Source: Natrialba magadii ATCC 43099
GTDB taxonomy: Archaea > Halobacteriota > Halobacteria > Halobacteriales > Natrialbaceae
NCBI RefSeq assembly: GCF_000025625.1
Contig: NC_013922.1
Span: 1,550,001-1,614,000, forward strand
Reading direction: 5' to 3'
Length of the DNA stretch: 64,000 nucleotides
The notes under the pieces: model-generated
Told to the model about the DNA's origin: nothing
Database searches by the model: none
The model's input: the letters and a program-made list of their open reading frames with translations, nothing else
Program-made: the position numbers and the translations under genes
In this document: positions 1 to 64,000 of the stretch, piece by piece
Layout: each line of letters starts with the position of its first letter
Position numbering within the stretch: position 1 is the first letter of the stretch

Positions 1-1
1 C

Positions 2-253
2 CTTCACGGTTCGTTCACGTGGAGCGAAGGGGAACGCGTCGAGATTCCCGTCCAGTGGACGCCAGCCGACCAGGACATCGTCGTCGGAATCGTCGACCTC
101 GACCAAGGCGAAGGTCCCGGCGCAGTCGTCAGCAATGGAGCCGACACGGTCGAGTTGACGGTCCCCGAAGACAGCGACGAGTGGGCAGTTATGATCGGTA
201 ACCCCGGCGAGAACGCCGGTACGGTGTTCTATAGCGGTAGCGTCGAGGCGTAA
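2..253 (+). CDS. C-terminal end of a secreted-type protein, truncated by the window edge
   Basis: The frame is open from base 2 to a TAA at 251-253 and gives 83 residues with no start in the window. The chain is rich in Gly, Asp, Glu and Val, with alternating hydrophobic residues typical of beta-sandwich domains of haloarchaeal extracellular proteins (VEIPVQWTPADQDIVVGIVD near the start). There is no membrane anchor or catalytic motif, so no function is assigned. It could be the end of a Tat-exported protein, but the signal sequence would lie outside the window. Confidence 0.6.
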   Translation, partial: LHGSFTWSEGERVEIPVQWTPADQDIVVGIVDLDQGEGPGAVVSNGADTVELTVPEDSDEWAVMIGNPGENAGTVFYSGSVEA

Positions 254-423
254 CGAGGTCCCGTCCCCGCTGACGCGTTTCGAGACGACAGGGCCATACC
301 GGCCACTGTCGGTTCAGTGCCGGGTTCGTGTTCGTTTCCAAATTCTCATCACGATAATCGCGCCCCGTCCTGCGGTCGCGCCGGAAATGACTTACAGCAG
401 ACCGTAGCAGGCCGGGAGCGCCA

Positions 424-509
424 CTATAATAACAACTGCACCGATTCACACACTGATCGCACAGCTGTTGCACGATCAGGTGTGCAGTGACTTGCAGTGG
501 CTACTATAG
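424..509 (+). repeat. 86-bp palindromic repeat, copy 1 (MITE-like)
   Basis: The element begins CTATAATAACAACTGCA and ends TTGCAGTGGCTACTATAG, so the termini form an imperfect inverted repeat of about 18 bp. A second inner stem pairs CTGATCG with CGATCAG. Copies of exactly the same length occur at 19225-19310 and 62341-62426. This copy ends about 70 bases before the hisS start. No target-site duplication is obvious. It is too small to encode a transposase, so it is either a miniature inverted-repeat element mobilised in trans or a structured regulatory element. Confidence 0.85.
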
Positions 510-578
510 TTGTCGTACTTCTCGTATCGATCGAGCCAGAGGAAAGGATAGAAGTCCGCCCTCGGCGAACCACCAGTC

Positions 579-1877
579 ATGTACGACCGGATCAAGGGCT
601 TTCGTGACTTCTATCCCGGCGAGATGGCCGCCAGACGGGCGACCATCGACACGCTGGAGGACACCGCCCGCGGCTACGGCTTCCGCGAGATTGGCACGCC
701 CGCACTCGAGCGCGCCGAAATGTGGACCGACAAGAGCGGTGACGACATCGTCGACGAACTCTACGCCTTCGAGGACCAGGGCGGCCGCCACGTCACCCTG
801 ACCCCCGAACTGACGCCGACCGTCGCGCGGATGGTCGTCGCCAAGCAACAGGAACTCTCGAAACCCATCAAGTGGTTCTCGACGCGCCCGTTCTGGCGCT
901 ACGAGCAGGTCCAGCAGGGCCGCCAGCGCGAGTTCTACCAGACCAACGTCGACATCTTCGGCTCCTCGGAGCCCGAAGCAGACGCCGAAATTCTCGCCTG
1001 GGCCGCAGACGCGATGACCAACCTCGGACTCACCGGCGAGCACTTCGAGTTCCGCATCTCCCACCGCGATATTCTGGGCGGGGTTCTAGAGAGCTACGAC
1101 GCCGACGTCGACACCGAGGATGCCATCCGTGCGGTCGACAAGTCGGACAAACTCTCGACCGTGGAGTACCATGACCTGCTGATCGGCGCGGGACTCACGG
1201 CCGACCAGGCCGTCGAGTTTGACGATCTCATCGCCGGCGGCGACTTAGAGGACGTCCGGGAGTTCGCAAACACCGAACGCGTCGACGCCGCGGTCGACAA
1301 CCTCCAGAACGTCCTCGCGGCAGCCGACGACTTCGGCGCGCGCGAGTTCTGTACGATCTCACTCGAGACGGCCCGCGGGCTGGACTACTACACGGGCGTC
1401 GTCTTCGAGTGCTTCGACTCCGCAGGCGAGGTCTCGCGGTCGATCTTCGGTGGTGGGCGCTACGACACTCTCATCGAGTCCTTCGGTGGCCAGCCAACGC
1501 CTGCGGTCGGTGTCGCACCCGGTCACGCGACGCTCTCGCTGCTGTGCCAGCGCGCTGGTGTCTGGCCCGCAGAGGAGGTCACGACGGACTACTACGTGCT
1601 CCAGATCGGCGACACGCGGACAGAAGCCGCACAGATAACCCGAGAGCTGCGCGAGCGCGGGCACGTCGTCGAGACCGATGTCGCCGGCCGGTCGTTCGGT
1701 TCGCAACTGAACTACGCGGACTCGATTAACGCCGAAACGGTCGTCATCGCAGGCGAACAGGACCTCGCAAACGACGAGGTGACGATCAAGGATATGGCGT
1801 CGGGCGATCAGTTGCAGGTTCCGGTCGAGTCGTTCCCCGGTGAGCACGAGCAGCCGACGCTCGCCGACTTCGAATAA
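579..1877 (+). CDS. hisS: Histidyl-tRNA synthetase
   Basis: This class II aminoacyl-tRNA synthetase charges tRNA-His with histidine using ATP. The 432 residues fit the family. The N-terminus has the typical G-F-R-D-F-Y-P (7-13), motif 2 is visible at about 100-120 (FSTRPFWRYEQ and QREFYQ), the histidine-specific segment ARGLDYYTG lies near 264-272, and motif 3 follows as IFGGGRYD. A C-terminal anticodon-binding domain follows with an acidic end. The ATG at 579 starts directly with the conserved N-terminus. The gene stands alone. The hairpin repeat at 424-509 occupies its upstream region, so the promoter must lie in or just after that element. Confidence 0.97.
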   Translation: MYDRIKGFRDFYPGEMAARRATIDTLEDTARGYGFREIGTPALERAEMWTDKSGDDIVDELYAFEDQGGRHVTLTPELTPTVARMVVAKQQELSKPIKWFSTRPFWRYEQVQQGRQREFYQTNVDIFGSSEPEADAEILAWAADAMTNLGLTGEHFEFRISHRDILGGVLESYDADVDTEDAIRAVDKSDKLSTVEYHDLLIGAGLTADQAVEFDDLIAGGDLEDVREFANTERVDAAVDNLQNVLAAADDFGAREFCTISLETARGLDYYTGVVFECFDSAGEVSRSIFGGGRYDTLIESFGGQPTPAVGVAPGHATLSLLCQRAGVWPAEEVTTDYYVLQIGDTRTEAAQITRELRERGHVVETDVAGRSFGSQLNYADSINAETVVIAGEQDLANDEVTIKDMASGDQLQVPVESFPGEHEQPTLADFE

Positions 1878-2017
1878 CGACGGGACCCACACGCTGTGAT
1901 TTCGTATGGAACGGCTGGGGAAGTCTTTCTGATGGGAGATCGCTGTCACCACCTCCTCCGTACCACCGCAAAAGCAAGAGTTACGTTCCCCATTTCCGAA
2001 AGCAGGAACAGTACCCA

Positions 2018-3505
2018 ATGGTGCGCAACCAGTACGACGTGATCGTTGTCGGGGGCGGGATCGCGGGCTGTTTCGCGGCGGCGACGGCAGCCGCCGAGGG
2101 GATCGACGTGGTCCAGTTAGAGCGCAAACCCCGCGAGCAGGGTGGGTTCATCGCCTGTGGCGATGCGATCAAGAGCCCTCGCGATCCACAGAATTACCCA
2201 GGGCCGATCGATATGGACGCGATCGCCGACGATGAAGCCGTCCTCGTCGACAACAACATCGACCAGATCGAGTACTGGGACGAAGAACTCGGCGTACGGA
2301 AGGTCTTACCCTACAAGGACAGCAGCAACGTCGTCGACCGCTACGAGTTCGGCCAGCGCTTGCTCGAACAGGCAGCCGACTGCGGCGTCGAGCAACACTA
2401 CGACACGGTGGTCAACGAAGTGACCCAGAACGGACAGGTAACCGGCGTCAAAGCGGTCCGGGACGGTGAGCCTGTCACCTACGAGTGTGACGTGCTGATC
2501 GACGCTGCAGGCGCACAGTCGATCCTGCAGGACATGGTCAGCTTCGAGGACCTGGATACCCCCGGCGAGCCGACATTCGAGGTGCCCCACTACACCCACT
2601 TCGGATCGGCCTACCGCGAAATCATCGAGACCGAACAGCCGGTCGAATACCACAACGCCATCGTCGGCAAACCCCTAGAGGAGATGGGCTACATCTGGTA
2701 CTTCCCGCGGACGCCGACCCAGATCAACGTCGGGCTGGGCTTCCAGATGAACAAGGAACCGATCCCGCTCGCTGACCGCCTGCGCCGCGACATCGAGCAC
2801 CGACACGAGTACCAGGGCGCAACCGTCGCAGAGCGATTCGGCAACACGAACAAGCTCGGCGCGGCGATTGCCCTCCGCCGACCGCTCGACTCGATGGTCG
2901 CCCCCGGCTACCTGGCCACAGGCGGTGCAGCGGGGACGACCCACCCGATCACGGGCAAGGGCATCCGCGGTGCGGCCTACTCCGGCTACTCCGCCGGCCG
3001 TGCTGCCACCCAGGCCATCGAGGACGGCGACACCTCGGAGGCCGGACTCTGGGAACACAACCGCTGGCTCTACCGCGAGCACGGCGAAGCCGCAAAACTC
3101 GCCTCGTGGGACGCGTACAACGTCGCCGCGAGCACCCTCGACGTGAACACGCTGCGGGCCGTCGCCGCACTCCTCCCCGAGGCCGAAATCCGAGAGATCG
3201 TCGGTACCTCCACGGAGATAGACAGCCTCAAAAGCAAACTTCTCGTCGGTACCGGCGTCCTCAAGAACTTCGTCTCCGAGTATCGCAAGGACTCCTTCGA
3301 GACCCTCGGCATGAGCAAACGCGACCTACTCGAGTCCATTCGCAACGTCAGGAAGACGCGAAATCACGTCGCCAGCTACCAACAGCAGTACGAGGCCTAT
3401 CCGGCGGACCCGTCGACGTTCGACACGTGGCTCGCAGAGCGCGATCGGATCGATCAGACGTTCTACGACGATCTCGGGATTCCGCCGAGCGAGCAGAAGT
3501 ACTGA
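2018..3505 (+). CDS. Geranylgeranyl reductase family FAD-dependent oxidoreductase
   Basis: The 495-residue protein opens with a Rossmann FAD-binding motif (GGGIAGCF, about residues 11-18). It carries the family sugar-pocket signature YIWYFP near residues 225-230, and HPITGKGIRGAAYSGYSAG around residue 310. The family hydrogenates isoprenoid double bonds; archaeal members saturate the geranylgeranyl chains of membrane lipids or menaquinone side chains. The C-terminal 130 residues are longer than in minimal members. Haloarchaea carry several paralogs, so the exact substrate cannot be fixed from sequence alone. It follows hisS after a 140-base gap and is probably transcribed alone. Confidence 0.85.
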   Translation: MVRNQYDVIVVGGGIAGCFAAATAAAEGIDVVQLERKPREQGGFIACGDAIKSPRDPQNYPGPIDMDAIADDEAVLVDNNIDQIEYWDEELGVRKVLPYKDSSNVVDRYEFGQRLLEQAADCGVEQHYDTVVNEVTQNGQVTGVKAVRDGEPVTYECDVLIDAAGAQSILQDMVSFEDLDTPGEPTFEVPHYTHFGSAYREIIETEQPVEYHNAIVGKPLEEMGYIWYFPRTPTQINVGLGFQMNKEPIPLADRLRRDIEHRHEYQGATVAERFGNTNKLGAAIALRRPLDSMVAPGYLATGGAAGTTHPITGKGIRGAAYSGYSAGRAATQAIEDGDTSEAGLWEHNRWLYREHGEAAKLASWDAYNVAASTLDVNTLRAVAALLPEAEIREIVGTSTEIDSLKSKLLVGTGVLKNFVSEYRKDSFETLGMSKRDLLESIRNVRKTRNHVASYQQQYEAYPADPSTFDTWLAERDRIDQTFYDDLGIPPSEQKY

Positions 3506-3582
3506 GACGGTCGGTTAAACACCCATCACCAGCACCCAGTCGGAGACGGATTACTGAAGAGAGTATTTTGCATAATCAGACG

Positions 3583-5454
3583 TCATGTGAGATCGATTCG
3601 TTCGAACCGCCAACAGGCGATCACGATCGGCACGGTCCCCCATAGGACCAGTATAGGTACCGAAAGCCACTCCGAGAGGTACCACGGGACGCCGCCGTCG
3701 AACACATCTGAAAGGAGTGTCACGGTTGGCATGGGGTCGTCAGTGGTTAGTTTCTCAAGCACGCTGCTGCCGGCGTCGTTGGAATTGGGCAGTCCTGCAA
3801 TCCAGTTTGTCGCCGCCTGGTACGAATACTGCGGAATAAGCCGTTCCGTAAAGAAATACGGTCCTGGACTCGGGTTCTCGGTGATCGTCGACACCAGTGC
3901 CGCGTAGAGATCGTCCCAGAAAAACGGCAGGACCATAAACACCGATAACGCCAGCGTGATCGCCCGACGGCCGGTCTTGGCGATGGCAGAGATAGCGGTA
4001 GCGATAGATACCCACATGAGGAGATACACTCCAGAGGCCACCAGAACCGCGATCGTCCGAATCACCGGTGGTGGGCCGTACAGCGCTGTTGAGACGAGGA
4101 TGACCGGGAGTAAAGCCAGCGTGGTAACCACCACGAGCGTGACCGCCTCACCAAAGAGCTTGCTGAGAACGTACTCCCATCGATCCCTGGGATATTTAAG
4201 CAATAGTCGAGTCCGGCCGCTCGCTCGGTCGCCGGTGACCAGGGCGTAGCCGGCGAAGACGGCAGCAATTCCGCCGAGGTACGCTACCACCGATTGGAGA
4301 ATCATCAGTGCGTATTCCGGCGGCGGATTCGCTGGAATGCCGGACACAGGCCCGATGAGGAGCTCGAGGCTGAATAACACGACCACCAGACCGTACGCCC
4401 AGTAGGCCGGCCTGCGAATTTTCACTAGCCCTTGGCGGATCACAAACAAAAGAAGGGGCGTTGCACGACCGGAAAGACTGCTGCCCGCAAGCAAGCGTCG
4501 TGTCAGGGTTCGTCCGTGGTTGGATCGATCGGTCCGACCGAGGAGTCGACGAACGCCTGTGGACGGGCCGGGATCAAGGTCTGACCTTGAGAACCGCCAG
4601 TAGGCGATCCCCACGGGTAGGACGCCCCACAGGACCAACACCAGCAGCGAGACCCACTCTGAGAGGTACCACGGAATCGACCCTTCGATTACCTCTGGAA
4701 CGATATGCATCGAACTGAGGAGAACGATAGCGTCCGACTCAAAGTAGCGTATTACGGATCCGGCAGTGTTATGCGCGTTTGGCAGCCCCATTGCCCAGTT
4801 CGTCACGGTGTAGTATGCGTCGTGAGGAGACAATCGATGGGCAAAGAAGTAGAGCAACGGTGATTCCGTAACAGGAACTAGTCGGAAGAGCCCGTTCACC
4901 AAACTTGACCAGGAAATCGCTACTAATACGGCTGGAACGACGACGGTGATCGCTTGACGTCCGGTCCGGACGACCATGGAAACGGCGGTCGCAAAAGAAA
5001 ACCAGACGAGAAGGTACCCGGCCGAGAGCACGAGAAATACCGCGACCGGAAACAGGGGCGGCTGACCATAGAGAGCCGTCGAGATGGTTACGCCAGCGAC
5101 AATGGCAAGGGTAGTGAACAACACGAGTGCGAAAGCTTCGCCGAGAAATCTCCTAACGAGATACTCCCGGCGAGTGTACGGCAACTTCAGTAACAACCGA
5201 ATCCGTCCACTAGTCCGGTCGCCGACCACCGTCGCATACCCGGCGAGCACAGCAGCAAAAGCGCCAATAACCGCGACAAACCACTGGAACGTCGCGAGCA
5301 CGACAAACTCGCCACGCTCAAACTCGCCCGGGGGGTACAATCGATGTGGACTGATTGGGCCACCAGCAGTTGCAGTTATTCCGAGCACGAAGAGGAAGAG
5401 ACAATACACCCAGTAACGACTGCTTTTCACCTCTATGTATGGAGTTTTACACAT
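3583..5454 (-). CDS. ABC-2 type permease, two permease units fused in tandem
   Basis: The 623-residue protein has about twelve hydrophobic segments and consists of two homologous halves. Half one (about 1-300) and half two (about 325-623) share the same landmarks in order: a cytoplasmic GDR-SGR-RLLLK segment, an E-Y-(L/V)-x5-GEA segment, an STALYG loop, a TGR(Q/R)AIT segment, and a (G/D)G(S/I)PWYLSEW motif before the last helix. Such permeases pair with a separate ATPase to export peptides, antibiotics or lipids. The likely ATPase is the divergent gene at 6674-7591, with a Tat-exported protein between them. Single-unit ABC-2 permeases are usually 250-300 residues, so this looks like an intragenic duplication giving both halves of the channel in one chain. 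The ATG at 5454 follows an A+T-rich promoter-like stretch. Confidence 0.82.
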   Translation of the reverse strand: MCKTPYIEVKSSRYWVYCLFLFVLGITATAGGPISPHRLYPPGEFERGEFVVLATFQWFVAVIGAFAAVLAGYATVVGDRTSGRIRLLLKLPYTRREYLVRRFLGEAFALVLFTTLAIVAGVTISTALYGQPPLFPVAVFLVLSAGYLLVWFSFATAVSMVVRTGRQAITVVVPAVLVAISWSSLVNGLFRLVPVTESPLLYFFAHRLSPHDAYYTVTNWAMGLPNAHNTAGSVIRYFESDAIVLLSSMHIVPEVIEGSIPWYLSEWVSLLVLVLWGVLPVGIAYWRFSRSDLDPGPSTGVRRLLGRTDRSNHGRTLTRRLLAGSSLSGRATPLLLFVIRQGLVKIRRPAYWAYGLVVVLFSLELLIGPVSGIPANPPPEYALMILQSVVAYLGGIAAVFAGYALVTGDRASGRTRLLLKYPRDRWEYVLSKLFGEAVTLVVVTTLALLPVILVSTALYGPPPVIRTIAVLVASGVYLLMWVSIATAISAIAKTGRRAITLALSVFMVLPFFWDDLYAALVSTITENPSPGPYFFTERLIPQYSYQAATNWIAGLPNSNDAGSSVLEKLTTDDPMPTVTLLSDVFDGGVPWYLSEWLSVPILVLWGTVPIVIACWRFERIDLT

Positions 5455-5525
5455 TTGAAATGATATTATTGGATTATATCTCGGCCAACCTTGTCCGACA
5501 AAAACGGTAATAGCTCCGAATCGAC

Positions 5526-6227
5526 CTAATCAGTGCCGGGTGCCTTCTTTTCTAGTACCTGGAAATCCCCATCTCTTCTTGCTCTCGACTCGATGACGGA
5601 CTCGACCTCTACGACACCGATACCGAGTGGCTCGAATGCATACTCCCCTGCGAGCGTCGCATCGAAGTATGTAGTACGCCGGTTTAGTTCATCAGTTGTG
5701 AGTCCGTTGAACGAACAGGCAAGACCGTGACACTCGTAGTCGTGTTCCTGGCTGGCGGCTCTATAGTCGTCACCATTGTAGTCCCATTCCACTTCTTGGA
5801 TGTGAGTGTAGACGTCGTAACCCGCAACATCTGCCTCAGCTTTTACCGTTTCGTCCCCTGGAAGCCAAGTGTCCGAAGAGTTCTGCTGCATGGTATTTGA
5901 TTCGCGACTAACCGTCCAGTTGAGGTTCTCCTCGAACGTGTCTCCCACGGCATCTATCTGTTCGTTCGTGAGATCATGCCAAACCTCGTCGTTGCATGAA
6001 CAGGTCTGATTCTCACTCCTCTCAAACATCTCAAGGAGAAATTCGAGCGCTGCCTCGTCGTTGTCGGGGTCGAAGTCCGTGTTGGGGCCGTCATCGTCTC
6101 GTGCTGAGACGGCACCTGCCGTCGAGGCCCCGACCAGGGAGGCGGCGGCGAGGCCGCCAAGTCGGAGAACGCTTCGTCTATTGTTCGTCGATCGCTGCTC
6201 GCCGGAATATGGTGTTTCGTCTGTCAT
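5526..6227 (-). CDS. Tat-exported protein of unknown function
   Basis: The first 43 residues form a clear twin-arginine signal: a polar N-region, NRRSVLRLG, then an Ala/Gly-rich hydrophobic core ending at AGAVSA. The mature part (about 190 residues) is very acidic. It has two clustered cysteine pairs (TCSCND near 80 and ECHGLAC near 170), which suggests disulfides or a metal site, and asparagine-rich segments. No known catalytic motif was found. It lies between a double ABC permease (same strand, 71 bases downstream) and a divergent ABC ATPase, so it may be the cargo, a peptide precursor, or a surface partner of that transporter. A 25-bp inverted repeat sits just upstream of the start. Confidence 0.7.
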   Translation of the reverse strand: MTDETPYSGEQRSTNNRRSVLRLGGLAAASLVGASTAGAVSARDDDGPNTDFDPDNDEAALEFLLEMFERSENQTCSCNDEVWHDLTNEQIDAVGDTFEENLNWTVSRESNTMQQNSSDTWLPGDETVKAEADVAGYDVYTHIQEVEWDYNGDDYRAASQEHDYECHGLACSFNGLTTDELNRRTTYFDATLAGEYAFEPLGIGVVEVESVIESRARRDGDFQVLEKKAPGTD

Positions 6228-6673
6228 TGTAGTACCTCAAAGCGTGTCCGCATTACGCACGGACACGTTCCCTATCATCAATTACTCAATCAATAATATT
6301 TATGATTGGGACATATGAAAATCCCACAATATCGAGATGAATATTATATATGTAGTTGTAAGTATTATGGTGGGGTGGCAGTGGTATAGTGAGATTTCCA
6401 TATCATATTGAATGATTTTCAGTCACTGATGCTACAACAATCGTAACTAATTGGGGAGTGGTTCTTCTCTTTGGTTCCGATAGACACGACAGCGGAGTTG
6501 GAATGCTCCGAGATACGGCGAAAACTCGCTCGTGTAGACAACCGGGTGGAATGACAGTCAGATCACGCCGGGCGTCAGTAGCCCACCCAGGTAGTGACGT
6601 AAACGCTTCAACGGAATTGGAACCTGTCGGAACGTGCAAAGAGTGATATATTTCCAGAGAGAATACTCGAGCA
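6228..6673. other. A+T-rich divergent intergenic region
   Basis: This stretch separates the leftward Tat-protein gene from the rightward ABC ATPase gene. It is visibly richer in A and T than its surroundings (for example 6285-6375). It contains a strong inverted repeat at 6243-6267 and a weaker one (TGGGA...TCCCA) near 6308-6327. A TATA-like GATATATTT lies near 6646, about 25 bases before the ATPase start. Open frames here have no coding character. Confidence 0.5.
6243..6267 (-). promoter_or_regulatory. Inverted repeat CGTGTCCG-N9-CGGACACG upstream of the Tat-protein gene
   Basis: Perfect 8-bp arms lie at 6243-6250 and 6260-6267, separated by nine bases. The nearer arm is 16 bases from the ATG at 6227. 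The position fits an operator overlapping the transcription start, or a hairpin in the mRNA leader. No regulator gene is adjacent. Confidence 0.45.
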
Positions 6674-7591
6674 ATGAATATCATCGAGACCGATTTGTTG
6701 ACGAAACGGTACGGCCGGACGCTCGCGGTCGATTCGCTCGACCTCTCGGTTCGGGAGGGAGAGGTTTTCGGCTTCCTGGGGCCGAACGGTTCGGGGAAGT
6801 CGACGACGATCGATACACTTCTCGGTTTCGTATACCCGAGTTCGGGCACAGCGTCGGTGTTCGGGATGGATCCCGCAGAAGACGGGAAGGCAATTCGCCA
6901 GCGTACCGGCGTAGTCCCTGACGGCTGTGAGCTGATGTCAGGCTGGACTGGGCGGGACCACCTCGAATTCGAGATTGAGTCCCGGGGCGTTGAAGCAGAC
7001 GTGGACGCCCAACTCGAGCGGTTCGGGCTGCTCGAAGATGCTGATCGGGTGGCCACCGGCTACTCACGCGGCATGACACAACGGCTGTTGCTCGCGATGG
7101 CCTCTGCTGGTGATCCGGACCTGCTCATCCTCGACGAACCGTCAACAGGACTGGATCCGAACGGCGTGGCGGTGATGCAGGAACTCGTCAGGGAAGCGGT
7201 CGAGAGCGGGACAACCGTCTTCTTCTCGAGCCATCAACTCTCTCAGGTCGAGTCGGTGTGTGATCGGGTCGGGATCCTCCACGAGGGAGCACTCCTAGCG
7301 ACCGACTCTATAGACTCATTACGCTCGACTATGGGTGCTACCACCTATCTACGAGTGTCCGTTGATCGGGTTCCCAGCGACGTTGACTCCCTCCAGGAAC
7401 TCGATGCAGTCGATGACATCCGCATCGACGGCCGGAACCTTCAGGTTCAGTGCGACGGCGACGCGCAACTGACGGTTCTCAACCACCTCGATCAGCTCGG
7501 CGCAACTCCTCGTCACTTCGAAACTGAACGTGCCTCGTTACAGGAGATTTTCAGGTCGTATACGTCCGAATCTACCGCTGGGGCGGACTGA
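6674..7591 (+). CDS. ABC transporter ATP-binding protein
   Basis: The 305-residue ATPase has all nucleotide-binding motifs: Walker A GPNGSGKST near residues 37-45, the signature YSRGMTQR near 132, Walker B LLILDEPSTGLDP near 153-165, and the switch histidine in FFSSHQLSQ. The order and the C-terminal extension of about 90 residues match the CcmA/DrrA-like exporters that work with ABC-2 permeases. Its probable partner is the double permease at 3583-5454, encoded on the opposite strand beyond the Tat-protein gene. The ATG at 6674 follows a TATA-like element by about 25 bases. Confidence 0.9.
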   Translation: MNIIETDLLTKRYGRTLAVDSLDLSVREGEVFGFLGPNGSGKSTTIDTLLGFVYPSSGTASVFGMDPAEDGKAIRQRTGVVPDGCELMSGWTGRDHLEFEIESRGVEADVDAQLERFGLLEDADRVATGYSRGMTQRLLLAMASAGDPDLLILDEPSTGLDPNGVAVMQELVREAVESGTTVFFSSHQLSQVESVCDRVGILHEGALLATDSIDSLRSTMGATTYLRVSVDRVPSDVDSLQELDAVDDIRIDGRNLQVQCDGDAQLTVLNHLDQLGATPRHFETERASLQEIFRSYTSESTAGAD

Positions 7592-8009
7592 CGGGGCATC
7601 GATAACTAGGTTTGGCCCTGCCTCGGTCCGTGATATTGAAACTGGACTTTCTTACCGGGTCACGAGTCGCGCCAGCACCCCAAACAGCGACTCTACTTGG
7701 TGGTCAATCTCGTCAGTGGTCACTTTGGCAACCCAGCGTGGCGGTCACCGGCACGGCCGGATACCGACTGGACGGTAGTCGCCCCTACGGTGTCGTCCCG
7801 TCGTTGGCGAAGAAACCATGGACGAGTTCCAAAGCTGGCTCGACTTGATCAGCGAATAACTCGTCAATGGCCTTCGAAACCATAGGGAAACCTCTGGGGA
7901 AGCACCATTCTGTCTTCCGTCAAGCTAATAGTCGACAACACGGGAGATGTCACGCGCACAAAAAAAACATCCGAGAGTTGTTCTGACCGGTGATCGACTG
8001 TCAGTCGCG
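7592..8009. other. Gene-poor stretch with a decayed frame
   Basis: No intact gene is convincing here. The only coding-like traces are the broken leftward frame at 7652-7883 described separately. A run of eight A residues occurs at 7962-7969. Confidence 0.4.
7652..7883 (-). pseudogene. Decayed leftward ORF, frame-broken
   Basis: From the ATG at 7881-7883 the frame reads MVSKAIDELFADQVEPALEL and continues to a stop after 32 codons. A second, shifted frame then reads WVAKVTTDEIDHQVESLFG and LARLVTR to the stop at 7652-7654. Both halves have the acidic amphipathic composition of haloarchaeal proteins, while the bridge between them contains stops in each frame. This suggests one small gene of roughly 75 codons broken by at least one indel. 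Two unrelated very small ORFs are the alternative. The family is not recognised. Confidence 0.35.
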
Positions 8010-8228
8010 TTACTCGAGTTCGGTCTGAGCTTTTGCATCCACGGTCGCGTCGTCCTCGTGGTGCTGGTCGCCAGTTTCGGCAGCAATTGGCTCGACCAGA
8101 TCGCCACGTTCGATTGGCGAGTGGCCGGTGTCGACGTGGTGGTCGATCATCGCGAGATCGAGGTCGGTCGTCTCCTCTGCCGTGACGGTGTGCGTCCACT
8201 CACACTCCCCACAGTATGCGGTTGGCAC
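8010..8228 (-). CDS. Small zinc-finger-like protein
   Basis: This 72-residue acidic protein starts at a GTG, because no in-frame ATG exists between it and an upstream stop. The fold-relevant part is the first 40 residues: CGECEWTH near 6-13 followed by DHHVDTGH near 30-37. Together these give a Cys2-His2-like zinc site spaced as in haloarchaeal single-finger microproteins. The tail is a disordered acidic segment. It is divergent from the sulfatase gene and shares a 150-base intergenic region with it. A regulatory or adaptor role is possible, but nothing in the sequence decides it. Confidence 0.7.
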   Translation of the reverse strand: MPTAYCGECEWTHTVTAEETTDLDLAMIDHHVDTGHSPIERGDLVEPIAAETGDQHHEDDATVDAKAQTELE

Positions 8229-8381
8229 GAATGAGGACTCGAACTGCGTTCTAATGAGGGTGCGGGTTCATACGCAGCGCGTTTAAGACGGACAGTTGTT
8301 CGTCTCTTGTTGGCAGTCACTGATGGACGCCGGCAAACGGCAAGTCCCACCATTAACTGCCCCAGCGGTGTAGCACCCGCG

Positions 8382-9881
8382 ATGGTCGACGCCGACACCC
8401 GACCGAACGTCCTGCTCGTGCTCACGGATCAGGAACGCTACGACTGCAGCGCTCTCGACGGGCCGGTCGCCGAAACGGTCGAAACGGAGACGATAGACCA
8501 CCTCTCGGCGACCGGTACGCACTTCGAGCGCGCGTTCACTCCGATCAGCATCTGCTCGAGCGCTCGCGCATCGCTCCTGACCGGCCAGTTCCCCCACGGT
8601 CACGGCATGCTGAACAACTGCCACGAGGACGACGCCCTCCAACCTAACCTGCCACCCGGCGTCCCGACGTTCTCGGAGAAACTCGACGACGCTGGCTACC
8701 ACCTGACCTACACCGGGAAGTGGCACGTCGGCCGCGATCAAACTCCCGAGGACTTCGGGTTCTCCTATCTCGGCGGGAGCGACAAACACCACGACGACAT
8801 CGACGACGCGTTCCGCGAGTACCGCGCCGAACGCGGGACGCCCGTCGGTGAGGCCGATCTCGACGATGTCATCTACACCGGCACCAATCCGCGGGACGAC
8901 AGCAACGGAACGTTCGTCGCCGCCACAACATCGGTCGAGGTCGAGGAGACGCGCGCCTGGTTCCTGGCCGAGCGTACTATCGACGCAATCGAGGAACACG
9001 CGAGCCGCGACCGCGACGCTCCATTTTTCCACCGAGCGGACTTCTACGGCCCACACCACCCCTACGTCGTCCCCGAACCCTACGCCTCGATGTACGACCC
9101 CGAGAACATTGATCTTCCCGAGAGCTACGCCGAAACCGACGCCGGGAAACCCCGAGTCCACGCGAACTACCGCTCCTACCGCGGTGTCGAACAGTTCGAC
9201 CGAGACGTCTGGAAAGAGGCCATCGCGAAGTACTGGGGTTTCGTCACCCTGATCGACGACCAGTTCGGCCGGATTCTGGATGCACTCGAGTCCACCGGCC
9301 TCACGGACGAGACGGTGGTCGTCCACGCCTCGGATCACGGCGATTTCGCTGGAGGGCACCGCCAGTTCAACAAGGGGCCGCTGATGTACGACGATACGTA
9401 TCACATCCCGCTGCAGGTGCGCTGGCCGGGCGTCACGGAGCCCGGATCGGTTCGCGAGGAACCGGTTCACCTCCACGATCTGGCAGCGACGTTCCTCGAG
9501 ATGGGTGGCGTGGCGATCCCCGAGAGTTTTGATTCGCGGAGCCTCGTGCCGTTGCTGGACGCTGACGGTCCGGAACAGGAATCAGCACCGTCGGCATGGC
9601 CTGATTCCGTCTTCGCCCAGTACCACGGCGACGAGTTCGGGCTCTACACCCAGCGAATGGTCCGAACGGACCGGTACAAGTACGTCTACAACGCGCCGGA
9701 CGTAGACGAGTTGTACGACCTCGAAGCGGATCCGGCGGAGTTGCAGAATTTGATCGACCACCCCGACTACGCCGACGTTCGTCGAGAGCTCCGAACCAGG
9801 CTCATCGACTGGATGGAGGAGACCGATGATCCAAATCGGCAGTGGGTGCCGGACGTGCTGCGGGCGGCAGAGGAGTCGTGA
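8382..9881 (+). CDS. Sulfatase (alkaline-phosphatase superfamily)
   Basis: The 499-residue enzyme hydrolyses sulfate esters. N-terminal NVLLVLTDQERYD supplies the first metal aspartate. CSSAR begins at Cys58 and is followed by ASLLTG, the site where the cysteine is converted to formylglycine. GKWHVG and HASDHGDFAGGH provide the remaining metal and substrate residues. The third position of the core motif is Ser rather than Pro or Ala. No export signal is visible from the chosen ATG at 8382; the frame extends 25 codons upstream, but that segment looks non-coding. No formylglycine-generating enzyme is nearby. The substrate is not predictable. Confidence 0.9.
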   Translation: MVDADTRPNVLLVLTDQERYDCSALDGPVAETVETETIDHLSATGTHFERAFTPISICSSARASLLTGQFPHGHGMLNNCHEDDALQPNLPPGVPTFSEKLDDAGYHLTYTGKWHVGRDQTPEDFGFSYLGGSDKHHDDIDDAFREYRAERGTPVGEADLDDVIYTGTNPRDDSNGTFVAATTSVEVEETRAWFLAERTIDAIEEHASRDRDAPFFHRADFYGPHHPYVVPEPYASMYDPENIDLPESYAETDAGKPRVHANYRSYRGVEQFDRDVWKEAIAKYWGFVTLIDDQFGRILDALESTGLTDETVVVHASDHGDFAGGHRQFNKGPLMYDDTYHIPLQVRWPGVTEPGSVREEPVHLHDLAATFLEMGGVAIPESFDSRSLVPLLDADGPEQESAPSAWPDSVFAQYHGDEFGLYTQRMVRTDRYKYVYNAPDVDELYDLEADPAELQNLIDHPDYADVRRELRTRLIDWMEETDDPNRQWVPDVLRAAEES

Positions 9882-9964
9882 CGGGGCCACGCTGTGAACC
9901 ACAGGCCGACCTAGACAGGATCACAGCAGTCCCAGGACACGGTGTTTATACTCCAACCGCGGCA

Positions 9965-10456
9965 ATGTCCTCGTATGAGCGCGCCACTCCCGAATGGGAC
10001 CGGAACTGGAATCAGAACCGGAGCCAGAACGCGACGGGTGATGCGATGACGGCCGCCGGCCGCAACGACGACGACATGACGGCCGAGGAGTACGAGGAAC
10101 TCGCCATCGCACTCGAGGGCCTGATCAGAGAACTGCGCGACGAACCGATCAAGGACTCCCGACTCGAGGGGCTGTTCGACGAGGCGACGACGAGCGACCC
10201 GCGCGTCTGGAACACGGTGACGGCGTTCATCGATGTCGAAGACGGTGAGGCAGTCGTCACCGACGAGTCGAAACTGGCACAGGGGAAGTGGGCCCCGGAA
10301 ATTGTCGCGGGCTGTGATACGATGGTCACGATCGATATCCAACGTGGGTTGATGCCGGACGATTTCAAGTATCTCGTCGGCAAGAAGCTGAGCGAGCAGG
10401 CCGAGGAGTTCAGGGAGAAAGCGACAGACGAAAGCGAGAGTGTGGATTCGCAGTAG
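9965..10456 (+). CDS. Conserved-type hypothetical protein
   Basis: The 163-residue acidic soluble protein has a low-complexity start (DRNWNQNRSQN, from a degenerate 6-base repeat) followed by a helical segment (EEYEELAIALEGLIRELRDE) and a mixed alpha/beta region ending in a helix. No catalytic motif is recognised. A TATA-like TTTATAC at about 9943 lies some 22 bases upstream, so translation from the ATG at 9965 would be nearly leaderless; internal ATGs at 10046 and 10076 are alternatives. The stop is followed almost at once by the 66-bp minisatellite. Confidence 0.6.
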   Translation: MSSYERATPEWDRNWNQNRSQNATGDAMTAAGRNDDDMTAEEYEELAIALEGLIRELRDEPIKDSRLEGLFDEATTSDPRVWNTVTAFIDVEDGEAVVTDESKLAQGKWAPEIVAGCDTMVTIDIQRGLMPDDFKYLVGKKLSEQAEEFREKATDESESVDSQ

Positions 10457-10471
10457 TGGCAGCGTAGTACC

Positions 10472-10666
10472 GGTGTAGCGCTGGCGTCGCGTCGGCGTAG
10501 CGGCGGTGTGGCGCTAGTGTAGCATCGGCGTAGCGGCGGTGTAGCGCTGGCGTCGCGTCGGCGTAGCGGCGGTGTGGCGCTAGTGTAGCATCGGCGTAGC
10601 GGCGGTGTAGCGCTGGCGTCGCGTCGGCGTAGCGGCGGTGTGGCGCTAGTGTAGCATCGGCGTAGC
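10472..10666. repeat. Tandem minisatellite, 66-bp period, three copies
   Basis: Units start at 10472, 10538 and 10604 with GGTGTAGCGCTGGCG and are essentially identical until the last few bases of the third. Each unit is two diverged 33-bp halves, because GGTGT(A/G)GCGCT recurs within it. The array lies between the stop at 10456 and the small membrane gene at 10824. It gives an artificial open frame on the minus strand that I do not consider a gene. Confidence 0.95.
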
Positions 10667-10823
10667 CTGGCACAACAAGACCAAAACGACAACCCCACCT
10701 CGTCTCGAACTCGCGAACCGAACTCGCCGGTTTACCCGTCCTCAGCCGCTCAGTGTAACGTTCTGGACCGCCCCAGTGTCACTCCAGCTACAGCTTTTTC
10801 TGCGAGGCGACCGAAGCGCACCT

Positions 10824-10964
10824 ATGCGTCTCTCTACGAAAGTACTCATCGTCGGGCTGCTCCTGATCGTGATCCCGATTCCGGTCCTCCCGCCGTTTGT
10901 CGGGGCAATCATCGGTTTCGGCGTCCTGCTGCTCGGGCTGTTCCTCCGGTTCATGGACCTGTGA
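10824..10964 (+). CDS. Small two-helix membrane protein (46 aa)
   Basis: The frame MRLSTKVLIVGLLLIVIPIP continues through a PPFVGAIIGFGVLLLG hairpin to a short basic end. The two hydrophobic segments of about 15-18 residues are joined by a proline turn. An upstream in-frame start adds 16 residues without membrane character, so the ATG at 10824 is preferred. This fits the many short haloarchaeal membrane proteins of unknown role. It converges on the JAMM gene with a 25-base gap. Confidence 0.6.
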   Translation: MRLSTKVLIVGLLLIVIPIPVLPPFVGAIIGFGVLLLGLFLRFMDL

Positions 10965-10989
10965 CGACGAATTGGGGACGAAGCGGACG

Positions 10990-11484
10990 TCAGGAGATGA
11001 TTCGCTCGCGTTCGAACTGCCCGCCGGACTCGCCGCCCACAGCATCGCCCGACCGCCACCGCCACGACCCCACCGCGAACGGCTCGAGTGAAACGATCAC
11101 GTACGAACGATCCGGCCAGGTCGCCGCCTCGACGTCCGTCTCGCTCGGTCGCGCCGGCCCGTTCGGATGGGTGTGATAGAAGCCGACGATCTCCTCGCCC
11201 GCCGCCTCGAGTCGCTCGAAGCACTCGAGTTGCTCCTCGGGATCGATCCGGTAGCGCGTCCGCGGGGTGTCGGCGACGTTGACGGTGGGATAGCTGGACT
11301 CGACACGGCTCCGATTCGCATCGAACGACCCGCCCAGAATCCCGCAGATTTCCTCGGGTGCGCCGTCACGAGCGTGGTCGCAGATCTCCTCGCAGATCGA
11401 GTCGGGGATGACGAGTGTCGGTTGGTCCTCGCTGTCGGCTGCGTCGGCAGGAAGGTGTTCGCCGGTATCCGACTCGCGAGTCAC
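10990..11484 (-). CDS. JAMM/MPN+ metalloprotease, desampylase-like
   Basis: The 164-residue protein has the complete JAMM zinc site: Glu45 in EEICGILGG, then His104-x-His106 in HTHPNG, Ser114 and Asp117 (H-x-H-x7-S-x2-D). In haloarchaea such enzymes (HvJAMM1) remove SAMP ubiquitin-like modifiers from proteins and act in sulfur-carrier recycling; I infer the same role. The first 25 residues are a disordered acidic extension. The start is a GTG that overlaps the stop of the upstream cobalamin-binding gene (GTGA), so the two genes are likely co-transcribed and translationally coupled. Confidence 0.88.
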   Translation of the reverse strand: MTRESDTGEHLPADAADSEDQPTLVIPDSICEEICDHARDGAPEEICGILGGSFDANRSRVESSYPTVNVADTPRTRYRIDPEEQLECFERLEAAGEEIVGFYHTHPNGPARPSETDVEAATWPDRSYVIVSLEPFAVGSWRWRSGDAVGGESGGQFERERIIS

Positions 11485-12533
11485 GGCTGTCTCCCCGCCG
11501 CTGCTCGATCCGTCTCGATGTTCTTCTCGAGTGCGTCGAGCGAGACGACAAGCTCGTCGGCTGTCGCTGGGTCGGACGAATCACCGAACAGATCCGGCCG
11601 AATGACCGGTGCAAGCGCCTCCAGCGTGTCGACTAACCGCGGCCCAGGGCGGTTCAGGTAGTGGTTGCCGTCCATCACCCAGACGCGCTCCTCCTGGACC
11701 GCGGTGAGCTCGTCCCAGCCTTCGCGCTCGGTGAGTTCCCCTATGTTTGCTGCCGTCTGCTCCAGCCCGAAGCCACAGGGTGCCACGACGAGACACTCTG
11801 GGTCGTACTCGCGTATTTCGTCCCACTCGCGCGGGCGGGAGCGTTCGCCGACATCGGCCAGGCCGTACTCGCCGCCGGTCCATTCGACGAGTTCGGCGGT
11901 CCAGTGGCCGGCGATCATGACGGGGTCTGTCCAGTCGAAGATGGCGACTCGTGGGCGTTCCTGCGGGGTGCAGTCCCGGGTGCGCTCTCGAACGCGATCG
12001 ACCCGGGACTCGAGTTCGGCTCGCACTTCGGCGGCGCGTTCCTCGCGACCGGTGGCGCGGCCGATGCGCTCGAGATCGGAGAGGACGTCCGCCATGCTGT
12101 GTGGGTCGGTCGTCAGCAGCTCCGGGTTGGCCGGAATGGACTCGAGTGCGTCCGCGATGGCGATGTCGTCGACGGCACAGACGTCGCACATCCCCTGCGT
12201 GATGACGAGGTCGGGGTCGAGGGCGGCGAGTGTGTCGGTGTCGATGTCGTAGACGCCGGGTGTGTCGGTGTCGATGTCGTAGACGCCGGGTGTGTCGCCT
12301 GTCTCGTCGTCATCGCCGGCCGTCTCACTCTCACTGTGAGCGTCCTCGACCACATCGAGCACCTGCTGATCGATCTCACTACTGGAGCCGTCGGTGTCGA
12401 TCCGCGAGCGAGTGATAGACGGGCCCGACTCGACCCGCGGCGGCCAGTCGCACTCGTGGGAGACGCCGGCAGGCTCGAGTCCGAGCGCGACGACCAGTTC
12501 GGTCGCCGAGGGGAGCGTCGTGACGATTTGCAT
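11481..12533 (-). CDS. Cobalamin-binding periplasmic-type protein, BtuF-like
   Basis: The 350-residue protein matches the helical-backbone metal-receptor fold: N-terminal IVTTLPSATELVVALGLEPA, then DLVITQGMCDVCAV, and later EYDPECLVVAPCGF. It lacks a signal peptide from the ATG at 12533, as do many haloarchaeal homologs annotated as cobalamin-binding proteins. A low-complexity acidic insertion at about residues 70-105 contains the decapeptide DTPGVYDIDT twice in tandem, encoded by a perfect 30-bp duplication. No BtuC or BtuD gene is near. It overlaps the desampylase start by four bases. Confidence 0.8.
   Translation of the reverse strand: MQIVTTLPSATELVVALGLEPAGVSHECDWPPRVESGPSITRSRIDTDGSSSEIDQQVLDVVEDAHSESETAGDDDETGDTPGVYDIDTDTPGVYDIDTDTLAALDPDLVITQGMCDVCAVDDIAIADALESIPANPELLTTDPHSMADVLSDLERIGRATGREERAAEVRAELESRVDRVRERTRDCTPQERPRVAIFDWTDPVMIAGHWTAELVEWTGGEYGLADVGERSRPREWDEIREYDPECLVVAPCGFGLEQTAANIGELTEREGWDELTAVQEERVWVMDGNHYLNRPGPRLVDTLEALAPVIRPDLFGDSSDPATADELVVSLDALEKNIETDRAAAGRQP
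12231..12290. repeat. Perfect 30-bp tandem duplication inside the BtuF-like gene
   Basis: Bases 12231-12260 and 12261-12290 are identical and start TGTGTCGGTGTCGATGTCGT. The duplication keeps the frame and adds ten residues (DTPGVYDIDT) in an acidic loop. The identity of the units suggests a recent event. Confidence 0.95.
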
Positions 12534-12590
12534 GGCTGGTCCTACACAGCGCGTGAGTAAAAGCAACGGCCTCGGTGATCAAGACAGCAG

Positions 12591-13229
12591 TCAGCGTTCG
12601 TTACCGGTGTCGTACCTGTCAGTGTCGGGTTCGTCGTCGGTGTCGTCAGAGTCCTCGAAGCCGTCAGCGGTGTCAAATCCGTTGGACTCGTCATCGCCCG
12701 CGCCGAACTCGTTCTCGTTGAATTCCGTGCCTACCATCGAGTCGTCTACACCGTCAGTATCGGCAGGACTCTCATCACCAGCAGTCGCTCCCTCGTCGAT
12801 ATCGAACGCATCCGTCTCGAGTTCCTTCCCATCAGCGACGACACTGCCATCCCGAATCTCGATCGTCACGCCGTCCTGCGTCTGCGTCTGGCCGAGCAGC
12901 GAACTCGTCGCGGACTCGACCTCCTGGTTTACGGACCACGCGAATCTGAGGACGGACTCGAGTCCGGTGCCGGCCTGGCGGGCGTGGTGGTCCGTGGTGA
13001 GTTCACCGAGGCTCACCGCACTCTCGGGGTGGAGATACTGAATTGGGTGGTCGTTCGGGACCTCGTGGAGGTCGACGTCGAACGACCAGAGGTACGGCAG
13101 CGCCTGAATCGCGTACCCCTTCGGCTTCGGCGCGCGGCGGCCGGCGGTGGACATGAGCGTTGCAATCGCCGTGGTTCCCGCGTCGGTGTCGTAGTAGACG
13201 CCGGGGAGGCCCGGAATTGAGAGTCGCAT
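12591..13229 (-). CDS. Hypothetical haloarchaeal protein with long acidic tail
   Basis: The 212-residue protein has an ordered N-terminal part of about 135 residues (start MRLSIPGLPGVYYDTDAGTT) and a disordered Asp/Glu/Ser-rich tail from about 145 to the end. No motif identifies a function. The ordered part mixes beta strands and helices, with TTDHHARQAG near residue 80 as the most distinctive piece. It lies between the BtuF-like gene and the PLD-like gene on the same strand, with gaps of 57 and 120 bases. Confidence 0.65.
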   Translation of the reverse strand: MRLSIPGLPGVYYDTDAGTTAIATLMSTAGRRAPKPKGYAIQALPYLWSFDVDLHEVPNDHPIQYLHPESAVSLGELTTDHHARQAGTGLESVLRFAWSVNQEVESATSSLLGQTQTQDGVTIEIRDGSVVADGKELETDAFDIDEGATAGDESPADTDGVDDSMVGTEFNENEFGAGDDESNGFDTADGFEDSDDTDDEPDTDRYDTGNER

Positions 13230-13349
13230 ACCGGATCGTGGGAGTTCGTTCGGGGTGAGTGTGAGCCTGGCAGTGCCAGCCCGCTTTTATACCCTTGCGA
13301 GCAGCCAGCTGTGGACGATTCGAAACTCGCGTGTGCTCGGTAATCGCGA

Positions 13350-13997
13350 TCAGGCGAACGCGTTCGAGAGCACCAGCCAGAGGATGACCATCCCGACGAC
13401 GTACGATGTTCGGTGGCTGAGCACGGCGCGGGTCGGCAAGAGCGTGCCCTTGTTGAACCAGTTGACGGCCGTCTTGGCCATCATCACCGGTTTGAAGAGG
13501 TCACGTCGGCGGATCGGATCACAGACTGCGAGCAAGTCCGTGATCCACGTGCGGAACGGCTCGATTCGACCGTCAGTCATCGACTTCCCCTCGACGTAGG
13601 CGCTCAGTTCGAGGTTCTGCTCGAACGCGACCTGTGTGAGGTTCGCCGAGCCGACGATCACGGCCGGGTTCTCGCCCTCCCGGAGGTAGAGCTTCGCGTG
13701 CAAGAACCCGTCAGGGTACTTGTAGAGAGTGACCTGCTCGTTTTCGTCGAGGTCCCGCAGGTCGCGTGCGATCGTCGCAGAGAACTGATCCGCCGCCGCG
13801 CCGACGACGATCACGAGTTCGTTCGTCGGCTCTCGCTCGAGAAACGCCTCGATATCGGGGCGCATCGCACGGTAGGCGTTGTGTGTGAAGAAGCCAGTGA
13901 CGAGGTAGATCGTCCCATCGTCCTCGAACAGCCGCGTTACCTGCTCCTCGACGTTTCGGTCTCCCCAGCGGTTGTTGACGAGTTCGATGTCACTCAT
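13350..13997 (-). CDS. PLD-like single-HKD protein with C-terminal membrane anchor
   Basis: The 215-residue protein has one phospholipase-D-type catalytic motif: His100-x-Lys102 in HAKLYL, followed by VIVGSANLT at about 114-121. Single-HKD proteins act as homodimers, cutting phosphodiesters in DNA, RNA or lipids. The N-terminal half resembles PLD-like nucleases (TIYLVTGFFTHNAY). The last 20 residues form a membrane helix (SYVVGMVILWLVLSN), so the catalytic domain would be tethered to the membrane, which is unusual for the nuclease branch. Membrane-lipid or defence-nuclease roles are both possible. Confidence 0.78.
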   Translation of the reverse strand: MSDIELVNNRWGDRNVEEQVTRLFEDDGTIYLVTGFFTHNAYRAMRPDIEAFLEREPTNELVIVVGAAADQFSATIARDLRDLDENEQVTLYKYPDGFLHAKLYLREGENPAVIVGSANLTQVAFEQNLELSAYVEGKSMTDGRIEPFRTWITDLLAVCDPIRRRDLFKPVMMAKTAVNWFNKGTLLPTRAVLSHRTSYVVGMVILWLVLSNAFA

Positions 13998-14121
13998 TTG
14001 TCTGCCTCTTCGATTGTCTCTGTACTCGACTGAGTGTCGATATATGCTTTCCCCATTTACCGGTTTCAGCGCCAGTGAGCGCTGTTCTCACACAACACGA
14101 GCTGTAACGAAAGGGGACCAC

Positions 14122-14727
14122 TCACCGGGTGACGTACCGCTCCGGCACGTACTGGCGGGCCCACGCCGGTAAGAACCGAACAGCCCACCGCGCGATGTCC
14201 TCGAGTCGCTTTCTCGCCCCCGTGTAGACGACCGAAACGCCGAGCAGAAGCGTAGCCAGGAGTTGCCAGTGCCACTCGAGTAGCGCCAACGATGGCACCG
14301 CGATGCCGACGGCGAGTGCGAGGTCCTCGGGCGCGCCGTCGTACCTGATCCAGCGCCGCGGCGGGATCCACCGGCCGCGGTAGTGGTCGTAGACGGAGCG
14401 TTCGGAGCGGTTGTGCCAGGGACGGGCACCGAGCCCGCAGGAGACGATATCACCGGCGTTGTGAAGGGCGGCAGCGAGGAGGAAGGCGAGGACGGCGAAC
14501 GTTGCAGCCGTTGGCACAGCGAGTGCGAGTACGAGAGCGATTCCGGCGGCTATGGTGCCGTAGATCGGGAGGTGGAACGTCTTCCGGTGTGTCGCGAGCA
14601 CGTCGAGGTCGGGTGTGATGCCGCCGACCACACCAGCCGCGAGTACTGTCGTGGCGTGGTCGGGAGCGAGCACCGCCAGCGGGAGGGCGACGAGGAGGCC
14701 GACGAGCGCGTGCGTCGTCACCATCAT
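14122..14727 (-). CDS. YdjM/DUF457-type membrane-bound metal-dependent hydrolase
   Basis: The 201-residue protein begins MMVTTHALVGLLVALPLAVL, with the metal-ligand histidine in the first helix, then GGITPDLDVLATHRKTFHLP, which matches the conserved D-x-D and H-R-x2-H signatures of the LexA-regulated YdjM/DUF457 family. Four or five membrane helices follow. The physiological substrate of the family is unsettled. The ATG at 14727 is chosen because the upstream in-frame extension lacks family character. Confidence 0.8.
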   Translation of the reverse strand: MMVTTHALVGLLVALPLAVLAPDHATTVLAAGVVGGITPDLDVLATHRKTFHLPIYGTIAAGIALVLALAVPTAATFAVLAFLLAAALHNAGDIVSCGLGARPWHNRSERSVYDHYRGRWIPPRRWIRYDGAPEDLALAVGIAVPSLALLEWHWQLLATLLLGVSVVYTGARKRLEDIARWAVRFLPAWARQYVPERYVTR

Positions 14728-14910
14728 CGGATCACGCTGGTAAGGCGAGAACGGAGATAAAGTCACGGCCGGCACGCGAGCGGACTGACAAGCGGGCGAG
14801 GTGACGGGAACGGCTGGCAGTCTCATACGGCTTGTTGTCGCGTTGTCGTTCTGTACCGGTGACGCTCCGGCGGGCCGGCGATCACCGGTAACACGCCACG
14901 ACGATCCGTG

Positions 14911-16440
14911 TCAGTAGCCGTCCAGCTCGTACAGTTCGCCGTACTTCGCCTCGACATAGTCGAGGAAGTAGTCGGCGGTGAGCGGTTCACCCGTCGCGAC
15001 CTCGATCAGTTCTTCCGTCGGGTAGCGCTGGCCGTAGCGGTGGACGTGCTCGGTCATCCACTCCCAGATCGGCTCGAACTCGCCCTCACGGACGAGGCCG
15101 TCGACGTCCAGATCGTCCCGGATCGCGGCGTCGAGCTGGGCGGCCAGCACGCTGCCGACGGTGTAGCCCTGGAACGCCGCAAAGCTGGCAGACCAGTGGG
15201 TATCCTGCAGGCAGCCGTCGGTATCGGTCTCGGGGACGACGCCGAGGTAGTCGTCCATCTTCTCGTTCCAGACGCGCGGGATCTCGGAGACATCGAGGTC
15301 GCCCTCGACGAACGCGCGGTCGATCTCACATCGGAGAATGATGTGGAGGTGGTAGGTGAGTTCGTCCGCCTCGACGCGGATCAGGTTCTCCGGATAGATT
15401 CGGTTCACCGCGGCGTAGGCTTCGTCGACGGTGACGTCTTCGAGGTGCGGGAAGTGCTCTTTCATCGTCGGCAGGAAGAACTCCCAGAACGGCTTCGTGC
15501 GGCCGACGTGGTTCTCCCAGAAGCGCGACTGGGACTCGTGGACGCCCGAGGAGAGCGACTCACCCAGCGGATTGCCGTACTCTCCCTTCGGCAGGCCGAG
15601 CTGGTAGGTCGCGTGGCCGAACTCGTGAATTGTCGCCATCAGCGCGTCGGTCGGGTCGTGTTCCCGGAATCGGGTCGTGATTCGGGCGTCGAACTGGTTG
15701 CCGGACATGAACGGGTGTGGCGCGGTGTCGAGCCGGCCGTGTTCCTCGGGGTAGCCAAGCAGGTCCACGACCTCCTGGGAGAGTGCCATCTGGTCGTCCT
15801 CGTCGTAGGTGTGGCCCCTGAACACCGACGGCAGCTCTCGTCCCTCGGTTTTGATCTCCTCGATCAGCGGCACGAGCCCCTCACGAAGTTCGTCGAAGAT
15901 TCCCTCGACCGACTCGAGTGGCAGGTACGGAAGCCGGTCCTCGTAGAGCACCCGGTAGGGATTCGCGTCGGGCTCGATGGCGGCCGCCCGTTCGCGGTGC
16001 AGATCGATCAGTTCCTCGAGATTCGGCGCGAAGTGCGCGAAGTCGTCCTCGGCTTTGGCCTCCTGCCAGACCTGCTGGGTTTCGACCTGGTGGGATGCGA
16101 CGCGTTCGACCAGTTCGGCCGGTATGTCGGCAGCGCGGTCGTACTGGCGGCGGAGTTCGCGAACGACGGCAGCCTGCTCGCCGGTCAGTTCGGCGGACTC
16201 GAGTTCGTCTAGCCAGGCACCGACGTCGTCGTCGACGAGCAGGTCGTGGCTGAGCCCCGAGAGCGTCGAGAGCTGGCCGGCTCGGGCGGGTGTCCCGCCC
16301 TCGGGCATCATCACGCGCTGGTCCCAGCCGAGCGCCATCGAGGCCATGTGGACGTTCGAGAGCTTCTCCGATCGCTCGAGGAGATCGTGGTACGCCTCGG
16401 GTGCGTCCGCAGTGTCGTGTGAATCGTCCGCGGTTGACAT
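14911..16440 (-). CDS. M32 metallocarboxypeptidase (Taq/Pfu type), first paralog
   Basis: The 509-residue zinc carboxypeptidase removes C-terminal residues from peptides in the cytoplasm. HEFGH lies at residues 272-276, with the downstream Glu in GVHESQSRFWENHVGR and the family block IRVEADELTYHLHIILR. The length matches thermostable carboxypeptidase 1. The start MSTADDSH at 16440 is chosen over an upstream ATG that adds eight atypical residues. A closely related paralog begins 124 bases beyond this gene on the same strand, so this is a tandem duplication. Confidence 0.93.
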   Translation of the reverse strand: MSTADDSHDTADAPEAYHDLLERSEKLSNVHMASMALGWDQRVMMPEGGTPARAGQLSTLSGLSHDLLVDDDVGAWLDELESAELTGEQAAVVRELRRQYDRAADIPAELVERVASHQVETQQVWQEAKAEDDFAHFAPNLEELIDLHRERAAAIEPDANPYRVLYEDRLPYLPLESVEGIFDELREGLVPLIEEIKTEGRELPSVFRGHTYDEDDQMALSQEVVDLLGYPEEHGRLDTAPHPFMSGNQFDARITTRFREHDPTDALMATIHEFGHATYQLGLPKGEYGNPLGESLSSGVHESQSRFWENHVGRTKPFWEFFLPTMKEHFPHLEDVTVDEAYAAVNRIYPENLIRVEADELTYHLHIILRCEIDRAFVEGDLDVSEIPRVWNEKMDDYLGVVPETDTDGCLQDTHWSASFAAFQGYTVGSVLAAQLDAAIRDDLDVDGLVREGEFEPIWEWMTEHVHRYGQRYPTEELIEVATGEPLTADYFLDYVEAKYGELYELDGY

Positions 16441-16563
16441 GTTCCATCTCGACGGACAGAGCAAGCGCTACTAAATCCTCGGGAAGGGGCGATCGAGACG
16501 GCCGGCAGCTGTAGACGGCTAAAACAGCAGAAAACGAATCTGTGAGGTTCGAGACGGCAGGTC

Positions 16564-18141
16564 TCAGTAGTCGTCCAGCTCGTACAGCTCGCCGTACTTC
16601 GATTTGGCGTACTCGAGGAAGTAATCCGCCGTGAATCCCTCGCCGGTAGCGTCCTCGATCAGGTCGGGCGTCGTGTAGCGCTTGCCGTGCTGGTGGATGT
16701 TCTCCCGGAGCCAGCCGTTGAGGTCGTCGAACTCGCCCGCACGGATCTGGTCGTCGAACGCGCCTCGCGGCTCGTCGCCGCTCGGCTCTTCCGAGGCGGT
16801 CGCCTCGCCCCCAATATCGTCCTCAGCCGCAGCGTAGAGCTGCGCGGCGAGCACGGACCCAAGCGAGTACGTCGGGAAGTAGCCGAAGGAGCCGTGCGAC
16901 CAGTGGATGTCCTGCAGACAACCCTCTGCATCCGTTTCGGGGCGGACACCGAGGTACTCCTCGTACTTGTCGTTCCAGACCTCGGGGACGTCTTCGACCG
17001 CGAGGTTGCCCGAGATCAGTTCGCGCTCGACTTCGAACCGGATCACGATGTGGAGGTGGTAGGTGAGTTCGTCCGCCTCGACGCGGATCAGGTTGTCGTC
17101 GTACACCTGATTCGCAGCCTCGTAGGCCGCCTCGGGAGAGACATCCGCGAGTTCGTCGAAGCGCTCGCGAGCGATCGGCAGGAAGTGCTCCCAGAACGGC
17201 CGCGAACGACCGACGTGGTTCTCCCACAGACGGGACTGAGACTCGTGGACAGTGAGGTCCCGCGACTCACCCAGCGGCGTCCCGTAGTGCTCGTCCGGCA
17301 GTCCGAGCGTGTAGTTCGCGTGCCCGAACTCGTGGATAACCGACGTGATGGAGCCGAGCAGGTCGTCCTCCTCGAATCGCGTCGTCACGCGCGCGTCGTA
17401 CTGCGTCCCCGAGGAGAACGGGTGCGGTGCCGTATCGAGACGGCCGCGCGACCAGTCGTACTCGAGTGAGTCGAGCACGTCGCGGGCGAGCGCTTCCTGA
17501 TCATCGTCGTCGAATTCGCCCGCAAAGGCGTCGGTCTCGATGTCGGCGTCGCTGTCCTGGATCGCGTCGATCAGGGGGACGAGTTCGTCGCGCAGGCGTT
17601 CGAGCACGCGTTCTGCGGTGTCGAGGTCGAGGTATGGTTCGTAGTCCGCAAAGAGAACTTCGTAGGGGTCTGCGTCGGGGTCGATGTGGTTCGCGTACTC
17701 GCGTTTGAGTTCGACGAGCTTCTCGAGTGTCGGCGCGAAGGCCTCGAAGTCGTCTTCCTCCTTGGCCTGCATCCACTTCGGATGGGCGTTGGCGGTCGTC
17801 TCGGAGATTTCTTCGACGAGTTCCTGCGGGACGCTGGTTTCGCGGTCGTAACGCCGGCGGACCTCGCGGACGGCGGCGGTTTGCTCCTCGTTCAGATCAT
17901 TCTCCTCTAACTCGGCGAGCAGCTCACCGGTCTCGTCGGCGGTCAGCAGTTCGTGGCTGATCGACGAGAGTGTCGAGAGCTGCTTCGCCCGGGCTGGCGT
18001 GCCCTCCTCGGGCATGACGACTTCCTGGTCCCATCGCAGGACGCCGGCGGCGTTCGAGATGTTCGAGATGCGCTCGATTCGTGTTTCGAACTCGTCGTAG
18101 GTCGATCCCTCCCCCTCGGGTTGGGCCTGATCGGCTGACAT
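16564..18141 (-). CDS. M32 metallocarboxypeptidase, second paralog
   Basis: The 525-residue protein aligns with its neighbour along its length. It has HEFGH at residues 270-274, HESQSRLWENHVGRSRPFWE, the IRVEADELTYHLHIVIR block, and the same ending, KYGELYELDDY. It carries an acidic insertion of about 25 residues (GGEATASEEPSGDEPRG) before the last domain that the other paralog lacks. The ATG at 18141 gives MSADQAQ; the open upstream extension is Ser/Leu-rich and is rejected. Confidence 0.93.
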   Translation of the reverse strand: MSADQAQPEGEGSTYDEFETRIERISNISNAAGVLRWDQEVVMPEEGTPARAKQLSTLSSISHELLTADETGELLAELEENDLNEEQTAAVREVRRRYDRETSVPQELVEEISETTANAHPKWMQAKEEDDFEAFAPTLEKLVELKREYANHIDPDADPYEVLFADYEPYLDLDTAERVLERLRDELVPLIDAIQDSDADIETDAFAGEFDDDDQEALARDVLDSLEYDWSRGRLDTAPHPFSSGTQYDARVTTRFEEDDLLGSITSVIHEFGHANYTLGLPDEHYGTPLGESRDLTVHESQSRLWENHVGRSRPFWEHFLPIARERFDELADVSPEAAYEAANQVYDDNLIRVEADELTYHLHIVIRFEVERELISGNLAVEDVPEVWNDKYEEYLGVRPETDAEGCLQDIHWSHGSFGYFPTYSLGSVLAAQLYAAAEDDIGGEATASEEPSGDEPRGAFDDQIRAGEFDDLNGWLRENIHQHGKRYTTPDLIEDATGEGFTADYFLEYAKSKYGELYELDDY

Positions 18142-18714
18142 ATTAGCCGATAACGTGGGTACTGGTATCAACCTCGTGGTTCCGGATATCCAGAGAGGGG
18201 TTTCAGTGAGGGTAGTGTGAGTGAGGAACAAGCAAGAGGCAGCAGAGTGGCGAACGGGCGAGAGAAGGGGAGTGGAGAGCTGAGGAGAGAGGCAGAGTGG
18301 AGAGAAGAGAACGAGTACAGTTGTGGAGGATTGACCGCGCAACCAACTGAGGAAGGCAGGTACGTCGGCCTAGTGGCGGATGGTGGAGTTTGAATACCGC
18401 GTTTTATCGGCAATTGTAGCAGGAAGAGGCCACAGACACCCCTTCAATCCAGCCAAGTAACAGTAGATATAAGTCTCCCTACACCATCATACAGAACGGA
18501 AGCCAAAAACCCAATCAGGGATGGGTATGAGTGAAATGCCCCGGGTGCTAGGACCACCCGAGACGTGGCTTCCAACCTATGAAGGAATTGGTTGCCATGC
18601 TTGCATACATTCTACCGGGACATAAACATCCCGCACGACCGACGTATCGCCAGCCCCGAGTCTCACGGCACTTGACCAGCTATGCGCGAGCGTGTTCGAT
18701 AGTCGGAGGAGACA
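18142..18714. other. Purine-skewed intergenic stretch
   Basis: From about 18195 to 18345 the plus strand is strongly purine-rich (runs of GAGAG and GGAG) and holds no plausible gene. A TATA-like GATATAAG occurs near 18474, followed by the very small frame at 18521-18625. The rest shows no repeat family or structured RNA that I can recognise. Confidence 0.4.
18521..18625 (+). CDS. Possible 34-residue microprotein with a CHAC motif
   Basis: Three in-frame ATGs (18521, 18527, 18536) lead into VLGPPETWLPTYEGIGCHAC and IHSTGT before the TAA at 18623. A TATA-like element lies about 45 bases upstream. The C-x2-C pair and the Trp/Pro-rich middle look protein-like, but the length is too short for a firm call. 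No homolog is recalled. Confidence 0.3.
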   Translation: MGMSEMPRVLGPPETWLPTYEGIGCHACIHSTGT

Positions 18715-19002
18715 ATGGGCGATGACCTTGCAGATCCGCCCGGCGAAGTAACGATGTCTTCGATACCGGACTGCCCGCTCTGTGGCCAGCCGGTTACAAC
18801 GGTGACTGTTCTCGGGCCTGTAACGGCCGTTGCAGTTCCCTGTGGCTGTCGTGCACCGCCTGAAGTCCTGCTCGTCGATCCCGACGCTGCCAGAGACGCT
18901 ATCGGTGGCAGGAGTACGAAGGCGGACACGAACAAGAATACGGACACCAACGCCGATACCGACACCAACGCCGAACACAATCCCGCTGGCCCAGACGACT
19001 GA
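18715..19002 (+). CDS. CPxCG-type zinc-ribbon microprotein
   Basis: The 95-residue protein has one zinc-binding pair, PDCPLCGQP (about 18-26), and a second cysteine cluster, VPCGCRAPP, near 42-50. This is the arrangement of the many haloarchaeal CPxCG zinc-finger microproteins, some of which regulate growth and motility. A good Shine-Dalgarno-like GGAGGAGA precedes the ATG at 18715 by a few bases. The last 35 residues are low complexity (Asp-Thr-Asn repeats from a degenerate 6-base repeat). Confidence 0.7.
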   Translation: MGDDLADPPGEVTMSSIPDCPLCGQPVTTVTVLGPVTAVAVPCGCRAPPEVLLVDPDAARDAIGGRSTKADTNKNTDTNADTDTNAEHNPAGPDD

Positions 19003-19224
19003 GACAAGCGAAACCACAGGTAGCGGCGCGGAGACTCACATCAGCGGTTACGGGCGACACACACCGGTGAGAATCCGAGTACGGTGTTCGGACCGACAGT
19101 AACCAAACCCGGCTATCGGCTGTTTTGACTGTGCCGCTGATCGACAACTTGCGCTTCGCTCGACTGCCCCACTAACGGTTGGAGATCGCTACAGCAGTGG
19201 CTCAGAGGAAGTACCCCGGGACAA

Positions 19225-19310
19225 GTATAGTAACAACTACAATTATTCACACACTGGTCGCACAGCCGTCGTGCGCTCAGGTGCGCATTGACTTGCAGTG
19301 GTTACTATAA
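19225..19310 (+). repeat. 86-bp palindromic repeat, copy 2
   Basis: This copy starts GTATAGTAACAACTACAA and ends CTTGCAGTGGTTACTATAA, in the same orientation and of exactly the same length as the copies at 424-509 and 62341-62426. The tip and stem bases differ from copy 1 while both ends keep the pairing. It ends about 125 bases before the membrane-protein gene at 19435. Confidence 0.85.
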
Positions 19311-19434
19311 TTCGAGAGAGCGAAGCGCGCTCGTCATCACGGACATCTTCGATTTCCGTACGACCACGAGGCTCTCTCGCTGTACCTCTGTAGAAATTGC
19401 AAGCCAGGGATTATTCGCCCACGCTGACGGTTTT

Positions 19435-19797
19435 ATGCCCATGGTCGTCGCATCAGCCGTCGTCTTCGTCGTCAGCCTGCTCATCGGTGCACTGGGAATC
19501 TACGTCGGCGCGCGGATCATCGTCGGCGAGCGCAGCTTCGATCACGCGATCGTCACTGCCCTGTTCGGCGCGATAATATGGGCAGTCGTCGGCTATCTGG
19601 TCGGCTGGATCCCGCTCGTCGGCCCCCTCCTCGCATTGCTCGCGTACATCGCGGTGATCAACTTCCGGTATCCCGCCGACTGGACTGCCGCTGCGATGAT
19701 CGGTTTGGTTGCGTGGGTCACCGTCCTGATCGTGCTCTACGCCCTCGCCGCGCTCGGCCTCACTGGCTTCGAAGCGGTTGGCGTGCCGGGCGTCTAA
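19435..19797 (+). CDS. Small integral membrane protein
   Basis: The 120-residue protein has about four hydrophobic helices (MVVASAVVFVVSLLIGALGI, AIVTALFGAIIWAVVGYLVG, LVGPLLALLAYIAVI, and a final AAAMIGLVAWVTVLIVLYAL). The ATG at 19435 opens directly into the first helix. An in-frame start inside the 86-bp repeat would add 49 residues of unlikely composition and is rejected. No family function is recognised. Confidence 0.65.
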   Translation: MPMVVASAVVFVVSLLIGALGIYVGARIIVGERSFDHAIVTALFGAIIWAVVGYLVGWIPLVGPLLALLAYIAVINFRYPADWTAAAMIGLVAWVTVLIVLYALAALGLTGFEAVGVPGV

Positions 19798-19864
19798 CAG
19801 CGCTGGTCACGGCACGTTTGCTGGCTGTGGTCTCCTTCGTCAGGGACGCTGCTCAGCCACCCCA

Positions 19865-21007
19865 TCACTGCAGCCACGTCTCCGCAACACCACGATACGT
19901 CTCGTAGCAGCGCTCGAGTACCTCGATCGAAACGCTCTCGGTGTCGGTGTGGGCCTCGCCGGGTTCAGCAGCACCGTAGATCACACACTCAGTTCCCGCC
20001 TCCGAGAGCCATCCTGCGTCCGTCGCGTGCGGTTTCGTCACGAGTCCCGGCGAGCCGGGTTGGACGTCATCGGCGACCGACTGCACCGTCCCCGCGAACG
20101 ACATGTCATCACACCGCATCGGCGGCAGATCCTGATCGACCGTCCACTCCACGCCAACGAGTTCCTCGACCCGTCCAAGAGCCGCCCGCTTGCCCGGCAC
20201 CGTCCGCTCGTCGACCGTAATTTCACAGCGGTCGGGAATCACGTTCATCGCCGTCCCACCATCGATCTCGGTGACTGCGATGGTGCCCTCGAGTACCTCT
20301 CCGGCCACGTCGGCTGCGGGGAACTCGAGTGCCCGAATGCGAGCGACGGCATCGGTCGCGCGGTAGATGGCGTTCTCGCCAGCGGCGATCTCGCTGGCGT
20401 GGGCGGCGCTGCCGCGTGCCGTAATCGTGCTCCCGCGGCGGCCCTTGTGGGCGACGACGACATCGGTTACGTCGGGCCCGGAGTAGTTGGTCGAGCCCTC
20501 GCCGACGATAGCGTACTCGGGAGCGAACCCCTCGCTAATGGCGTGTCGCGCGCCCGTGCCGCCGACTTCCTCGCCGACGAAACTCGCGAAGACGAGTTCG
20601 CCGGCGGCGTCTGTCTCACCGGACTGTGAGGTGCTCGGGCTACTCGAGTCGGGTGTGTTGATATCGCTGTCGCGAAACGCGATCATGGCTGCTGCGACGG
20701 CCCCTTTCATATCAGCTGTGCCGCGGCCGTAGAGGCGGCCGTTTCGCTCTTCGATATTGTAGGTGCCGTCGGACTCGAGCTGGGTGTCGTCCGGTTCGAC
20801 GACGTCGTGGTGGCCGACGAGTGCGAGTGTGTCGCCGTCCGCAGTGGATCCCTTGCGTGCGATTACGTTCCCGACTGCGTCTCGCTCGACGTCCGCGTCC
20901 GTCTCGCGGCGGAGCCACGACTCGATGAACTCGCCTGCCTCGGCCTCGCCCTCGTCCGTGTGACTCGGAATCGAGACGAGTTCTCGAGTCAGCGTCGCAA
21001 CTGTCAT
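19865..21007 (-). CDS. M20-family metallopeptidase / deacylase
   Basis: The 380-residue protein belongs to the ArgE/DapE/carboxypeptidase G2 family, which hydrolyses amide bonds with a dinuclear metal site. LALVGHHDVVEP supplies the first ligands, GRGTADMKGA the bridging Asp, and VGEEVGGTGAR the catalytic Glu. The last His sits in GEAHTDTESVS. A dimerisation domain occupies the middle. A low-complexity insertion (TPDSSSPSTSQSGETDAAG) precedes the catalytic Glu. The substrate is unknown; nothing nearby points to arginine or lysine synthesis. The start at 21007 is preferred because the upstream frame is cysteine-rich and atypical. Confidence 0.88.
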   Translation of the reverse strand: MTVATLTRELVSIPSHTDEGEAEAGEFIESWLRRETDADVERDAVGNVIARKGSTADGDTLALVGHHDVVEPDDTQLESDGTYNIEERNGRLYGRGTADMKGAVAAAMIAFRDSDINTPDSSSPSTSQSGETDAAGELVFASFVGEEVGGTGARHAISEGFAPEYAIVGEGSTNYSGPDVTDVVVAHKGRRGSTITARGSAAHASEIAAGENAIYRATDAVARIRALEFPAADVAGEVLEGTIAVTEIDGGTAMNVIPDRCEITVDERTVPGKRAALGRVEELVGVEWTVDQDLPPMRCDDMSFAGTVQSVADDVQPGSPGLVTKPHATDAGWLSEAGTECVIYGAAEPGEAHTDTESVSIEVLERCYETYRGVAETWLQ

Positions 21008-21114
21008 GGTCAGGATATCGACGGCCGAGGTGTTCAGTCCACCGGACGCCGCGGATTGAACGCAGCAGAGCGCACATAGCCGGCTGCAACCGGACCGGTC
21101 ACCATTCGCCGTTC

Positions 21115-22851
21115 TCAAACAGACCGATCCGGCTGGCTGGCGTCGACCCCCGTCTCGACTTCATCGGTAAGCCGATCGACCGAGTCGCGGACAGTCCGAA
21201 GACTCGCCGTCTGTTCCTCACTCGCCGCCGCAACCGATGCAGCCGAACTCGCAACCTCATTGGCCGACTCCGAGAGATCGGCAAGCGTCTGTGCCGTCGA
21301 TTCGACGCCGGCGACCTGTTGATCGGCGGCGGCCGCAACCTCGTCCATTCGCGCGGTCGTCGTCTGTGCCGACTCGTGGATCTCCTCGAGTGAGTCGATC
21401 GTTCGACGGACGCGATCCGTACCGGTATCGACGCGGTCGACCGTCTCCTCGGTGGTCTCGACTGCGGCGGCGGCATCCTCGCGGATCGCCTCCGCGGCGC
21501 GTGCAATGTCTGCGAGATCAGTCTTCGTCTGCTGGGCGAACGAGCGGACCTCGCTGGCGATGATGCCCATGGTTTCGCTGCTGTTTCCAGTGCCGGCACC
21601 AGCGCCACTGTCGCCCGTCGCTCGAGCGGATTCGATCTTCGCGTTCGCCGCCAGCACGGACGTTCGCTGGGTCAAGTCGTCGAGTCGGTCGACGAGATCG
21701 TCGATCGCTTCGATCCGGTCGGCGAGTGCGTCCATGTCCGCCGCGACACGATCGGTCGCGTCCTCGATTGCACCGAGTTCGTCCAGCGCCTCGTCGGCCG
21801 CGTCGACGCCGTCGGCGGCGAGGCGCTCGGTTCGGGCACTCTCTGCGCGGGCCGCGTCGGCTGCGTGTGCGATTTCGTCAGCCGCGTCGCTGACGTCGTC
21901 GAGTTCCCGGGCGGCGCTTTCGATGTGAGTCGCCTGCGTTTCGGTCTGATCACTGATCGATTCAGCCCGGTGGGCGACCGTCTCCCCCGCGGTGTGGAGG
22001 TCAGCAAGCGGTGCCTGAACGTCAGACTCGACCTCCCGAGCGAGAGCGGCCCGTCGATCGATTTCGTCTTCGAGCCGCTGTGCGTCGGCGTCGACGTACG
22101 TGTCGACCGCAATTTGCATATCGAGGTTGAGCAGGCGCAACAGCGAGAGCACGTCCAGCATACCGTCGTCGATCGCCTCGCGAACCGTCGTTTCGAACGA
22201 CTCCTCGAGTGCGGTTTGCGTTGCGTCGCCATCGTTGTCGCCAGCTCCCGACTCAGCACCTGTCTCTGCCCCCTGTTCAGCAGTGTGACGCCCGAATCCC
22301 AGCGCGTTCACGACCCGACCGAGTCCGCCGGCCGACTCTTCGGCCTCCGCCTCGCGTTCGTCTGCCCACTCGATGATTGCATCCACGACCTGTTGCTGGA
22401 CGCGCTCGTTCAATCGTGAGAGCAGTAGTTCGTAGTAGACGCCGTACTGCCCCACGTACTGGTGCAGCGGCATGTCGAGCAGCTCGTGGAGCTTACCGAT
22501 CCGAGCACGATTCGCGAAAAAGTCCTGGTCGTACGGGCCGGTCGCCAGCGAGACCAGATACGCCTGCTGGGTCTGTTTCAGTGCGTCAGTCCCCTTGGGC
22601 GATCGGTTGACGATTGTCTGCGTTCGCTCGTACTGCAGGACGTTGTCATAGAAGTCGTCGGCGATCGCTTCCCGGTTGTCACGCAACAGCGGCTCGAGGT
22701 CGGCGAGTCGCCGCTCGTCGGCCGAGTCGAAGCCGATGAATTCTTTCCGCCAGGCGAGTTCGCCGTCGTCGAGTCCGATGCGATCGACGAGGTCGTCGAC
22801 GTCGAACGTGCCGTTGAGTCCGCCATTTCCGAACGTCTCCTCCGGTTGCAT
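21115..22851 (-). CDS. hemAT: Globin-coupled aerotaxis transducer (HemAT-like)
   Basis: The 578-residue soluble protein combines an N-terminal globin sensor domain (about 30-190) with a C-terminal methyl-accepting signalling coiled coil (about 270-570). The proximal haem histidine is most likely His122 in RIGKLHELLDMP, matching the globin-coupled-sensor signature. The signalling tip reads IASEVRSFAQQT with a short inserted Gly/Ser loop before it. Membrane helices are absent, as in haloarchaeal HemAT, which senses oxygen and drives aerophobic swimming. No che gene is in the window, so it must act on a distant chemotaxis cluster. Upstream start codons are rejected because that segment lacks globin character. 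Confidence 0.88.
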   Translation of the reverse strand: MQPEETFGNGGLNGTFDVDDLVDRIGLDDGELAWRKEFIGFDSADERRLADLEPLLRDNREAIADDFYDNVLQYERTQTIVNRSPKGTDALKQTQQAYLVSLATGPYDQDFFANRARIGKLHELLDMPLHQYVGQYGVYYELLLSRLNERVQQQVVDAIIEWADEREAEAEESAGGLGRVVNALGFGRHTAEQGAETGAESGAGDNDGDATQTALEESFETTVREAIDDGMLDVLSLLRLLNLDMQIAVDTYVDADAQRLEDEIDRRAALAREVESDVQAPLADLHTAGETVAHRAESISDQTETQATHIESAARELDDVSDAADEIAHAADAARAESARTERLAADGVDAADEALDELGAIEDATDRVAADMDALADRIEAIDDLVDRLDDLTQRTSVLAANAKIESARATGDSGAGAGTGNSSETMGIIASEVRSFAQQTKTDLADIARAAEAIREDAAAAVETTEETVDRVDTGTDRVRRTIDSLEEIHESAQTTTARMDEVAAAADQQVAGVESTAQTLADLSESANEVASSAASVAAASEEQTASLRTVRDSVDRLTDEVETGVDASQPDRSV

Positions 22852-23070
22852 TGGTTGAGAGTCGATCGGGGGCGGATCATTGAAATTTCCGTGACTGTTC
22901 TCGCAGAATAAGAATGGGTACAGATCGTCATGTACAGCCGAGCGGTCGGTGAACTGCACACCAGCCACTGCAATGGACAAGCGGCCACCCAACGAACCAG
23001 ACCAGAACCAACCTCGCGGCCAAACAGTGAAAGCAAAACCGTGGCCATGCGGTGAACACCCTTATAGGCG

Positions 23071-23090
23071 TACGTGAACCAGTTCACGTA
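23071..23090. promoter_or_regulatory. Perfect 20-bp palindrome abutting the PIN-ATPase-KH start codon
   Basis: TACGTGAACCAGTTCACGTA has two perfect 9-bp arms with a 2-base centre. It lies between the TATA-like CTTATAGGC (23061-23069) and the ATG, whose A is its last base. For a leaderless transcript the palindrome would cover the transcription start, a classic repressor position, or would form a hairpin at the 5' end of the mRNA. Confidence 0.65.
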
Positions 23091-24985
23091 TGAACGTCGT
23101 GCCGGACACGAGCGTGGTCATCGACGGCCGCGTCTCGGCGACGATTGACGATGGGCAGTTCGAGGGAGCGACGATTTCCGTCCCCGAAGCGGTCGTCGCA
23201 GAACTCGAGGCGCAGGCCAACGACGGCATCGAGACCGGCTGGGACGGCCTGGAAGAACTCCAGCGACTCGCCGACCTCGCCGACGAGGGCGCGATCGAAC
23301 TCGAGTACGTCGGGGAGCGTCCGAGCGCAATCGAGCGCGGACACGCCTCCGAGGGCGAGATCGACGCGCTGATCCGCGACATCGCGGAGGATCTCGAGGC
23401 GACCTTCCTCACGAGCGATATCGTGCAGGCCGAGGTCGCCGAGGCGAAGGGCCTCGACGTTGAGCACGTCACCCCTGAGACCCGCGAGGTCGACGTGGGG
23501 ACGCTGACCGTCGAGACGTACTTCGACGAGGCGACGATGAGCGTCCACCTGAAGACGGACACCGTCCCGATGGCAAAGCGCGGCGAACTCGGCGAGATGC
23601 GCTACAAGGAAATCGCCGACGAGCCGTTAGACGAGGCCACGATGGACGAGTACGCCCGCGAGGTCGTCGACGCCGCAAAGGAGTCTTCGGAGGGCTTCAT
23701 CGAGCTTTCGGAGCCGGGGATGAAGATCGTCCAGTTCCGGGACTACCGGATCGCCATCGGTCGCCCGCCGTTTTCGGACGGGATCGAGATCACCGCGGTT
23801 CGACCGATCGCCCAGACGGACATCGAGGACTACGAGAACGCCGAGGAGCTGAAAGAACGCCTCCTCGAACGCCAGCGCGGCGTCCTCATCTCTGGTGCAC
23901 CCGGGGCAGGGAAGTCGACCTTCGCCCAGGCGGTCGCCCGGTTCATCTCGAACCACGATTACGCGGTCAAGACGATGGAGAAGCCTCGCGACCTGCAGGT
24001 CGGTCCCGAGATCACCCAGTACACCGAACTCGGCGGTGAGATGGCGAAGACGGCCGACGCCCTGCTGATGGTCCGGCCCGACTACACCATCTACGACGAG
24101 GTTCGCAAAACCGACGACTTCGAGGTCTTCGCGGACATGCGCCTCGCTGGCGTCGGCATGATCGGTGTCGTGCACGCAACCCGTCCGATCGACGCCCTGC
24201 AGCGCCTCGTCGGCCGCGTCGAACTCGGGATGATCCCGCAGGTCGTCGACACCGTCGTCTACATCGAGGCCGGAGAGGTCAACACCGTCTACGACGTGCG
24301 CACGGAGGTCAAGGTCCCCGCAGGTCTCACCGAGGAAGACCTCGCACGACCCGTCATCCAGGTCACGAACTTCGAAACCGGTGAGCCGGAGTACGAAATC
24401 TACACCTTCAACCGCCAGGTCGTCACCGTTCCCCTCAAAGAGGAGGAGGGCGGCCCTGGCAGCGAATCCGGCGTCGACCGAATCGCGAAACAGGAGATCG
24501 AACGCGAGATTCGCTCCGTCGCTCGCGGCTACGTCGACGTCCAGTTGAAGGGCCAGAACACCGCCACCGTCTACGTCGAAGACGACGACATCTCGAGTGT
24601 CATCGGGAAAGGCGGCGGCCGGATCACAGATATCGAGAACCGACTCGGGATCGATATCGACGTGCGGACGCACGACGAGAACCCGAACTACGGCGCAGGT
24701 GCGGGTGGTGCAAGCGCGAACGGCCGCGGTGGCGGTAACAGTGGCAGCAGCGGCGGACAGGCTGCAGGCCAAATGGTCACCCCCGAAATCACCTCCCGCC
24801 ACATCGTCATCCCCGTCGACGGCAACCACGGTGAAACCGTCGAGGTCCAGGCCGGCGGCGACTACCTCTTCACCGCAACGGTAAGTCGCGGCGGGGAGAT
24901 TCAGGTCTCGCGCGGCAGTGCGATCGCGGACGAGTTAGAGCAGGCGATCGATCGGAAGGATCCGGTTACGGTCGTTCCATCGTAG
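23090..24985 (+). CDS. PIN domain - VirB11-like ATPase - KH domain protein
   Basis: The 631-residue protein has three modules. Residues 1-130 form a PIN nuclease-like domain starting VPDTSVVIDGRV, with conserved acidic residues. Residues about 230-440 form a secretion-type ATPase: Walker A GAPGAGKST near 269, then YTELGGEM, IYDEVRK and VVHATRPIDALQRLVGR. Residues about 480-540 hold a KH RNA-binding domain (SSVIGKGGGRI). A Gly/Ser linker and a small C-terminal domain follow. The architecture is conserved in archaea but its job is not settled; RNA processing or RNP remodelling is a reasonable inference. It stands alone between a 20-bp palindrome at its start and a terminator-like hairpin just past its stop. 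Confidence 0.9.
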   Translation: MNVVPDTSVVIDGRVSATIDDGQFEGATISVPEAVVAELEAQANDGIETGWDGLEELQRLADLADEGAIELEYVGERPSAIERGHASEGEIDALIRDIAEDLEATFLTSDIVQAEVAEAKGLDVEHVTPETREVDVGTLTVETYFDEATMSVHLKTDTVPMAKRGELGEMRYKEIADEPLDEATMDEYAREVVDAAKESSEGFIELSEPGMKIVQFRDYRIAIGRPPFSDGIEITAVRPIAQTDIEDYENAEELKERLLERQRGVLISGAPGAGKSTFAQAVARFISNHDYAVKTMEKPRDLQVGPEITQYTELGGEMAKTADALLMVRPDYTIYDEVRKTDDFEVFADMRLAGVGMIGVVHATRPIDALQRLVGRVELGMIPQVVDTVVYIEAGEVNTVYDVRTEVKVPAGLTEEDLARPVIQVTNFETGEPEYEIYTFNRQVVTVPLKEEEGGPGSESGVDRIAKQEIEREIRSVARGYVDVQLKGQNTATVYVEDDDISSVIGKGGGRITDIENRLGIDIDVRTHDENPNYGAGAGGASANGRGGGNSGSSGGQAAGQMVTPEITSRHIVIPVDGNHGETVEVQAGGDYLFTATVSRGGEIQVSRGSAIADELEQAIDRKDPVTVVPS

Positions 24986-24986
24986 C

Positions 24987-25012
24987 GCCGCGAACAGAGT
25001 GAGCGGCTTTTT
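24987..25012 (+). terminator. Hairpin plus T-run after the PIN-ATPase-KH gene
   Basis: GCCGC at 24987-24991 pairs with GCGGC at 25003-25007 and is followed directly by five T residues. It begins one base after the stop codon. Position and form suit a terminator, although archaeal termination mostly needs only the T-run. Confidence 0.5.
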
Positions 25013-25181
25013 GGGGGAGATTTTCGCGCGAGGGTGATCGTGCTGTTGCAACCGTGCCGTCGTAATCATCACGACGAGTCAGCCGCTGCGTTTGTTTTCC
25101 AACCGTTCGGCGAGTGGGAACTATATGAACGACCACCATCACGGTGGAAGACTACTAGCTGTTTAAGGAGTGCGCATATAT

Positions 25182-25199
25182 GTGAGACGATTGTCTCAC
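25182..25199. promoter_or_regulatory. 18-bp palindrome in the nadE promoter
   Basis: GTGAGACGATTGTCTCAC has perfect 7-bp arms around GATT. It lies just after a TATA-like CATATATG (25175-25182) and 30 bases before the nadE ATG. This position suits a repressor operator. No regulator gene is adjacent, so the binding factor is unknown. Confidence 0.55.
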
Positions 25200-25229
25200 C
25201 AGACAGAACAAACGTGGTGAACCCAAACA

Positions 25230-26228
25230 ATGTGTGCTGAACACAGTGCAGACAGGACAAACGTCCACACAGAAACAGCCGTTCCGCCCGATCCGTTCAT
25301 CGCTACGCAGCCCCGTCTCGAAGCCGTTCGCTCCCAGATTGTCGACTCGATCCAACAGCGCGTCGCCGATGCAGGTGCCCACGGCGTCGTCGTCGCGATG
25401 AGTGGCGGCCTCGATTCGACCGTCACGGCAACGCTGGCCGTCGAGGCACTCGGTCCCGAGCGCGTCCTCGGCCTCACACTCCCCTGTCACAAAACCGAAC
25501 AACGCGACGCCCGCGACGCCCGCACACTCGCAGCGGGGCTCGGGATGGAGTTCGCCGAGATCCAACTGCGGCCGCTCCTCGAGTTGTTCGACGACACGGT
25601 GGCGAGTGTACTCGAGTGTCGGCTCGACGGAAGCAGGGACGGGAGTAGAGACAGGGACGGAATCGAAGATGACGATAGTGGCAGAGACGGTGAGAGTACC
25701 AGTGGCACCGACAGCGCCAGCGGCCGACCCAACGAACGCAACTGCGAACTCGGAAACGTCGTTGCACGCCTCCGGATGAGTTGTGCCTACTACGCGGCCA
25801 ACCGCGAGCAGCGACTCGTTCTTGGCACGGCGAACCGCTCGGAGTTGGCACTCGGGTACTTCACGAAATACGGCGACGGAGCGGCGGACACTTATCCGAT
25901 CGGCGACCTCTACAAGACCGAGGTACGGGCGCTCGCACAACGAATCGGCGTTCCCCGCCGGATCATCTCCAAGTCGCCGACGGCCGGCTTCTCGGCTGAC
26001 CAGACCGACGCCGACGAACTCGGTGCACCCTACGAGACGATCGATCCACTGCTGTTCCGACTGGTCGAGCAAGACCAATCGGTCGCCGACGCTGCTGCCG
26101 ATCTCGACCTCGACTGGGAGACGGCACGAACGATTGCGTGGCGATGTGCCAGAACCGAGCACAAACGCGGTCGACCGCCGGTGCCGGGCATCAGCCGGTT
26201 CAGGCGTGTCGATGCTGACACAGACTGA
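25230..26228 (+). CDS. nadE: NH3-dependent NAD+ synthetase
   Basis: The 332-residue enzyme makes NAD+ from deamido-NAD, ATP and ammonia. The ATP-pyrophosphatase P-loop SGGLDSTV is near residue 57, and later blocks VLGTANRSELALGYFTKYGD and PIGDLYKTEVRALA are family hallmarks. No glutaminase domain is present, so ammonia is used directly. An acidic low-complexity insertion of about 45 residues (DGSRDGSRDRDGIEDD onward, near 132-175) interrupts the domain and makes the protein longer than usual. The promoter contains an 18-bp palindrome. Confidence 0.93.
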   Translation: MCAEHSADRTNVHTETAVPPDPFIATQPRLEAVRSQIVDSIQQRVADAGAHGVVVAMSGGLDSTVTATLAVEALGPERVLGLTLPCHKTEQRDARDARTLAAGLGMEFAEIQLRPLLELFDDTVASVLECRLDGSRDGSRDRDGIEDDDSGRDGESTSGTDSASGRPNERNCELGNVVARLRMSCAYYAANREQRLVLGTANRSELALGYFTKYGDGAADTYPIGDLYKTEVRALAQRIGVPRRIISKSPTAGFSADQTDADELGAPYETIDPLLFRLVEQDQSVADAAADLDLDWETARTIAWRCARTEHKRGRPPVPGISRFRRVDADTD

Positions 26229-26249
26229 GTGATGCCCCCTGCCGATCAG

Positions 26250-26663
26250 TCACTGTTCTGCTTCGTGTCGATACAGGTTCGGATTTCGCCACCAGAACAG
26301 CCCCCAGGAGAGCATGAAGCCGGCACCCATCGCGATGATGTCCTGGAGAATCTGCCAGAGACCGAGGCCGACGATTGCGACCAGCGCGAGCGCCGAGCCG
26401 AGTGCAGCACCGACAATGACGAACAGCACGTCACCGATAATGTGCTCGCGCGGCTGTTCCCAGTAGTGCTGTCGGTCCTCGTCGTACCAGACGCCGACGT
26501 AGATCAATACCGGTGACATCGCCGTAATAATCGTGACGACCTGATAATCAGGACCCAGCCCTGCCGGACCGAGAACCGTGAAGTTGAGCAAGTTCGCGAT
26601 CATCGCCATCGCGAACAGTCCAACAAGCAGCCAGCCCCACCGCGGTAACGCCTCCTTGTCCAT
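26250..26663 (-). CDS. Four-helix integral membrane protein
   Basis: The 137-residue protein starts MDKEALPRWGWLLVGLFAMA and has about four membrane helices with a polar loop (WYDEDRQHYWEQPREHIIGD) between the second and third. It ends in a short His/Glu tail. No catalytic residues or known family are recognised. It converges on nadE with a 21-base gap. Confidence 0.7.
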   Translation of the reverse strand: MDKEALPRWGWLLVGLFAMAMIANLLNFTVLGPAGLGPDYQVVTIITAMSPVLIYVGVWYDEDRQHYWEQPREHIIGDVLFVIVGAALGSALALVAIVGLGLWQILQDIIAMGAGFMLSWGLFWWRNPNLYRHEAEQ

Positions 26664-26773
26664 GTCTGGGCAGCGTCACCGTATCAAAATAATCCTGCCG
26701 TTCTCGCGTCACCTTCGACGGCAGTTCAAACACGGAAGTGACAGCGCGAACCGGTAACTCCGCACAGCAGGCG

Positions 26774-27067
26774 TTATTCCGCACAGCAGGCGTCTTTCTT
26801 CGGCGCCTCGTCGACACCGCTCCCGTCTGCCGCCACTGGTTCCTCCAGCCGATACAAGCTCTGGCGCGCATCAGCAAAGTAGATATCCTCGTCGACGATT
26901 CCGATCTCCTCGAGGCGCTCGAGTGCGTACCGAACCGTCCGCGCCGAAAGCATCGACTCCTCGACGATCTGCTTCTGGGTGAGCGGCCCGTCGTACTCGA
27001 GAACCTTGAAAACGAGTTTGGCGCTCGGAGGCAAGTCTTCGATCTCCTCCCCGTCGGTCTCTACCAT
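26774..27067 (-). CDS. Winged helix-turn-helix transcription regulator
   Basis: The 97-residue protein is one winged-helix domain: SAKLVFKVLEYDGPLTQKQI, then EESMLSARTVRYALERLEEI as the recognition helix, then a wing (VDEDIYFADARQSLYRL). This matches the short MarR/TrmB-like regulators common in haloarchaea. The end is unusual, KKDACCAE, with a vicinal cysteine pair that could bind metal or sense redox state. Just past the stop, a 16-base direct repeat duplicates the sequence coding for the last residues. The promoter is strong (TATA at 27092-27100). Confidence 0.82.
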   Translation of the reverse strand: MVETDGEEIEDLPPSAKLVFKVLEYDGPLTQKQIVEESMLSARTVRYALERLEEIGIVDEDIYFADARQSLYRLEEPVAADGSGVDEAPKKDACCAE

Positions 27068-27091
27068 GTTACGAATCGAAAGCGTGCAGCA

Positions 27092-27100
27092 GTATAAAAG
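27092..27100 (-). promoter_or_regulatory. TATA element of the winged-helix regulator gene
   Basis: On the minus strand the sequence reads CTTTTATAC, a near-ideal haloarchaeal TATA box about 25-30 bases before the ATG at 27067. The transcript would have a very short leader. Confidence 0.55.
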
Positions 27101-27329
27101 TTGAGCCTTTCACCGACAAACTTGCAGAAAATTCCAATCTGTGGGCCAAGTAAAATGCAACCGTTGCGCCTGCAAGTGTCGATATCGTCTCTTGACCAGG
27201 TGGTCAGCACTCGTCACGACTGAGTGACTGATTCGGATGTGCCAGCGTGTTCGGCCTGCCGACCCGGTAACATTGATAGGTATACATATTTTTATAGTTG
27301 GTATTAGTTACTGATTCATAAGACTAGAA

Positions 27330-30300
27330 ATGGACGGGGATCACAGGGGTGTCGGTGGGGACCGAGCCGCAAGTCCAGTACTCGGTATTGTTCTTCTCTT
27401 TGCGATGGTCGGGATTGGTGCACTCCTGCTGTTCACAGCTGGATCCATTATGCTCGACGGGCTTGGCTCTGAGGTCGACCGCGAAAAGGTCCACCTCTGT
27501 ATGGACGAGACTGACCACCGGCTCGGCACCGTCGCCTCAACGGGATACGAACAATCGCTAGCACTTGACGATCCAGATTGCCAACCCTCGGTTGTCAGCG
27601 ATGGCTCAATTTCAATCACCTGGTACAACAGTACGGACGGTAAAAAACCACCATGGGACAACTCGAGTCGGACAGCCACTGAAGATCTTGGTGCACTCGA
27701 GTTCGAACTCGAGGATCGGACGCTCGCACACCAGGGTGGTGCCATCTGGGAGGTTTCTGAGTCCAGCGTGCGAACAGAGAAGTCGCCGGAGATCGGCTTC
27801 ACCGAGGATGGATTGCTGGAACTGGGGTTCATGCAGGTCCATCAGTCGGAGACGATCGGATCGGAGGGAGTTCTCCGGCACGACTTCGAAAGCGAGTCGG
27901 AAGCGGCAACAAACCTCACGACAGCGGTTGAGGAGGCGAACGAAGACGTTGCGATCAAGATCGAGAGCGAGTATGCGGAGGGGTGGAAGGACCACCTCGG
28001 AAGCGAAGAAGAGTACGCTGATCAATTCCACGAGTTCGATGTCAACGTAGAGTCGACCTCGAATCCCAACGAGGTCGTGATGACGATCGAAGAGATCGAC
28101 ACAGCCCCAGAAGAGCCGTATTTCTTGGTCGAAGAGGACCACGGGCTATGGGATCAAGGCGGGAACGAGCCACTTCCTAGTCATATCTTGGATCATGGGG
28201 ACTTCTTCCACGTCAATACGACACTGATGAATTACGGAAACGAATCAGGGCATGTCAACGCTACGCTCATGATTCGGGACGAATCGGGTACTGGTGTCGA
28301 GAGTCGGGAAATCACGTCTGACGACGAAATTGAGCCTGGCGAATATATCTCGACGGCCAATCACTCGGAGTGGAACTGGGACGGGGCTGGCGCAAACCAC
28401 TTTTTCAAAACTGGCAACCCAAGCGATGCAATCGGCGTCGAACCGGGGGAAGAGTACGAGTACAACGTCGAAACTGCTCCAGGAGGGGCCACCCTCAACG
28501 ACCCAGGCCAATTCATCATCGAGGATGATCCACCGGAGGTCACCATCACTAACGTCGAGGATCCAGTCGGCCAGGGAGAGACGTTAACAGTCCACGCAAA
28601 TGTCGAAAAGCGCGGGTATGGAGACGATCAACTCGTTTGGCTCAGTGGTTTCGACGGCACCATCGTTGACACCACCGAAGTCGATTCCGAGGGGAGTGGA
28701 ATGGAATCGGTCGAACTCGAGTGGGGAAGCGTCGATTTACCCACGGACTCCACTGACACCGAAATCGCAGTCGGAACGGAGTCTAACAGTGATACCGAAA
28801 AGGTCGATGTCTATCCGTCGCTCAACATAACCGATATCGATGTGCTTGATGATCCGGTTGAGGAAGACGGATCGGTAACCGTTGAGGCAATTATTGAATC
28901 AATAGGAGATGAAGCCGAAACAGATGTATTTATAGGGGGGGACGAGGCCGGTAGTCAGTCCGTTACCGTTCCGGATACGGGAACAAAGGCTGTCGAACTT
29001 GAGTATGACGTTGGAGAGCGAACTGATCGCATCACGGTCAGGACGGATAGTTTCGAAGCAGAAGACGACGAGATGGAGGAAGTTGTCGTCGTCAAGCGAG
29101 ATGGGCCAGAATGTGATGCCGTCGATTATGAGGGTAGTGGGTCAGAACATGACCCGTATCAAATAAGCAACGTCGATCAGCTCCAGTGTATCAACGATCA
29201 GGGCCTCGATGAACATTACGAACTCGTCGACAACATCGATGCCCACGGAACCGAGTACTGGAATCCAGCTGTGAGCCACTCAGAAACAGTATATCCAGAA
29301 AGCCGCGAATTTGGATTAGGTGATCGGTTTGAGCTCTCCAACACTCCCGTAGTTGAAAGAAGTGTCGAGGTAGATGCAGGCACTTTGAATAGTGATCCAG
29401 AGTTTGAGCTTATCGATGCCGAAGCAGGCGTCGTAGAGATACGAGAGGATTCAGGACGGGGCGACAACTGGAGGCAACTAGAGGTATCCTATCAGGAGTC
29501 AACAGAGTCCGGCGAACCCCGTGGATTCGAACCGATCGGGCAAGACGGGAACCCCTATGCGGCAAACGGTGACCAAGGGAACTCCAGTGGATCGTTCGAC
29601 GGCCATTTCAATGGAAGCGGTCACCTGATTGAGGGACTATCCATCGATCGACCCGATGAACGATTTGTTGGGTTGTTTGGTGCGACAGGTCACACGACGA
29701 ACGCCGATCCAGTCGGTTCTGGGTCAACGATAGAGAACGTGAGGCTTGCCGACGTGAACATCCATGGACAACAGCACGTTGGTGCACTCGTTGGTCAGGC
29801 CGGCGGTGAAGTGATTCAATCACGCAGTGAGGGAGTTGTCAGAGGTGAAGAACAGCTGGTGGGTGGATTAATTGGAGACGGGGCTCACGCCAGTCTTGAT
29901 AATGAACTTGTCGCGGAAGGTACCGTAATTGGTGGGCCGAACACCGATTACAGGAATGGTGAAGGAATCGGTGGGCTGATTGGCCGATCAACGTTCCAGA
30001 CCGAGGTTTCTGTGGGCTATACACAGAACATGACGGTGATCGCCGATGATGGAAATTCGGTTGGAAGTCCACCAGACCGGAGCCATGCGGGAGGGCTCAT
30101 CGGGACATCATCCTACCGAGACTCTACATTCGATCAGATGTATACGATTACGAACGCCGACGGATTTGACGGCGCGACTGGGGCAATTGTCGGAACGATC
30201 TTGGGTGCTCAGGGAGAAAGCACTACCGGTGACACGTTCACCGAGAGCGTCTACTGGCAGAACAGTGAAGATCCGTACGGCGTAAATGATGTTGATTGGA

Positions 30301-30875
30301 ACGCACCAAGTCCCACACTCAACTGGAATGGGCGGAGTGAAGACGACATGAAAGGTAACGATGTGAACCAAGGCGGCAGAATGGGCAACCTCAACTTTGA
30401 GGAAGAGGGGGGCCCATGGGTCGCCGTCCCCGATGATTACCCTCGCTTCGACTGGGAGCTCGAGGCCGAGGGAATCTTCGAGGTCGACATTGACAACGTC
30501 GAAAACGTAACCGCCGGCAACTCCACTACGATCGATGCCACGGTTACGAGCCGTGATACGGACTTGGATGAGGACGATGTCCCACAGATAATCACGCTCA
30601 CGGACACCGACGGCCAGGTCGTCGATACGAAAGAAGTGGTAGAAAGTGATCTAAACGAAGACGGCGAGACGGAGGTCGAACTCGAGTGGCAGACCAGTCT
30701 CAACGACGATGGCAGCGGCGAGGTGACTGTTCGAAGCGAGGATCGAGCGGATTCAGCACCGATTGAGATCGAACCCGGCGACGAAATCGACTGGACTGGG
30801 GACGCAGATGGATCGCTGGACGACATCGGCGATTCCACGATTGAGATTGATGTTGATGCCGTCGAGGTTGGCTGA
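27330..30875 (+). CDS. Giant pilin-like surface protein with CARDB-type and GLUG repeats
   Basis: The 1181-residue protein starts with a class III signal: GDRAASPVLGIVLLFAMVGI then a hydrophobic helix, as in archaeal type IV pilins and DUF7289-type proteins, so it is probably inserted or assembled through its N-terminus. Residues about 60-330 form a pilin-like head. From about 405 to 590 come two CARDB/Ig-like beta domains (ITDIDVLDDPVEEDGSVTVE). From about 590 to 1040 lies a GLUG adhesin region with repeats such as VGALVGQAGG, VGGLIGDGAH and IGGLIGRSTF. A third CARDB-like domain ends the chain. A role in surface adhesion is inferred. Base composition is less GC-rich than the neighbours, consistent with transfer. 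A TTTTTATA promoter element lies near 27290. Confidence 0.8.
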   Translation: MDGDHRGVGGDRAASPVLGIVLLFAMVGIGALLLFTAGSIMLDGLGSEVDREKVHLCMDETDHRLGTVASTGYEQSLALDDPDCQPSVVSDGSISITWYNSTDGKKPPWDNSSRTATEDLGALEFELEDRTLAHQGGAIWEVSESSVRTEKSPEIGFTEDGLLELGFMQVHQSETIGSEGVLRHDFESESEAATNLTTAVEEANEDVAIKIESEYAEGWKDHLGSEEEYADQFHEFDVNVESTSNPNEVVMTIEEIDTAPEEPYFLVEEDHGLWDQGGNEPLPSHILDHGDFFHVNTTLMNYGNESGHVNATLMIRDESGTGVESREITSDDEIEPGEYISTANHSEWNWDGAGANHFFKTGNPSDAIGVEPGEEYEYNVETAPGGATLNDPGQFIIEDDPPEVTITNVEDPVGQGETLTVHANVEKRGYGDDQLVWLSGFDGTIVDTTEVDSEGSGMESVELEWGSVDLPTDSTDTEIAVGTESNSDTEKVDVYPSLNITDIDVLDDPVEEDGSVTVEAIIESIGDEAETDVFIGGDEAGSQSVTVPDTGTKAVELEYDVGERTDRITVRTDSFEAEDDEMEEVVVVKRDGPECDAVDYEGSGSEHDPYQISNVDQLQCINDQGLDEHYELVDNIDAHGTEYWNPAVSHSETVYPESREFGLGDRFELSNTPVVERSVEVDAGTLNSDPEFELIDAEAGVVEIREDSGRGDNWRQLEVSYQESTESGEPRGFEPIGQDGNPYAANGDQGNSSGSFDGHFNGSGHLIEGLSIDRPDERFVGLFGATGHTTNADPVGSGSTIENVRLADVNIHGQQHVGALVGQAGGEVIQSRSEGVVRGEEQLVGGLIGDGAHASLDNELVAEGTVIGGPNTDYRNGEGIGGLIGRSTFQTEVSVGYTQNMTVIADDGNSVGSPPDRSHAGGLIGTSSYRDSTFDQMYTITNADGFDGATGAIVGTILGAQGESTTGDTFTESVYWQNSEDPYGVNDVDWNAPSPTLNWNGRSEDDMKGNDVNQGGRMGNLNFEEEGGPWVAVPDDYPRFDWELEAEGIFEVDIDNVENVTAGNSTTIDATVTSRDTDLDEDDVPQIITLTDTDGQVVDTKEVVESDLNEDGETEVELEWQTSLNDDGSGEVTVRSEDRADSAPIEIEPGDEIDWTGDADGSLDDIGDSTIEIDVDAVEVG

Positions 30876-30929
30876 CTGAGCCGCACCCAACCCGAACCCC
30901 TTTTCACCACCGACGATAGAGTCACAGAC

Positions 30930-31253
30930 ATGTCGACCGAATCGATTAGCGACCGGCGCGAGCACATTCGCTCGATCAGCGTCACCGCGCTGGCCGCGCT
31001 GCTCGGCGTCGGGACGGCGCTCGCCTCCATGGCGCTCACCGGTGATGTCTCACCGGGTGAGGCCGCAGGCGATACGCGAGCGCTCTTGCTCGTCCTCACC
31101 GCGATCGTCGCACAGATCGTGCTCTTCGACGTCACGAGCATCTATAGCGACGACGAGTTCGGGATCAAACACTACCTGTTCATCACGTTCATGACCTTCT
31201 CGATGTGGTTTGTGACGTGGGGTATCCTGCTCACCGCGGAGCTTAACGCATAA
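30930..31253 (+). CDS. EMC6-like small membrane protein
   Basis: The 107-residue protein has a charged N-terminal tail (SISDRREHIRSISV) and three membrane helices, with acidic loop TSIYSDDEFGIKHY between the second and third. Topology and length match the EMC6/Rab5-interacting-like proteins of archaea; the family name is recalled rather than proven here. It ends two bases before the RLI start, so the pair forms an operon. EMC6 in eukaryotes belongs to a membrane-protein insertase, which makes the link with a ribosome-recycling factor suggestive. Confidence 0.7.
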   Translation: MSTESISDRREHIRSISVTALAALLGVGTALASMALTGDVSPGEAAGDTRALLLVLTAIVAQIVLFDVTSIYSDDEFGIKHYLFITFMTFSMWFVTWGILLTAELNA

Positions 31254-31255
31254 CC

Positions 31256-33070
31256 ATGGCGGACGACAGCATCGCCGTCGTAGACTTAGATCGGTGCCAG
31301 CCCGACCGCTGTAGCTACGAGTGCAAAAACTACTGTCCGCCGAACCGGACCGGCAAGGAGTGCATCACGCTCCGTGGCGAAGAAACGCCCGAGGGACAGC
31401 CCGAGCAGGTCCGCATCTCCGAAGAGATCTGTCTCGGCGAAACCTGTGGCATCTGCGTCGAGAAGTGCCCCTTCGACGCGATCGAGATTATCAACCTACC
31501 ACAGGAATTGCAGGAAGAACCCGCACACCGCTACGGTGAGAACGCCTTCTCGCTGTACGGCCTTCCAGCTCCGCAGGAGGGACAGGTCACCGGCATCCTC
31601 GGCCCGAACGGGATCGGGAAAACGACCGCCGTTCGCATCCTCGCCGGCGAACTCGAGCCCAACCTCGGCCGCTACGAGGAGTCGCCAGACTGGGACGAGG
31701 TACTGGAAGCCTACCGTGGCACGGAACTACAGGACTACATCGCCGACGTGCGCGACGGCGAGATTACCGTCGCCCGAAAGCCACAGTACGTCGACCAGAT
31801 TCCAAAGCAGTTCGACGGCAACACCCGCCAGCTCCTGGAGCAGACGGACGAACGCGACGCGCTCGACTCACTCGTCGAGCGGCTGTCGATCGGCCCCGTC
31901 ATGGACCAGGCGATCGAGGATCTCTCCGGCGGCGAACTCCAGCGCGTTGCGATCGCAGCGACGCTGGCACGAGATACGGACTTCTACTTCCTGGACGAGA
32001 TCACCCCGTACCTCGACATCGGACAGCGCGTTACCGCAGCGCGATTGATTCGCGAACTCGCCGAGGACGAAGGGAAGTCGATGCTCGTCGTCGAGCACGA
32101 CCTGGCGATCCTCGACCTGCTCGCCGATACCTTACACGTCGCCTACGGTGAGCCCGGTGCCTACGGTGTCATCACCTCGCCGAAGTCGGTCCGGAACGGG
32201 ATCAACGAGTACCTCTCGGGCTATCTCGACAACGAAAACATGCGGATTCGCCAGAATCCGATCGAGTTCGAGGAGCACGCCCCACGAACCGCGACCCACG
32301 GCGACGTGCTCGTCGACTATCCGGACCTCTCCAAGAGCTACGGAGAGGGCGAATTTAGCCTCGAGATCAAGGGCGGCGAGATCCACCGCAACGAGGTACT
32401 CGGTATCGTCGGCCCGAACGGAATCGGGAAGTCGACGTTCGCAAAACTGCTGACTGGCAATCTCGACACGGACGAGGGCGATGCCGACCTCGACCTGGAT
32501 ATCTCCTACAAGCCACAGTACGTGACGATCGACCAGCACATGCGAGTCGACGCGTTCCTCTCCTCGATTACGGACCAGTTCGGCTCCTCGTACTGGAACA
32601 CCGAAATCGCCCAGCCGCTCCAACTCGAGCGGATCATGGAACAAAACCTCTCCGATCTCTCCGGCGGTGAACGCCAGCGGGTCGCCATCGCGGCCTGTCT
32701 GTCGGACTCTGCAGACCTGTACCTGCTCGACGAACCGTCGGCGCACCTGGACGTCGAACAGCGCGTCCAGGCAACTAGCGCGATCCGACGCTACGCCGAA
32801 CAGCAGGACGCGACCGTGATGGTCATCGACCACGACACGTACATGATCGACCTGCTCGCGGATCGGCTGATGGTCTTCGACGGCGAACCAGCGGTCCACG
32901 GTCACGCCAGCCAGCCCCAGCCGATGCGCGACGGTATGAACGAGTTCCTCGCTAATCTCGAGGTTACGTTCCGCCGTGACGAGCGCACGTCGCGTCCGCG
33001 AATCAACAAGCCAGACTCGCAACTAGACCGCGAGCAAAAGCGCGAAGGCGAGTACTACTACTCGCCCTGA
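31256..33070 (+). CDS. ABCE1/RLI ribosome-recycling ATPase
   Basis: The 604-residue protein has the full ABCE1 plan. Residues 1-75 bind two 4Fe-4S clusters (RCQPDRCSYECKNYC and CLGETCGICVEKCPF). Two ATPase domains follow, with Walker A GPNGIGKTT and GPNGIGKST, signatures LSGGELQRVAIA and LSGGERQRVAIA, and Walker B segments YFLDEI and YLLDEPSAHLD. ABCE1 splits ribosomes after termination and is essential in archaea. The start follows the EMC6-like stop by two bases. The C-terminus is basic and Arg-rich, as in homologs. Confidence 0.97.
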   Translation: MADDSIAVVDLDRCQPDRCSYECKNYCPPNRTGKECITLRGEETPEGQPEQVRISEEICLGETCGICVEKCPFDAIEIINLPQELQEEPAHRYGENAFSLYGLPAPQEGQVTGILGPNGIGKTTAVRILAGELEPNLGRYEESPDWDEVLEAYRGTELQDYIADVRDGEITVARKPQYVDQIPKQFDGNTRQLLEQTDERDALDSLVERLSIGPVMDQAIEDLSGGELQRVAIAATLARDTDFYFLDEITPYLDIGQRVTAARLIRELAEDEGKSMLVVEHDLAILDLLADTLHVAYGEPGAYGVITSPKSVRNGINEYLSGYLDNENMRIRQNPIEFEEHAPRTATHGDVLVDYPDLSKSYGEGEFSLEIKGGEIHRNEVLGIVGPNGIGKSTFAKLLTGNLDTDEGDADLDLDISYKPQYVTIDQHMRVDAFLSSITDQFGSSYWNTEIAQPLQLERIMEQNLSDLSGGERQRVAIAACLSDSADLYLLDEPSAHLDVEQRVQATSAIRRYAEQQDATVMVIDHDTYMIDLLADRLMVFDGEPAVHGHASQPQPMRDGMNEFLANLEVTFRRDERTSRPRINKPDSQLDREQKREGEYYYSP

Positions 33071-33170
33071 GAGCGGTTCTCCGCGCCGTCGCGTTTTCCA
33101 CGGCAACGTGCCCCCGTGCCCCCGCGCCCCATTTGTGCACCCATTTCACTACACGAACGCATGGGGCCGC

Positions 33171-34199
33171 TCAGTGGTCCGGAACATCCCGATCGAGAAT
33201 CACGACGATTCCTGCTACCACAAACAACACGCCCAGCAACGCGTAGGCGAGGACTGCACTCGAGACGACCAGCGTTCCGGTCGCCCCGAAGACCGCGCCG
33301 GCGGCGGCGACGAGCGTCCCGAAGAGAATCAGTCCGGTGCCGACGAGTTCGGTCGTCACGCCGTCGTCCTCGGTCTCTGGCGTTGCATCGGGGCGTTCGA
33401 GTGGGTCCACCAGTCGCCACTTGGGTTCGTCGGCGCGTTCGAGTCGGTACCGGCCGCGAGAGAGCGAGGAGAGGACGGCGTCGCTTGCTGCATGGACGGT
33501 GGTCGTCCACCAGTCATCAGTCGTTGTCGCGGTGTCAGTGCCAGCCTCGGCGTCCGCGGCGGGCAGGTCGGTTCGAGCGAGATAGATCGGTTCGCCGATC
33601 GCGTGATCGATCGACGCGGCGTCGTACCCGACGTCTTCGATGAGTCGGGCGAACAGGAAGTCCTCGGACCATGGGATCGGCTTCTCGAGTTCGAACGCGA
33701 CGAGCTCGCCGTGCGGGAGCGAGACGGTGAGTTCGACCGTCGTCTCGTCGAGCGCGGTCACGTCGGCGATCCGGCCCTCAACGTAGCCCTCGGGAGTCGT
33801 CATTACGTCGATGCGACCGAGTTCGTCGGCAAGGGGGCCTTCCTGTGGGTGAGTGGTAGTGTTCGACCGATTGGCATCACCAACCGCACTGCCTGGCGAT
33901 CCATCGCGACGAGCACTGCTGGCATGGCCATCGAGTTCGGAGCGGTCGGTGTGATCCGTCCGATCGGGGCGTCCGGCGCGGTCCGTTCGGTCGGGACGGT
34001 CACGGCGATCACTCGACTCGGGAGGTCCGCGCGTCACCTCGATCTCGACCTCGCCGCCGGACACCGCACCGTCAGACTCGTCGCCGTTCGTGCCGGATGC
34101 GGATGGACTCGAGTTCGAACTGGAAGAAGTGGGAGTGTCAGCGTCGGCACTCGAGTCGGCGTCCGAATCTGCGTCGGTGGGGGAGTGGTCGTCTGTCAC
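33171..34199 (-). CDS. Hypothetical protein with two C-terminal membrane helices
   Basis: The 342-residue protein has a long disordered N-terminus (residues 1-120, with Ser/Asp runs and a DRRDRPDRTDRAGRPDRTD repeat), a beta-rich soluble domain (about 125-280) and two membrane helices (ELVGTGLILFGTLVAAAGAV and YALLGVLFVVAGIVVIL). The start is a GTG. The upstream frame remains open through a 6-base repeat but holds no start codon. No known family is recognised. The soluble domain would face the cytoplasm if the helices form a hairpin. Confidence 0.65.
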   Translation of the reverse strand: MTDDHSPTDADSDADSSADADTPTSSSSNSSPSASGTNGDESDGAVSGGEVEIEVTRGPPESSDRRDRPDRTDRAGRPDRTDHTDRSELDGHASSARRDGSPGSAVGDANRSNTTTHPQEGPLADELGRIDVMTTPEGYVEGRIADVTALDETTVELTVSLPHGELVAFELEKPIPWSEDFLFARLIEDVGYDAASIDHAIGEPIYLARTDLPAADAEAGTDTATTTDDWWTTTVHAASDAVLSSLSRGRYRLERADEPKWRLVDPLERPDATPETEDDGVTTELVGTGLILFGTLVAAAGAVFGATGTLVVSSAVLAYALLGVLFVVAGIVVILDRDVPDH

Positions 34200-34260
34200 G
34201 AGTGGAGTCGGAGAGGGGCGTTGGAAGCGGGTTCTGGGTGAATTCGGGTGGCCTATCGAA

Positions 34261-34296
<36 letters not shown>

Positions 34297-34478
34297 ACAT
34301 TGACATCAGCGCCACTACTGTCGGAATTGGGTAATCAATCATCCGTACGGGATCGAGCGGTGTAAGTCGTTTGCCAGTATCCTGTACGTGTCGATGGGTG
34401 CGTCCAGTGCACGAGCCAGTCACTCATCCACCGAATCCGAGCGTTCCAGACCGACAGTCGATATCGTACGACCCAGCG

Positions 34479-35117
34479 TCACAGTGGCGTCGCCCGGACC
34501 ACCGCAAACAGCCCATCACCGTGACCCTCACGAACGTCGACGTCCGCCGGCTCGAGTTCTGTCGGGTCCTCGAAAATCGTCTGGACGCGCGCCTCGACCT
34601 CGAAGCCGGCCTCCTCGAGAAGGTTACACGCCTCGTCTGCGGTCACAAAGTCTGCGTCGGCGTAGAACGGACTCTCGTCCTTGTGTTCCTGATAGACCTG
34701 TCCAACCGGACTCGCCCGGTCGAGGACGGCTGCGACGAGCGTTCCGTCCTGCTCGAGGACACGGTGGGCTTCAGCGAGCGTAGTAGCAGTGTCGTCGACG
34801 AACGAAAGAACGGTGACGAACTGGACGTACTCGAGTGCCCCGTCATCGAACGGGAGCGATTCGGCGACACCGCGGACGGGAGTAACGCCGCGCTCGCGTG
34901 CTCGTTCGAGTGGGGCGGTTGCGGGGTCGAGTCCCCGGGAGACGCCGAGCGGGGCGGCGAATCGTCCTGTGCCGACACCGATCTCGAGTGCGCGGCCGGG
35001 AACAGGGGCGGGACAGACGGACTCGAGTGCCTCCTGTTCGGCGCGATAGGCACCGTCGTTTGCGTCGAACCACTCGTCGTACGCGTCGGTATGCGTTTCG
35101 AAGGGGGAAGCAGTCAT
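34479..35117 (-). CDS. Class I SAM-dependent methyltransferase
   Basis: The 212-residue protein has the Rossmann methyltransferase motifs: motif I ALEIGVGTGRFA near residue 43, an acidic end of strand two (SRGLDPA), and a motif IV/post segment PFDDGALEYVQFVTVLSFVD. The family is Methyltransf_11-like, with small-molecule substrates that cannot be predicted from sequence. It is followed on the same strand, upstream in the window order, by the amzA gene at 35148, only 30 bases away. Confidence 0.85.
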   Translation of the reverse strand: MTASPFETHTDAYDEWFDANDGAYRAEQEALESVCPAPVPGRALEIGVGTGRFAAPLGVSRGLDPATAPLERARERGVTPVRGVAESLPFDDGALEYVQFVTVLSFVDDTATTLAEAHRVLEQDGTLVAAVLDRASPVGQVYQEHKDESPFYADADFVTADEACNLLEEAGFEVEARVQTIFEDPTELEPADVDVREGHGDGLFAVVRATPL

Positions 35118-35147
35118 GTGTGGGAATGAAAGGGGAGGTCGGTAAAT

Positions 35148-35669
35148 TCAACTAATCAGTCGCTGACAGCTGCCACAGAGGTTCTCCTCTTTGATGTCGA
35201 CTTCGCGGACGGTCGGCGAGAAGTTCATCACGCAACGGTTGTTGTCGCAGTGTTCCAGGCCATAGGTGTGGCCGATTTCGTGGACGATCTCCTTGCGGAC
35301 GCGGTTCTCGAAGATTTCGCTGGCGCTTTTGTTCGAGAAGCCGCCGTCGCTCGAGGTCTGCAGGCGGTAGGTCGAGACGACGCTGCCACTGCCGTCCAGG
35401 TAGGCGAGGCCGAAGACGTAGTTTCGGCGACGATAGAAGAGGTCGTGTGGTGTAATCGCGATGTTCTTTGCGCCGCGGCCGACGCGCTCTGCGAGTTGGA
35501 TGAACGCTTCGGCGGAGTACTGGTCGCGTCCGGAGTCGTACGCGCCGTTTGGCACCGGCTGGGAGTCAGTCACGGAGACGTCACAGTCGTAGACCGACCG
35601 TAACGCGGAGGATGCCGCTCGTTTGACTGCCGCGGGGACGTTGCCGACCGGCACGATGTCGACGAGCAT
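35148..35669 (-). CDS. amzA: Archaemetzincin zinc protease
   Basis: The 173-residue protein carries the archaemetzincin signature HEIGHTYGLEHCDNNRCVMN, the following SPTVREVDIK, and a final cysteine pair, LCGSCQ. Two zinc sites are expected, one catalytic and one Cys4 structural. Start choice: MLVDIVPVG at 35669 matches the family N-terminus, and the GTTTATGAG about 27 bases upstream fits a TATA box; an ATG nine codons further upstream is possible. The biological substrate of the family is unknown. It is divergent from the UPF0146 gene. Confidence 0.93.
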   Translation of the reverse strand: MLVDIVPVGNVPAAVKRAASSALRSVYDCDVSVTDSQPVPNGAYDSGRDQYSAEAFIQLAERVGRGAKNIAITPHDLFYRRRNYVFGLAYLDGSGSVVSTYRLQTSSDGGFSNKSASEIFENRVRKEIVHEIGHTYGLEHCDNNRCVMNFSPTVREVDIKEENLCGSCQRLIS

Positions 35670-35708
35670 GACAAACGCTATGGGCGCTTTGCTCATAAAC
35701 ATCCCGCC

Positions 35709-36107
35709 ATGGGCCACATTCGGCGAAATCGAACCACACTGACAGAGATCCTCGCGGCCTACGATCGACTCGTCGAGGTGGGGATTGGCCGCCGGACGGA
35801 CGTTGCCGCGGCGCTCGCCGAGCGTGGCTGTACTGTGACGGCGACGGATATCTACGACCGAGATGTGCCGGCGGGAGTCCGCTTCGTCTGCGACGATATC
35901 GTCGATCCGAATCCGTCGATCTACGCCGACGCGGACGCGATCTACGCCCGAAATTTGCCGCCCGAACTCCACAGACCGGCCCGAGACGTTGCCCGTGAAT
36001 CGGGTGCAGATCTGCTCTTTACAACGCTCGGGGGCGACCAGCCCGCGATCCCGGTCGAGCGGCGAACGATCGAGACGGGAACGGTGTACGTGAGCCAGCG
36101 ATCCTGA
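35709..36107 (+). CDS. UPF0146 family protein
   Basis: The 132-residue protein matches the archaeal UPF0146 family, a small Rossmann-like fold resembling a reduced methyltransferase: LVEVGIGRRTDVAAALAERG, then TATDIYDRDVPAGV and VDPNPSIYADADAIYARNLP. The catalytic activity is unknown. Its frame starts 40 bases from the divergent amzA start, so the two promoters overlap. Confidence 0.88.
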   Translation: MGHIRRNRTTLTEILAAYDRLVEVGIGRRTDVAAALAERGCTVTATDIYDRDVPAGVRFVCDDIVDPNPSIYADADAIYARNLPPELHRPARDVARESGADLLFTTLGGDQPAIPVERRTIETGTVYVSQRS

Positions 36108-36175
36108 GTCAGCGATCCAGTTCGGGTCGAGACGCATGAATTAACACCGTCGAAACCGTTCCATCAGGATGACCT

Positions 36176-36841
36176 GTGCTCCCCGAGCCACTCCTCTCTG
36201 CCCTCCTGTTGGTACTCATCACGGCGCTCATCGTGGCAGTGATCGCCGGCCTCGGAACGGTTCTCTGGGTCACCCTCCAGCTCGCGTCCGCTCCCGGCGT
36301 CGTCGTTCACGAGTTCGCCCACGCACTCGCCTGTCGACTCACCGGCGTCCGCATCCGCGAGGTCGTCTACTTTCGTTTTGGCGACCCGGCTGGCTACGTC
36401 CGTCACGAGCAGCCCAAACGGTACCTCGACGCCTTCGTTATCGGTGTCGCACCGTTTCTGGTCAACACCGTCGTCGCGTTCGGCGCGCTGCTCGGGTTCG
36501 CCGATTTCGTGACGACGACTGGGATCGTCACACCCGCTGACGGCGTGCTTCCCGCCGTCGACACGAGCGGCGCTTCGAACGAACTGCTCGCCGGCACGGC
36601 TGTCCTCGGCTGGCTCGGACTCGTGATCGGCGTCCACGCCTTCCCGAGCACCGGCGACGCGAACGCACTCTGGGCACAGACACGCACCAGATGGCGCCGT
36701 TCACCGCTCGTCCTGCTCGGCATTCCGTTCGTTCTCGTGGTCTACGTCGTGAGCCTGCTCTCGTGGCTGTGGGCGGACGTCCTCTACGCGATTGGGCTGT
36801 TGCTGCTCGCGTTCGCGGTTGTGGGTTCGCCACTCGTGTGA
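36176..36841 (+). CDS. Membrane zinc-metalloprotease-like protein with HEFAH
   Basis: The 221-residue protein has five or six membrane helices and an HExxH motif ([16 protein letters not shown], near residue 46). A later helix holds [16 protein letters not shown], which may give the third ligand. This resembles the M50-like putative zinc proteases (DUF3267-type), which cleave substrates within or near the membrane. Whether it is an active protease is not known. Translation starts at a GTG 6-7 bases after an ATG in another frame. Confidence 0.78.
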
Positions 36842-36930
36842 GGGGCGACCGACAGTATGGGGCTGTGATGGGCGGCTTCCTGAAACGAGAAATCGGCCGG
36901 CTTTATTCCCTCCGACCCATTCGAGACGGT

Positions 36931-37905
36931 ATGACCACGAACGCGAATGGGGACGGGAACGGAAACAGAAACAGAAACAGAAACAGAAACAGAAACGGGA
37001 CTGCGCCACTCGAGGCAGCCGTCGATGCCATCGTCCTCGACATCGACGGCGTCCTCGTCGACGTCGCCGACTCTTACCGGCGCGCGATCATCGAATCCGT
37101 CGACACCGTCTACGGCCGGACGATCCGCAAGGACGATATTCAGCAGTTCAAGGACGCTGGCGGCTTCAACAACGACTGGGAGCTAACCGACGCCGCCGCG
37201 CTCTACGTGCTCGCAACCGGAGAGGGCTACGACGCCTCACTCGCCGAGTTCACCGACGAAATCGCTGCTGCAGGTGGCGGACTCGAGGCCGCCGAAAGCG
37301 CCGTCCGCGACGGCATCGGCGCACAGGCGACGAAACGCGTCACCGACCGCTGGAATCGCGAGCGCCTGCGTGATGTCTTCCAGCAGCTCTATCTCGGCGA
37401 GGAACTCTATCAGGCACTCGAGTCCGGCGAGCCAGACGACGACCTGCGCCAGGAGGGATTCATTCACGACGAACCGGTGATACTCGACGAAGAGACCCGT
37501 AACTGGCTGCTCGACGAGGCCGGCGTCTCCGTCGGCGTGCTGACCGGCCGACCCGAGGCAGAGGCCGAAATCGCACTGGATCGCGTCGGCCTCGCCGACG
37601 AGATTCCGGTCGAACACCGGTTTACGATGGACGACTGGGAGGAAGGAAAACCACACCCACGCGCGCTGACGACGCTGGCCGAGCGCTTCGACGCCGACAG
37701 CGTCATCTTCGTCGGCGACACGCTGGACGACGTGCGAACCGCGACGAACGCGATCGAGGCGGATCCGAGCCGCGAGTACCACGGAATCGGGGTTCTGACC
37801 GGTGGTCTCACCGGCGCAGAAGGTCGACAGAAGTATGCTGACGAAGACGCAGCGGCGGTACTCGAGTCCGTCAACGAACTTCCTGCCTTGCTCGCGGACG
37901 AGTAA
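36931..37905 (+). CDS. HAD-superfamily hydrolase, TIGR01548-like
   Basis: The 324-residue protein has the HAD motifs: DIDGVLVD near residue 36 (nucleophile Asp), VLTGRPEAE near 207, [10 protein letters not shown] near 240 and [12 protein letters not shown] near 258. This subfamily occurs in haloarchaea and cyanobacteria; the substrate is likely a phosphorylated metabolite. The first 23 residues are a repeat, [12 protein letters not shown] followed by (Asn-Arg)5, from a hexanucleotide microsatellite. The ATG at 36931 lies 29 bases after a TTTATT promoter element, which supports a leaderless transcript beginning there. Confidence 0.87.
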
Positions 37906-37996
37906 GTGGGGAAATAAGGAGACACCTTCTCCAGCTACCGGAAACCGGCAGGTTCGCACGCCCGTTTTTTGCCACCGCTCGATGTAGCGTGGCCCC

Positions 37997-39811
37997 ATGA
38001 CCGCACCCGACCCTGATTCCTCGTTCTCCTGTGACCCCCGCCTGCCCGGCGAGCCGACTCCCGTCTGGCTCGCGGAGCCGGCCGACGCGGCACTCGATGA
38101 GCCACCGGCGGATGCGACTGGCGGCCCAGTCGACGAGTCAGCCGATGAATCCGTACCCGCGCTCACAACAGACCACACCGTCGACGTCTGCGTCGTCGGC
38201 GCTGGCATCGCCGGCCTCTCGACTGCACTCGAGTTACGCGAGCGTGGGAAGACGGTTGCGGTTCTCGAACGTGACCGGATTGCAGCGGGTATCACGGGGA
38301 AGTCGACGGCAAAGTTGACGAGCCAGCACGGAGCGATCTACGACTACCTGCGCCGGGAGTTCGGCCGGCGAGAGACGAAGCAGTACGCGGCGGTACAGGA
38401 GGAGGCAATCGACGCGGTCGAGCGCCGGATCGAGGAGTTCGGGATCGACTGCGGGTTCGAGCGCCAGCCCTCGTACCTCTACGGAAACGATCGAGATACG
38501 ATCGAACGCGAGGCCGACGCCGCCAAGCTCGCGGGATTGCCAGCAACCTTCGTGACCTCGGTACCGCCGTTCGAGCGGGCCCAGGCCGCAGTTCGCTTCG
38601 ACGATCAGGCGTGGTTCCACCCGCGCCAGTACCTCCTCGGAATCGCGGACGTACTGCAGGAGGACGACGGCGCGGCCGTCTACGAAGGAACCCGCGTGAC
38701 GGACGTCGAGTCCGGCACGCCGTGTCGCGTACAGACCGAGTCGGCGACGGTGACCGCCGAACAGGTCGTCCTCGCGACCGGCTTTCCGATTCTCGACCGG
38801 GCGGGCTACTTCGCGCGGATGCACCCGAAACGATCCTACGTGCTCGCACTCCGTCTCGACGGCGAACCGCCCGAGGGGATGTACTATCGGACGGGCGACA
38901 ACTACCGCTCTGTTCGGACCTATCGCGGCGCTGGAGGTGGGGAAGACGGGAGCAATGGGGGAGAGAACGACGACAGCGATAGCAGGGGCGACGGCAGCAA
39001 CAATGGCGACAGCGAAGCCCTCCTCCTCGTCGGCGGCGAAAACCACAAAACCGGACAGGGCGGCTCGACAGCCGAGCGCTATCGCACGCTACTCGAGTGG
39101 GCTCGCGAACGATTCCCCGTCGAATCGGTCGCCTACCGGTGGTCGAACCAGGACTACAAACCGGTCGACAAGGTGCCGTTCGTCGGCCGCGTCGGCGCGG
39201 GGGCGCAGAACGTGTACGTCGCCACCGGCTTTCGCGGCTGGGGAATGACCAACGGCGTCGCCGCCGGCCAACTGCTGGCGGCGCTCATCGACGGTCGCAA
39301 ACCACCTGAGCGGAAGTTGTTCGATCCGATGCGGGTCACTCCGAAGGCGTCGGCGGGCAAGACGATCACCGAGAACGTCGACGCCGTGAGCGAGTTCGCG
39401 ACTGACTGGCTCCGCGCGCTGCTCACGCCCGAACTGCGCTCGCTCGACCCTGGCGAGGGGACCGTGATCCGCAGCGGGGGGAAACCGGTGGCGTGTGCGC
39501 GGGACGCAGACGGCGACCTGCACGCGACCTCAGCCGTCTGCACCCACATGTACTGCCTCGTCGAGTGGAACGACGCCGAATGTAGCTGGGACTGTCCCTG
39601 CCACGGCTCGCGGTTCGCGCCGGACGGGGAGGTGCTTCAGGGGCCGGCGAACGAGGGGCTCTCGAGTGCCAGTATCGATGATGGTGGAGGAGGTGGTGGT
39701 GTGGGTGATAGCGCAGGTGCCGAAACGGGCGTGAGCATCGACATCGACAGGGGTGGAGTCGGTAGCGGGAGTGGAAGCGAGGAGCGGGACGGAGGAGAGG
39801 GCGAGGATTGA
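37997..39811 (+). CDS. FAD-dependent oxidoreductase with C-terminal Rieske domain
   Basis: The 604-residue protein joins a DAO-type flavin domain (VCVVGAGIAGLSTALELR near 65-82; YVATGFRGWGMTNGVAAG near 410) to a Rieske 2Fe-2S domain. The cluster ligands are Cys515, His517, Cys533 and His536 in CTHMYC and CPCHGSRF. Similar fusions occur in bacteria and haloarchaea and are thought to oxidise amino-type substrates and pass electrons to the Rieske cluster. Two low-complexity segments interrupt it: an acidic Ser/Gly/Asp insert near 315-340 and a Gly-rich tail after the Rieske domain. Confidence 0.9.
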   Translation: MTAPDPDSSFSCDPRLPGEPTPVWLAEPADAALDEPPADATGGPVDESADESVPALTTDHTVDVCVVGAGIAGLSTALELRERGKTVAVLERDRIAAGITGKSTAKLTSQHGAIYDYLRREFGRRETKQYAAVQEEAIDAVERRIEEFGIDCGFERQPSYLYGNDRDTIEREADAAKLAGLPATFVTSVPPFERAQAAVRFDDQAWFHPRQYLLGIADVLQEDDGAAVYEGTRVTDVESGTPCRVQTESATVTAEQVVLATGFPILDRAGYFARMHPKRSYVLALRLDGEPPEGMYYRTGDNYRSVRTYRGAGGGEDGSNGGENDDSDSRGDGSNNGDSEALLLVGGENHKTGQGGSTAERYRTLLEWARERFPVESVAYRWSNQDYKPVDKVPFVGRVGAGAQNVYVATGFRGWGMTNGVAAGQLLAALIDGRKPPERKLFDPMRVTPKASAGKTITENVDAVSEFATDWLRALLTPELRSLDPGEGTVIRSGGKPVACARDADGDLHATSAVCTHMYCLVEWNDAECSWDCPCHGSRFAPDGEVLQGPANEGLSSASIDDGGGGGGVGDSAGAETGVSIDIDRGGVGSGSGSEERDGGEGED

Positions 39812-40024
39812 GGGGTGGGCGAAAATGGGGGAAAGGATTGAGGAGGAGTCGGAGATGAGGGGAGGAATTGAGGAGGGGCGACAGCAGCAAACTCGAAGTC
39901 TGTCGAAATCAGTGACCGAGGATAGTACTCGAGCGGTGTGTGCATACAGAGCAGAGAGACAGCACAGCGACACAGTTTGTTTCGCTCCCAATGAATACCG
40001 CATCCGGCCAGTATATCTGCACAC

Positions 40025-40195
40025 CTACCGAAGACGGAGGAGTAGCAGAAGCGCTACTGGGATCAGGAAGGCAGGAAGAATGCCGCCGAGAAAGAGCAAT
40101 TCCGGAGGGAGAAAGAAGACTAGCAGTAGTACAATGTTGGCAATCAACAGTGCGATGATCAGATTGAGACGGAAGATGACTGCGTTCTCGTTCAT
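40025..40195 (-). CDS. Small membrane protein (56 aa)
   Basis: The frame starts MNENAVIFRLNLIIALLIAN at 40195, continues with two dense hydrophobic helices around FFLPPELLFLGG and ends LLLLRLR. Positive residues flank the second helix. Leucine codons vary freely, as expected for coding sequence. A CATATTTG element lies about 30 bases upstream on the minus strand. The surrounding 39812-40466 region otherwise holds only a purine-rich stretch and weak frames. Confidence 0.5.
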   Translation of the reverse strand: MNENAVIFRLNLIIALLIANIVLLLVFFLPPELLFLGGILPAFLIPVALLLLLRLR

Positions 40196-40466
40196 TATTT
40201 CGTGTTTCTAATTGTTCTCAAATATGTGTCTTGTGGATTGACTACTTGGACTGCACTGACCGACCACTACCAACGGAGATCGACTCGCAGTCAGTACCAC
40301 ATTCGCGCTCTGTATCCAGCACACACTCTGTATCAGTATCCGGAGATCTCAATCGAGCCGAACTCGAGTACCACCTGCTCCCAACGACGATGACGAAAAA
40401 CGCGCACAGTTTGTACAGCCAGAAACACATCAAACCAGAAGATTGTTGGCCACCCAACATGCCGAG

Positions 40467-40703
40467 GTGAGTGTGGACCGAACTGACGTGTTTCTCGCGC
40501 TCATCACCTTCCTGCTGGCGGCGCTCGTCTACGAGGTTAGCGACCCGAATACGCCGGGTATCATCGCTGTCCCGGTGTTGCTCCTTCTCTATTCGATTCC
40601 GATCTACCTCGGCGCTGCTTTCGTGTTCAAACTGGCTGCAGCAGAGAGTCCCATCGCGGACCAGGCAGAACGTGGGAGCGAGACGAACGATCGGGATAGC
40701 TAA
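40467..40703 (+). CDS. Small two-helix membrane protein (78 aa)
   Basis: From the GTG at 40467 (VSVDRTDVFLALITFLLAAL) the protein has two membrane helices, separated by SDPNTPGI, and a hydrophilic tail. A second GTG six bases later and a TTG 24 bases earlier are possible starts; a GAGGTGA stretch near the GTGs could be a ribosome-binding site. The stop TAA overlaps the stop of the convergent ugpQ gene by three bases. Confidence 0.6.
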   Translation: MSVDRTDVFLALITFLLAALVYEVSDPNTPGIIAVPVLLLLYSIPIYLGAAFVFKLAAAESPIADQAERGSETNDRDS

Positions 40704-41551
40704 CGGCTCAGTGGGTCCGAGCCACGCCGAAGCCCTGGATACTCCACGATAATCCCATCCACGCCCGCCGCCGCGAGCTGATCGTACTGCACCCAGGTCT
40801 CGACCGTCCAGACGTTGACCGCCCGTCCCTCCTCGTGGGCCGTCTCTACGATGTCGATAGCCGGCGCTTCGGAATCGAACCCTGCGTACTCGGTCCCAGC
40901 GAGGGGCAGGCCGGCGATTGCGTTTCGTGGCGGATGGATCGCCTCGCAGTCGTACCGCCGCGCCAGTTCGAGGCCGGACTCGAGTGCATCCCAGACGAGC
41001 ACGGCACGATCGTACTCGGGACCAACCTCGCGGGCGGCGGCGAGTGCACCCTCGCAGAACGACGAAAAGAGGATCTCACCGCCGAACGCGTCGCAGTCGG
41101 CGACGACGCGCTCGACGAACGGTGTCCACAGCGCACGTCGTTCTGCCCGCTCGTCCGGCCCTAACAACTCGGCGAAACGCAGGTCGCTTGCTCCGCAGTG
41201 TTTCAGTTCGACGTTGACGCCGACGCTGTCGGGAACGGCTGCAAGAACGTCTGCGAGCGTCGGGACGGTCTCGTCGGTTCCGAGCACGCTGGCTGACTGG
41301 ATGTCCGCGAGAGCTGTCTCCCAGACGAGTCCCGTCGCGTCGGTGAGCGGACGGCCGGCGCGCGAGCGAGACGGGTCGCCCTCGAGTCGCTCGTCGTGGA
41401 TAACGACCGGTGTGCCACAGGCGGCGGGCTGCACGTCGAGTTCGATCATCGTGGTATCTTCGCGAGATGCAGCCGCGACGGCCGCGCCGACGGTGTTCTC
41501 GGGTGCGACGCCGGCGTAGCCACGGTGGGCGATGAGTGCGGGATCGGGCAT
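40700..41551 (-). CDS. ugpQ: Glycerophosphodiester phosphodiesterase
   Basis: The 283-residue enzyme hydrolyses glycerophosphodiesters to glycerol phosphate and an alcohol. The GDPD signature is at the start: LIAHRGYAGVAPENT (metal His8, Arg9, Glu18), then MIELDVQPA, VVIHDERLEGDPSR, and the late VNVWTVETWVQYDQLAAAGV. There is no signal peptide, so it acts in the cytoplasm. The ATG at 41551 starts two residues before conserved sequence, and a long upstream open frame is rejected. Confidence 0.93.
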   Translation of the reverse strand: MPDPALIAHRGYAGVAPENTVGAAVAAASREDTTMIELDVQPAACGTPVVIHDERLEGDPSRSRAGRPLTDATGLVWETALADIQSASVLGTDETVPTLADVLAAVPDSVGVNVELKHCGASDLRFAELLGPDERAERRALWTPFVERVVADCDAFGGEILFSSFCEGALAAAREVGPEYDRAVLVWDALESGLELARRYDCEAIHPPRNAIAGLPLAGTEYAGFDSEAPAIDIVETAHEEGRAVNVWTVETWVQYDQLAAAGVDGIIVEYPGLRRGSDPLSR

Positions 41552-41706
41552 AGACTGTGTACTCGAGTCGACGCACGCAGCGGAGTATCTTGGGAGCTGC
41601 GTTGGCGATTGGTGCAGGTCGGGGCTGCGAAGCGAGAGGGGTGGAGCGGTCGAACGCGGCGCTCGCCGCGGACACGTTGAACACCCTGGCCGTCGAACGA
41701 CAGTCC

Positions 41707-41964
41707 ATGGCCGACAGCACGCTCGACGATGTGAGACGAGCACTCGATCGCGCGACCGAACTCGAGAAGGAGGAAGCGCTGTCTGTCCTTCGAACTGCCC
41801 GCGAGGATCTCGACGCACTGGGGAACGACGCAGCCGTCGACGAGGAGCGACGACGGGAACTCGCGGATCGCGTCGATCAGCGCATCCGTGAGGTGGAGAA
41901 CCGGGACGACTACGACAGCGGCCTCGGCGCGGCGATGAATCCGGACGAAGACGAGGCACCGTAG
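41707..41964 (+). CDS. Small acidic coiled-coil protein
   Basis: The 85-residue protein is almost wholly helical (LDDVRRALDRATELEKEEAL and the following DEERRRELADRVDQRIREVE) with an acidic end. Short, charged haloarchaeal proteins of this kind have no assigned function. The upstream in-frame extension of 50 codons runs into the divergent ugpQ promoter and is rejected. Confidence 0.65.
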   Translation: MADSTLDDVRRALDRATELEKEEALSVLRTAREDLDALGNDAAVDEERRRELADRVDQRIREVENRDDYDSGLGAAMNPDEDEAP

Positions 41965-42170
41965 CACGCTAGTACGTCGTCGAGCCGACGGCATCGGCTG
42001 GGCGTGAGCCAGTAGTAAGTAGTAGCGTCTGCCTACAACGCTGCAGCCGTACGTGCTGTGTCCGTCTGCTATCGACCGACGGTTGTACGAGTGGCAATCG
42101 GCCCCTAATGAGGCGTTGTGACGGCAAACGGTCGGGATCCTTTTATCATGCTCTCGGTGACCGTTCACCT

Positions 42171-43589
42171 ATGACGAGGCCATCTCGACGCCGGCTCCTC
42201 CAGGGACTCACGGCGGGAGGCATCACGCTCGGTGCAGTTCAGTGGAGCGATCAAACGGTGCAAGCGCGTTGGCAACCGAACACGGAGACGGACACCGACA
42301 CGACAGAGACGGACGGCTCGCTCTCGATTTCGATCACCGAGACGAACGCGCCCGTGCCCGCCGGCGAGTACCTGCAGGTCGAGGCAGAGCTCACGAACAC
42401 CGGCTCGACGGACGTTCGAACTGAGGCCGCACTCGTCGTCGGCGTCGGTGAAACGGAGATTTCGCGCCGCGGGATGACGGTCGGCGCTGGCGAGACGGAG
42501 ACGATTCGGCAGGGGTTTTACACCTATCCCGTCCCGCAGGACGACGAGTTTCCCGTGCGTATCGAAACACCACACGGCGTCGCCGAGCAGACGGTCAACG
42601 TCACTGCAGCCGAGGCGTTGCCGAGCGCTCGTCCCGACAGTGAACTCGCCGTCCAGCCGGGTACCGAGGTACTTTTCGAAGCCGAAGCGCTCGATCCGGA
42701 CGAGTCCCAGACGACGATCTGGTGGGTCGACGGCGAGAGCGTGACCACCGGCGTCGGCGGAGCCTGGGAGTGGCAGTACTACGAAGAGATCGGCGCTGAC
42801 TTCTGGTGGCACGAGTTCGAGGAGCCCGGGAGCCACGAGGTGACCGCAGCCGTTATTCCGGACGATGAGGCAACCGGACCGGGAGAAACGGCCGAGGAGA
42901 CCTACGCTGCCCGCTGGGAAATCGAGGTGACAGACGACGGTGCGGCATCGCCGTCCGTCGAGGGCGTGCGGCCTGCAGAGAACGTCGTCCCGATTCAGGA
43001 GGGAGACCAGGTCGAATTCGAACTCGAGGCGACCGATCCCGACGGCGGACTCGACCGCGTTGTCTGGTGGCTCACCCAGGCGGACACCATTCTCGACGTG
43101 ACAGAACTCGAGGGCGACGCTGACACGGCGGTCATCTCGATGGACGGTGGCTGTCACACCTGTCACGTCGTGCCGTGGGTAATCTGCGACGATGGCACCG
43201 CCACTGCGCTGCAGTCGCGGTGGGAGATTGACGCAGTCGGCGACGGAGACGATGAGGATGACGAGGAGAATGGTGACGACGGCGACGACACCGGCCAGCT
43301 CGGCCTCTCAATCCAGGGAACGAACTCCCCTGTCGACGCCGGCGACTTCCTCGAGGTAACCGCGAGCGTGACGAACGACGGGGCCGAGACCCGGACGGCG
43401 TCGGTCGAGCTTATCGTCGGCCACGACCCGACCGGCGTCGACAGCGAGACGGTGACCCTCGAACCCGGCGAGAGCGAAACGCTGACGCTCGGCTACGAGA
43501 CCTACGAAACCAGCCAGGACGAGCAGTTCCCCGTCCGCGTCGAGAGCGGCGATTCCACAGCCGAGGCGAGCGTGCAGGTGTTCGCCTGA
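42171..43589 (+). CDS. Tat-exported protein with repeated CARDB-like domains
   Basis: The 472-residue protein begins with a twin-arginine signal (PSRRRLLQGLTAGGITLGAV). Two homologous Ig/CARDB-like domains lie at the ends: residues about 45-145 (ISITETNAPVPAGEYLQVEA) and about 380-472 (LSIQGTNSPVDAGDFLEVTA), with the same closing pattern of Y-x-T-Y ... DEFPVR/DEQFPVR. Two further beta domains sit between, one with a CHTCHV motif near 325. An acidic Asp/Glu/Gly linker precedes the last domain. This is an extracellular binding or structural protein of unknown target. A TTTTATCA promoter element lies near 42142. Confidence 0.8.
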   Translation: MTRPSRRRLLQGLTAGGITLGAVQWSDQTVQARWQPNTETDTDTTETDGSLSISITETNAPVPAGEYLQVEAELTNTGSTDVRTEAALVVGVGETEISRRGMTVGAGETETIRQGFYTYPVPQDDEFPVRIETPHGVAEQTVNVTAAEALPSARPDSELAVQPGTEVLFEAEALDPDESQTTIWWVDGESVTTGVGGAWEWQYYEEIGADFWWHEFEEPGSHEVTAAVIPDDEATGPGETAEETYAARWEIEVTDDGAASPSVEGVRPAENVVPIQEGDQVEFELEATDPDGGLDRVVWWLTQADTILDVTELEGDADTAVISMDGGCHTCHVVPWVICDDGTATALQSRWEIDAVGDGDDEDDEENGDDGDDTGQLGLSIQGTNSPVDAGDFLEVTASVTNDGAETRTASVELIVGHDPTGVDSETVTLEPGESETLTLGYETYETSQDEQFPVRVESGDSTAEASVQVFA

Positions 43590-43670
43590 GATCCAGGTGT
43601 TTACCCAAGCGTTTCGACTGAGACCACGCTATTCCCGCAGTCGCGGTGAAATCCACCGATCCCCGCACCC

Positions 43671-43676
43671 TTTATT
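43671..43676 (+). promoter_or_regulatory. TATA element of npdG
   Basis: TTTATT is centred 27 bases before the npdG ATG at 43701, so transcription would begin at or next to the start codon, giving a leaderless mRNA. Confidence 0.5.
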
Positions 43677-43700
43677 CGAGTGCCGACGAGAGTGACAGGT

Positions 43701-44369
43701 ATGCGAATCGCACTACTCGGCGGCACCGGCGACATCGGCGAAGGGCTCGCACTCCGCTTCGCCCGCGATACCGACCACGAACTCCTCATCGGCTCGCGCG
43801 ACCCTGAAAAAGCGCGCGACGCCGTCGAGGAATACAACTCGGTACTCGAGTCCCACGATGCCACCGCAGATTGCAAGGGCTTCGCCAACGAGATGGCTGC
43901 AGACCGCGCTGACGTCGTGATCCTCAGCGTGCCGCCGTACCACGTCGGTGACACCGTCGAAGCCGTTGCGGACGTGCTCGACGAGGACACGATTCTGGTC
44001 ACCCCCGCCGTTGGCATGAAAGGCGACGAAGACGGCATGCACTACCACCCGCCGGGAACGGGCAGCGTCAGCGAACTCGTCGCCCAGCGCGCGCCAGACG
44101 GCGTTCCCGTCGTCGGGGCGTACCACAACCTCGCGGCCGGAAAGCTCGCGAACATCGAACTCGAGTTCGATCTGGATACGCTGCTCGTCGGCGACGACGC
44201 GGATGCGAAAGAGACGGTTCGGAATCTGACGAACGAAATCGAAGGGCTGCGTGCGCTCGATGCGGGGCCGCTCGCGAACGCGGCGGAAGTCGAGAGTGTG
44301 ACACCGCTTGTCATCAACATCGCAAAGTACAACGAGGAGCTGCACGACGTTGGCGTGAAGTGGGTCTAG
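43701..44369 (+). CDS. npdG: NADPH-dependent F420 reductase
   Basis: The 222-residue enzyme exchanges hydride between F420H2 and NADP+. The Rossmann NADP site is at the very start (MRIALLGGTGDIGEGLALRF), followed by LLIGSRDPEKA, where Ser/Arg select NADP phosphate. VVILSVPPYHVGDTV and VGAYHNLAAGKLAN are family blocks that meet F420. Together with cofE and mer at 60-62 kb it indicates an active F420 economy. It is monocistronic from its spacing. Confidence 0.92.
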   Translation: MRIALLGGTGDIGEGLALRFARDTDHELLIGSRDPEKARDAVEEYNSVLESHDATADCKGFANEMAADRADVVILSVPPYHVGDTVEAVADVLDEDTILVTPAVGMKGDEDGMHYHPPGTGSVSELVAQRAPDGVPVVGAYHNLAAGKLANIELEFDLDTLLVGDDADAKETVRNLTNEIEGLRALDAGPLANAAEVESVTPLVINIAKYNEELHDVGVKWV

Positions 44370-44380
44370 TTTCGGACAGA

Positions 44381-44420
44381 CTGCCTCCACAAACGCTGCC
44401 TCCACAAACGCTGCCTCCAG
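44381..44420. repeat. 15-bp tandem repeat, 2.7 copies
   Basis: CTGCCTCCACAAACG is repeated at 44381-44395 and 44396-44410 and begins a third time. It lies between the convergent npdG and thioredoxin genes. Confidence 0.9.
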
Positions 44421-44480
44421 CGCACCCGCTCACGGTACGGGTCGAGTCCGAGAAAAACGAAACGTCGAGTCGCAGAGAGC

Positions 44481-44750
44481 TTACGCGCCCGCGGACTCGA
44501 GTGCGTCCTCCAGATCCTCGCGCTGGGTGACGCCAACGAAGCGCTCGACGATGCCGTCGTCGTTCTCGATGATCAGTGTCGGCAGCGAGCGTACCTGGTA
44601 CTCGTTGGCGACGTCTTGCTGTTCGTCGACGTTTACCTTCTCGACCTCGAAGCGACCATCCCAGTCGTTTTCGAGCTCTTCGAGGATCGGATCCTGCGTC
44701 TTGCAGGGGCCACACCAGTCCGCGTAGAAGTCCTTGAGCGTGACAGTCAT
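44481..44750 (-). CDS. trxA: Thioredoxin family protein
   Basis: The 89-residue protein is a compact thioredoxin fold: FYADWCGPCK near residues 8-17 gives the redox cysteines, and the cis-proline follows in RSLPTLII. It lacks the usual first beta-alpha unit, so it is about 15 residues shorter than E. coli thioredoxin, as in many haloarchaeal homologs. It serves as a disulfide reductant in the cytoplasm. Start at 44750; the longer upstream frame crosses a heptanucleotide repeat and is rejected. Confidence 0.92.
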   Translation of the reverse strand: MTVTLKDFYADWCGPCKTQDPILEELENDWDGRFEVEKVNVDEQQDVANEYQVRSLPTLIIENDDGIVERFVGVTQREDLEDALESAGA

Positions 44751-44832
44751 ACGGTTCAGCGCTAGTTGCCACGCGCGGCGCATAAGGGTTTCCCAGTCAT
44801 GACGGCTTGCCGGCATCGTGGATGGGCGACGC

Positions 44833-44915
44833 AGTGAGCAGCGAGCAGTGAGCAATGAGTTATGAGCAATGAGCAGCGAACAGCGAGCACCAGACACCGA
44901 ACAGCGAGTAGCGGC
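44833..44915. repeat. Degenerate heptanucleotide tandem repeat
   Basis: About twelve units of a 7-base motif (consensus GTGAGCA, with forms GCGAGCA, ATGAGCA, GCGAACA, CCGAACA) run without gaps from about 44833 to 44915. Since 7 is not a multiple of 3, such an array would shift frame if within a gene; here it is upstream of the thioredoxin start. Confidence 0.85.
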
Positions 44916-45008
44916 CGCCAAACAGCGACGGTACTCGAGTCGACCCACCGAACGAGTGGACCACTGAACTGACCACGGCCACCCTCGTGCAGAGGCAACT
45001 CCGGGAGT

Positions 45009-45020
45009 CGAAAGTTTTAG
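45009..45020 (+). promoter_or_regulatory. BRE/TATA promoter of the Sec61 beta gene
   Basis: CGAAAGTTTTAG is close to the ideal haloarchaeal BRE plus TATA arrangement. The predicted transcription start, about 25 bases on, is a few bases before the ATG at 45045. Confidence 0.6.
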
Positions 45021-45044
45021 TTCCCGGAGCACATAGAGATTGGT

Positions 45045-45206
45045 ATGGATAAAGGACAAAACACTGGCGGGCTGATGTCCAGTGCCGGCCTCGTCCGGTA
45101 CTTTGACGCGGAAGACTCGAACGCGATTCTCATCAACCCGAAGACGGTCATCGCGACGGGCGTCCTGATCGGCGTCCTCGTGCAGCTGCTGACGTTCGTT
45201 TCGTAA
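45045..45206 (+). CDS. Preprotein translocase subunit Sec61 beta (SecG-like)
   Basis: The 53-residue protein has the archaeal Sec61 beta pattern: a polar N-terminus with [20 protein letters not shown], then [20 protein letters not shown] as the single tail-anchor helix. It is the small non-essential subunit of the SecYE-beta protein-conducting channel in the membrane. A strong promoter precedes it. The pdxT gene follows in the same direction after 149 bases, an arrangement seen in other haloarchaea. Confidence 0.92.
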
Positions 45207-45355
45207 GCGACCCAGGCAGCCCATTTTCGCGCCACTACTCACACCACACACCAACACCTGGTAGCGGTCGGAATTCGATAGCAACAGGTGCCCGATAGCG
45301 ACAGGATTCGTCGCCGTGCGCGCCACTTTTGACCCTCGTCTCCCTACCGCGAGCC

Positions 45356-45976
45356 ATGACACTTCAGGCGGGTGTCGTCGCCGTACAGGGCGACGTCGCA
45401 GAACACGTCACAGCCATCGAACGGGCCGCAGCGGCCCACGGACGCGACGTCGAGGTCCGCGAAATTCGCGAATCGGGACTCGTCCCCGATTGCGACTTCC
45501 TCGCGATGCCCGGCGGCGAGTCCACCACGATTTCACGGTTGCTCCACGACGACGGCATCGCCCCCGAGATCCAGAACCACGTCGCGGCCGGCAAACCGCT
45601 GTTCGCCACCTGCGCCGGCCTGATCGTCGCCGCGGCCGACACCGGCGACGAGCGCGTAGACGAACTCGAGTTGCTCGACGTGACGGTCGAACGCAATGCC
45701 TTCGGTCGCCAGAAGGACAGTTTCGAAGCACCGCTCGACGTGGCGGGGCTCGCAGACGACGAGCCGTTTCCGGCGGTGTTCATCCGCGCACCGGCAATCG
45801 CGGACGCGGGATCTGCCGAGGTGCTCGCGACGTGGGACGGTCGACCAGTAGCGGTACGAGACGGGCCGGTTGTGGGGACCTCTTTCCACCCGGAGCTAAC
45901 GCCCGATAGCCGGATTCACGGACTGGCGTTCTTCGAGAACGAGGAGGCGGCGCTGCCGGCCTCGGAGTCCGCGTAA
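45356..45976 (+). CDS. pdxT: Pyridoxal 5'-phosphate synthase glutaminase subunit
   Basis: The 206-residue glutaminase supplies ammonia to PdxS in vitamin B6 synthesis. The oxyanion region MPGGESTTISRLL is near 51-63, the nucleophile is in FATCAGLIVAA near 84-94, and the His/Glu pair is in GTSFHPEL near residue 180. Partner gene pdxS is not in the window. The ATG at 45356 starts one residue before the conserved QAGVVAVQGD. Confidence 0.95.
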   Translation: MTLQAGVVAVQGDVAEHVTAIERAAAAHGRDVEVREIRESGLVPDCDFLAMPGGESTTISRLLHDDGIAPEIQNHVAAGKPLFATCAGLIVAAADTGDERVDELELLDVTVERNAFGRQKDSFEAPLDVAGLADDEPFPAVFIRAPAIADAGSAEVLATWDGRPVAVRDGPVVGTSFHPELTPDSRIHGLAFFENEEAALPASESA

Positions 45977-46069
45977 GTTCGAGCGAGCGATACAACGCGG
46001 GTCCGACACAGCGCAGGTATGCGTTCGCAACCGGGCACGTTTTTCTTCCCGGCCGCCCTCACTAGGGCT

Positions 46070-46537
46070 ATGCAGGCATCTATCGACGCGGTTCGCGTCG
46101 CCGGCACCCCGCAGGGACCGGTCCCCGTCGTCGTCCTCGAGATTGACGGCAAGGACGACGTGGTCCCCATCTTCATCGGGTTCAACGAGGCCTCGAGCAT
46201 CGCCCGTGGCCTCGAAGCCGAAGATATTGGCCGGCCGCTGACCCACGACCTGTTGCTCGACGTGATGGAAGAGTTGGGAAGCCGAATCGACCGCGTCGTC
46301 GTCAGCGAGATCGAAAACCGCGAGGGCGGCCAGGGCGGCACCTACATCGCTGATCTCCACGTCGCGACGCCTCGCGGCGAGACCGTCATCGACGCCCGGC
46401 CGAGTGACTCGCTCGCGCTCGCCGCGCGAACGAACGCCTCGATCGAAGTCTCGGAGGCCGTCTTCGAGGACGGCCGAGACGACAGCGAGAAGTTCGCGGA
46501 GTTAGAAGACATCCGCAACGTCTCTGGTGAACTGTAA
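46070..46537 (+). CDS. Bifunctional nuclease (BFN/DUF151) family protein
   Basis: The 155-residue protein matches the DUF151 family: VVVLEIDGKDDVVPIFIGFN, EASSIARGLEAEDIGRPLTH and the late DARPSDSLALAARTNASI. Plant and bacterial members degrade DNA and RNA; archaeal roles are unproven. Its stop codon is directly followed by the hisE ATG, so the two are co-transcribed. The ATG at 46070 precedes the conserved start by a few residues. Confidence 0.9.
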   Translation: MQASIDAVRVAGTPQGPVPVVVLEIDGKDDVVPIFIGFNEASSIARGLEAEDIGRPLTHDLLLDVMEELGSRIDRVVVSEIENREGGQGGTYIADLHVATPRGETVIDARPSDSLALAARTNASIEVSEAVFEDGRDDSEKFAELEDIRNVSGEL

Positions 46538-46822
46538 ATGGACGATACGCTCGACGAGCTGTTCGCCGTCATCGAAGATCGGAAGGAAACGCTGCCCGAG
46601 GGCTCTTACACCGCCTCGCTCTTTACCCACGAGAAGGGCGAGAACGCGGTACTCGAGAAGCTCGGTGAAGAGACGACGGAACTGATTCTCGCGGCGAAAG
46701 ACGACGACGAGGAGGAGATCGCCTACGAGGCGGCGGATATCGTCTACCACCTGCTCGTCTTGCTCTCGATGAAGGATATGGAGATCGAGGATCTCGAGGC
46801 GGAACTCGAGGCGCGACGCTGA
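46538..46822 (+). CDS. hisE: Phosphoribosyl-ATP diphosphatase
   Basis: The 94-residue enzyme removes pyrophosphate from phosphoribosyl-ATP, the second step of histidine synthesis. The MazG-like all-alpha fold shows EKLGEETTELILAAKDDDEE and YEAADIVYHLLVLL, which hold the Mg-binding Glu and Asp residues. In many bacteria it is fused to HisI; here it stands separate. It abuts the upstream nuclease-family gene with no gap. Confidence 0.95.
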   Translation: MDDTLDELFAVIEDRKETLPEGSYTASLFTHEKGENAVLEKLGEETTELILAAKDDDEEEIAYEAADIVYHLLVLLSMKDMEIEDLEAELEARR

Positions 46823-46911
46823 TTCGCTGGTCCGTTGGCTTACTGACTTGCTGATTCCGCCTTGCAAACGCCCATCGGACGTTGATGAGCGGTGGCGATG
46901 TCCGTTCTGTG

Positions 46912-47265
46912 ATGGCGCTCGACCAGCTTTCACACGTGGACGACCACATGCACATGCAGGAGTGTATCGACAACTGTCTCGAGGCCGCGCAGATCTGTGA
47001 GTGGTGTGCAGACGCCTGCGCCGAGGAAGGCGAGGGAATGGCCCGCTGCATCCGGCTCTGTCGGGACGTGGCGGACATCACGACGCTGCACGCTCGCTGG
47101 ATGGCGCGAAACTCGGGTTACCACCGCGACCTCGCCGAACTCTGTGCGGACCTCTGTGAGGAGTGTGCCGAGGAGTGTGAGCAACACGACCACGACCACT
47201 GCCAGGCCTGTGCGGAGATCCTGCCGAAGTGTGCCGAAAGCTGCCGAGAAATGGCAACGAGCTAA
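46912..47265 (+). CDS. Four-helix-bundle copper-binding protein (Csp/DUF326-like)
   Basis: The 117-residue protein contains about sixteen cysteines, most spaced C-x3-C or C-x2-C on helices (ECIDNCLEAAQICEWCADAC, RCIRLCRD, LCADLCEECAEEC, CQACAEILPKCAESC). This is the pattern of cytosolic copper-storage proteins, which line a four-helix bundle with Cys thiolates to bind Cu(I). It also carries an N-terminal HMHMQ. No signal peptide is present, so it acts in the cytoplasm. The ATG at 46912 is preferred; one nine codons earlier is possible. Confidence 0.88.
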   Translation: MALDQLSHVDDHMHMQECIDNCLEAAQICEWCADACAEEGEGMARCIRLCRDVADITTLHARWMARNSGYHRDLAELCADLCEECAEECEQHDHDHCQACAEILPKCAESCREMATS

Positions 47266-47330
47266 CCGCGATGGAGTAGTCCACGAAACGCGGCCGAACA
47301 CTTTTGCAACAGTTCGTTGAAAAGATCCGC

Positions 47331-47885
47331 ATGGGCTCGCCACCCCGCCGCAGCGCCGACCTCGGCCGCGGAATCGACAGGCTGGCAACCGGCTGCAAGC
47401 GGTACGGACCCGGACGACTTCCGAAGGCCGAAAATCACGCTGTCGGGGCTGGATACGCGGGTGCGAGCGCAGCGGTTTGTACGGCAATATTCTACGCCGG
47501 AATCTCCACAGTGATCGGTTCGGTTGGACTGGATGCAGCGGCAGATTTTGTTAATATCGCGTTAGCTGCTCTGGCACTTCCACTCGTTGTCCCTGCCGCT
47601 TTCGCTATCGGATATGGTGGGTGGAAAATCGTGACGCCGACCTCGCCTGTTAGTGGATTGGTGTGTGGAGTTCTGGGCGTGTTTGCAACCTACGGCGTTG
47701 TCCTCCTCTTGTTCGGAATACTGGTGACGGTACCTGAGGTGCTTTCGGGTGCGTCCCCTCTCAGAGCAGCCGTGTTCTCGTGGGGCGTCATCTATGTTGC
47801 ATTCGTAGAAGCGTGGTGGGCAGCAGTGCCTATCGGCGCGATGAGTGGCTTTGTCTACGTTGCAGTTATCTCACCGACAGAGTGA
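47331..47885 (+). CDS. Integral membrane protein with basic N-terminus
   Basis: The 184-residue protein has a basic cytoplasmic tail of about 40 residues and five hydrophobic helices (VGAGYAGASAAVCTAIFYAG; ALAALALPLVVPAAFAIGYG; VSGLVCGVLGVFATYGVVLL and two more). A TTG nine codons upstream could also start it. No family is recognised. Its composition is less GC-biased than the adjacent genes. Confidence 0.6.
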   Translation: MGSPPRRSADLGRGIDRLATGCKRYGPGRLPKAENHAVGAGYAGASAAVCTAIFYAGISTVIGSVGLDAAADFVNIALAALALPLVVPAAFAIGYGGWKIVTPTSPVSGLVCGVLGVFATYGVVLLLFGILVTVPEVLSGASPLRAAVFSWGVIYVAFVEAWWAAVPIGAMSGFVYVAVISPTE

Positions 47886-47913
47886 GTTGTCGCACTGTAG
47901 ACAGTGATCTGCA

Positions 47914-48087
47914 GTAACAGCACTACTACCCGTCTCATTCGCGATCGTCCTCCTCCTCACCCTCGCTGTCGGACTCCACCCCGGCGGATCGGACGCAGTT
48001 TTGTGGGACGCTGCAACGCTAACCGCGCTCATCGCGATCGTTGCAGCCACGTTCACAACCGGGTTCACGCTCCCCTCGGCTGTCTGA
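47914..48087 (+). pseudogene. Start-less membrane-protein remnant
   Basis: The frame reads VTALLPVSFAIVLLLTLAVG and continues into a second hydrophobic helix (TLTALIAIVAATFTTGFTL) before the stop at 48085. A stop codon lies just upstream in the same frame and no ATG, GTG or useful TTG precedes the first helix. This looks like the C-terminal part of a lost two-helix or longer membrane protein. Confidence 0.35.
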
Positions 48088-48138
48088 CCGGCGCAATATA
48101 CGAACGCGCTCGCACTCGAACGGTTCCCGACGCGCCCG

Positions 48139-48522
48139 CTACCGGCGCGGGTTCGGATTGAGCACGCCGCCGACCGCGCCAGCAATGGCGCTCTCGAGTG
48201 CCATCACGAACGAGATGGCAAGCGCGACGAACAGAATCCCGAGGCCGGCGACGCCTGAGAAGAGACCGCCGATTGGGCCGGCCGCCCAGCCCGAAACTGC
48301 GACGATGAGGGCGATGAGCGTGCCGCCGACGAGTCCGCCGAACGCACCGGTGAGCAGTCCGTGCCAGAAGCCACTGGCGAGGCCACCGCCGGCGAGGTAG
48401 CCTGCAACGAAGCCGCCGAACAGGACGGCAATGAGCTGACCGATGCCGGGAACGACCACGCCGACCACGCTCAGGACCGTTGCGACCAGGAACCCAATAA
48501 TAACCGCGCGCCAGTTAGTCAT
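48139..48522 (-). CDS. DUF5518-type membrane protein
   Basis: The 127-residue protein has four glycine-rich membrane helices (WRAVIIGFLVATVLSVVGVV; GGFVAGYLAGGGLASGFWHG; GGLVGGTLIALIVAVSG; FVALAISFVMALESAIAGAV), which matches the DUF5518 family of haloarchaeal membrane proteins. The glycine-zipper-like first half also resembles the protein at 59123-59569. Function is unknown. Confidence 0.75.
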   Translation of the reverse strand: MTNWRAVIIGFLVATVLSVVGVVVPGIGQLIAVLFGGFVAGYLAGGGLASGFWHGLLTGAFGGLVGGTLIALIVAVSGWAAGPIGGLFSGVAGLGILFVALAISFVMALESAIAGAVGGVLNPNPRR

Positions 48523-48605
48523 CGTGTCTCTCTTCGCTCCGTGAACGGATAAGCGCTCGCCGCATAACGAACGACCTTTTAAGACCGCGCGTTCTACCTG
48601 TGAGC

Positions 48606-49601
48606 ATGATTTTCGAAGACCTTCCGACGACGCCCACGTCGGAAGAGCTGATCGACAAGGCGTTTTCGCGGGCAGCGCGGGCCGGCAAGGCCAAAGGCGG
48701 CCTCGAGGCCCAGCAGTCGATGCTCCAGACCGCGGCGAACATCATCTCGGACAACCTGGAAAACGTCGTCACGGCCTGGCCGGACTTCGACTACGAAGAC
48801 GACGTCCACCCGTTCTACTACGAACTCGCAGACGCAATCGTCGACGTCGACGAGTTGCGCCAGGCACTCTCAGAGACGATGTGGGCCAGCCGAAAGGCTC
48901 GCGAGATCCACAACGAGTACCAGCCGCGGCTTCGCAAGACCGACATCGACACCGCCCGCAAGCACCGCAAACAGGCTTTCGCCCGACTCGCAGACATCGT
49001 CGAGCAGATCGACGACGAACTGCTGTACATCAACAAATCGCGAAACGACCTGCGCGATTTGCCCGAGATCAACCCGGAGGAGCCAACGATCGTCGTCGCC
49101 GGCTACCCGAACGTCGGCAAATCCTCCTTCGTCAACGACGTCACAAGCGCCCGCGGCGAGACGGCCTCCTATCCGTTCACGACGAAGGGAATCGGCGTCG
49201 GCCACTTCGAACACGAGCACATCCGCCACCAGATCGTCGACACCCCCGGCCTGCTCGACCGCCCGCCGGCCGAGCGAAACGAGATCGAATCCCAGGCCGT
49301 CAGCGCCATCGAGCACCTCGCCGACTGCATGCTCGTGATGGTCGACCCCAGCGCCGAGTGTGGCTACCCGCTGGCGTCGCAACTCGAGTTGCGTGATTCG
49401 ATCGCGGCACAGTTCGAGACGGTGCCGGTGTTGACGATCGCGAACAAGGTTGACCGCGCGGAGGCGTGGGATGACAGCCAGATCGATGCGCTGAACGCGG
49501 ACTACGAGATGAGCGTCGAGACGGGCGAGAACGTCGAGACGGTGCTCGAGGCTGCCGTCGAGGCGATCGACTTCGAGCCTGAGTTGCCGTTCGACGGCTA
49601 A
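48606..49601 (+). CDS. NOG1-type ribosome-assembly GTPase
   Basis: The 331-residue protein has an N-terminal helical domain (1-160) followed by an Obg/NOG1 GTPase domain: G1 GYPNVGKSS near residue 166, G3 DTPGLLDRP near 215 and G4 NKVD near 279. NOG1 works in maturation of the large ribosomal subunit. The ATG at 48606 is preferred over a GTG two codons upstream. It is divergent from the DUF5518 gene, with a shared 83-base promoter region. Confidence 0.93.
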   Translation: MIFEDLPTTPTSEELIDKAFSRAARAGKAKGGLEAQQSMLQTAANIISDNLENVVTAWPDFDYEDDVHPFYYELADAIVDVDELRQALSETMWASRKAREIHNEYQPRLRKTDIDTARKHRKQAFARLADIVEQIDDELLYINKSRNDLRDLPEINPEEPTIVVAGYPNVGKSSFVNDVTSARGETASYPFTTKGIGVGHFEHEHIRHQIVDTPGLLDRPPAERNEIESQAVSAIEHLADCMLVMVDPSAECGYPLASQLELRDSIAAQFETVPVLTIANKVDRAEAWDDSQIDALNADYEMSVETGENVETVLEAAVEAIDFEPELPFDG

Positions 49602-49656
49602 CTGGCGTATGAACTCACGAGGTCACGACCGGACGACCGGACGAGCGGGCGAACGA

Positions 49657-49739
49657 GCGAACGGACGAGTCGAGCAGACGGGCGAGCGGGCGAACGGACG
49701 AGTCGAGCAGACGGGCGAACGGACGAGTCGAGCAGACGG
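49657..49739. repeat. 25-bp direct repeat, three copies
   Basis: GCGAACGGACGAGTCGAGCA followed by GACGG occurs at 49657-49681, 49690-49714 and 49715-49739; an 8-base spacer separates the first two. The array is directly upstream of the membrane-protein gene at 49760. Confidence 0.9.
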
Positions 49740-49759
49740 GGTGAGGAGGTGACGAGAGC

Positions 49760-50182
49760 ATGAAGGGACCCGGCATCTTCAGCATGCTCCAGATCGCCGC
49801 CGGACTCTCGATGGCGGGACCGATGTTCGTCGTCGGTTTCGAGTTCGTTCGAACGGACCGTGTCATCCCTGGTATCGGTTTTTTCCTCCTCGGAGCGATC
49901 GCACTGTACTTCCCGACATATCTCGTCAAGCGTATCGGTGGGCCGCGAAACTGGCTTCGGTGGCTAGCCAGCAGCGTGTGGTCGGCAGTAAAACCAGGAT
50001 CCAGTACAGAACAGGGGTCCGCAAACGGAGACGACAGCTGGCGACAGTCGTCGGAATCGACGGCTGCCGAAACACAGCAGCAGAGGGGATCGGCGACGGA
50101 GTCGACAGAGAACGGACGTGAGTCGGCTTCGGAGTCGAAATCGAAACGATCCAGCCGGCTCGAGCGGTTTCGCAGACGATAG
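49760..50182 (+). CDS. Two-helix membrane protein with disordered tail
   Basis: The 140-residue protein has two membrane helices (about 8-27 and 37-56; GPGIFSMLQIAAGLSMAGPM and IPGIGFFLLGAIALYFPTYL), a short amphipathic stretch (GGPRNWLRWLASSVW), and a low-complexity Ser/Gln/Glu tail ending in basic residues (RSSRLERFRRR). A GGTGAGGAGGTG stretch just before the start gives a good ribosome-binding site. Function unknown. Confidence 0.68.
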   Translation: MKGPGIFSMLQIAAGLSMAGPMFVVGFEFVRTDRVIPGIGFFLLGAIALYFPTYLVKRIGGPRNWLRWLASSVWSAVKPGSSTEQGSANGDDSWRQSSESTAAETQQQRGSATESTENGRESASESKSKRSSRLERFRRR

Positions 50183-50203
50183 CGTCGGAAACCGTCACCG
50201 TCC

Positions 50204-51505
50204 TCAGCGCTCGACCTGACCAACGTACCTGATCTCGACGATTACGTCCTCGTTCGTCTGTTGGTTGATCCGTTCCGCTAACGTGTCGGCAATGCCGGGC
50301 TCTTCTGCACCTGGCGGGCCGCCGATCGTCACGATGACGCGTTCGGGACCGACGAACGGGTAGTCCTCGTCGACGATCACCTCCGTTTCGAGGAGCTGGT
50401 ACTCCGCGAACGCATCGTCCTCGAGGACGATTTCGGCCTCGTTCTGTGCACTCTCCTCGAACGTCGCAAGCCCGTAGGATGCGTAGGTAATGCCGCCGAG
50501 GAAGATGGCGAAGATGAACACGATCGCGGCGAGTCCGACAACTCGCTCTCGGACGCGTTTCTCGGTTTCGTCCCGGGAGAACAGGTTCTCGGGACGATAG
50601 CCGGCGTACCAGAGTGTCAACAGTCCAGCGAGGTTCACCGAAAGGACGTTGACGAGAACGAGCGCAGTCGAACCGATCGCGGCCGACGGCTCCCCCCAGG
50701 CGATGGCGACGCCAGCGGCTGCAGCGGGTGGAATGAGTGCGGCCGCGATCATCACGCCGACGAGTGCGACGGAGATTCCCGTCGCGATGCTCACGATACC
50801 GGCAACGCCGGCACCGAGTGCAACTGCAAGCGAGAGCAAGTCCGGCGTGAGCCGTTCAGAGATTTCGTCGACCGTCCCGATATCGAGGCCCGGCGGAACG
50901 ATGTTCGTCGTCCGGACCAGCCAGGCGAAGACGGCTGCGGCCGCGATTGCGAGGACAATCCCGATGATCTGGTAGAGAATACTCTCGGTGAACAGCTCCT
51001 CGTCGTCGATCACGGAGCCGACGCTCGCACCGAGCGCCGGCCCGATTAGCGGCGCGATAACCATCGATCCGACGACGACGGCCGGCGAATCGAGCAGCAA
51101 GCCAGCGGTTGCGACGACCGCGCTCACGATCGTCATCGTCGCGTAGACGCCGAACGTCGGGGTGAGTGACTCCGCTTCGGCCTGCAGCTCCTGGCGTGAG
51201 ATGCGGTCTGACTCGACATCACCCTTCTCGTACTCGTCTCGGAGCGCCTGAAATCGGCGTGAAATTACCGTTTCAGCGTCGACGACGACGGTGTAGGCGT
51301 CCTCGTCGATCCCTTCCTCCTGTAGTTCATCGAGCACAGGTTCGACCGCAGGAGATGGCAGCGGAAAGTAGACGACAGCGGTGTACTCCCGATTGCTGGC
51401 CTCGTCGGTAACGACGTAGTCGATTTCTCGGTCGTCGAGCGTCTCGAGAATCGTCTCTCGTCTCCCGGTTGGAACCGTCAGCTGTACGAGGCGCACGTGA
51501 GCCAC
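50204..51505 (-). CDS. DUF389 / TIGR00341 family membrane protein
   Basis: The 433-residue protein has a soluble N-terminal domain (1-125), a DUF389 membrane core with about six helices (SPAVVVGSMVIAPLIGPALG is a hallmark block; GVMIAAALIPPAAAAGVAIA another), and a C-terminal soluble domain of about 95 residues. This matches the TIGR00341 family, whose transport substrate is unknown. The gene converges with the small membrane protein at 49760. Confidence 0.9.
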   Translation of the reverse strand: MAHVRLVQLTVPTGRRETILETLDDREIDYVVTDEASNREYTAVVYFPLPSPAVEPVLDELQEEGIDEDAYTVVVDAETVISRRFQALRDEYEKGDVESDRISRQELQAEAESLTPTFGVYATMTIVSAVVATAGLLLDSPAVVVGSMVIAPLIGPALGASVGSVIDDEELFTESILYQIIGIVLAIAAAAVFAWLVRTTNIVPPGLDIGTVDEISERLTPDLLSLAVALGAGVAGIVSIATGISVALVGVMIAAALIPPAAAAGVAIAWGEPSAAIGSTALVLVNVLSVNLAGLLTLWYAGYRPENLFSRDETEKRVRERVVGLAAIVFIFAIFLGGITYASYGLATFEESAQNEAEIVLEDDAFAEYQLLETEVIVDEDYPFVGPERVIVTIGGPPGAEEPGIADTLAERINQQTNEDVIVEIRYVGQVER

Positions 51506-51622
51506 TGAATACCCCGGGGGTCATAACTTGGGGGCATCTCCAACCGACCTGCTGGCGGGAGAGACGCCACAGCGCCGGCCCAGTCACGGTGCTTATAAAC
51601 CCGAGAGCGCCGTAGCAGCGGT

Positions 51623-52240
51623 ATGTTCGATACCCGCCCCAATCGCGAGGCCGAAGTCATCCTCGTCGGCCGCTCGAACGTGGGCAAGTCGACCCTTATG
51701 CGCGAACTCACCGGTCACAGCTTCGACACGGGTGGCAGTCCCGGCGTTACCCGCAGTCCGAACCACTACGACTGGGCTCCCGAAGACTTCGTCATCACCG
51801 ACCTCCCCGGCTTCGGCTTCATGAGCGGCGTCCACGAGGAGCGACGCGAGGAGATCAAGACGAACATCGTCCAGTACATCGAGGAGTACGCCGACAACGT
51901 CCTCGTCGCAGTCCTGGTCGTCGACGGCAAGAGCGTCATCGACATCATCGACCGTCACTCCGGCCCCGACGAGATTCCCTACGACGTGGAGATGTTCCAC
52001 TTCCTGCGGGAACTCGAGATTCCGACCGTCGTCGCCGTCAACAAGATGGACAAAGTCGATGACCGCGACGAGCGACTGAACGAACTCTGTGACCGCCTCG
52101 GCATCCTCCCGCCGTGGAAGCAGTGGCAGGAGACCATCGCACCGATCACCGCGAAGAACGGCCAGATCAGTTCGCTGAACGAGGCGGTCCGCGAGCACCT
52201 GCACGAACAGAACCGGGACGATCTGTTCAAATTCTTCTGA
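51623..52240 (+). CDS. engB: EngB-type GTP-binding protein
   Basis: The 205-residue GTPase has G1 GRSNVGKST near residue 14, G2 [12 protein letters not shown]3 [10 protein letters not shown] near 58, and G4 NKMDKVDD near 141. Bacterial EngB/YsxC assists assembly of the large ribosomal subunit, and the archaeal role is probably similar. An insertion between G3 and G4 ([20 protein letters not shown]) is typical of archaeal members. The gene is divergent from the DUF389 gene, with 117 bases between them. Confidence 0.92.
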
Positions 52241-52345
52241 GCGCCGTTTTGCTGGGGGATCTCCTCACTGGTTCGGTCGAACCGCTTTCCAAAATCTACG
52301 CTATAAAGGCCACCGATCGGGCGCTGCCCGCTGCGGCGGTGAACC

Positions 52346-53329
52346 CTAAATGACGCGGTTGACGACCGACTCATCCGCCGCGAGTCGCTCGACATTCTCT
52401 CGAACCAGTCCGCCAACATCACGGAAGTAGTCAACCGTAAACGCGGCACAGTGAGGCGTGATGATCACTTCGTCCATCTCCCACAGCGGAGACTCCGCTG
52501 GCAGCGGCTCCGTCTCGAACACGTCGAGGCCCGCGCCTTCGATCGAGTCCGACTCGAGTGCATCCACCAATGCAGACTCATCCACGATGGAGCCGCGACC
52601 GACGTTGACGAAGTAGGCGTCGTCGCGCATGGCGTCGAAGAACTCGGCGTCGGCGAGGTGGTGTGTGTCGTCGGTGAGCGGGAGCGTGACGATTACGAAG
52701 TCGGCGTCTGCGACGGCGGCGTGGCGGTCTTCGGTTGGAAACACCGCTTCGAAGCCGGGGACTGGGTCGCCGGAGCGGCGGACGCCGGTGACGTGCACGC
52801 CGAGCGAGCCGAGGGTATCGGCGACGCCGCTGCCGAGCGTGCCAGTGCCGAGAACGCAGGCGGTCTTGCCGGGCAGGGTGAACGCCTCGTCCCATTCTGG
52901 ACGCTCCCAGCGGCGGTCCTGCTGGGCGGCGATGGCGGTGTGGAGTCGCCGAGAGAACGCGAGAAGGTAGCCCGCGACGGTTTCGCCGACTGTGCGGTCG
53001 TGAATCCCCGTGCTGTTGGTGAGGATCACGTCGTTCGCTTCGAACTCGTCGAAGGGGAAGCGGTCAACGCCAGCCTGGATGGAGTGGACCCACTCGAGTT
53101 CGAGGAACGAATCGTCGTACTTTCGAGTGACGACGGCGTCACACGTGTCGGTGCCGTCGGTGTCCACGACTTCTACGGGGACGGGAAGATCGGCAAGTTC
53201 GTCGGCAAGTTCGGTCGGCGGGAAGACGCCACCGACGGAGTCGTGAATGCCGAGGAGCGCGATTTCGCGGTCGGTTCTGGATTCGGCGTCCACCTCGCCG
53301 TCATCCGTCTCGTCTGAACTGGCTGGCAT
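52346..53329 (-). CDS. D-2-hydroxyacid dehydrogenase
   Basis: The 327-residue NAD(P)-linked enzyme interconverts 2-keto acids and D-2-hydroxyacids. The Rossmann site is VLGTGTLGSGVADTLGSLGV near 145-165; the catalytic set is Arg in FVNVGRGSIVDE, Glu in DVFETEPLP and His in ITPHCAAFT. This matches the characterised Haloferax D2-HDH. An acidic 20-residue N-terminal extension precedes the domain. The ATG at 53329 is chosen; the upstream in-frame extension is atypical. Confidence 0.92.
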   Translation of the reverse strand: MPASSDETDDGEVDAESRTDREIALLGIHDSVGGVFPPTELADELADLPVPVEVVDTDGTDTCDAVVTRKYDDSFLELEWVHSIQAGVDRFPFDEFEANDVILTNSTGIHDRTVGETVAGYLLAFSRRLHTAIAAQQDRRWERPEWDEAFTLPGKTACVLGTGTLGSGVADTLGSLGVHVTGVRRSGDPVPGFEAVFPTEDRHAAVADADFVIVTLPLTDDTHHLADAEFFDAMRDDAYFVNVGRGSIVDESALVDALESDSIEGAGLDVFETEPLPAESPLWEMDEVIITPHCAAFTVDYFRDVGGLVRENVERLAADESVVNRVI

Positions 53330-53538
53330 ACCGCCCGGTACGGACGACCCGACGTTCAAGCTTTGCCAACATGTGTCATTGCTGTCGCGACACCGACTGC
53401 TGTCACGAAACGCACCGCTGTTCACGTACGGAAACGGCGGCTCGGGAAAAGTCCTCGTCACAAGGGGCTCGGAGGGGGTAACTGCTCGTCACGGCCGCCG
53501 GCGGTTCCTACTCGACGAATGGGTTTCCCTCTGTCGCT

Positions 53539-54942
53539 TCAGCGGTCGCGCCAGGACTCGAGTGCGCGCATGTTCTCGGCGGTCTCCTCGATCTCGGCGG
53601 GCGCGAGCAGTCCTCGCTCTGTCGCAAACTCGGTGACACAGTCGGCAGGTGTGATGTCGAACGTCGGGTTCAGCACATCGATCGCCGCGTCGCCGTCGTA
53701 AACCGCGTCGCGCGCCGCGGACTCGAGTGCAACCTCCTCTCGTGTCGAAATTTTGTCCGTGGCGGCGACGACGGTGACGGGAACATCCTCGTGGGCAGCA
53801 GCGGCGGCGAGCGCTCGCGTTCCGGTCTTGTTCACGACAGCGCCGTCGTGGCGAATCGTGTCTGCGCCGACGAGCACCCGGTCGATGGATTCAGTTGCGA
53901 GCACGTGTGCGGCTGCGGCGTCAGTGTGGAGTGTCACGGGACAGTCGACACCACCAGCGGCCAGTTCCTCTGCGACGGCGACCCCCTCCAGCGCGGGCCG
54001 GGATTCGGCGACGAACACCCGCGACGGTGCGCCGGCGCGCAGCGCGTCGACGACGGTTCCAGAGCGCGAGAGCGTGAGCACAGCGCCGTCGATCACGTCG
54101 GCTGCAGTTGCCGCAGCGTCGTCGTCCGCAGCAGTCGCGCGGTCGATTCCCGCGAGGGTGGACTCGAGAACAGCCGCCGCGTCGGGAACGGACACATCGT
54201 CAGCGGCTGCCTCGCTGGCCTCCGCCATCGCCCGGTTCACCCGGTTCCGGAGCACCGCCATCGACGGCCGCGCCTCGAGGAGTCGCTCAGCGAGTGCGGT
54301 GAGTTCGGCCCACTCCTCCTCGGCGTCGGCGGCGGCGGCGTCGGTGTCGGTGTCGGCGTGCTGATCCACATCGTCGCCGTCGTCGGAATCCGCTCGCTCG
54401 GCAACCACCAGTCCCGCCCGGTCCCGAAGCACTTCGAGCGCACGAATCGAGAGCGCGGCCGCCCCGTGCTCGTCGTCCGCCGTAATCGAGCGCACCGTTG
54501 GCGCAACGCGCTCGTAGGCCGTCCAGAGCGCCGGCACTGTCTGGCGATCCGGATCGATGCAGATGGTCGTTGGTGGTGTCCACTCGAGTGCGTCGTGCTC
54601 CTCACTCAGGTCGACATCGCGGCTGTCGACGTCGAACAGGTACGGATGGACGGTCCACTCGCGGTCGAGCTCGGGGTCGGTGACGGAGACGGGGCGGCCC
54701 GACCGGATGAGGTCGATTTCGGCGTCCGAGAGGCCGGTTTCTTCGCGGATTTCGGTGCGGACCTGTGTGTTGGGATTACCTTCGGCGAAGCCGGAGACGC
54801 CACCCCATTGCCCGGTGTAGGTGCCGACGGCGTCGCTGCGGCGCAGGAGAAGGATCTCGCCGCGGTGGCGGAGGAAAGCGGTGACAACATCGGCGTGGGT
54901 GGGTTCCGATCCGGCCCCATCGCCGTCCGTGGAATCGGTCAT
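53539..54942 (-). CDS. Fusion of Nudix domain and eIF2B-like sugar-phosphate isomerase
   Basis: The 467-residue protein joins two enzymes. Residues about 17-150 form a Nudix domain (ILLLRRSDAVGTYTGQWGGV; box GFAEGNPNTQVRTEIREETG). The box keeps the metal-binding glutamates (E-x2-E-E) but, without gaps, lacks the usual Arg and the first Glu. Residues about 225-467 match the archaeal eIF2B-alpha/MtnA-like isomerases: SRPALEGVAVAEELAAGGVD, VLVGADTIRHDGAVVNKTGT and VTVVAATDKIST. Archaeal relatives isomerise ribose-1,5-bisphosphate in nucleotide salvage. An acidic linker (DSDDGDDVDQHADTDTD) joins the halves. The gene is divergent from hyuA. Confidence 0.85.
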   Translation of the reverse strand: MTDSTDGDGAGSEPTHADVVTAFLRHRGEILLLRRSDAVGTYTGQWGGVSGFAEGNPNTQVRTEIREETGLSDAEIDLIRSGRPVSVTDPELDREWTVHPYLFDVDSRDVDLSEEHDALEWTPPTTICIDPDRQTVPALWTAYERVAPTVRSITADDEHGAAALSIRALEVLRDRAGLVVAERADSDDGDDVDQHADTDTDAAAADAEEEWAELTALAERLLEARPSMAVLRNRVNRAMAEASEAAADDVSVPDAAAVLESTLAGIDRATAADDDAAATAADVIDGAVLTLSRSGTVVDALRAGAPSRVFVAESRPALEGVAVAEELAAGGVDCPVTLHTDAAAAHVLATESIDRVLVGADTIRHDGAVVNKTGTRALAAAAAHEDVPVTVVAATDKISTREEVALESAARDAVYDGDAAIDVLNPTFDITPADCVTEFATERGLLAPAEIEETAENMRALESWRDR

Positions 54943-55091
54943 ACGTGGCCCCAGGCGGGCCGCGACGGAATTGCTTTCGGGAGCAGATAGACCATCGTTT
55001 CAGACAGAGCGTCTCAGCGTATCACGAACCAGGGAGACATCGACAGGCACCCGGTCGTGAACTATACCTATCTCGAGTCCGACCAGCGACC

Positions 55092-57311
55092 ATGACACGG
55101 CGTGGGACGACGGAACACGAGTCGACAACGTGCACCCGCTCTCGATCCCGACCGCGATCCCGTACCCGTACCCGTACTCGCACCCGAATCGGCGTCGACG
55201 TCGGCGGCACCTTCACCGACATCGCGCTCTCCGTCGACGACGACCTCGTCACCGCGAAAGTACCGACCACGGCCCCCCAGCACGTCGGCGTGCTCGAGGG
55301 CATCGAAAAAGCCTGTGCCGACGCAGGTATCGACCCCAACGAAATCGACGAGTTCAGCCACGCGATGACCGTCTCGGTCAACGCCCTCCTCGAACGCGAC
55401 GGCGCAACGACCGCGCTCGTCACCACTGCCGGCTTTCGTGACGTACTCGAGATCGGTCGCCAGAATCGCCGCTCGCTCTACGACCTCGACGCCGAGAAGC
55501 CGACGCCGCTCGTCCCCCGCGAACGCCGGTTCGAAGTCGACGAGCGGACGACGGCCGAGGGTGTCGAACAGCCGGTCGATCCCGACGAGGTTCGGGAGCT
55601 CGCAGCGCAACTCCGTGAGGCGGACGTGGAGGCCATCGCGGTCTCGCTCCTGCACGCCTATGCCGATCCGTCGAACGAGCGCCAGGTTACCGAAATCCTC
55701 CGCGAAGAGCTCTCGGTTCCGGTATCGGCTTCTCACGAGGTGCTGGCCGAGTTCCGCGAGTTCGAACGCACGTCGACGACTGCCGTCGACGCCTACGTCC
55801 GCCCCGTGATCGACCGCTACATCGGTCGACTCGTCGAGCAGGCGGCCGACGCGGGGATTCCGAAACCGCGGATCATGCAGGCGAACGGCGGCACCGCTAC
55901 GCCGGAGACGGTCCGCAAGCACGCCGTCACGACGACGCTCTCCGGTCCGGCCGCGGGGGTTGTCGGCGCTGGGGCAACCGTTGGCGGCTCCGACTCCGGC
56001 GGCGACGACAGCGGCGACATCGGCGACAATACCGATAACGACGACAACACGGATAACGGCGACACCGCAGACACCGACGAACCTGTAGGAACAGACCGCG
56101 AGACACTCGAGGGACTCGTCACCTTCGACATGGGCGGCACCTCGAGCGACGTGAGCCTCGTCCGAGACGGCCGCGCCGAGCGGACGACCGACGCCGAAAT
56201 CGACGGGCTCCCGATCCGGACGCCGATGGTCGACGTCAACACCGTCGGGGCCGGCGGCGGCTCGATCGCCTGGGTCGACGCCGGCGGCGCGCTCCGCGTC
56301 GGCCCGGAATCGGCGGGCGCACAGCCCGGTCCCGCCTGCTACGGCCGCGGCGGCACGCGACCGACCGTGACCGACGCCACCGTCGTCCTCGGCTACATCG
56401 GCCCCGAGACCGCGCTCGGCGGCGAGATGACCCTCGACGTCGAGGCGGCCCACGACGCCCTGGCGAGCCTTGCCGAGGAGGCCGGCCTGGACAGCGCACT
56501 CGAGGCCGCCCGCGGCGTCTACCGTGTGGCGAACGCAACGATGACCCGAGCGATCCGCAGCGTCACGGTCGAGCGCGGCCACGACCCCCGCGAGTTCGCG
56601 CTCGTCGCCTTCGGCGGCGCAGGGCCGATGCACGCCACGGCGCTGGCCGACGCGCTGTCAGTCGAGTGCGTACTCGTCCCCCGTCCGGGCGGCGTCCTCT
56701 CAGCGTTCGGCCTCCTCGCCGCCGACGAGAGCCACGACGCCGTTCAGACCGTTGGTGTTGTACTCGAGTCCGCCTCGCCGGCAACGATCAGCGAGGTGTA
56801 CGACGAGCTGGTCGAAGACGTGCTCGCGGACGTCTCCAATCCGGACGCGGCCCAACTCGAGCGAGCGGCGGACTGTCGGTACGCCGGACAGAGTTTCGAG
56901 TTGACTGTTCCCGTGGACGCGGCGGGGGCGTTCGACGCCGAGGCGGTCGCCGACCGCTTCCACGAGGCCCACGAGCGAACCTACGGCTACGCGCTGGACG
57001 AGGCGATCGAAGTCGTGAATCTGCGGACGACGGCGACCGTTCCCGGCGCGGAACCGACCGTTCGCCACGAAGGCGGCGGTAGCGGTGATGCAATCGTCGG
57101 CACGCGAACCGCGCACTTCCCCGGCGTGGACGAGGAGCAGGGCCAGGCGACCATCTACGAGCGTGACCGACTCGCACCCGGCGCGACGATCGACGGCCCG
57201 GCGGTGCTCGAGCAGGCAGAGAGTACGACGGTGGTTCCGCCGGGGTGGATAGGTGAAATTCTGCCGGACGGAACGCTTGCGATGACGCGTACGGAGGTGA
57301 GTGAGGAATGA
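55092..57311 (+). CDS. hyuA: Hydantoinase/oxoprolinase subunit A
   Basis: The 739-residue ATP-binding subunit opens its domain with IGVDVGGTFTDIALSVDDDL near residue 32. Other family blocks are HAMTVSVNALLERDGA, GLVTFDMGGTSSDVSLV and EFALVAFGGAGPMHATALAD. With HyuB it hydrolyses cyclic amides such as hydantoins or 5-oxoproline using ATP. The first 31 residues are basic and repetitive (SRSRPRSRTRTRTRTR), from a hexanucleotide repeat, which is odd in this acidic proteome. An acidic Gly/Asp/Asn insertion sits near 297-335 between two ATPase blocks. The stop overlaps the hyuB start (ATGA). Confidence 0.93.
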   Translation: MTRRGTTEHESTTCTRSRSRPRSRTRTRTRTRIGVDVGGTFTDIALSVDDDLVTAKVPTTAPQHVGVLEGIEKACADAGIDPNEIDEFSHAMTVSVNALLERDGATTALVTTAGFRDVLEIGRQNRRSLYDLDAEKPTPLVPRERRFEVDERTTAEGVEQPVDPDEVRELAAQLREADVEAIAVSLLHAYADPSNERQVTEILREELSVPVSASHEVLAEFREFERTSTTAVDAYVRPVIDRYIGRLVEQAADAGIPKPRIMQANGGTATPETVRKHAVTTTLSGPAAGVVGAGATVGGSDSGGDDSGDIGDNTDNDDNTDNGDTADTDEPVGTDRETLEGLVTFDMGGTSSDVSLVRDGRAERTTDAEIDGLPIRTPMVDVNTVGAGGGSIAWVDAGGALRVGPESAGAQPGPACYGRGGTRPTVTDATVVLGYIGPETALGGEMTLDVEAAHDALASLAEEAGLDSALEAARGVYRVANATMTRAIRSVTVERGHDPREFALVAFGGAGPMHATALADALSVECVLVPRPGGVLSAFGLLAADESHDAVQTVGVVLESASPATISEVYDELVEDVLADVSNPDAAQLERAADCRYAGQSFELTVPVDAAGAFDAEAVADRFHEAHERTYGYALDEAIEVVNLRTTATVPGAEPTVRHEGGGSGDAIVGTRTAHFPGVDEEQGQATIYERDRLAPGATIDGPAVLEQAESTTVVPPGWIGEILPDGTLAMTRTEVSEE

Positions 57312-58933
57312 CCGATCACGATTCGACAAACCACGACTCAGCAGCCAACAGCTCGACTGACGAATCCCCCACGACCACCGACCAGCCCATCGACCCCGTC
57401 ACCCTCGAAGTCCTGCGCAACCAGCTCGCCGGCATCGCCGAGGAAATGGGCCAAACGCTGATCCGCGGGGCCTACTCCCCCAACATCAAGGAACGCCGCG
57501 ACTGCTCGACCGCCCTCTTCGACGCCGAGGGTCGAATGATCGCCCAGGCCGAACACATCCCCGTCCACCTCGGCGCGATGCCCGCCGCTGTGGAGGCCGT
57601 ACTCGAGTTCGACCCAGAACCCGGCGACGTCTTCGTGCTCAACGACCCGTTCGAGGGCGGGACGCACCTCCCGGACGTGACGATGGTCTCCACGCTCGCC
57701 GTCGAGGGCGAGATCGTCGGCTACGCGGTCTCGCGCGCCCACCACGCCGACGTTGGTGGGATGACGCCCGGCAGCATGCCCGCAGGCGCGGAGGAAATCT
57801 ACCAGGAGGGGCTTCGAATACCGCCGACGCGACTGGTGGCCGGCGGCGAGGTCCGCGAGGAGGTGCAGTCGCTGCTGCTGGCGAACGTGCGCAACGCCCG
57901 CGAGCGCCGAGCCGACCTACGAGCCCAGCGCGCGGCGAACGAGCGAGCCGCCGAGCGGTTGCGAGAGCTGTTCGACGAGCACGGCCGCGAGACGGTGGTG
58001 TCGGGCTTCGACGCCGTCATCGACTACTCGCGCGAGCGGATCGAGAACGAACTCACGGCGCTGCCCGACGGCACCTACGAGGCGACGGATTACCTGGAGG
58101 GCGACGGCGTGACGGACGACGATATCGAGATCAGCGTCGCCGTGACCATCGACGGCGCGTCGGTCGACGTCGACTTTTCGGGCACCGCAGCGCAGCTTGC
58201 GGGCAACCTCAACGCGCCCCGCGCGGTCGCGACGAGTGCAGTCTACTTCGTCGTGCGCTGTCTCACGGATCCCGAGATTCCACCAAATCACGGCTGTTAC
58301 GAGCCCGTGAGCGTGCACGCACCGAACGGAACGCTGCTCAACCCCGAGCCGCCGGCCGCGGTCGTCGGCGGCAACGTCGAGACCAGCCAGCGCGTGACCG
58401 ACGTGGTCTTCACCGCGTTCGCCGAGGCCGCACCCGACCGCGTCCCGGCGCAGGGCCAGGGTACGATGAACAACCTGACCATCGGCGCGCGGGACGGCTC
58501 GTTTACCTACTACGAGACCATCGCGGGCGGGTTCGGCGCTCGCGCCGACCGTGACGGCATGGACGGCGTGCAGGTCGGGATGACCAACACGCTCAACACG
58601 CCCGTCGAGTCACTCGAGACGGAGTACCCGCTCCGGGTCGAGCGCTACGCGCTGCGCGAGGGGAGCGGCGGCCGCGGCCGGTTCCGTGGCGGCGAGGGAC
58701 TCGAGCGCACCGTGACGGTCGAGGCGGACGCGACGGTCTCGCTACTGACCGAGCGCCGTCGCCACGCACCAGCGGGCGTCGCTGGCGGCGAAGACGGTGC
58801 GACGGGTGAGAACCTGCTCGACGGCGAGCCAGTGCCCGCGAAGACGACGGTCGACGTCGACGCGGGGACGACCGTCACCGTGCGGACGCCCGGTGGTGGC
58901 GGACACGGTGAGCCAGACGAACGAGCGGAGTAA
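57308..58933 (+). CDS. hyuB: Hydantoinase/oxoprolinase subunit B
   Basis: The 541-residue subunit shows [57 protein letters not shown] and [21 protein letters not shown] conserved C-terminal [20 protein letters not shown] and the ending [12 protein letters not shown] are also typical of HyuB. It probably forms a heteromer with HyuA, to which it is translationally coupled by a 4-base overlap. No hydantoin racemase or carbamoylase is adjacent, so 5-oxoproline recycling is as likely as hydantoin use. Confidence 0.93.
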
Positions 58934-59122
58934 CTCGAGTGCAGCGGGAACACGGAGGGGTGCCTCGCGTCCACGAGGACAATTTTAGCCTGCCATACCC
59001 GTGTTCCCGAATCCTCTCGTGTCGCGGTCACTGGTTCTGATTAGGAACTAGTCGAGATGGTTCAATCAACACTCTTATTTAGATATATTATATGCGTTCA
59101 TTTATTGAGAGGTGTGGAAGTG

Positions 59123-59569
59123 ATGACTAGTAAGATCCGTGTTTTGACCACCGAATCGATACCCAACGCGATGGTTTCAGCGGCGGTTTTTTGGGGCGCA
59201 GTTGTTTGCGCTATCGTGAACGTCATAGAATTAGAATACAATATAGCCGCATTGGTCACCCCGTCCACTCCATCGGCTGGATCCGGTCAAATCATCGGAG
59301 GGCTGATTGCTGGCTACCTGTATACTGGCACACGGCGAGAGGCCTTGCAAGCCGGCGGATACGCCGGTAGCCTACCAATTTTGGTTTTCGGACCAGTTGC
59401 ACTCGTTCTCCATATCGGTACGCAGGCAACTGCTTTCACGCTGGAATATACGCTTCTCCAATACGCGTTCGGGTTCCTGCTAGTGTATCCATTCATGATC
59501 TGTGTGGGTTTTCTGTTCGGTGGTATCGGAGGCTTTGTCGGCCACTGGATATCGAAAACACTCACCTGA
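59123..59569 (+). CDS. DUF5518-like membrane protein
   Basis: The 148-residue protein has four membrane helices, with GSGQIIGGLIAGYLYTGTRR and ALQAGGYAGSLPILVFGPVA, which resembles the glycine-rich DUF5518 pattern of the gene at 48139-48522. The ATG at 59123 is preceded by AGAGGTGTGGAAG, an acceptable ribosome-binding site. The gene and its flanks are clearly more A+T-rich than hyuAB, suggesting recent acquisition. Confidence 0.65.
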   Translation: MTSKIRVLTTESIPNAMVSAAVFWGAVVCAIVNVIELEYNIAALVTPSTPSAGSGQIIGGLIAGYLYTGTRREALQAGGYAGSLPILVFGPVALVLHIGTQATAFTLEYTLLQYAFGFLLVYPFMICVGFLFGGIGGFVGHWISKTLT

Positions 59570-59671
59570 ACAGTTCGGGTGAATCGCTACACAGCATCGA
59601 CTTATCGCGGATGGGAACAGTGGCAGAAGACGATACACCAGACCGCCTAATGCCATATGTCAATCATAAAG

Positions 59672-59686
59672 TAGTATATATTACTA
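59672..59686. promoter_or_regulatory. TAGTA-TATAT-TACTA dyad over a TATA box
   Basis: The 5-bp arms TAGTA and TACTA flank TATAT, placed about 25 bases before the ATG at 59708. The dyad covers the TATA element of that gene, so bound protein would block TBP access. Confidence 0.4.
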
Positions 59687-59707
59687 ATCCAAATTTTTGG
59701 GTGCAAT

Positions 59708-59953
59708 ATGAACGCGTTCGAGCCAACGCCGACCGCGTCGGTCGACGAGATTTCGCAGTGGGTCTTCGGACGAATACTGGTAGCGCTCGTCTTCACCGGC
59801 TACGGCGCACTGCTTGCCAGAGACCTGTTCGGCGTGTTCGGAACCGTTGTCGCACTGTGTCTCTGGTTCTACGGGCTCCTGTTCGTCATTCGAATCCTCT
59901 TTCGCGGTATCGACGCGTTTCTGGAGGGAAGAGCTGACGACTCTCTCCGGTGA
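59708..59953 (+). CDS. Small two-helix membrane protein (81 aa)
   Basis: The protein starts MNAFEPTPTASVDEISQWVF and has two helices (ILVALVFTGYGALLA and FGTVVALCLWFYGLLFVIRI) and an acidic end. It is followed by cofE after 36 bases in the same direction. No function is recognised. Confidence 0.65.
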   Translation: MNAFEPTPTASVDEISQWVFGRILVALVFTGYGALLARDLFGVFGTVVALCLWFYGLLFVIRILFRGIDAFLEGRADDSLR

Positions 59954-59989
59954 CGGTGCCCTTTTGACGCCGCTCGCCGACACTTCAGT

Positions 59990-60772
59990 ATGGAACTCAC
60001 ACCAGTGACGGACCTGCCCGAAATCCGTCCCGGCGACGACCTCGCCGACCTCATCGCGGACCGGGCTGGCGACACCCTCGCCGACGGCGACGTGCTCACC
60101 GTCGCCAGCACGGTCGTCTCGAAGGCCGAGGGGCGAACGGCCGACCTCGCGGACTACCCCGTCAGCGGCCGCGCCCAGGAGATCGCCGACAGCCTCGGCG
60201 AGCTCGCCGGCGAGGAGAAAGACCCCCGGTTTGCCCAGGCGGTACTCGAGGAGAGCACGGAACTGCTGATCGAAGTCCCGTTCCTGCTGACCGAGACGCG
60301 ATTCGGCCACATCTGCGTGAACGCGGGCATCGATCGGTCGAACGTGCCGGAACACGACCTGCTCTTGCTTCCCAAACAGCCGAGCGAGAGCGCAGCGCGA
60401 ATCCGTGATGGACTCACAGAGCGCGGCTACGAGGACGTCGCCGTAATCGTCACCGACACCTGCGGGCGACCGTTCCGTCACGGCCAGCGCGGCGTCGCAA
60501 TCGGCTGGGATGGGATGCCAGCAAGTCGTGACTGGCGCGGAGAACAGGACCGCGACGGCCGCGAGCTGGGCGTGACGGTGCAGTCCGTGGTCGACGAACT
60601 CGCGGCGGCAGCGAACCTCGTCACCGGCGAGGGAGCCGACGGGGTGCCAGCCGTCGTCGCCAGCGACTGGGCGTTCGGCGACCTCGACGGGAGCGACGAA
60701 CTGTTCCGATCGGTCGAGGACGATCTCATCAGACAGGCGCTCCGCGGCTGGGAGTGGGAGGGTGGCACATGA
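59990..60772 (+). CDS. cofE: Coenzyme F420:L-glutamate ligase
   Basis: The 260-residue GTP-dependent ligase adds glutamates to F420-0. Family blocks are DLPEIRPGDDLADLIADR, VLTVASTVVSKAEGRTADLA, FLLTETRFGHICVNAGIDRSN and IVTDTCGRPFRHGQRGVAIG. Length agrees with the Archaeoglobus enzyme. Its stop overlaps the start of the F420-dependent mer-like gene by four bases (ATGA), so cofactor maker and cofactor user share an mRNA. Confidence 0.94.
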   Translation: MELTPVTDLPEIRPGDDLADLIADRAGDTLADGDVLTVASTVVSKAEGRTADLADYPVSGRAQEIADSLGELAGEEKDPRFAQAVLEESTELLIEVPFLLTETRFGHICVNAGIDRSNVPEHDLLLLPKQPSESAARIRDGLTERGYEDVAVIVTDTCGRPFRHGQRGVAIGWDGMPASRDWRGEQDRDGRELGVTVQSVVDELAAAANLVTGEGADGVPAVVASDWAFGDLDGSDELFRSVEDDLIRQALRGWEWEGGT

Positions 60773-61818
60773 GCGACAATACACAACGTATGAATAACGA
60801 TACACAACCAGGAAGCGAGCCGACCGTCGGTATCGAGCTCACCCCCGAACATCCGACCGAGCGCATCGCCGACCTGGCCGCACTCGCCGAAGACGAGGGC
60901 TTCGACGTCGCGTTCACGAGCAGCCACTACTTCAACCGCGACCCGTTCGTCACGCTTTCGCGCATGGCCGAGGCGACGGACACAATTCGGCTCGGCCCGG
61001 GCGTCGTCAACCCCTACGAGAGCCATCCCGTGAAACTCGCCGGCCAGGCCGCGACGGTCGACGAGGAGAGCAACGGCCGCGCCGTCTTCGGCATCGGTGC
61101 CGGTGACCGCTCCTCGCTCGCAAATCTCGGCATCGAACACGAGCGGCCGCTCCGTCGCGTCCTCGAGACGTTCGGCGTGGCGCGCGACCTCTGGGCGGGC
61201 GACACTGTGAGTCACGACGGCACCTTTGCGGCCAGCGACGCCTCGCTCAATCTCGAGCCGCCGTCCGGTCAGCTCCCGGTCTACGTCGGCGCGCAGGGGC
61301 CACACATGCTCCGGATGAGTGCCAAGCACGCCGACGGCGTGTTAGTGAATGCTGCCCACCCGAAAGACCTCGAGTGGGCTGCGGGACAGCTGGAACATGG
61401 ACTCGAGGAGCGCCCGGACGAGCACGGCCCGTTCGAGGCGCTCGCCTTCGCAAGCGTGAGCGTCGCGGATGACGAGGACGACGCCCGCGAGGCCGCACGA
61501 CCGCCAGTTGCGTTCATCGTCGGCGGCGCGGCCGACCCGGTGCTCGACCGCCACGATATCGACCGCGAGGCTGCCGAAGCCGTCAGCGACGCGCTCTCGC
61601 AGGGCAATCTCACCGAGGCCTTCGGGCACGTCACCCCAGAGATGATCGACGCGTTCTGTATCGCCGGCACGACCGAACAGGTGGCCGAACAGTTCGAGGC
61701 GGTACTCGAGTTCGTCGACGGTATCGTCGTCGGGTCGCCGCTGGGGCCGGATCTGGAGGATGCGGTCGAGAAAGCAAGCGCGGCGATGGAGCAGGCAATC
61801 GCTGCTGACGAGAGGTGA
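60769..61818 (+). CDS. mer: F420-dependent oxidoreductase, methylenetetrahydromethanopterin-reductase-like
   Basis: The 349-residue LLM-class TIM-barrel protein has VGIELTPEHPTERIADLAAL, FTSSHYFNRDPFVTLSRMA, LGPGVVNPYESHPVKLAGQA, FGIGAGDRSSLANLGI and LPVYVGAQGPHMLRMSAKHA, all typical of Mer. In non-methanogenic haloarchaea it is thought to reduce methylene-tetrahydrofolate or a related pterin with F420H2. The first 20 residues form a polar extension; the ATG overlapping the cofE stop is chosen. Confidence 0.88.
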   Translation: MSDNTQRMNNDTQPGSEPTVGIELTPEHPTERIADLAALAEDEGFDVAFTSSHYFNRDPFVTLSRMAEATDTIRLGPGVVNPYESHPVKLAGQAATVDEESNGRAVFGIGAGDRSSLANLGIEHERPLRRVLETFGVARDLWAGDTVSHDGTFAASDASLNLEPPSGQLPVYVGAQGPHMLRMSAKHADGVLVNAAHPKDLEWAAGQLEHGLEERPDEHGPFEALAFASVSVADDEDDAREAARPPVAFIVGGAADPVLDRHDIDREAAEAVSDALSQGNLTEAFGHVTPEMIDAFCIAGTTEQVAEQFEAVLEFVDGIVVGSPLGPDLEDAVEKASAAMEQAIAADER

Positions 61819-62029
61819 GGAGTTGAGGTGTGGCGTGTGAGGTGTGACGGCCTGAAGGGCACTGGGTGACTGCGTTTGATTTCCGGGTTATTTTCCGATG
61901 GAGGGGTACCGATTGCGCTCGGATGGGGGATGTGGGATGAGGGATAAGGGGGTAAGGGGCCAGAGAGTTATCGCTCAACGCTGGCGTGACCTGAGCGAAC
62001 GCGAAAACGGGTTCACCGCGGTCGGCAGT

Positions 62030-62224
62030 TCAGTTACCCGTGACGAGGCTGCCGAGTGCGCCGAGGGTGAGGACGCCGAAGACGCCGAGTGAGAAGACGA
62101 CGAGGAGTGTGCCGGCGATCATGAGCAGCGGGGCGGCACCTTCGCCGGTTGCGACGCCACTGAAGTATTCGTTCATCTCGATGAGGTTATCCACGATGGC
62201 GTTCAGTACTGCGACGGTTTCCAT
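62030..62224 (-). CDS. Small two-helix membrane protein (64 aa)
   Basis: The protein reads METVAVLNAIVDNLIEMNEY followed by a Gly/Ala-rich helix (PLLMIAGTLLVVFSLGVFG) and a second short helix ending LGSLVTGN. Helix one of the sequence is amphipathic. Codon use is typical of coding DNA, with high third-position G/C. The function is unknown. Confidence 0.6.
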   Translation of the reverse strand: METVAVLNAIVDNLIEMNEYFSGVATGEGAAPLLMIAGTLLVVFSLGVFGVLTLGALGSLVTGN

Positions 62225-62340
62225 GCGTGGGGCTTGTCACCGGTGGTACTTGGCCGTGCCGGTCGCGTGCGAGACAACAGGTGGTGTGACTCGTAGCAGT
62301 CGCGATCGGAGTGGCGTATTTCGCGGCAGCGACGGCCGAG

Positions 62341-62426
62341 CTATAGTAACAACTGCAACTAGTTACACACTGATCGCCGAGCAGGCTGGCGATCAGGTGT
62401 GCATTGACTTGCAGTGGCTACTATAT
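62341..62426 (+). repeat. 86-bp palindromic repeat, copy 3
   Basis: It starts CTATAGTAACAACTGCAA and ends CTTGCAGTGGCTACTATAT, the same orientation and length as the other two. The inner stem is longer here: CTGATCGCC pairs with GGCGATCAG, a compensatory change against copy 1, so the hairpin itself appears conserved. The end is 167 bases before the zinc-ribbon gene start. Confidence 0.85.
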
Positions 62427-62462
62427 TGGGTGAGGGGTGGTTGGAATGGGTAGTGTGGGACT

Positions 62463-62500
62463 GGGCGGGAATGGGCGGGAATGGGCGGGAGTGGGCTGGG
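62463..62500 (+). other. G-quadruplex-capable tandem repeat
   Basis: Three copies of the 10-mer ATGGGCGGGA produce six or more closely spaced GGG runs (GGGCGGGAATGGGCGGGAAT and onward) on the plus strand. This satisfies the G3+N1-7 quadruplex rule. It lies 37 bases after the third hairpin repeat and 92 bases before the zinc-ribbon gene. Confidence 0.7.
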
Positions 62501-62592
62501 TGCAGTGGTCGAGGGAGAACGAAGACGTATGGCATGCGCTGTGCGCTACGAATACCGCCGGGCCTAAGCCAGAGTCGCTCGTACGGACGAGC

Positions 62593-62949
62593 GTGACTGA
62601 CGACGCGACGCTATCTTCGTTTGGAACGGATGCTGACTCCGGGTCTGTGAGTGAGCGTGAGCGTGAGTGTGAGTCTGAGTCTGAGTCTGAGTCTGAGTCT
62701 GCTCCCGAACTCGAACCCGAACCCGACTCCACATCCGCATCCACCGACGATTCCCAGGTAGAAACGGATACGGCAGAAGCGGACGCAGCGGACGCGGACC
62801 CCCACGAACTCACCCCGTCGCTCGCCACCTACGCCGTCCAGCCCCCTGGGGCCGAACCCGCTCACACCTGTGAGCAGTGTGACACAGTGAGTCGCCGTCT
62901 CTGGCGCGACGACGGGCGATTCGTCTGCCCCGAGTGCAAAGTCTGGTAG
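62593..62949 (+). CDS. C-terminal zinc-ribbon protein (DUF7573-like)
   Basis: The 118-residue protein starts at GTG (MTDDATLSSFGTD, the typical opening of this haloarchaeal group), has a long low-complexity acidic middle ((Ser-Glu)n and Glu-Pro repeats from a hexanucleotide array at about 62648-62700) and ends in a zinc ribbon: HTCEQCDTVSRRLWRDDGRF then VCPECKVW. The final ribbon is the conserved part. It may bind nucleic acid or protein. The family name is recalled, not checked. Confidence 0.72.
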   Translation: MTDDATLSSFGTDADSGSVSERERECESESESESESAPELEPEPDSTSASTDDSQVETDTAEADAADADPHELTPSLATYAVQPPGAEPAHTCEQCDTVSRRLWRDDGRFVCPECKVW

Positions 62950-63003
62950 GCCGATAGAACGGTGATACCCGTCCGTTTTCGGACGAATCGGACACTAGCC
63001 CCC

Positions 63004-63016
63004 GAACATTTATATC
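63004..63016 (+). promoter_or_regulatory. BRE/TATA promoter of cspA
   Basis: CGAACATTTATAT has a good TATA core (TTTATAT, 63009-63015), 27-33 bases before the ATG at 63042. The transcript would have only a few leader bases. Confidence 0.6.
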
Positions 63017-63041
63017 TTCGTCTCCGCTTTGTAAACCTGCA

Positions 63042-63236
63042 ATGGCGAAAGGTACGGTTGCATTCTTCAACGACACCGGCGGTTACGGATTCATCGAGAC
63101 TGAGGACGCGGACGAGGACGTGTTCTTCCACATGGAAGACGTTGGCGGACCTGACCTCGAAGAAGGCCAGGAACTCGAGTTCGACATCGAGCAGGCCGAC
63201 AAGGGGCCACGCGCGACGAACGTCGAGCGCCTCTAA
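63042..63236 (+). CDS. cspA: Cold-shock-domain protein
   Basis: The 64-residue protein is a single OB-fold cold-shock domain with both RNA-binding motifs: RNP1 GGYGFIET (KGFGFI-like, residues 13-20) and RNP2 VFFHMEDV (VFVHFS-like). It has the acidic surface typical of halophiles. It binds single-stranded RNA or DNA and probably acts as an RNA chaperone. Promoter and start are close, suggesting strong near-leaderless expression. Confidence 0.95.
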   Translation: MAKGTVAFFNDTGGYGFIETEDADEDVFFHMEDVGGPDLEEGQELEFDIEQADKGPRATNVERL

Positions 63237-63359
63237 CTCGGCAATCCAGACAGTATCATTTTCTGAGTAACTCCGTCCTGAGCAGCGCTGCTGGTGTCGG
63301 CTGTACCCTACCAAACGACGCCAGCAGGCCAAGCATACTTTATCACAGCCGTTGTAGCA

Positions 63360-63379
63360 TGTGATGAGAGGACATCACA
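63360..63379. promoter_or_regulatory. Inverted repeat TGTGATG-N6-CATCACA
   Basis: Perfect 7-bp arms lie at 63360-63366 and 63373-63379, about 20 bases after a TATA-like CTTTATCA (63339-63346). It lies between cspA and the MoxR gene, 144 bases before the MoxR start. A regulator site for moxR is possible. The stretch 63237-63522 holds no gene. Confidence 0.35.
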
Positions 63380-63522
63380 CGGAGAACGGACAGAACGGCC
63401 AACAGTCACCAGAATCGACACAAAACATATATTCACGACCCGCGCAAGTCGGACAAACGAGATGAATCCGTTTTCCCCGCCCGCACGACGATTGCCTCGC
63501 CACCTCCACTCACCCTCGACCG

Positions 63523-64000
63523 ATGACTGACGCTGACCCACCGACCGACACGGTACTCGAGACGACGCCGATCGACGCCGACGAGCAGACTGAAGACGTA
63601 GAGCCCATAGCGCTCTCGCGCGTCGAGACGATCGCTGCTGAGATCGAGCAAAACGTCTCGCGCGTGATCGTCGGCCACGAATCCGTCATCGAACACGTCA
63701 TCACGGCGCTCCTCGGTCGCGGGCACGTGCTGCTCGACGACGTGCCCGGTGTCGGGAAAACGATGCTCGCGCGCTCGATCGCGACCTCGGTCGACTGTAC
63801 GTTTCGCCGGATCCAGTTTACACCCGACCTTCTCCCGACCGACGTGACCGGCGTGAACGTCTTCAACCAGCAAACCCGCGAGTTCGAGTTCCAGCCCGGC
63901 CCCATCTTCGGCAACATCGTCCTCGGCGATGAGATCAATCGTGCGCCGCCGAAGACGCAATCGGCGCTGCTCGAGGCGATGGAAGAGGGGCAGGTGACTG
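63523..64000 (+). CDS. MoxR-family AAA+ ATPase, N-terminal part
   Basis: The first 159 codons are present; the frame runs off the window. After a 30-residue acidic extension, the AAA+ domain shows [20 protein letters not shown], Walker [15 protein letters not shown] near residue 74, and Walker [21 protein letters not shown] near 132. MoxR ATPases are chaperones that load metals or assemble complexes, usually beside DUF58 and VWA-domain genes, which would be expected just beyond the window. A 22-codon frame ending over its ATG (63463-63531) is noted but not called. Confidence 0.92.

Follow-up and report, generated by a model that had tools for sequence, protein, structure and literature searches.

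Can a pilin-type N-terminus carry a surface protein several times the length of a pilin, and what would the remainder of such a protein be for? The question is raised by a gene of Natrialba magadii ATCC 43099 that lies in the window, the 64,000-nucleotide stretch of contig NC_013922.1 analysed here (source assembly 4,443,643 bp in 4 contigs). Coordinates are those of the window unless a locus is named, and an earlier note on this DNA had described the product as a pilin-like N-terminus combined with GLUG adhesin repeats.

Parts of the encoded protein

The reading frame (27330..30875, plus strand, 1181 aa) encodes a large DUF7289 pilin-like surface protein, as indicated by the ORF itself, by Pfam and by congener orthologs. 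It is genuine, as the note had taken it to be, since two congeners have full-length orthologs at the same site with 80% and 77% identity. The protein begins with a class III (prepilin-type) signal, GDRA↓ASPVLGIVLLF, and its residues 12-29 read RAASPVLGIVLLFAMVGI. Residues 1-13 form the leader peptide (27330..27368, plus strand), with a predicted prepilin peptidase cut after A13 (GDRA↓ASPVLG) that is based on an invariant Arg at -2 and Gly, Ala or Ser at -1 in 24 same-locus proteins and on alignment with EERA↓VSPVIG of Natrinema PilA2. The hydrophobic H-domain or α1 helix follows at residues 14-38 (27369..27443, plus strand), as read from the sequence. DUF7289 is a Pfam family of unknown function, and its match to residues 12-232 (PF23960; 27363..28025, plus strand; E-value 1.7e-11), which scores 44.6 bits against a curated cut-off of 27, defines what we call the pilin-like carrier.

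The remaining, extra part of about 900 aa is a very large, acidic and spacer-rich ectodomain. A β-rich spacer at residues 271-595 (28140..29114, plus strand) is CARDB-like by similarity, its residues 403-574 matching the CARDB repeats of another protein of this genome (L047, discussed below), and it is followed at residues 596-1045 by a GLUG-type module (29115..30464, plus strand), assigned by alignment and by PF07581 matches in the window copy and its homologs. In the search of its own genome the window copy gives one PF07581 match (29766..29840, plus strand), at 15.6 bits below the cut-off of 20.5, whereas the same-locus homologs L055 and L080, whose modules can be aligned with it, score 27.2 and 30.3 bits. 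The GLUG-type assignment of the note is therefore right, but the repeats of the window copy are degenerate and lie under the cut-off. Residues 797-925 also bear a faint resemblance to IgA1 protease chains (E-value 0.011), which points the same way, and NCBIfam gave no match for the window protein. The protein is completed by a C-terminal β-domain at residues 1046-1168 (30465..30833, plus strand), inherited with residues 1-645 according to the identity profile and informative sites, and by the conserved tail STIEIDVDAVEVG at residues 1169-1181 (30834..30872, plus strand), which is common to the unrelated ectodomain classes C and D described below.

The carrier and its link to type IV pili

A type IV pilus operon of nine kilobases lies elsewhere in the genome (C1:3248246-3257575, L095) and encodes a T2SSE ATPase with PilB3_C, a T2SSF protein and five small proteins assigned to DUF7287, DUF7288, DUF7261, DUF7266 and DUF7289, which are likely the pilin-like subunits of this pilB-pilC operon. 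Its last gene encodes the DUF7289 member, a protein of 255 aa that can be aligned over its whole length with the window protein and has in common with it the invariant Arg at -2 and W219. The genome also has a prepilin peptidase family match alongside pilB and pilC. Chemotaxis-like genes on the opposite strand come after the operon.

A profile built from 21 carrier domains and searched against the PDB found only four matches at E-values up to 5, all of them archaeal pilins or archaellin; these are weak (E-values from 6e-4 for the best to 0.7) and strongest over the hydrophobic helix, with RAVSPVIG of Natrinema PilA2 and of 9myg aligned under the window signal. The profile matches support homology between the DUF7289 carrier and pilins and say nothing on processing or assembly. 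AlphaFold models of the whole protein and of the mature N-terminal domain, made from a shallow input of the window sequence and that of the congener L017, have mean pLDDT values of 27 and 34, and the N-terminal helix is the sole part modelled with a pLDDT near 70.

The note had proposed to see whether homologs lie near pil genes. The window gene itself does not: beside it are a winged-helix gene, a gene for a 107-aa membrane protein and ABCE1, with no adjacent pilB or pilC. Haloarchaeal pilins are often encoded in trans (PMC4858521). The PIN-ATPase-KH protein at 23090-24985 of the window, which resembles PilT-type ATPases, was ruled out as pilus machinery because it belongs to an archaeal family without secretion contexts (PMC4858521). 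The size of the protein, which had been regarded as unusual, is not, since lengths of well over 1000 aa are on record for archaeal proteins that bear a pilin signal (PMC4371748) and many DUF7289 proteins of 500-1300 aa occur across the order, where the carrier is matched in 116 of 146 genomes, many times in frames of that length. Long DUF7289 proteins are thus widespread in haloarchaea. A scan of viral contigs gave no further carrier sequences, and within the collection of papers searched, no description of DUF7289 or of large haloarchaeal pilins with vWA was found.

A proposed role as a modular pilin-like adhesin

Based on these features of the sequence, we consider, with a probability of roughly 0.6, that the window protein is an archaeal modular pilin-like adhesin that is processed by PibD, is exposed either in a pilus or on the membrane and has a ligand-binding middle open to exchange. 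The precursor would be exported by Sec and cut by PibD after A13, upon which the hydrophobic helix and the DUF7289 domain would serve as the carrier, which might either join a type IV pilus, as a minor subunit of low abundance or at the tip, or stay in the membrane. The carrier would hold out the CARDB-like spacer and the GLUG-type repeat module, which may bind a putative ligand and so mediate adhesion, and the protein would end in the conserved β-strand-like tail. Selection for ligand or surface variation plausibly drives the swapping of modules described below. The binding-module reading is supported by the vWA alleles found at the same site, vWA being what serves for adhesion in PilB of Streptococcus sanguinis.

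The data are also consistent with a protein that stays unassembled in the membrane, and this is the counterpoint that the preferred reading has to bear. PibD would in that case cut the leader, but the H-domain would hold the protein back in the cytoplasmic membrane, where it would act at the cell surface as a receptor or adhesin on a stalk and never enter a pilus, as might suit a very large, acidic and spacer-rich ectodomain encoded apart from pilB and pilC. We regard this as unlikely, though far from negligible, as the conserved H-domain and the relative of the carrier in a type IV pilus operon point to a role alongside the pilus machinery, if only an ancestral one.

One chromosomal site, four ectodomain classes

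The modular pilin-like reading gains from the way in which the locus varies. On its left, the site is marked by a conserved winged-helix gene (26774..27067, minus strand), found 93-99% identical at the same position in the other six genomes of the genus, and on its right by the gene for the 107-aa membrane protein (30930..31253, plus strand), found in 58 of 61 genomes of the family, and by the conserved neighbour ABCE1/RLI (31256..33070, plus strand), from which the flank tree was made. All seven Natrialba genomes have a DUF7289 protein at this site beside the winged-helix gene, in the GLUG form in three and in a DUF7305 plus vWA form of 874-899 aa in four. In 40 further genomes we surveyed the stretch that precedes the 107-aa gene and ABCE1, and a large DUF7289 protein, of 778-1345 aa where intact, lies beside ABCE1/RLI in at least 26 of the 47 Natrialbaceae genomes, the window included. 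These 26 comprise an interrupted copy (L081) and one that runs off the fetched stretch (L084), and 24 N-termini are intact. The gene of genome G046 (L081:1221-6911) is split by a segment that holds a transposase-like ORF, and genome G022 (L079) has a near-identical unbroken gene.

All-against-all comparison of the same-site proteins found the carrier to be common to every pair, and the ectodomains to fall into four classes: A, with GLUG; B, with DUF7305 and vWA; C, with no named domain and weak CARDB/Fn3-like matches; and D, with no named domain (L067 and L082). Class A resembles C and D in short spacer or end similarities only, C and D are partially similar, and the class B ectodomain showed no similarity to A, C or D in this comparison. 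Two classes occur within each of five genera (g1, A and B; g5, B and C; g9, C and D; g19 and g20, A and C). On the ABCE1 tree at least 11 class changes are needed, where the maximum possible for these labels is 16, and class is therefore only loosely tied to phylogeny. For example, the vWA allele of genome G004 is nested in the GLUG clade of the window as the sister of SSL1 (support 99/91).

Mosaic structure and exchange

Exchange is also seen within the gene. In residues 1-645 and 1046-1181, identity to congeners is mostly 73-96% and that to L056, an allele from another genus, 35-66%, whereas residues 746-1045 (29565..30464, plus strand) are 74-90% identical to L056 and 46-74% to the congener L017. 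Informative sites outside this block favour L017 at 326 positions and the foreign allele at 27 (271:23 and 55:4), while those within it favour L017 at 15 and the foreign allele at 77 (Fisher p 2.5e-47; p 8.6e-30 in the same test with L041). In the AU test the tree of the flanks rejects a grouping of the window gene with L056 (p 3.6e-6) and that of the block rejects a Natrialba clade (p 0.005). The block boundaries were picked after the identity profile had been seen, and the Fisher and AU p-values are descriptive. By these comparisons the window gene is a mosaic, in which residues ~746-1045 resemble an allele from a different genus more closely than that of a congener. The donor need not have been L056 itself; at third positions identity is only about 45%, which implies either an old exchange or a relative as donor.

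Fast point-mutational diversification of the GLUG block, with no exchange between lineages, would explain the same divergence, given that exposed repeat modules can evolve fast and that the breakpoints of the block are not razor sharp. We find this improbable, because the block is nearer to another genus and because its fourfold-degenerate sites are near saturation (identity to L017 of 25-45%, as compared with 66-83% over most of residues 1-645 and 1046-1181). Fast selection on amino acids would therefore not suffice by itself.

The earlier note had taken transfer from the low GC content. The gene is indeed lower in GC than its flanks (0.544 against 0.633), but this is weak evidence, and we discarded it as sufficient proof, since most alleles at the site lie below their flanks, down to 0.493 in G004. 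Exchange at the locus is shown instead by sequence mosaicism and by the swapping of alleles.

Conservation of the predicted processing signal

The alleles of the site also bear on the proposed cleavage by PibD. Published criteria for archaeal class III signals place a charged residue at -2 and Gly, Ala or Ser at -1, with a cut before the hydrophobic domain and near the N-terminus (PMC4371748), and the site MDGDHRGVGGDRA↓ASPVLGIVLLFAMVGIGALLLF, which the note had wished to see checked, agrees with all of these. Arg at -2 and Gly, Ala or Ser at -1 are kept in 24 of the 24 intact same-locus N-termini (that of L082, DRG↓ASSIIG, was read by eye), though the rest of the leader varies. An N-terminus that was an ordinary membrane anchor in all homologs, which the note had named, along with the lack of a pilin fold, as counting against its reading, is not what the family shows: the conserved signal, the short DUF7289 protein in the pilB-pilC operon and PDB matches confined to archaeal pilins and archaellin all speak for the pilin type. 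The least probable of the alternatives, that of an ordinary N-terminal signal-anchor protein which merely resembles a pilin and is not processed by PibD, can draw on a motif so common that 6 of the 58 window ORFs pass the loose scan, which is unspecific when used alone, but hardly accounts for a -2 and -1 pair that is invariant behind a variable leader or for homology to an operon-encoded pilin-like protein. Pilin_N (PF07790) gave no match to the window protein at E-values up to 1 in Pfam, and the best same-locus homolog for this family, L052, scores 24.0 bits against a cut-off of 25.2.

A conserved C-terminal tail

A common tail of about 13 residues, with the consensus x(I/V)(D/E)(I/V)DxDxIx(I/V)G, forms the C-terminus of proteins from classes A, C and D; in class C it is preceded by a variable linker rich in Gly, Ser and Asp. 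Using a matrix trained on the tails of C and D only, all seven class A tails rank 10-17 among 1947 C-termini, and the class B tails rank 757 or lower. As the A and C ectodomains are otherwise largely unrelated, the tail is under a constraint of its own. As a guess at its role, it may dock to the carrier, to an adjacent subunit or to the S-layer. The idea that the tail supplies the final strand of a split pilin domain was ruled out, since the short DUF7289 protein of the pilus operon can be aligned through to its C-terminus with residues of the window protein no further than ~257.

Taken further, and more tentatively, the site is possibly a dedicated haloarchaeal surface-variation locus. Between a constant pilin carrier and a constant tail, the latter perhaps a novel element for assembly, docking or sorting, there would lie a ligand-binding middle that species and genera exchange, both as entire alleles and as modules smaller than the gene. 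The repeated replacement of the ectodomain at one site, behind a constant pilin-type N-terminus, suggests that these archaea alter the adhesive targets of their surface via module exchange.

Comparison with known systems

Modular pilins of bacteria have been defined by a pilin module of the IPR012902 type together with an extra domain that is not specific to pili, as in S. sanguinis PilB, with its adhesive vWA module, and PilC, with a lectin (PMC8179133). Like these, the window protein has a pilin-type signal and a carrier onto which a non-pilus binding module appears to be grafted, and its same-locus relatives carry vWA or GLUG above the cut-off. Unlike the bacterial proteins, whose survey was built on the IPR012902 motif, it has a DUF7289 carrier and a much larger extra part (~900 aa), with alternative modules at one orthologous site and a common C-terminal tail. 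We conclude from this comparison that the window protein probably works like a modular pilin, and do not file it as a member of the bacterial set as the carrier family differs.

Within the haloarchaea, it belongs with the DUF7289 proteins by its carrier, which scores above the cut-off and has a short member in the pilB-pilC operon of this genome, but differs from the short, highest-scoring members (~250-330 aa) in bearing a GLUG-type ectodomain. With archaeal PilA-type pilins (Haloferax volcanii PilA1-6 and Natrinema PilA2) it has in common the signal R[GA]↓xSPVxG and the hydrophobic helix, and differs in the missing Pilin_N match of the window copy and in a different and much larger globular part. 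The GLUG-type and CARDB-like modules can also be aligned with those of PGF-CTERM surface proteins from this genome (L047) and a congener (L049), which are anchored by a C-terminal PGF-CTERM and not by an N-terminal pilin-type helix; thus the genus employs these modules with more than one kind of anchor. L047:1470-4499, on the 255-kb contig C3 of the same genome (G000), combines GLUG, four CARDB repeats and the PGF-CTERM anchor.

What is new is the locus, with its fixed site, constant carrier and tail and replaced middle, and not the size of the protein. Modular pilins have been described for bacteria, and here an archaeal counterpart would have a different carrier and at least four alternative ectodomains at one orthologous site. 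With this series, provided by nature, one can ask what modules do on a pilus, how archaeal filaments accommodate large cargo and whether archaea use the exchange of modules to vary their surface, and DUF7289 gains a testable role.

Other occupants of the site

Several genomes hold other surface-type genes in the gap, which thus has the look of a hotspot for exported proteins. Where it is without a pilin-like gene in L051, L061, L063, L065, L069, L078, L083 and L088, we note proteins that resemble signal peptidase I, and small ones whose N-termini are GTGAFSSVEADR-like, the latter TasA/camelysin-like by eye. In L059, L073, L077 and L087 an AMP-dependent synthetase-like gene (METPLIVTDFLEQAR..., identified by eye) occupies the gap instead of the pilin-like gene.

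Follow-up and report, generated by a model that had tools for sequence, protein, structure and literature searches.

The window, that is, the whole stretch of 64,000 nucleotides of Natrialba magadii DNA that was analysed, carries at positions 53539-54942 an open reading frame with an ATG start that encodes a fusion protein of 467 residues (all coordinates of the fusion given here are on the minus strand). A reading of this DNA from its letters alone (the sequence-only reading) had proposed a Nudix domain fused to an eIF2B-like one, to be checked by structure prediction, and this proposal was confirmed. Pfam placed a NUDIX domain (PF00293, 35.7 bits, E 1e-8, cut-off 21.1) at residues 17-127 (54562-54894) and an IF-2B, or R15P-isomerase-like, domain (PF01008, 164.1 bits, E 5.3e-48, cut-off 22.4) at residues 159-448 (53599-54468), and the AlphaFold model made from 63 input sequences was confident (mean pLDDT 94.3, pTM 0.92). 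Both predicted folds were matched by solved structures in VIA-align. The IF-2B half matched best the R15P isomerases (R15Pi) 3vm6 and 5yfs (Z 33.4, rmsd 2.7, 293-294 residues), then 1vb5 (Z 30.2) and, by structural comparison, the eIF2B-alpha structures 7kma (Z 27.2) and 3ecs (Z 27.1). Profile and fold alike assign the other half to the Nudix superfamily, with 2fkb as a match over 132 residues (Z 17.0, rmsd 2.0) and 3grn, 3n77, 2o5f and 4dyw as further ones (Z 16.1-17.0 for the five). All 50 matches listed by Foldseek were of the IF-2B family, in a search made with the whole fusion model, where a large model can mask single-domain matches. Among named relatives, three Natrialba records come closest, with 86-88% identity, and a chance fusion is excluded because full-length orthologues occur across Halobacteria.

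The downstream neighbour is a D-2-hydroxyacid dehydrogenase gene (52346-53461, minus strand; NF041369, 468.9 bits, cut-off 400). In 46 of the 69 named haloarchaeal loci, such a gene follows the fusion on the same strand within three genes downstream, and CofE or Mer lay divergently upstream in 38 of the 69; these neighbour families were identified from one representative each, and the gene caller was so crude that 6 of the original 75 loci had no called fusion gene and were dropped. In the window, two hydantoinase genes separate the fusion from CofE. They form a hydantoinase/oxoprolinase A and B pair (54945-58933); in many relatives the CofE-Mer genes lie nearer to the fusion than they do here.

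Catalytic and pocket residues of the IF-2B half

According to the accessible part of the R15Pi report (PMC5789824), Cys135 and Asp204 are catalytic, the 1-phosphate is bound by Arg22, Arg65, Gln166 and Lys215, the 5-phosphate by Ser137 and Lys240, and the sugar by Asp204, Asn214 and Lys215. We compared these positions in 149 non-identical full-length fusions, a set that includes the window protein, is rich in Natrialbaceae, and was filtered for matches that start no later than residue 30 and reach residue 440, which leaves out Nudix-less forms and those whose Nudix half is heavily decayed. The position of the catalytic Cys (133 or 135 in R15Pi) is Ser in all 149. In the window protein it is Ser292 of a TLSRSGT motif (residues 290-296; 54055-54075), whose Ser294 occupies the position of the 5-phosphate ligand Ser137. 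Two 1-phosphate ligands are also replaced, Gln166 by Glu in 149 of 149 (Glu319; 53986-53988) and Arg22 by His in 139 (His159). On the other hand, the equivalents of Ser137, Asp204, Asn214 and Lys215 are each kept in every row, that of Lys240 in 148 and that of Arg65 in 145. The kept residues of the window protein are Asp361 (53860-53862), the counterpart of the catalytic Asp204 or Asp202, the sugar-ligand pair Asn371-Lys372 (53827-53832), and Lys397 at a 5-phosphate position (53752-53754). The residue register was the same in the HMMER alignment and in the joint alignment. As a control, haloarchaeal R15Pi loci were aligned, taking the best 30 from 40 matched genomes, and each of the 30 kept all ten R15Pi residues; the alignment has 31 rows, the protein of our own genome being present twice.

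The fusion scored 104.6 bits with TIGR00511 for R15Pi (NCBIfam cut-off 314.1), 83.2 with TIGR00512 for methylthioribose-1-phosphate isomerase (cut-off 279) and 73.5 with NF006210 for IF-2B subunit alpha (cut-off 339), and it has what characterizes the regulatory subunits of eIF2B and aIF2B, an IF-2B fold without the catalytic Cys. As judged from the aligned residues, this family has changed at the catalytic Cys and in part of the 1-phosphate site but not at the sugar and 5-phosphate site. Dismantling of the 1-phosphate site is incomplete, because Arg65 is mostly kept and Lys215, which contacts both the sugar and the 1-phosphate, is always kept.

What such changes do can be gathered from published work available to us in part. 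The C135S mutant of the Pyrococcus R15Pi had no activity and still bound the substrate, whereas C135A lost the binding of R15P (PMC5789824), so that the site is evidently sensitive. Eukaryotic eIF2B-alpha is likewise described as having neither the catalytic Cys nor the 1-phosphate ligands (PMC5789824), its pocket is reported to be occupied by sugar phosphates, and binding of AMP and GMP to fungal eIF2B-alpha is cited in the same account (PMC8187479).

The genome holds two more IF-2B genes, a Cys-bearing R15Pi (THCHST, L001) and an aIF2B-delta-like gene (THDYSS, L002). The latter paralogue (L002, 1462-2313), probably of the HVO_2706 type, has Asp at the site of the catalytic Cys and is probably a second pseudo-isomerase. 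Another IF-2B protein, from genome G011 (L261), has both the catalytic Cys and the equivalent of Gln166, but Gln at the Arg22 site, and sits on a long branch. Among 89 genomes, incomplete ones included, the fusion family was found in 64 (E below 1e-25, a count that includes the Nudix-less G022 and G045), R15Pi in 40 (E 1e-50) and both in 30 (Fisher p 0.64). Because of this lack of association, the family is not tied to the pentose bisphosphate pathway, and a link to it was rejected, R15Pi being missing from 34 of the 64 genomes. The isomerase of the haloarchaeal pathway is reported to be the other paralogue, Htur_0571 (PMC9700705, seen in part).

Variation and loss of the Nudix half

The Nudix box of the fusion (residues 51-71; 54730-54792) reads G51-FAEGNPNTQVRT-E64-IR-E67-E68-T-G70-L71. 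The sequence-only reading was right that it has E-x2-E-E without the usual Arg: Glu64, Glu67 and Glu68 are present, and Thr63 stands in the Arg position. Alignment gaps indicate that the box loop is 2 residues shorter than the canonical one, and the first Glu of GX5E is gone for this reason, so that the full box GX5EX7REUXEEXGU is absent and the three helix Glu are retained. Some orthologues (e.g. L016 and L048) retain the longer loop and the canonical box. The sequence-only reading had overlooked both the shortened loop and the Ser at position 292 of the isomerase half.

In the 149 full-length fusions, the box Arg is missing in 111 and present in 38. All three Glu of the triad EEE are retained in 127 of them, 113 of 134 from haloarchaea and 14 of 15 from bacteria, and the triad is incomplete in 22, where incomplete means that any of the three positions is not Glu and mild changes are counted; in an earlier non-redundant set of 63 rows, obtained from 79 loci by a filter of similar kind, it was kept in 44. 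The variants run from one mild change, such as Asp for one Glu, to complete loss of the box. Trp121, a marker of the Nudix fold, is nevertheless kept in 148 of 149, implying that the fold outlasts the triad. The state of the triad was mapped onto a tree built from the IF-2B half, with 86 rows of which 24 had an altered or absent triad. At least 13 changes between intact and altered or absent were needed, and the well-supported branches by themselves forced at least 7 for the altered state; this tree comes from a quick search with SH-aLRT support only, and was rooted on the group containing the aIF2B-delta-like paralogue of our own genome.

The Nudix half can also be lost altogether. In three species of one haloarchaeal genus (L316, L317 and L320), the IF-2B gene has no Nudix half, and no Nudix match was found within 8 kb around it. 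The pocket pattern is intact in two of these proteins in the joint alignment, and the third keeps the TLSRSGT and GAD-NK motifs. A further protein (L319) has a shortened Nudix half with no recognisable box. Pairwise identity over 1953 pairs averages 55% in the IF-2B half and 48% in the Nudix half, which is the less alike of the two in 1219 pairs. Searched by itself, the Nudix half resembles solved structures only weakly in sequence (best E 0.0032), and its substrate class is unreadable from sequence for that reason. In N. magadii it probably hydrolyses a nucleoside-diphosphate-linked compound, an activity that we infer; this half may act in ligand sensing.

Split genes and bacterial members

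A survey across archaea had been suggested along with the fusion; besides full-length fusions across Halobacteria, the searches recovered Nudix-less forms, a split gene pair and bacterial members. The split pair occurs in a genome of the same phylum as the window organism, of another family and outside its class (G434, L285), where a Nudix frame (4010-4420, minus strand) overlaps an IF-2B frame (3126-4028, minus strand) by 19 bases in another reading frame. The same overlapping pair was found at a contig end in G443 (L274/L280), of the same genus as G434, and the Nudix gene was present in 2 of 5 genomes examined of that class. In the split IF-2B protein, too, Ser takes the place of the Cys. 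At the sites of Gln166 and Lys215 it has Tyr and Gly in the joint alignment, and because of these its ligand may differ. In the tree it forms a long branch whose sister position is unsure.

In bacteria, full-length fusions were found in two groups, the class around a Salinivenus-labelled metagenome-assembled genome (MAG), with 9 of 146 genomes, and the order around a Gammaproteobacteria-labelled MAG, with 6 of 109 (loci L143, L149, L154, L160, L161 and L215-L225; in L218 the fusion lies inside a longer called frame). Three of them are on contigs of 3.55, 3.59 and 4.32 Mb, and the neighbours in three scanned MAG contigs include GGDEF-EAL, Fe-alcohol dehydrogenase, catalase and PRPP synthase genes; contigs of this size with such neighbours argue against contamination. 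The 13 bacterial rows of the tree form one clade (SH-aLRT 99) within a 58-row set with haloarchaea (96), and a single transfer out of the haloarchaea explains the branching most simply. PRPP synthase is encoded by the next gene directly downstream of the fusion, on the same strand, in 7 of the 9 genomes from the Salinivenus-labelled class; a profile identified this gene in L161 and L220, and clustering did so in the rest. None of 82 matched plasmid records and neither of two matched phage records had one place covering 80% of the fusion query, and the places listed (20 plasmid, 2 phage) were all in the IF-2B half.

A proposed pseudo-isomerase joined to a Nudix hydrolase

The explanation that we favour, tentatively, is that the fusion is a pseudo-isomerase that binds ribose-5-phosphate or a nucleoside monophosphate and is coupled to a Nudix hydrolase. 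The analysis shows the fold, as predicted by the model, the residue pattern with its conservation, and the split and Nudix-less forms, and from these we infer the ligand, the Nudix activity, the coupling and what would be switched. The IF-2B half has lost the catalytic Cys and two 1-phosphate ligands and retains a pocket for a sugar and its 5-phosphate. The residue pattern and the precedents of C135S and eIF2B-alpha are the reasons for expecting there a ligand of the ribose-5-phosphate type without a 1-phosphate, which would be either ribose-5-phosphate in free form or a nucleoside 5'-monophosphate whose base points outward, as has been proposed for eukaryotic eIF2B-alpha. The Nudix half, with its three metal-binding Glu in this species, probably yields such products by hydrolysing a nucleoside-diphosphate-linked compound, and the protein would then be a metabolite-responsive switch in which the pocket reports on or gates the Nudix reaction. 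In members with a decayed Nudix box, the other half would persist as a binding protein.

Further observations also favour this pseudo-isomerase reading: the pocket is nearly invariant while the Nudix triad is repeatedly changed or the whole half is missing, the overlapping split pair links the two halves, and the bacterial fusion lies upstream of the gene for PRPP synthase, an enzyme of ribose-5-phosphate and its main user. The last of these is weakened, because the adjacency may stem from one vertically inherited insertion, and the haloarchaeal neighbours CofE, Mer and D-2-hydroxyacid dehydrogenase give no pointer to ribose-5-phosphate. The incompletely dismantled 1-phosphate site, the loss of R15P binding in C135A, the Tyr and Gly of the split protein and the mildness of some triad changes also count against the reading, and the absence of a phenotype in a published deletion, described below, counts against a switch. 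A wider version of it, in which a prokaryotic eIF2B-alpha-like sensor was first encoded beside the Nudix gene and then fused to it, with Nudix products as its ligands, passed once to bacteria and came to lie in one class beside PRPP synthase, we regard as rather unlikely.

That the protein is a Nudix hydrolase whose IF-2B half is a mere oligomerisation scaffold seems unlikely to us. It would agree with the EEE triad of most fusions, and IF-2B relatives are reported to assemble as hexamers and dimers (PMC5789824, PMC8187479, both available in part), but a scaffold does not need invariant ligand residues while the Nudix triad changes repeatedly, nor does it account for the three species that lost the Nudix half and retained the IF-2B half. 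Another reading, in our judgement decidedly unlikely, makes the IF-2B half a different enzyme that uses Ser292, Asp361 and the Lys residues on a 5-phosphate sugar. The near invariance of TLSRSGT and VGAD-NK is equally expected of a catalytic and of a binding site, but we know of no enzyme of the IF-2B family that works without the Cys, and the inactive C135S enzyme (PMC5789824, in the part available) speaks against the use of Ser. An improbable alternative is a pseudo-enzyme in both halves, a sensor with two pockets whose Nudix domain serves solely to bind ADP-ribose or a compound like it. Sensing Nudix domains do exist (NrtR, in descriptions available in part), the Arg is missing in most fusions, and the retention of Trp121 despite incomplete triads implies that the fold can be kept without the triad, but the triad is complete in 127 of 149 fusions and in all but one of the bacterial ones, which suggests metal-dependent catalysis there.

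It is quite improbable that the protein is an archaeal aIF2B subunit in translation initiation, since the fusion is also found in bacteria, which to our knowledge have no aIF2. The domain family and the old annotation suggest this function, and the accessible part of PMC8576121 names the Haloferax volcanii protein HVO_1934 as aIF2Bsu, reports its co-isolation with an RNA polymerase subunit used as bait, and places it in a tree beside HVO_2706, the other putative aIF2B subunit. However, the same source gives only one or two interactions with aIFs and describes the putative subunits as forming no complex, its pull-downs speaking against a ternary one, and in the available part of PMC3828320 the HVO_1934 deletion showed no growth phenotype in 12 conditions and the double deletion with HVO_2706 was, in the text, indistinguishable from the wild type, although the legend of figure 6 mentions differing conditions. 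An initiation factor was rejected on these deletions and the bacterial members.

The sequence-only reading had suggested that the Nudix product could be taken onward by an active isomerase in the same chain. Part of this stands, since Nudix products could matter to the other half, possibly by being sensed, and the onward isomerisation is not supported, the catalytic Cys being lost; moreover, cleavage of ADP-ribose gives ribose-5-phosphate, which is not the substrate of R15Pi. Although both domains are present and well modelled and Asp361 and most pocket residues are kept, such a bifunctional enzyme is highly improbable, and channelling was rejected, given Ser in every fusion against Cys in the 30 R15Pi loci, the inactivity of C135S (PMC5789824, in part), the changed 1-phosphate ligands, the TIGR00511 score far below its cut-off, and a separate Cys-bearing R15Pi in the genome with no association between the two families.

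If the wider version of the pseudo-isomerase reading is true, the fusion would be a prokaryotic counterpart of metabolite sensing by eIF2B-alpha that arose from a dead R15P isomerase. Published accounts of how the eIF2B regulatory core arose invoke such a step, in which isomerase activity was lost and the sugar-phosphate pocket retained (PMC5789824, PMC8187479, as far as available); here such a loss appears in archaea and bacteria, in a domain joined to a Nudix half that might produce the ligand. Metabolite sensing by an IF-2B domain would be directly testable, as a member of the family is found in the tractable Haloferax, for which deletion strains have been described (PMC3828320, in part), and the reading of the fusion as an isomerase or an initiation factor would be corrected.

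The fusion itself is already known as an annotation. As far as our searches show, the replacement of three residues that marks a pseudo-enzyme, a Nudix half that decays or disappears beside an unchanging pocket, the paired split genes and the bacterial clade are new; the published accounts, which were available in part and lay outside preprints and most subscription papers, were found to say nothing of the lost Cys, of split genes or of members in bacteria. HVO_1934, listed as 'NUDIX family hydrolase/eIF-2B domain protein' and aIF2Bsu (PMC8576121, available in part), has the same domain annotation and was taken on its annotation as the orthologue, and differs in standing in print as a putative initiation factor. 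Eukaryotic eIF2B-alpha resembles the fusion in its IF-2B fold, the absence of the catalytic Cys and the retained 5-phosphate pocket, whereas Glu198 of the human protein (PMC8187479) is Asp in the fusion family, the gamma and epsilon partners are described as not found in archaea (PMC8576121, both in the parts available), and only the fusion carries a Nudix domain. R15P isomerase shares the fold (Z 33.4) and the sugar and 5-phosphate ligands, and in the fusion Cys, Arg22 and Gln166 are replaced and a Nudix domain is added. The aIF2B-alpha-like 1vb5 of Pyrococcus horikoshii has the same fold in 275-276 residues without a Nudix domain. Finally, NrtR, in descriptions available in part, and TRPM2-type proteins, in which a sensing Nudix domain lies beside a channel domain, are similar in joining a Nudix domain that senses to another domain, but the partner there is a DNA-binding or channel domain, whereas in the fusion it is an IF-2B domain.
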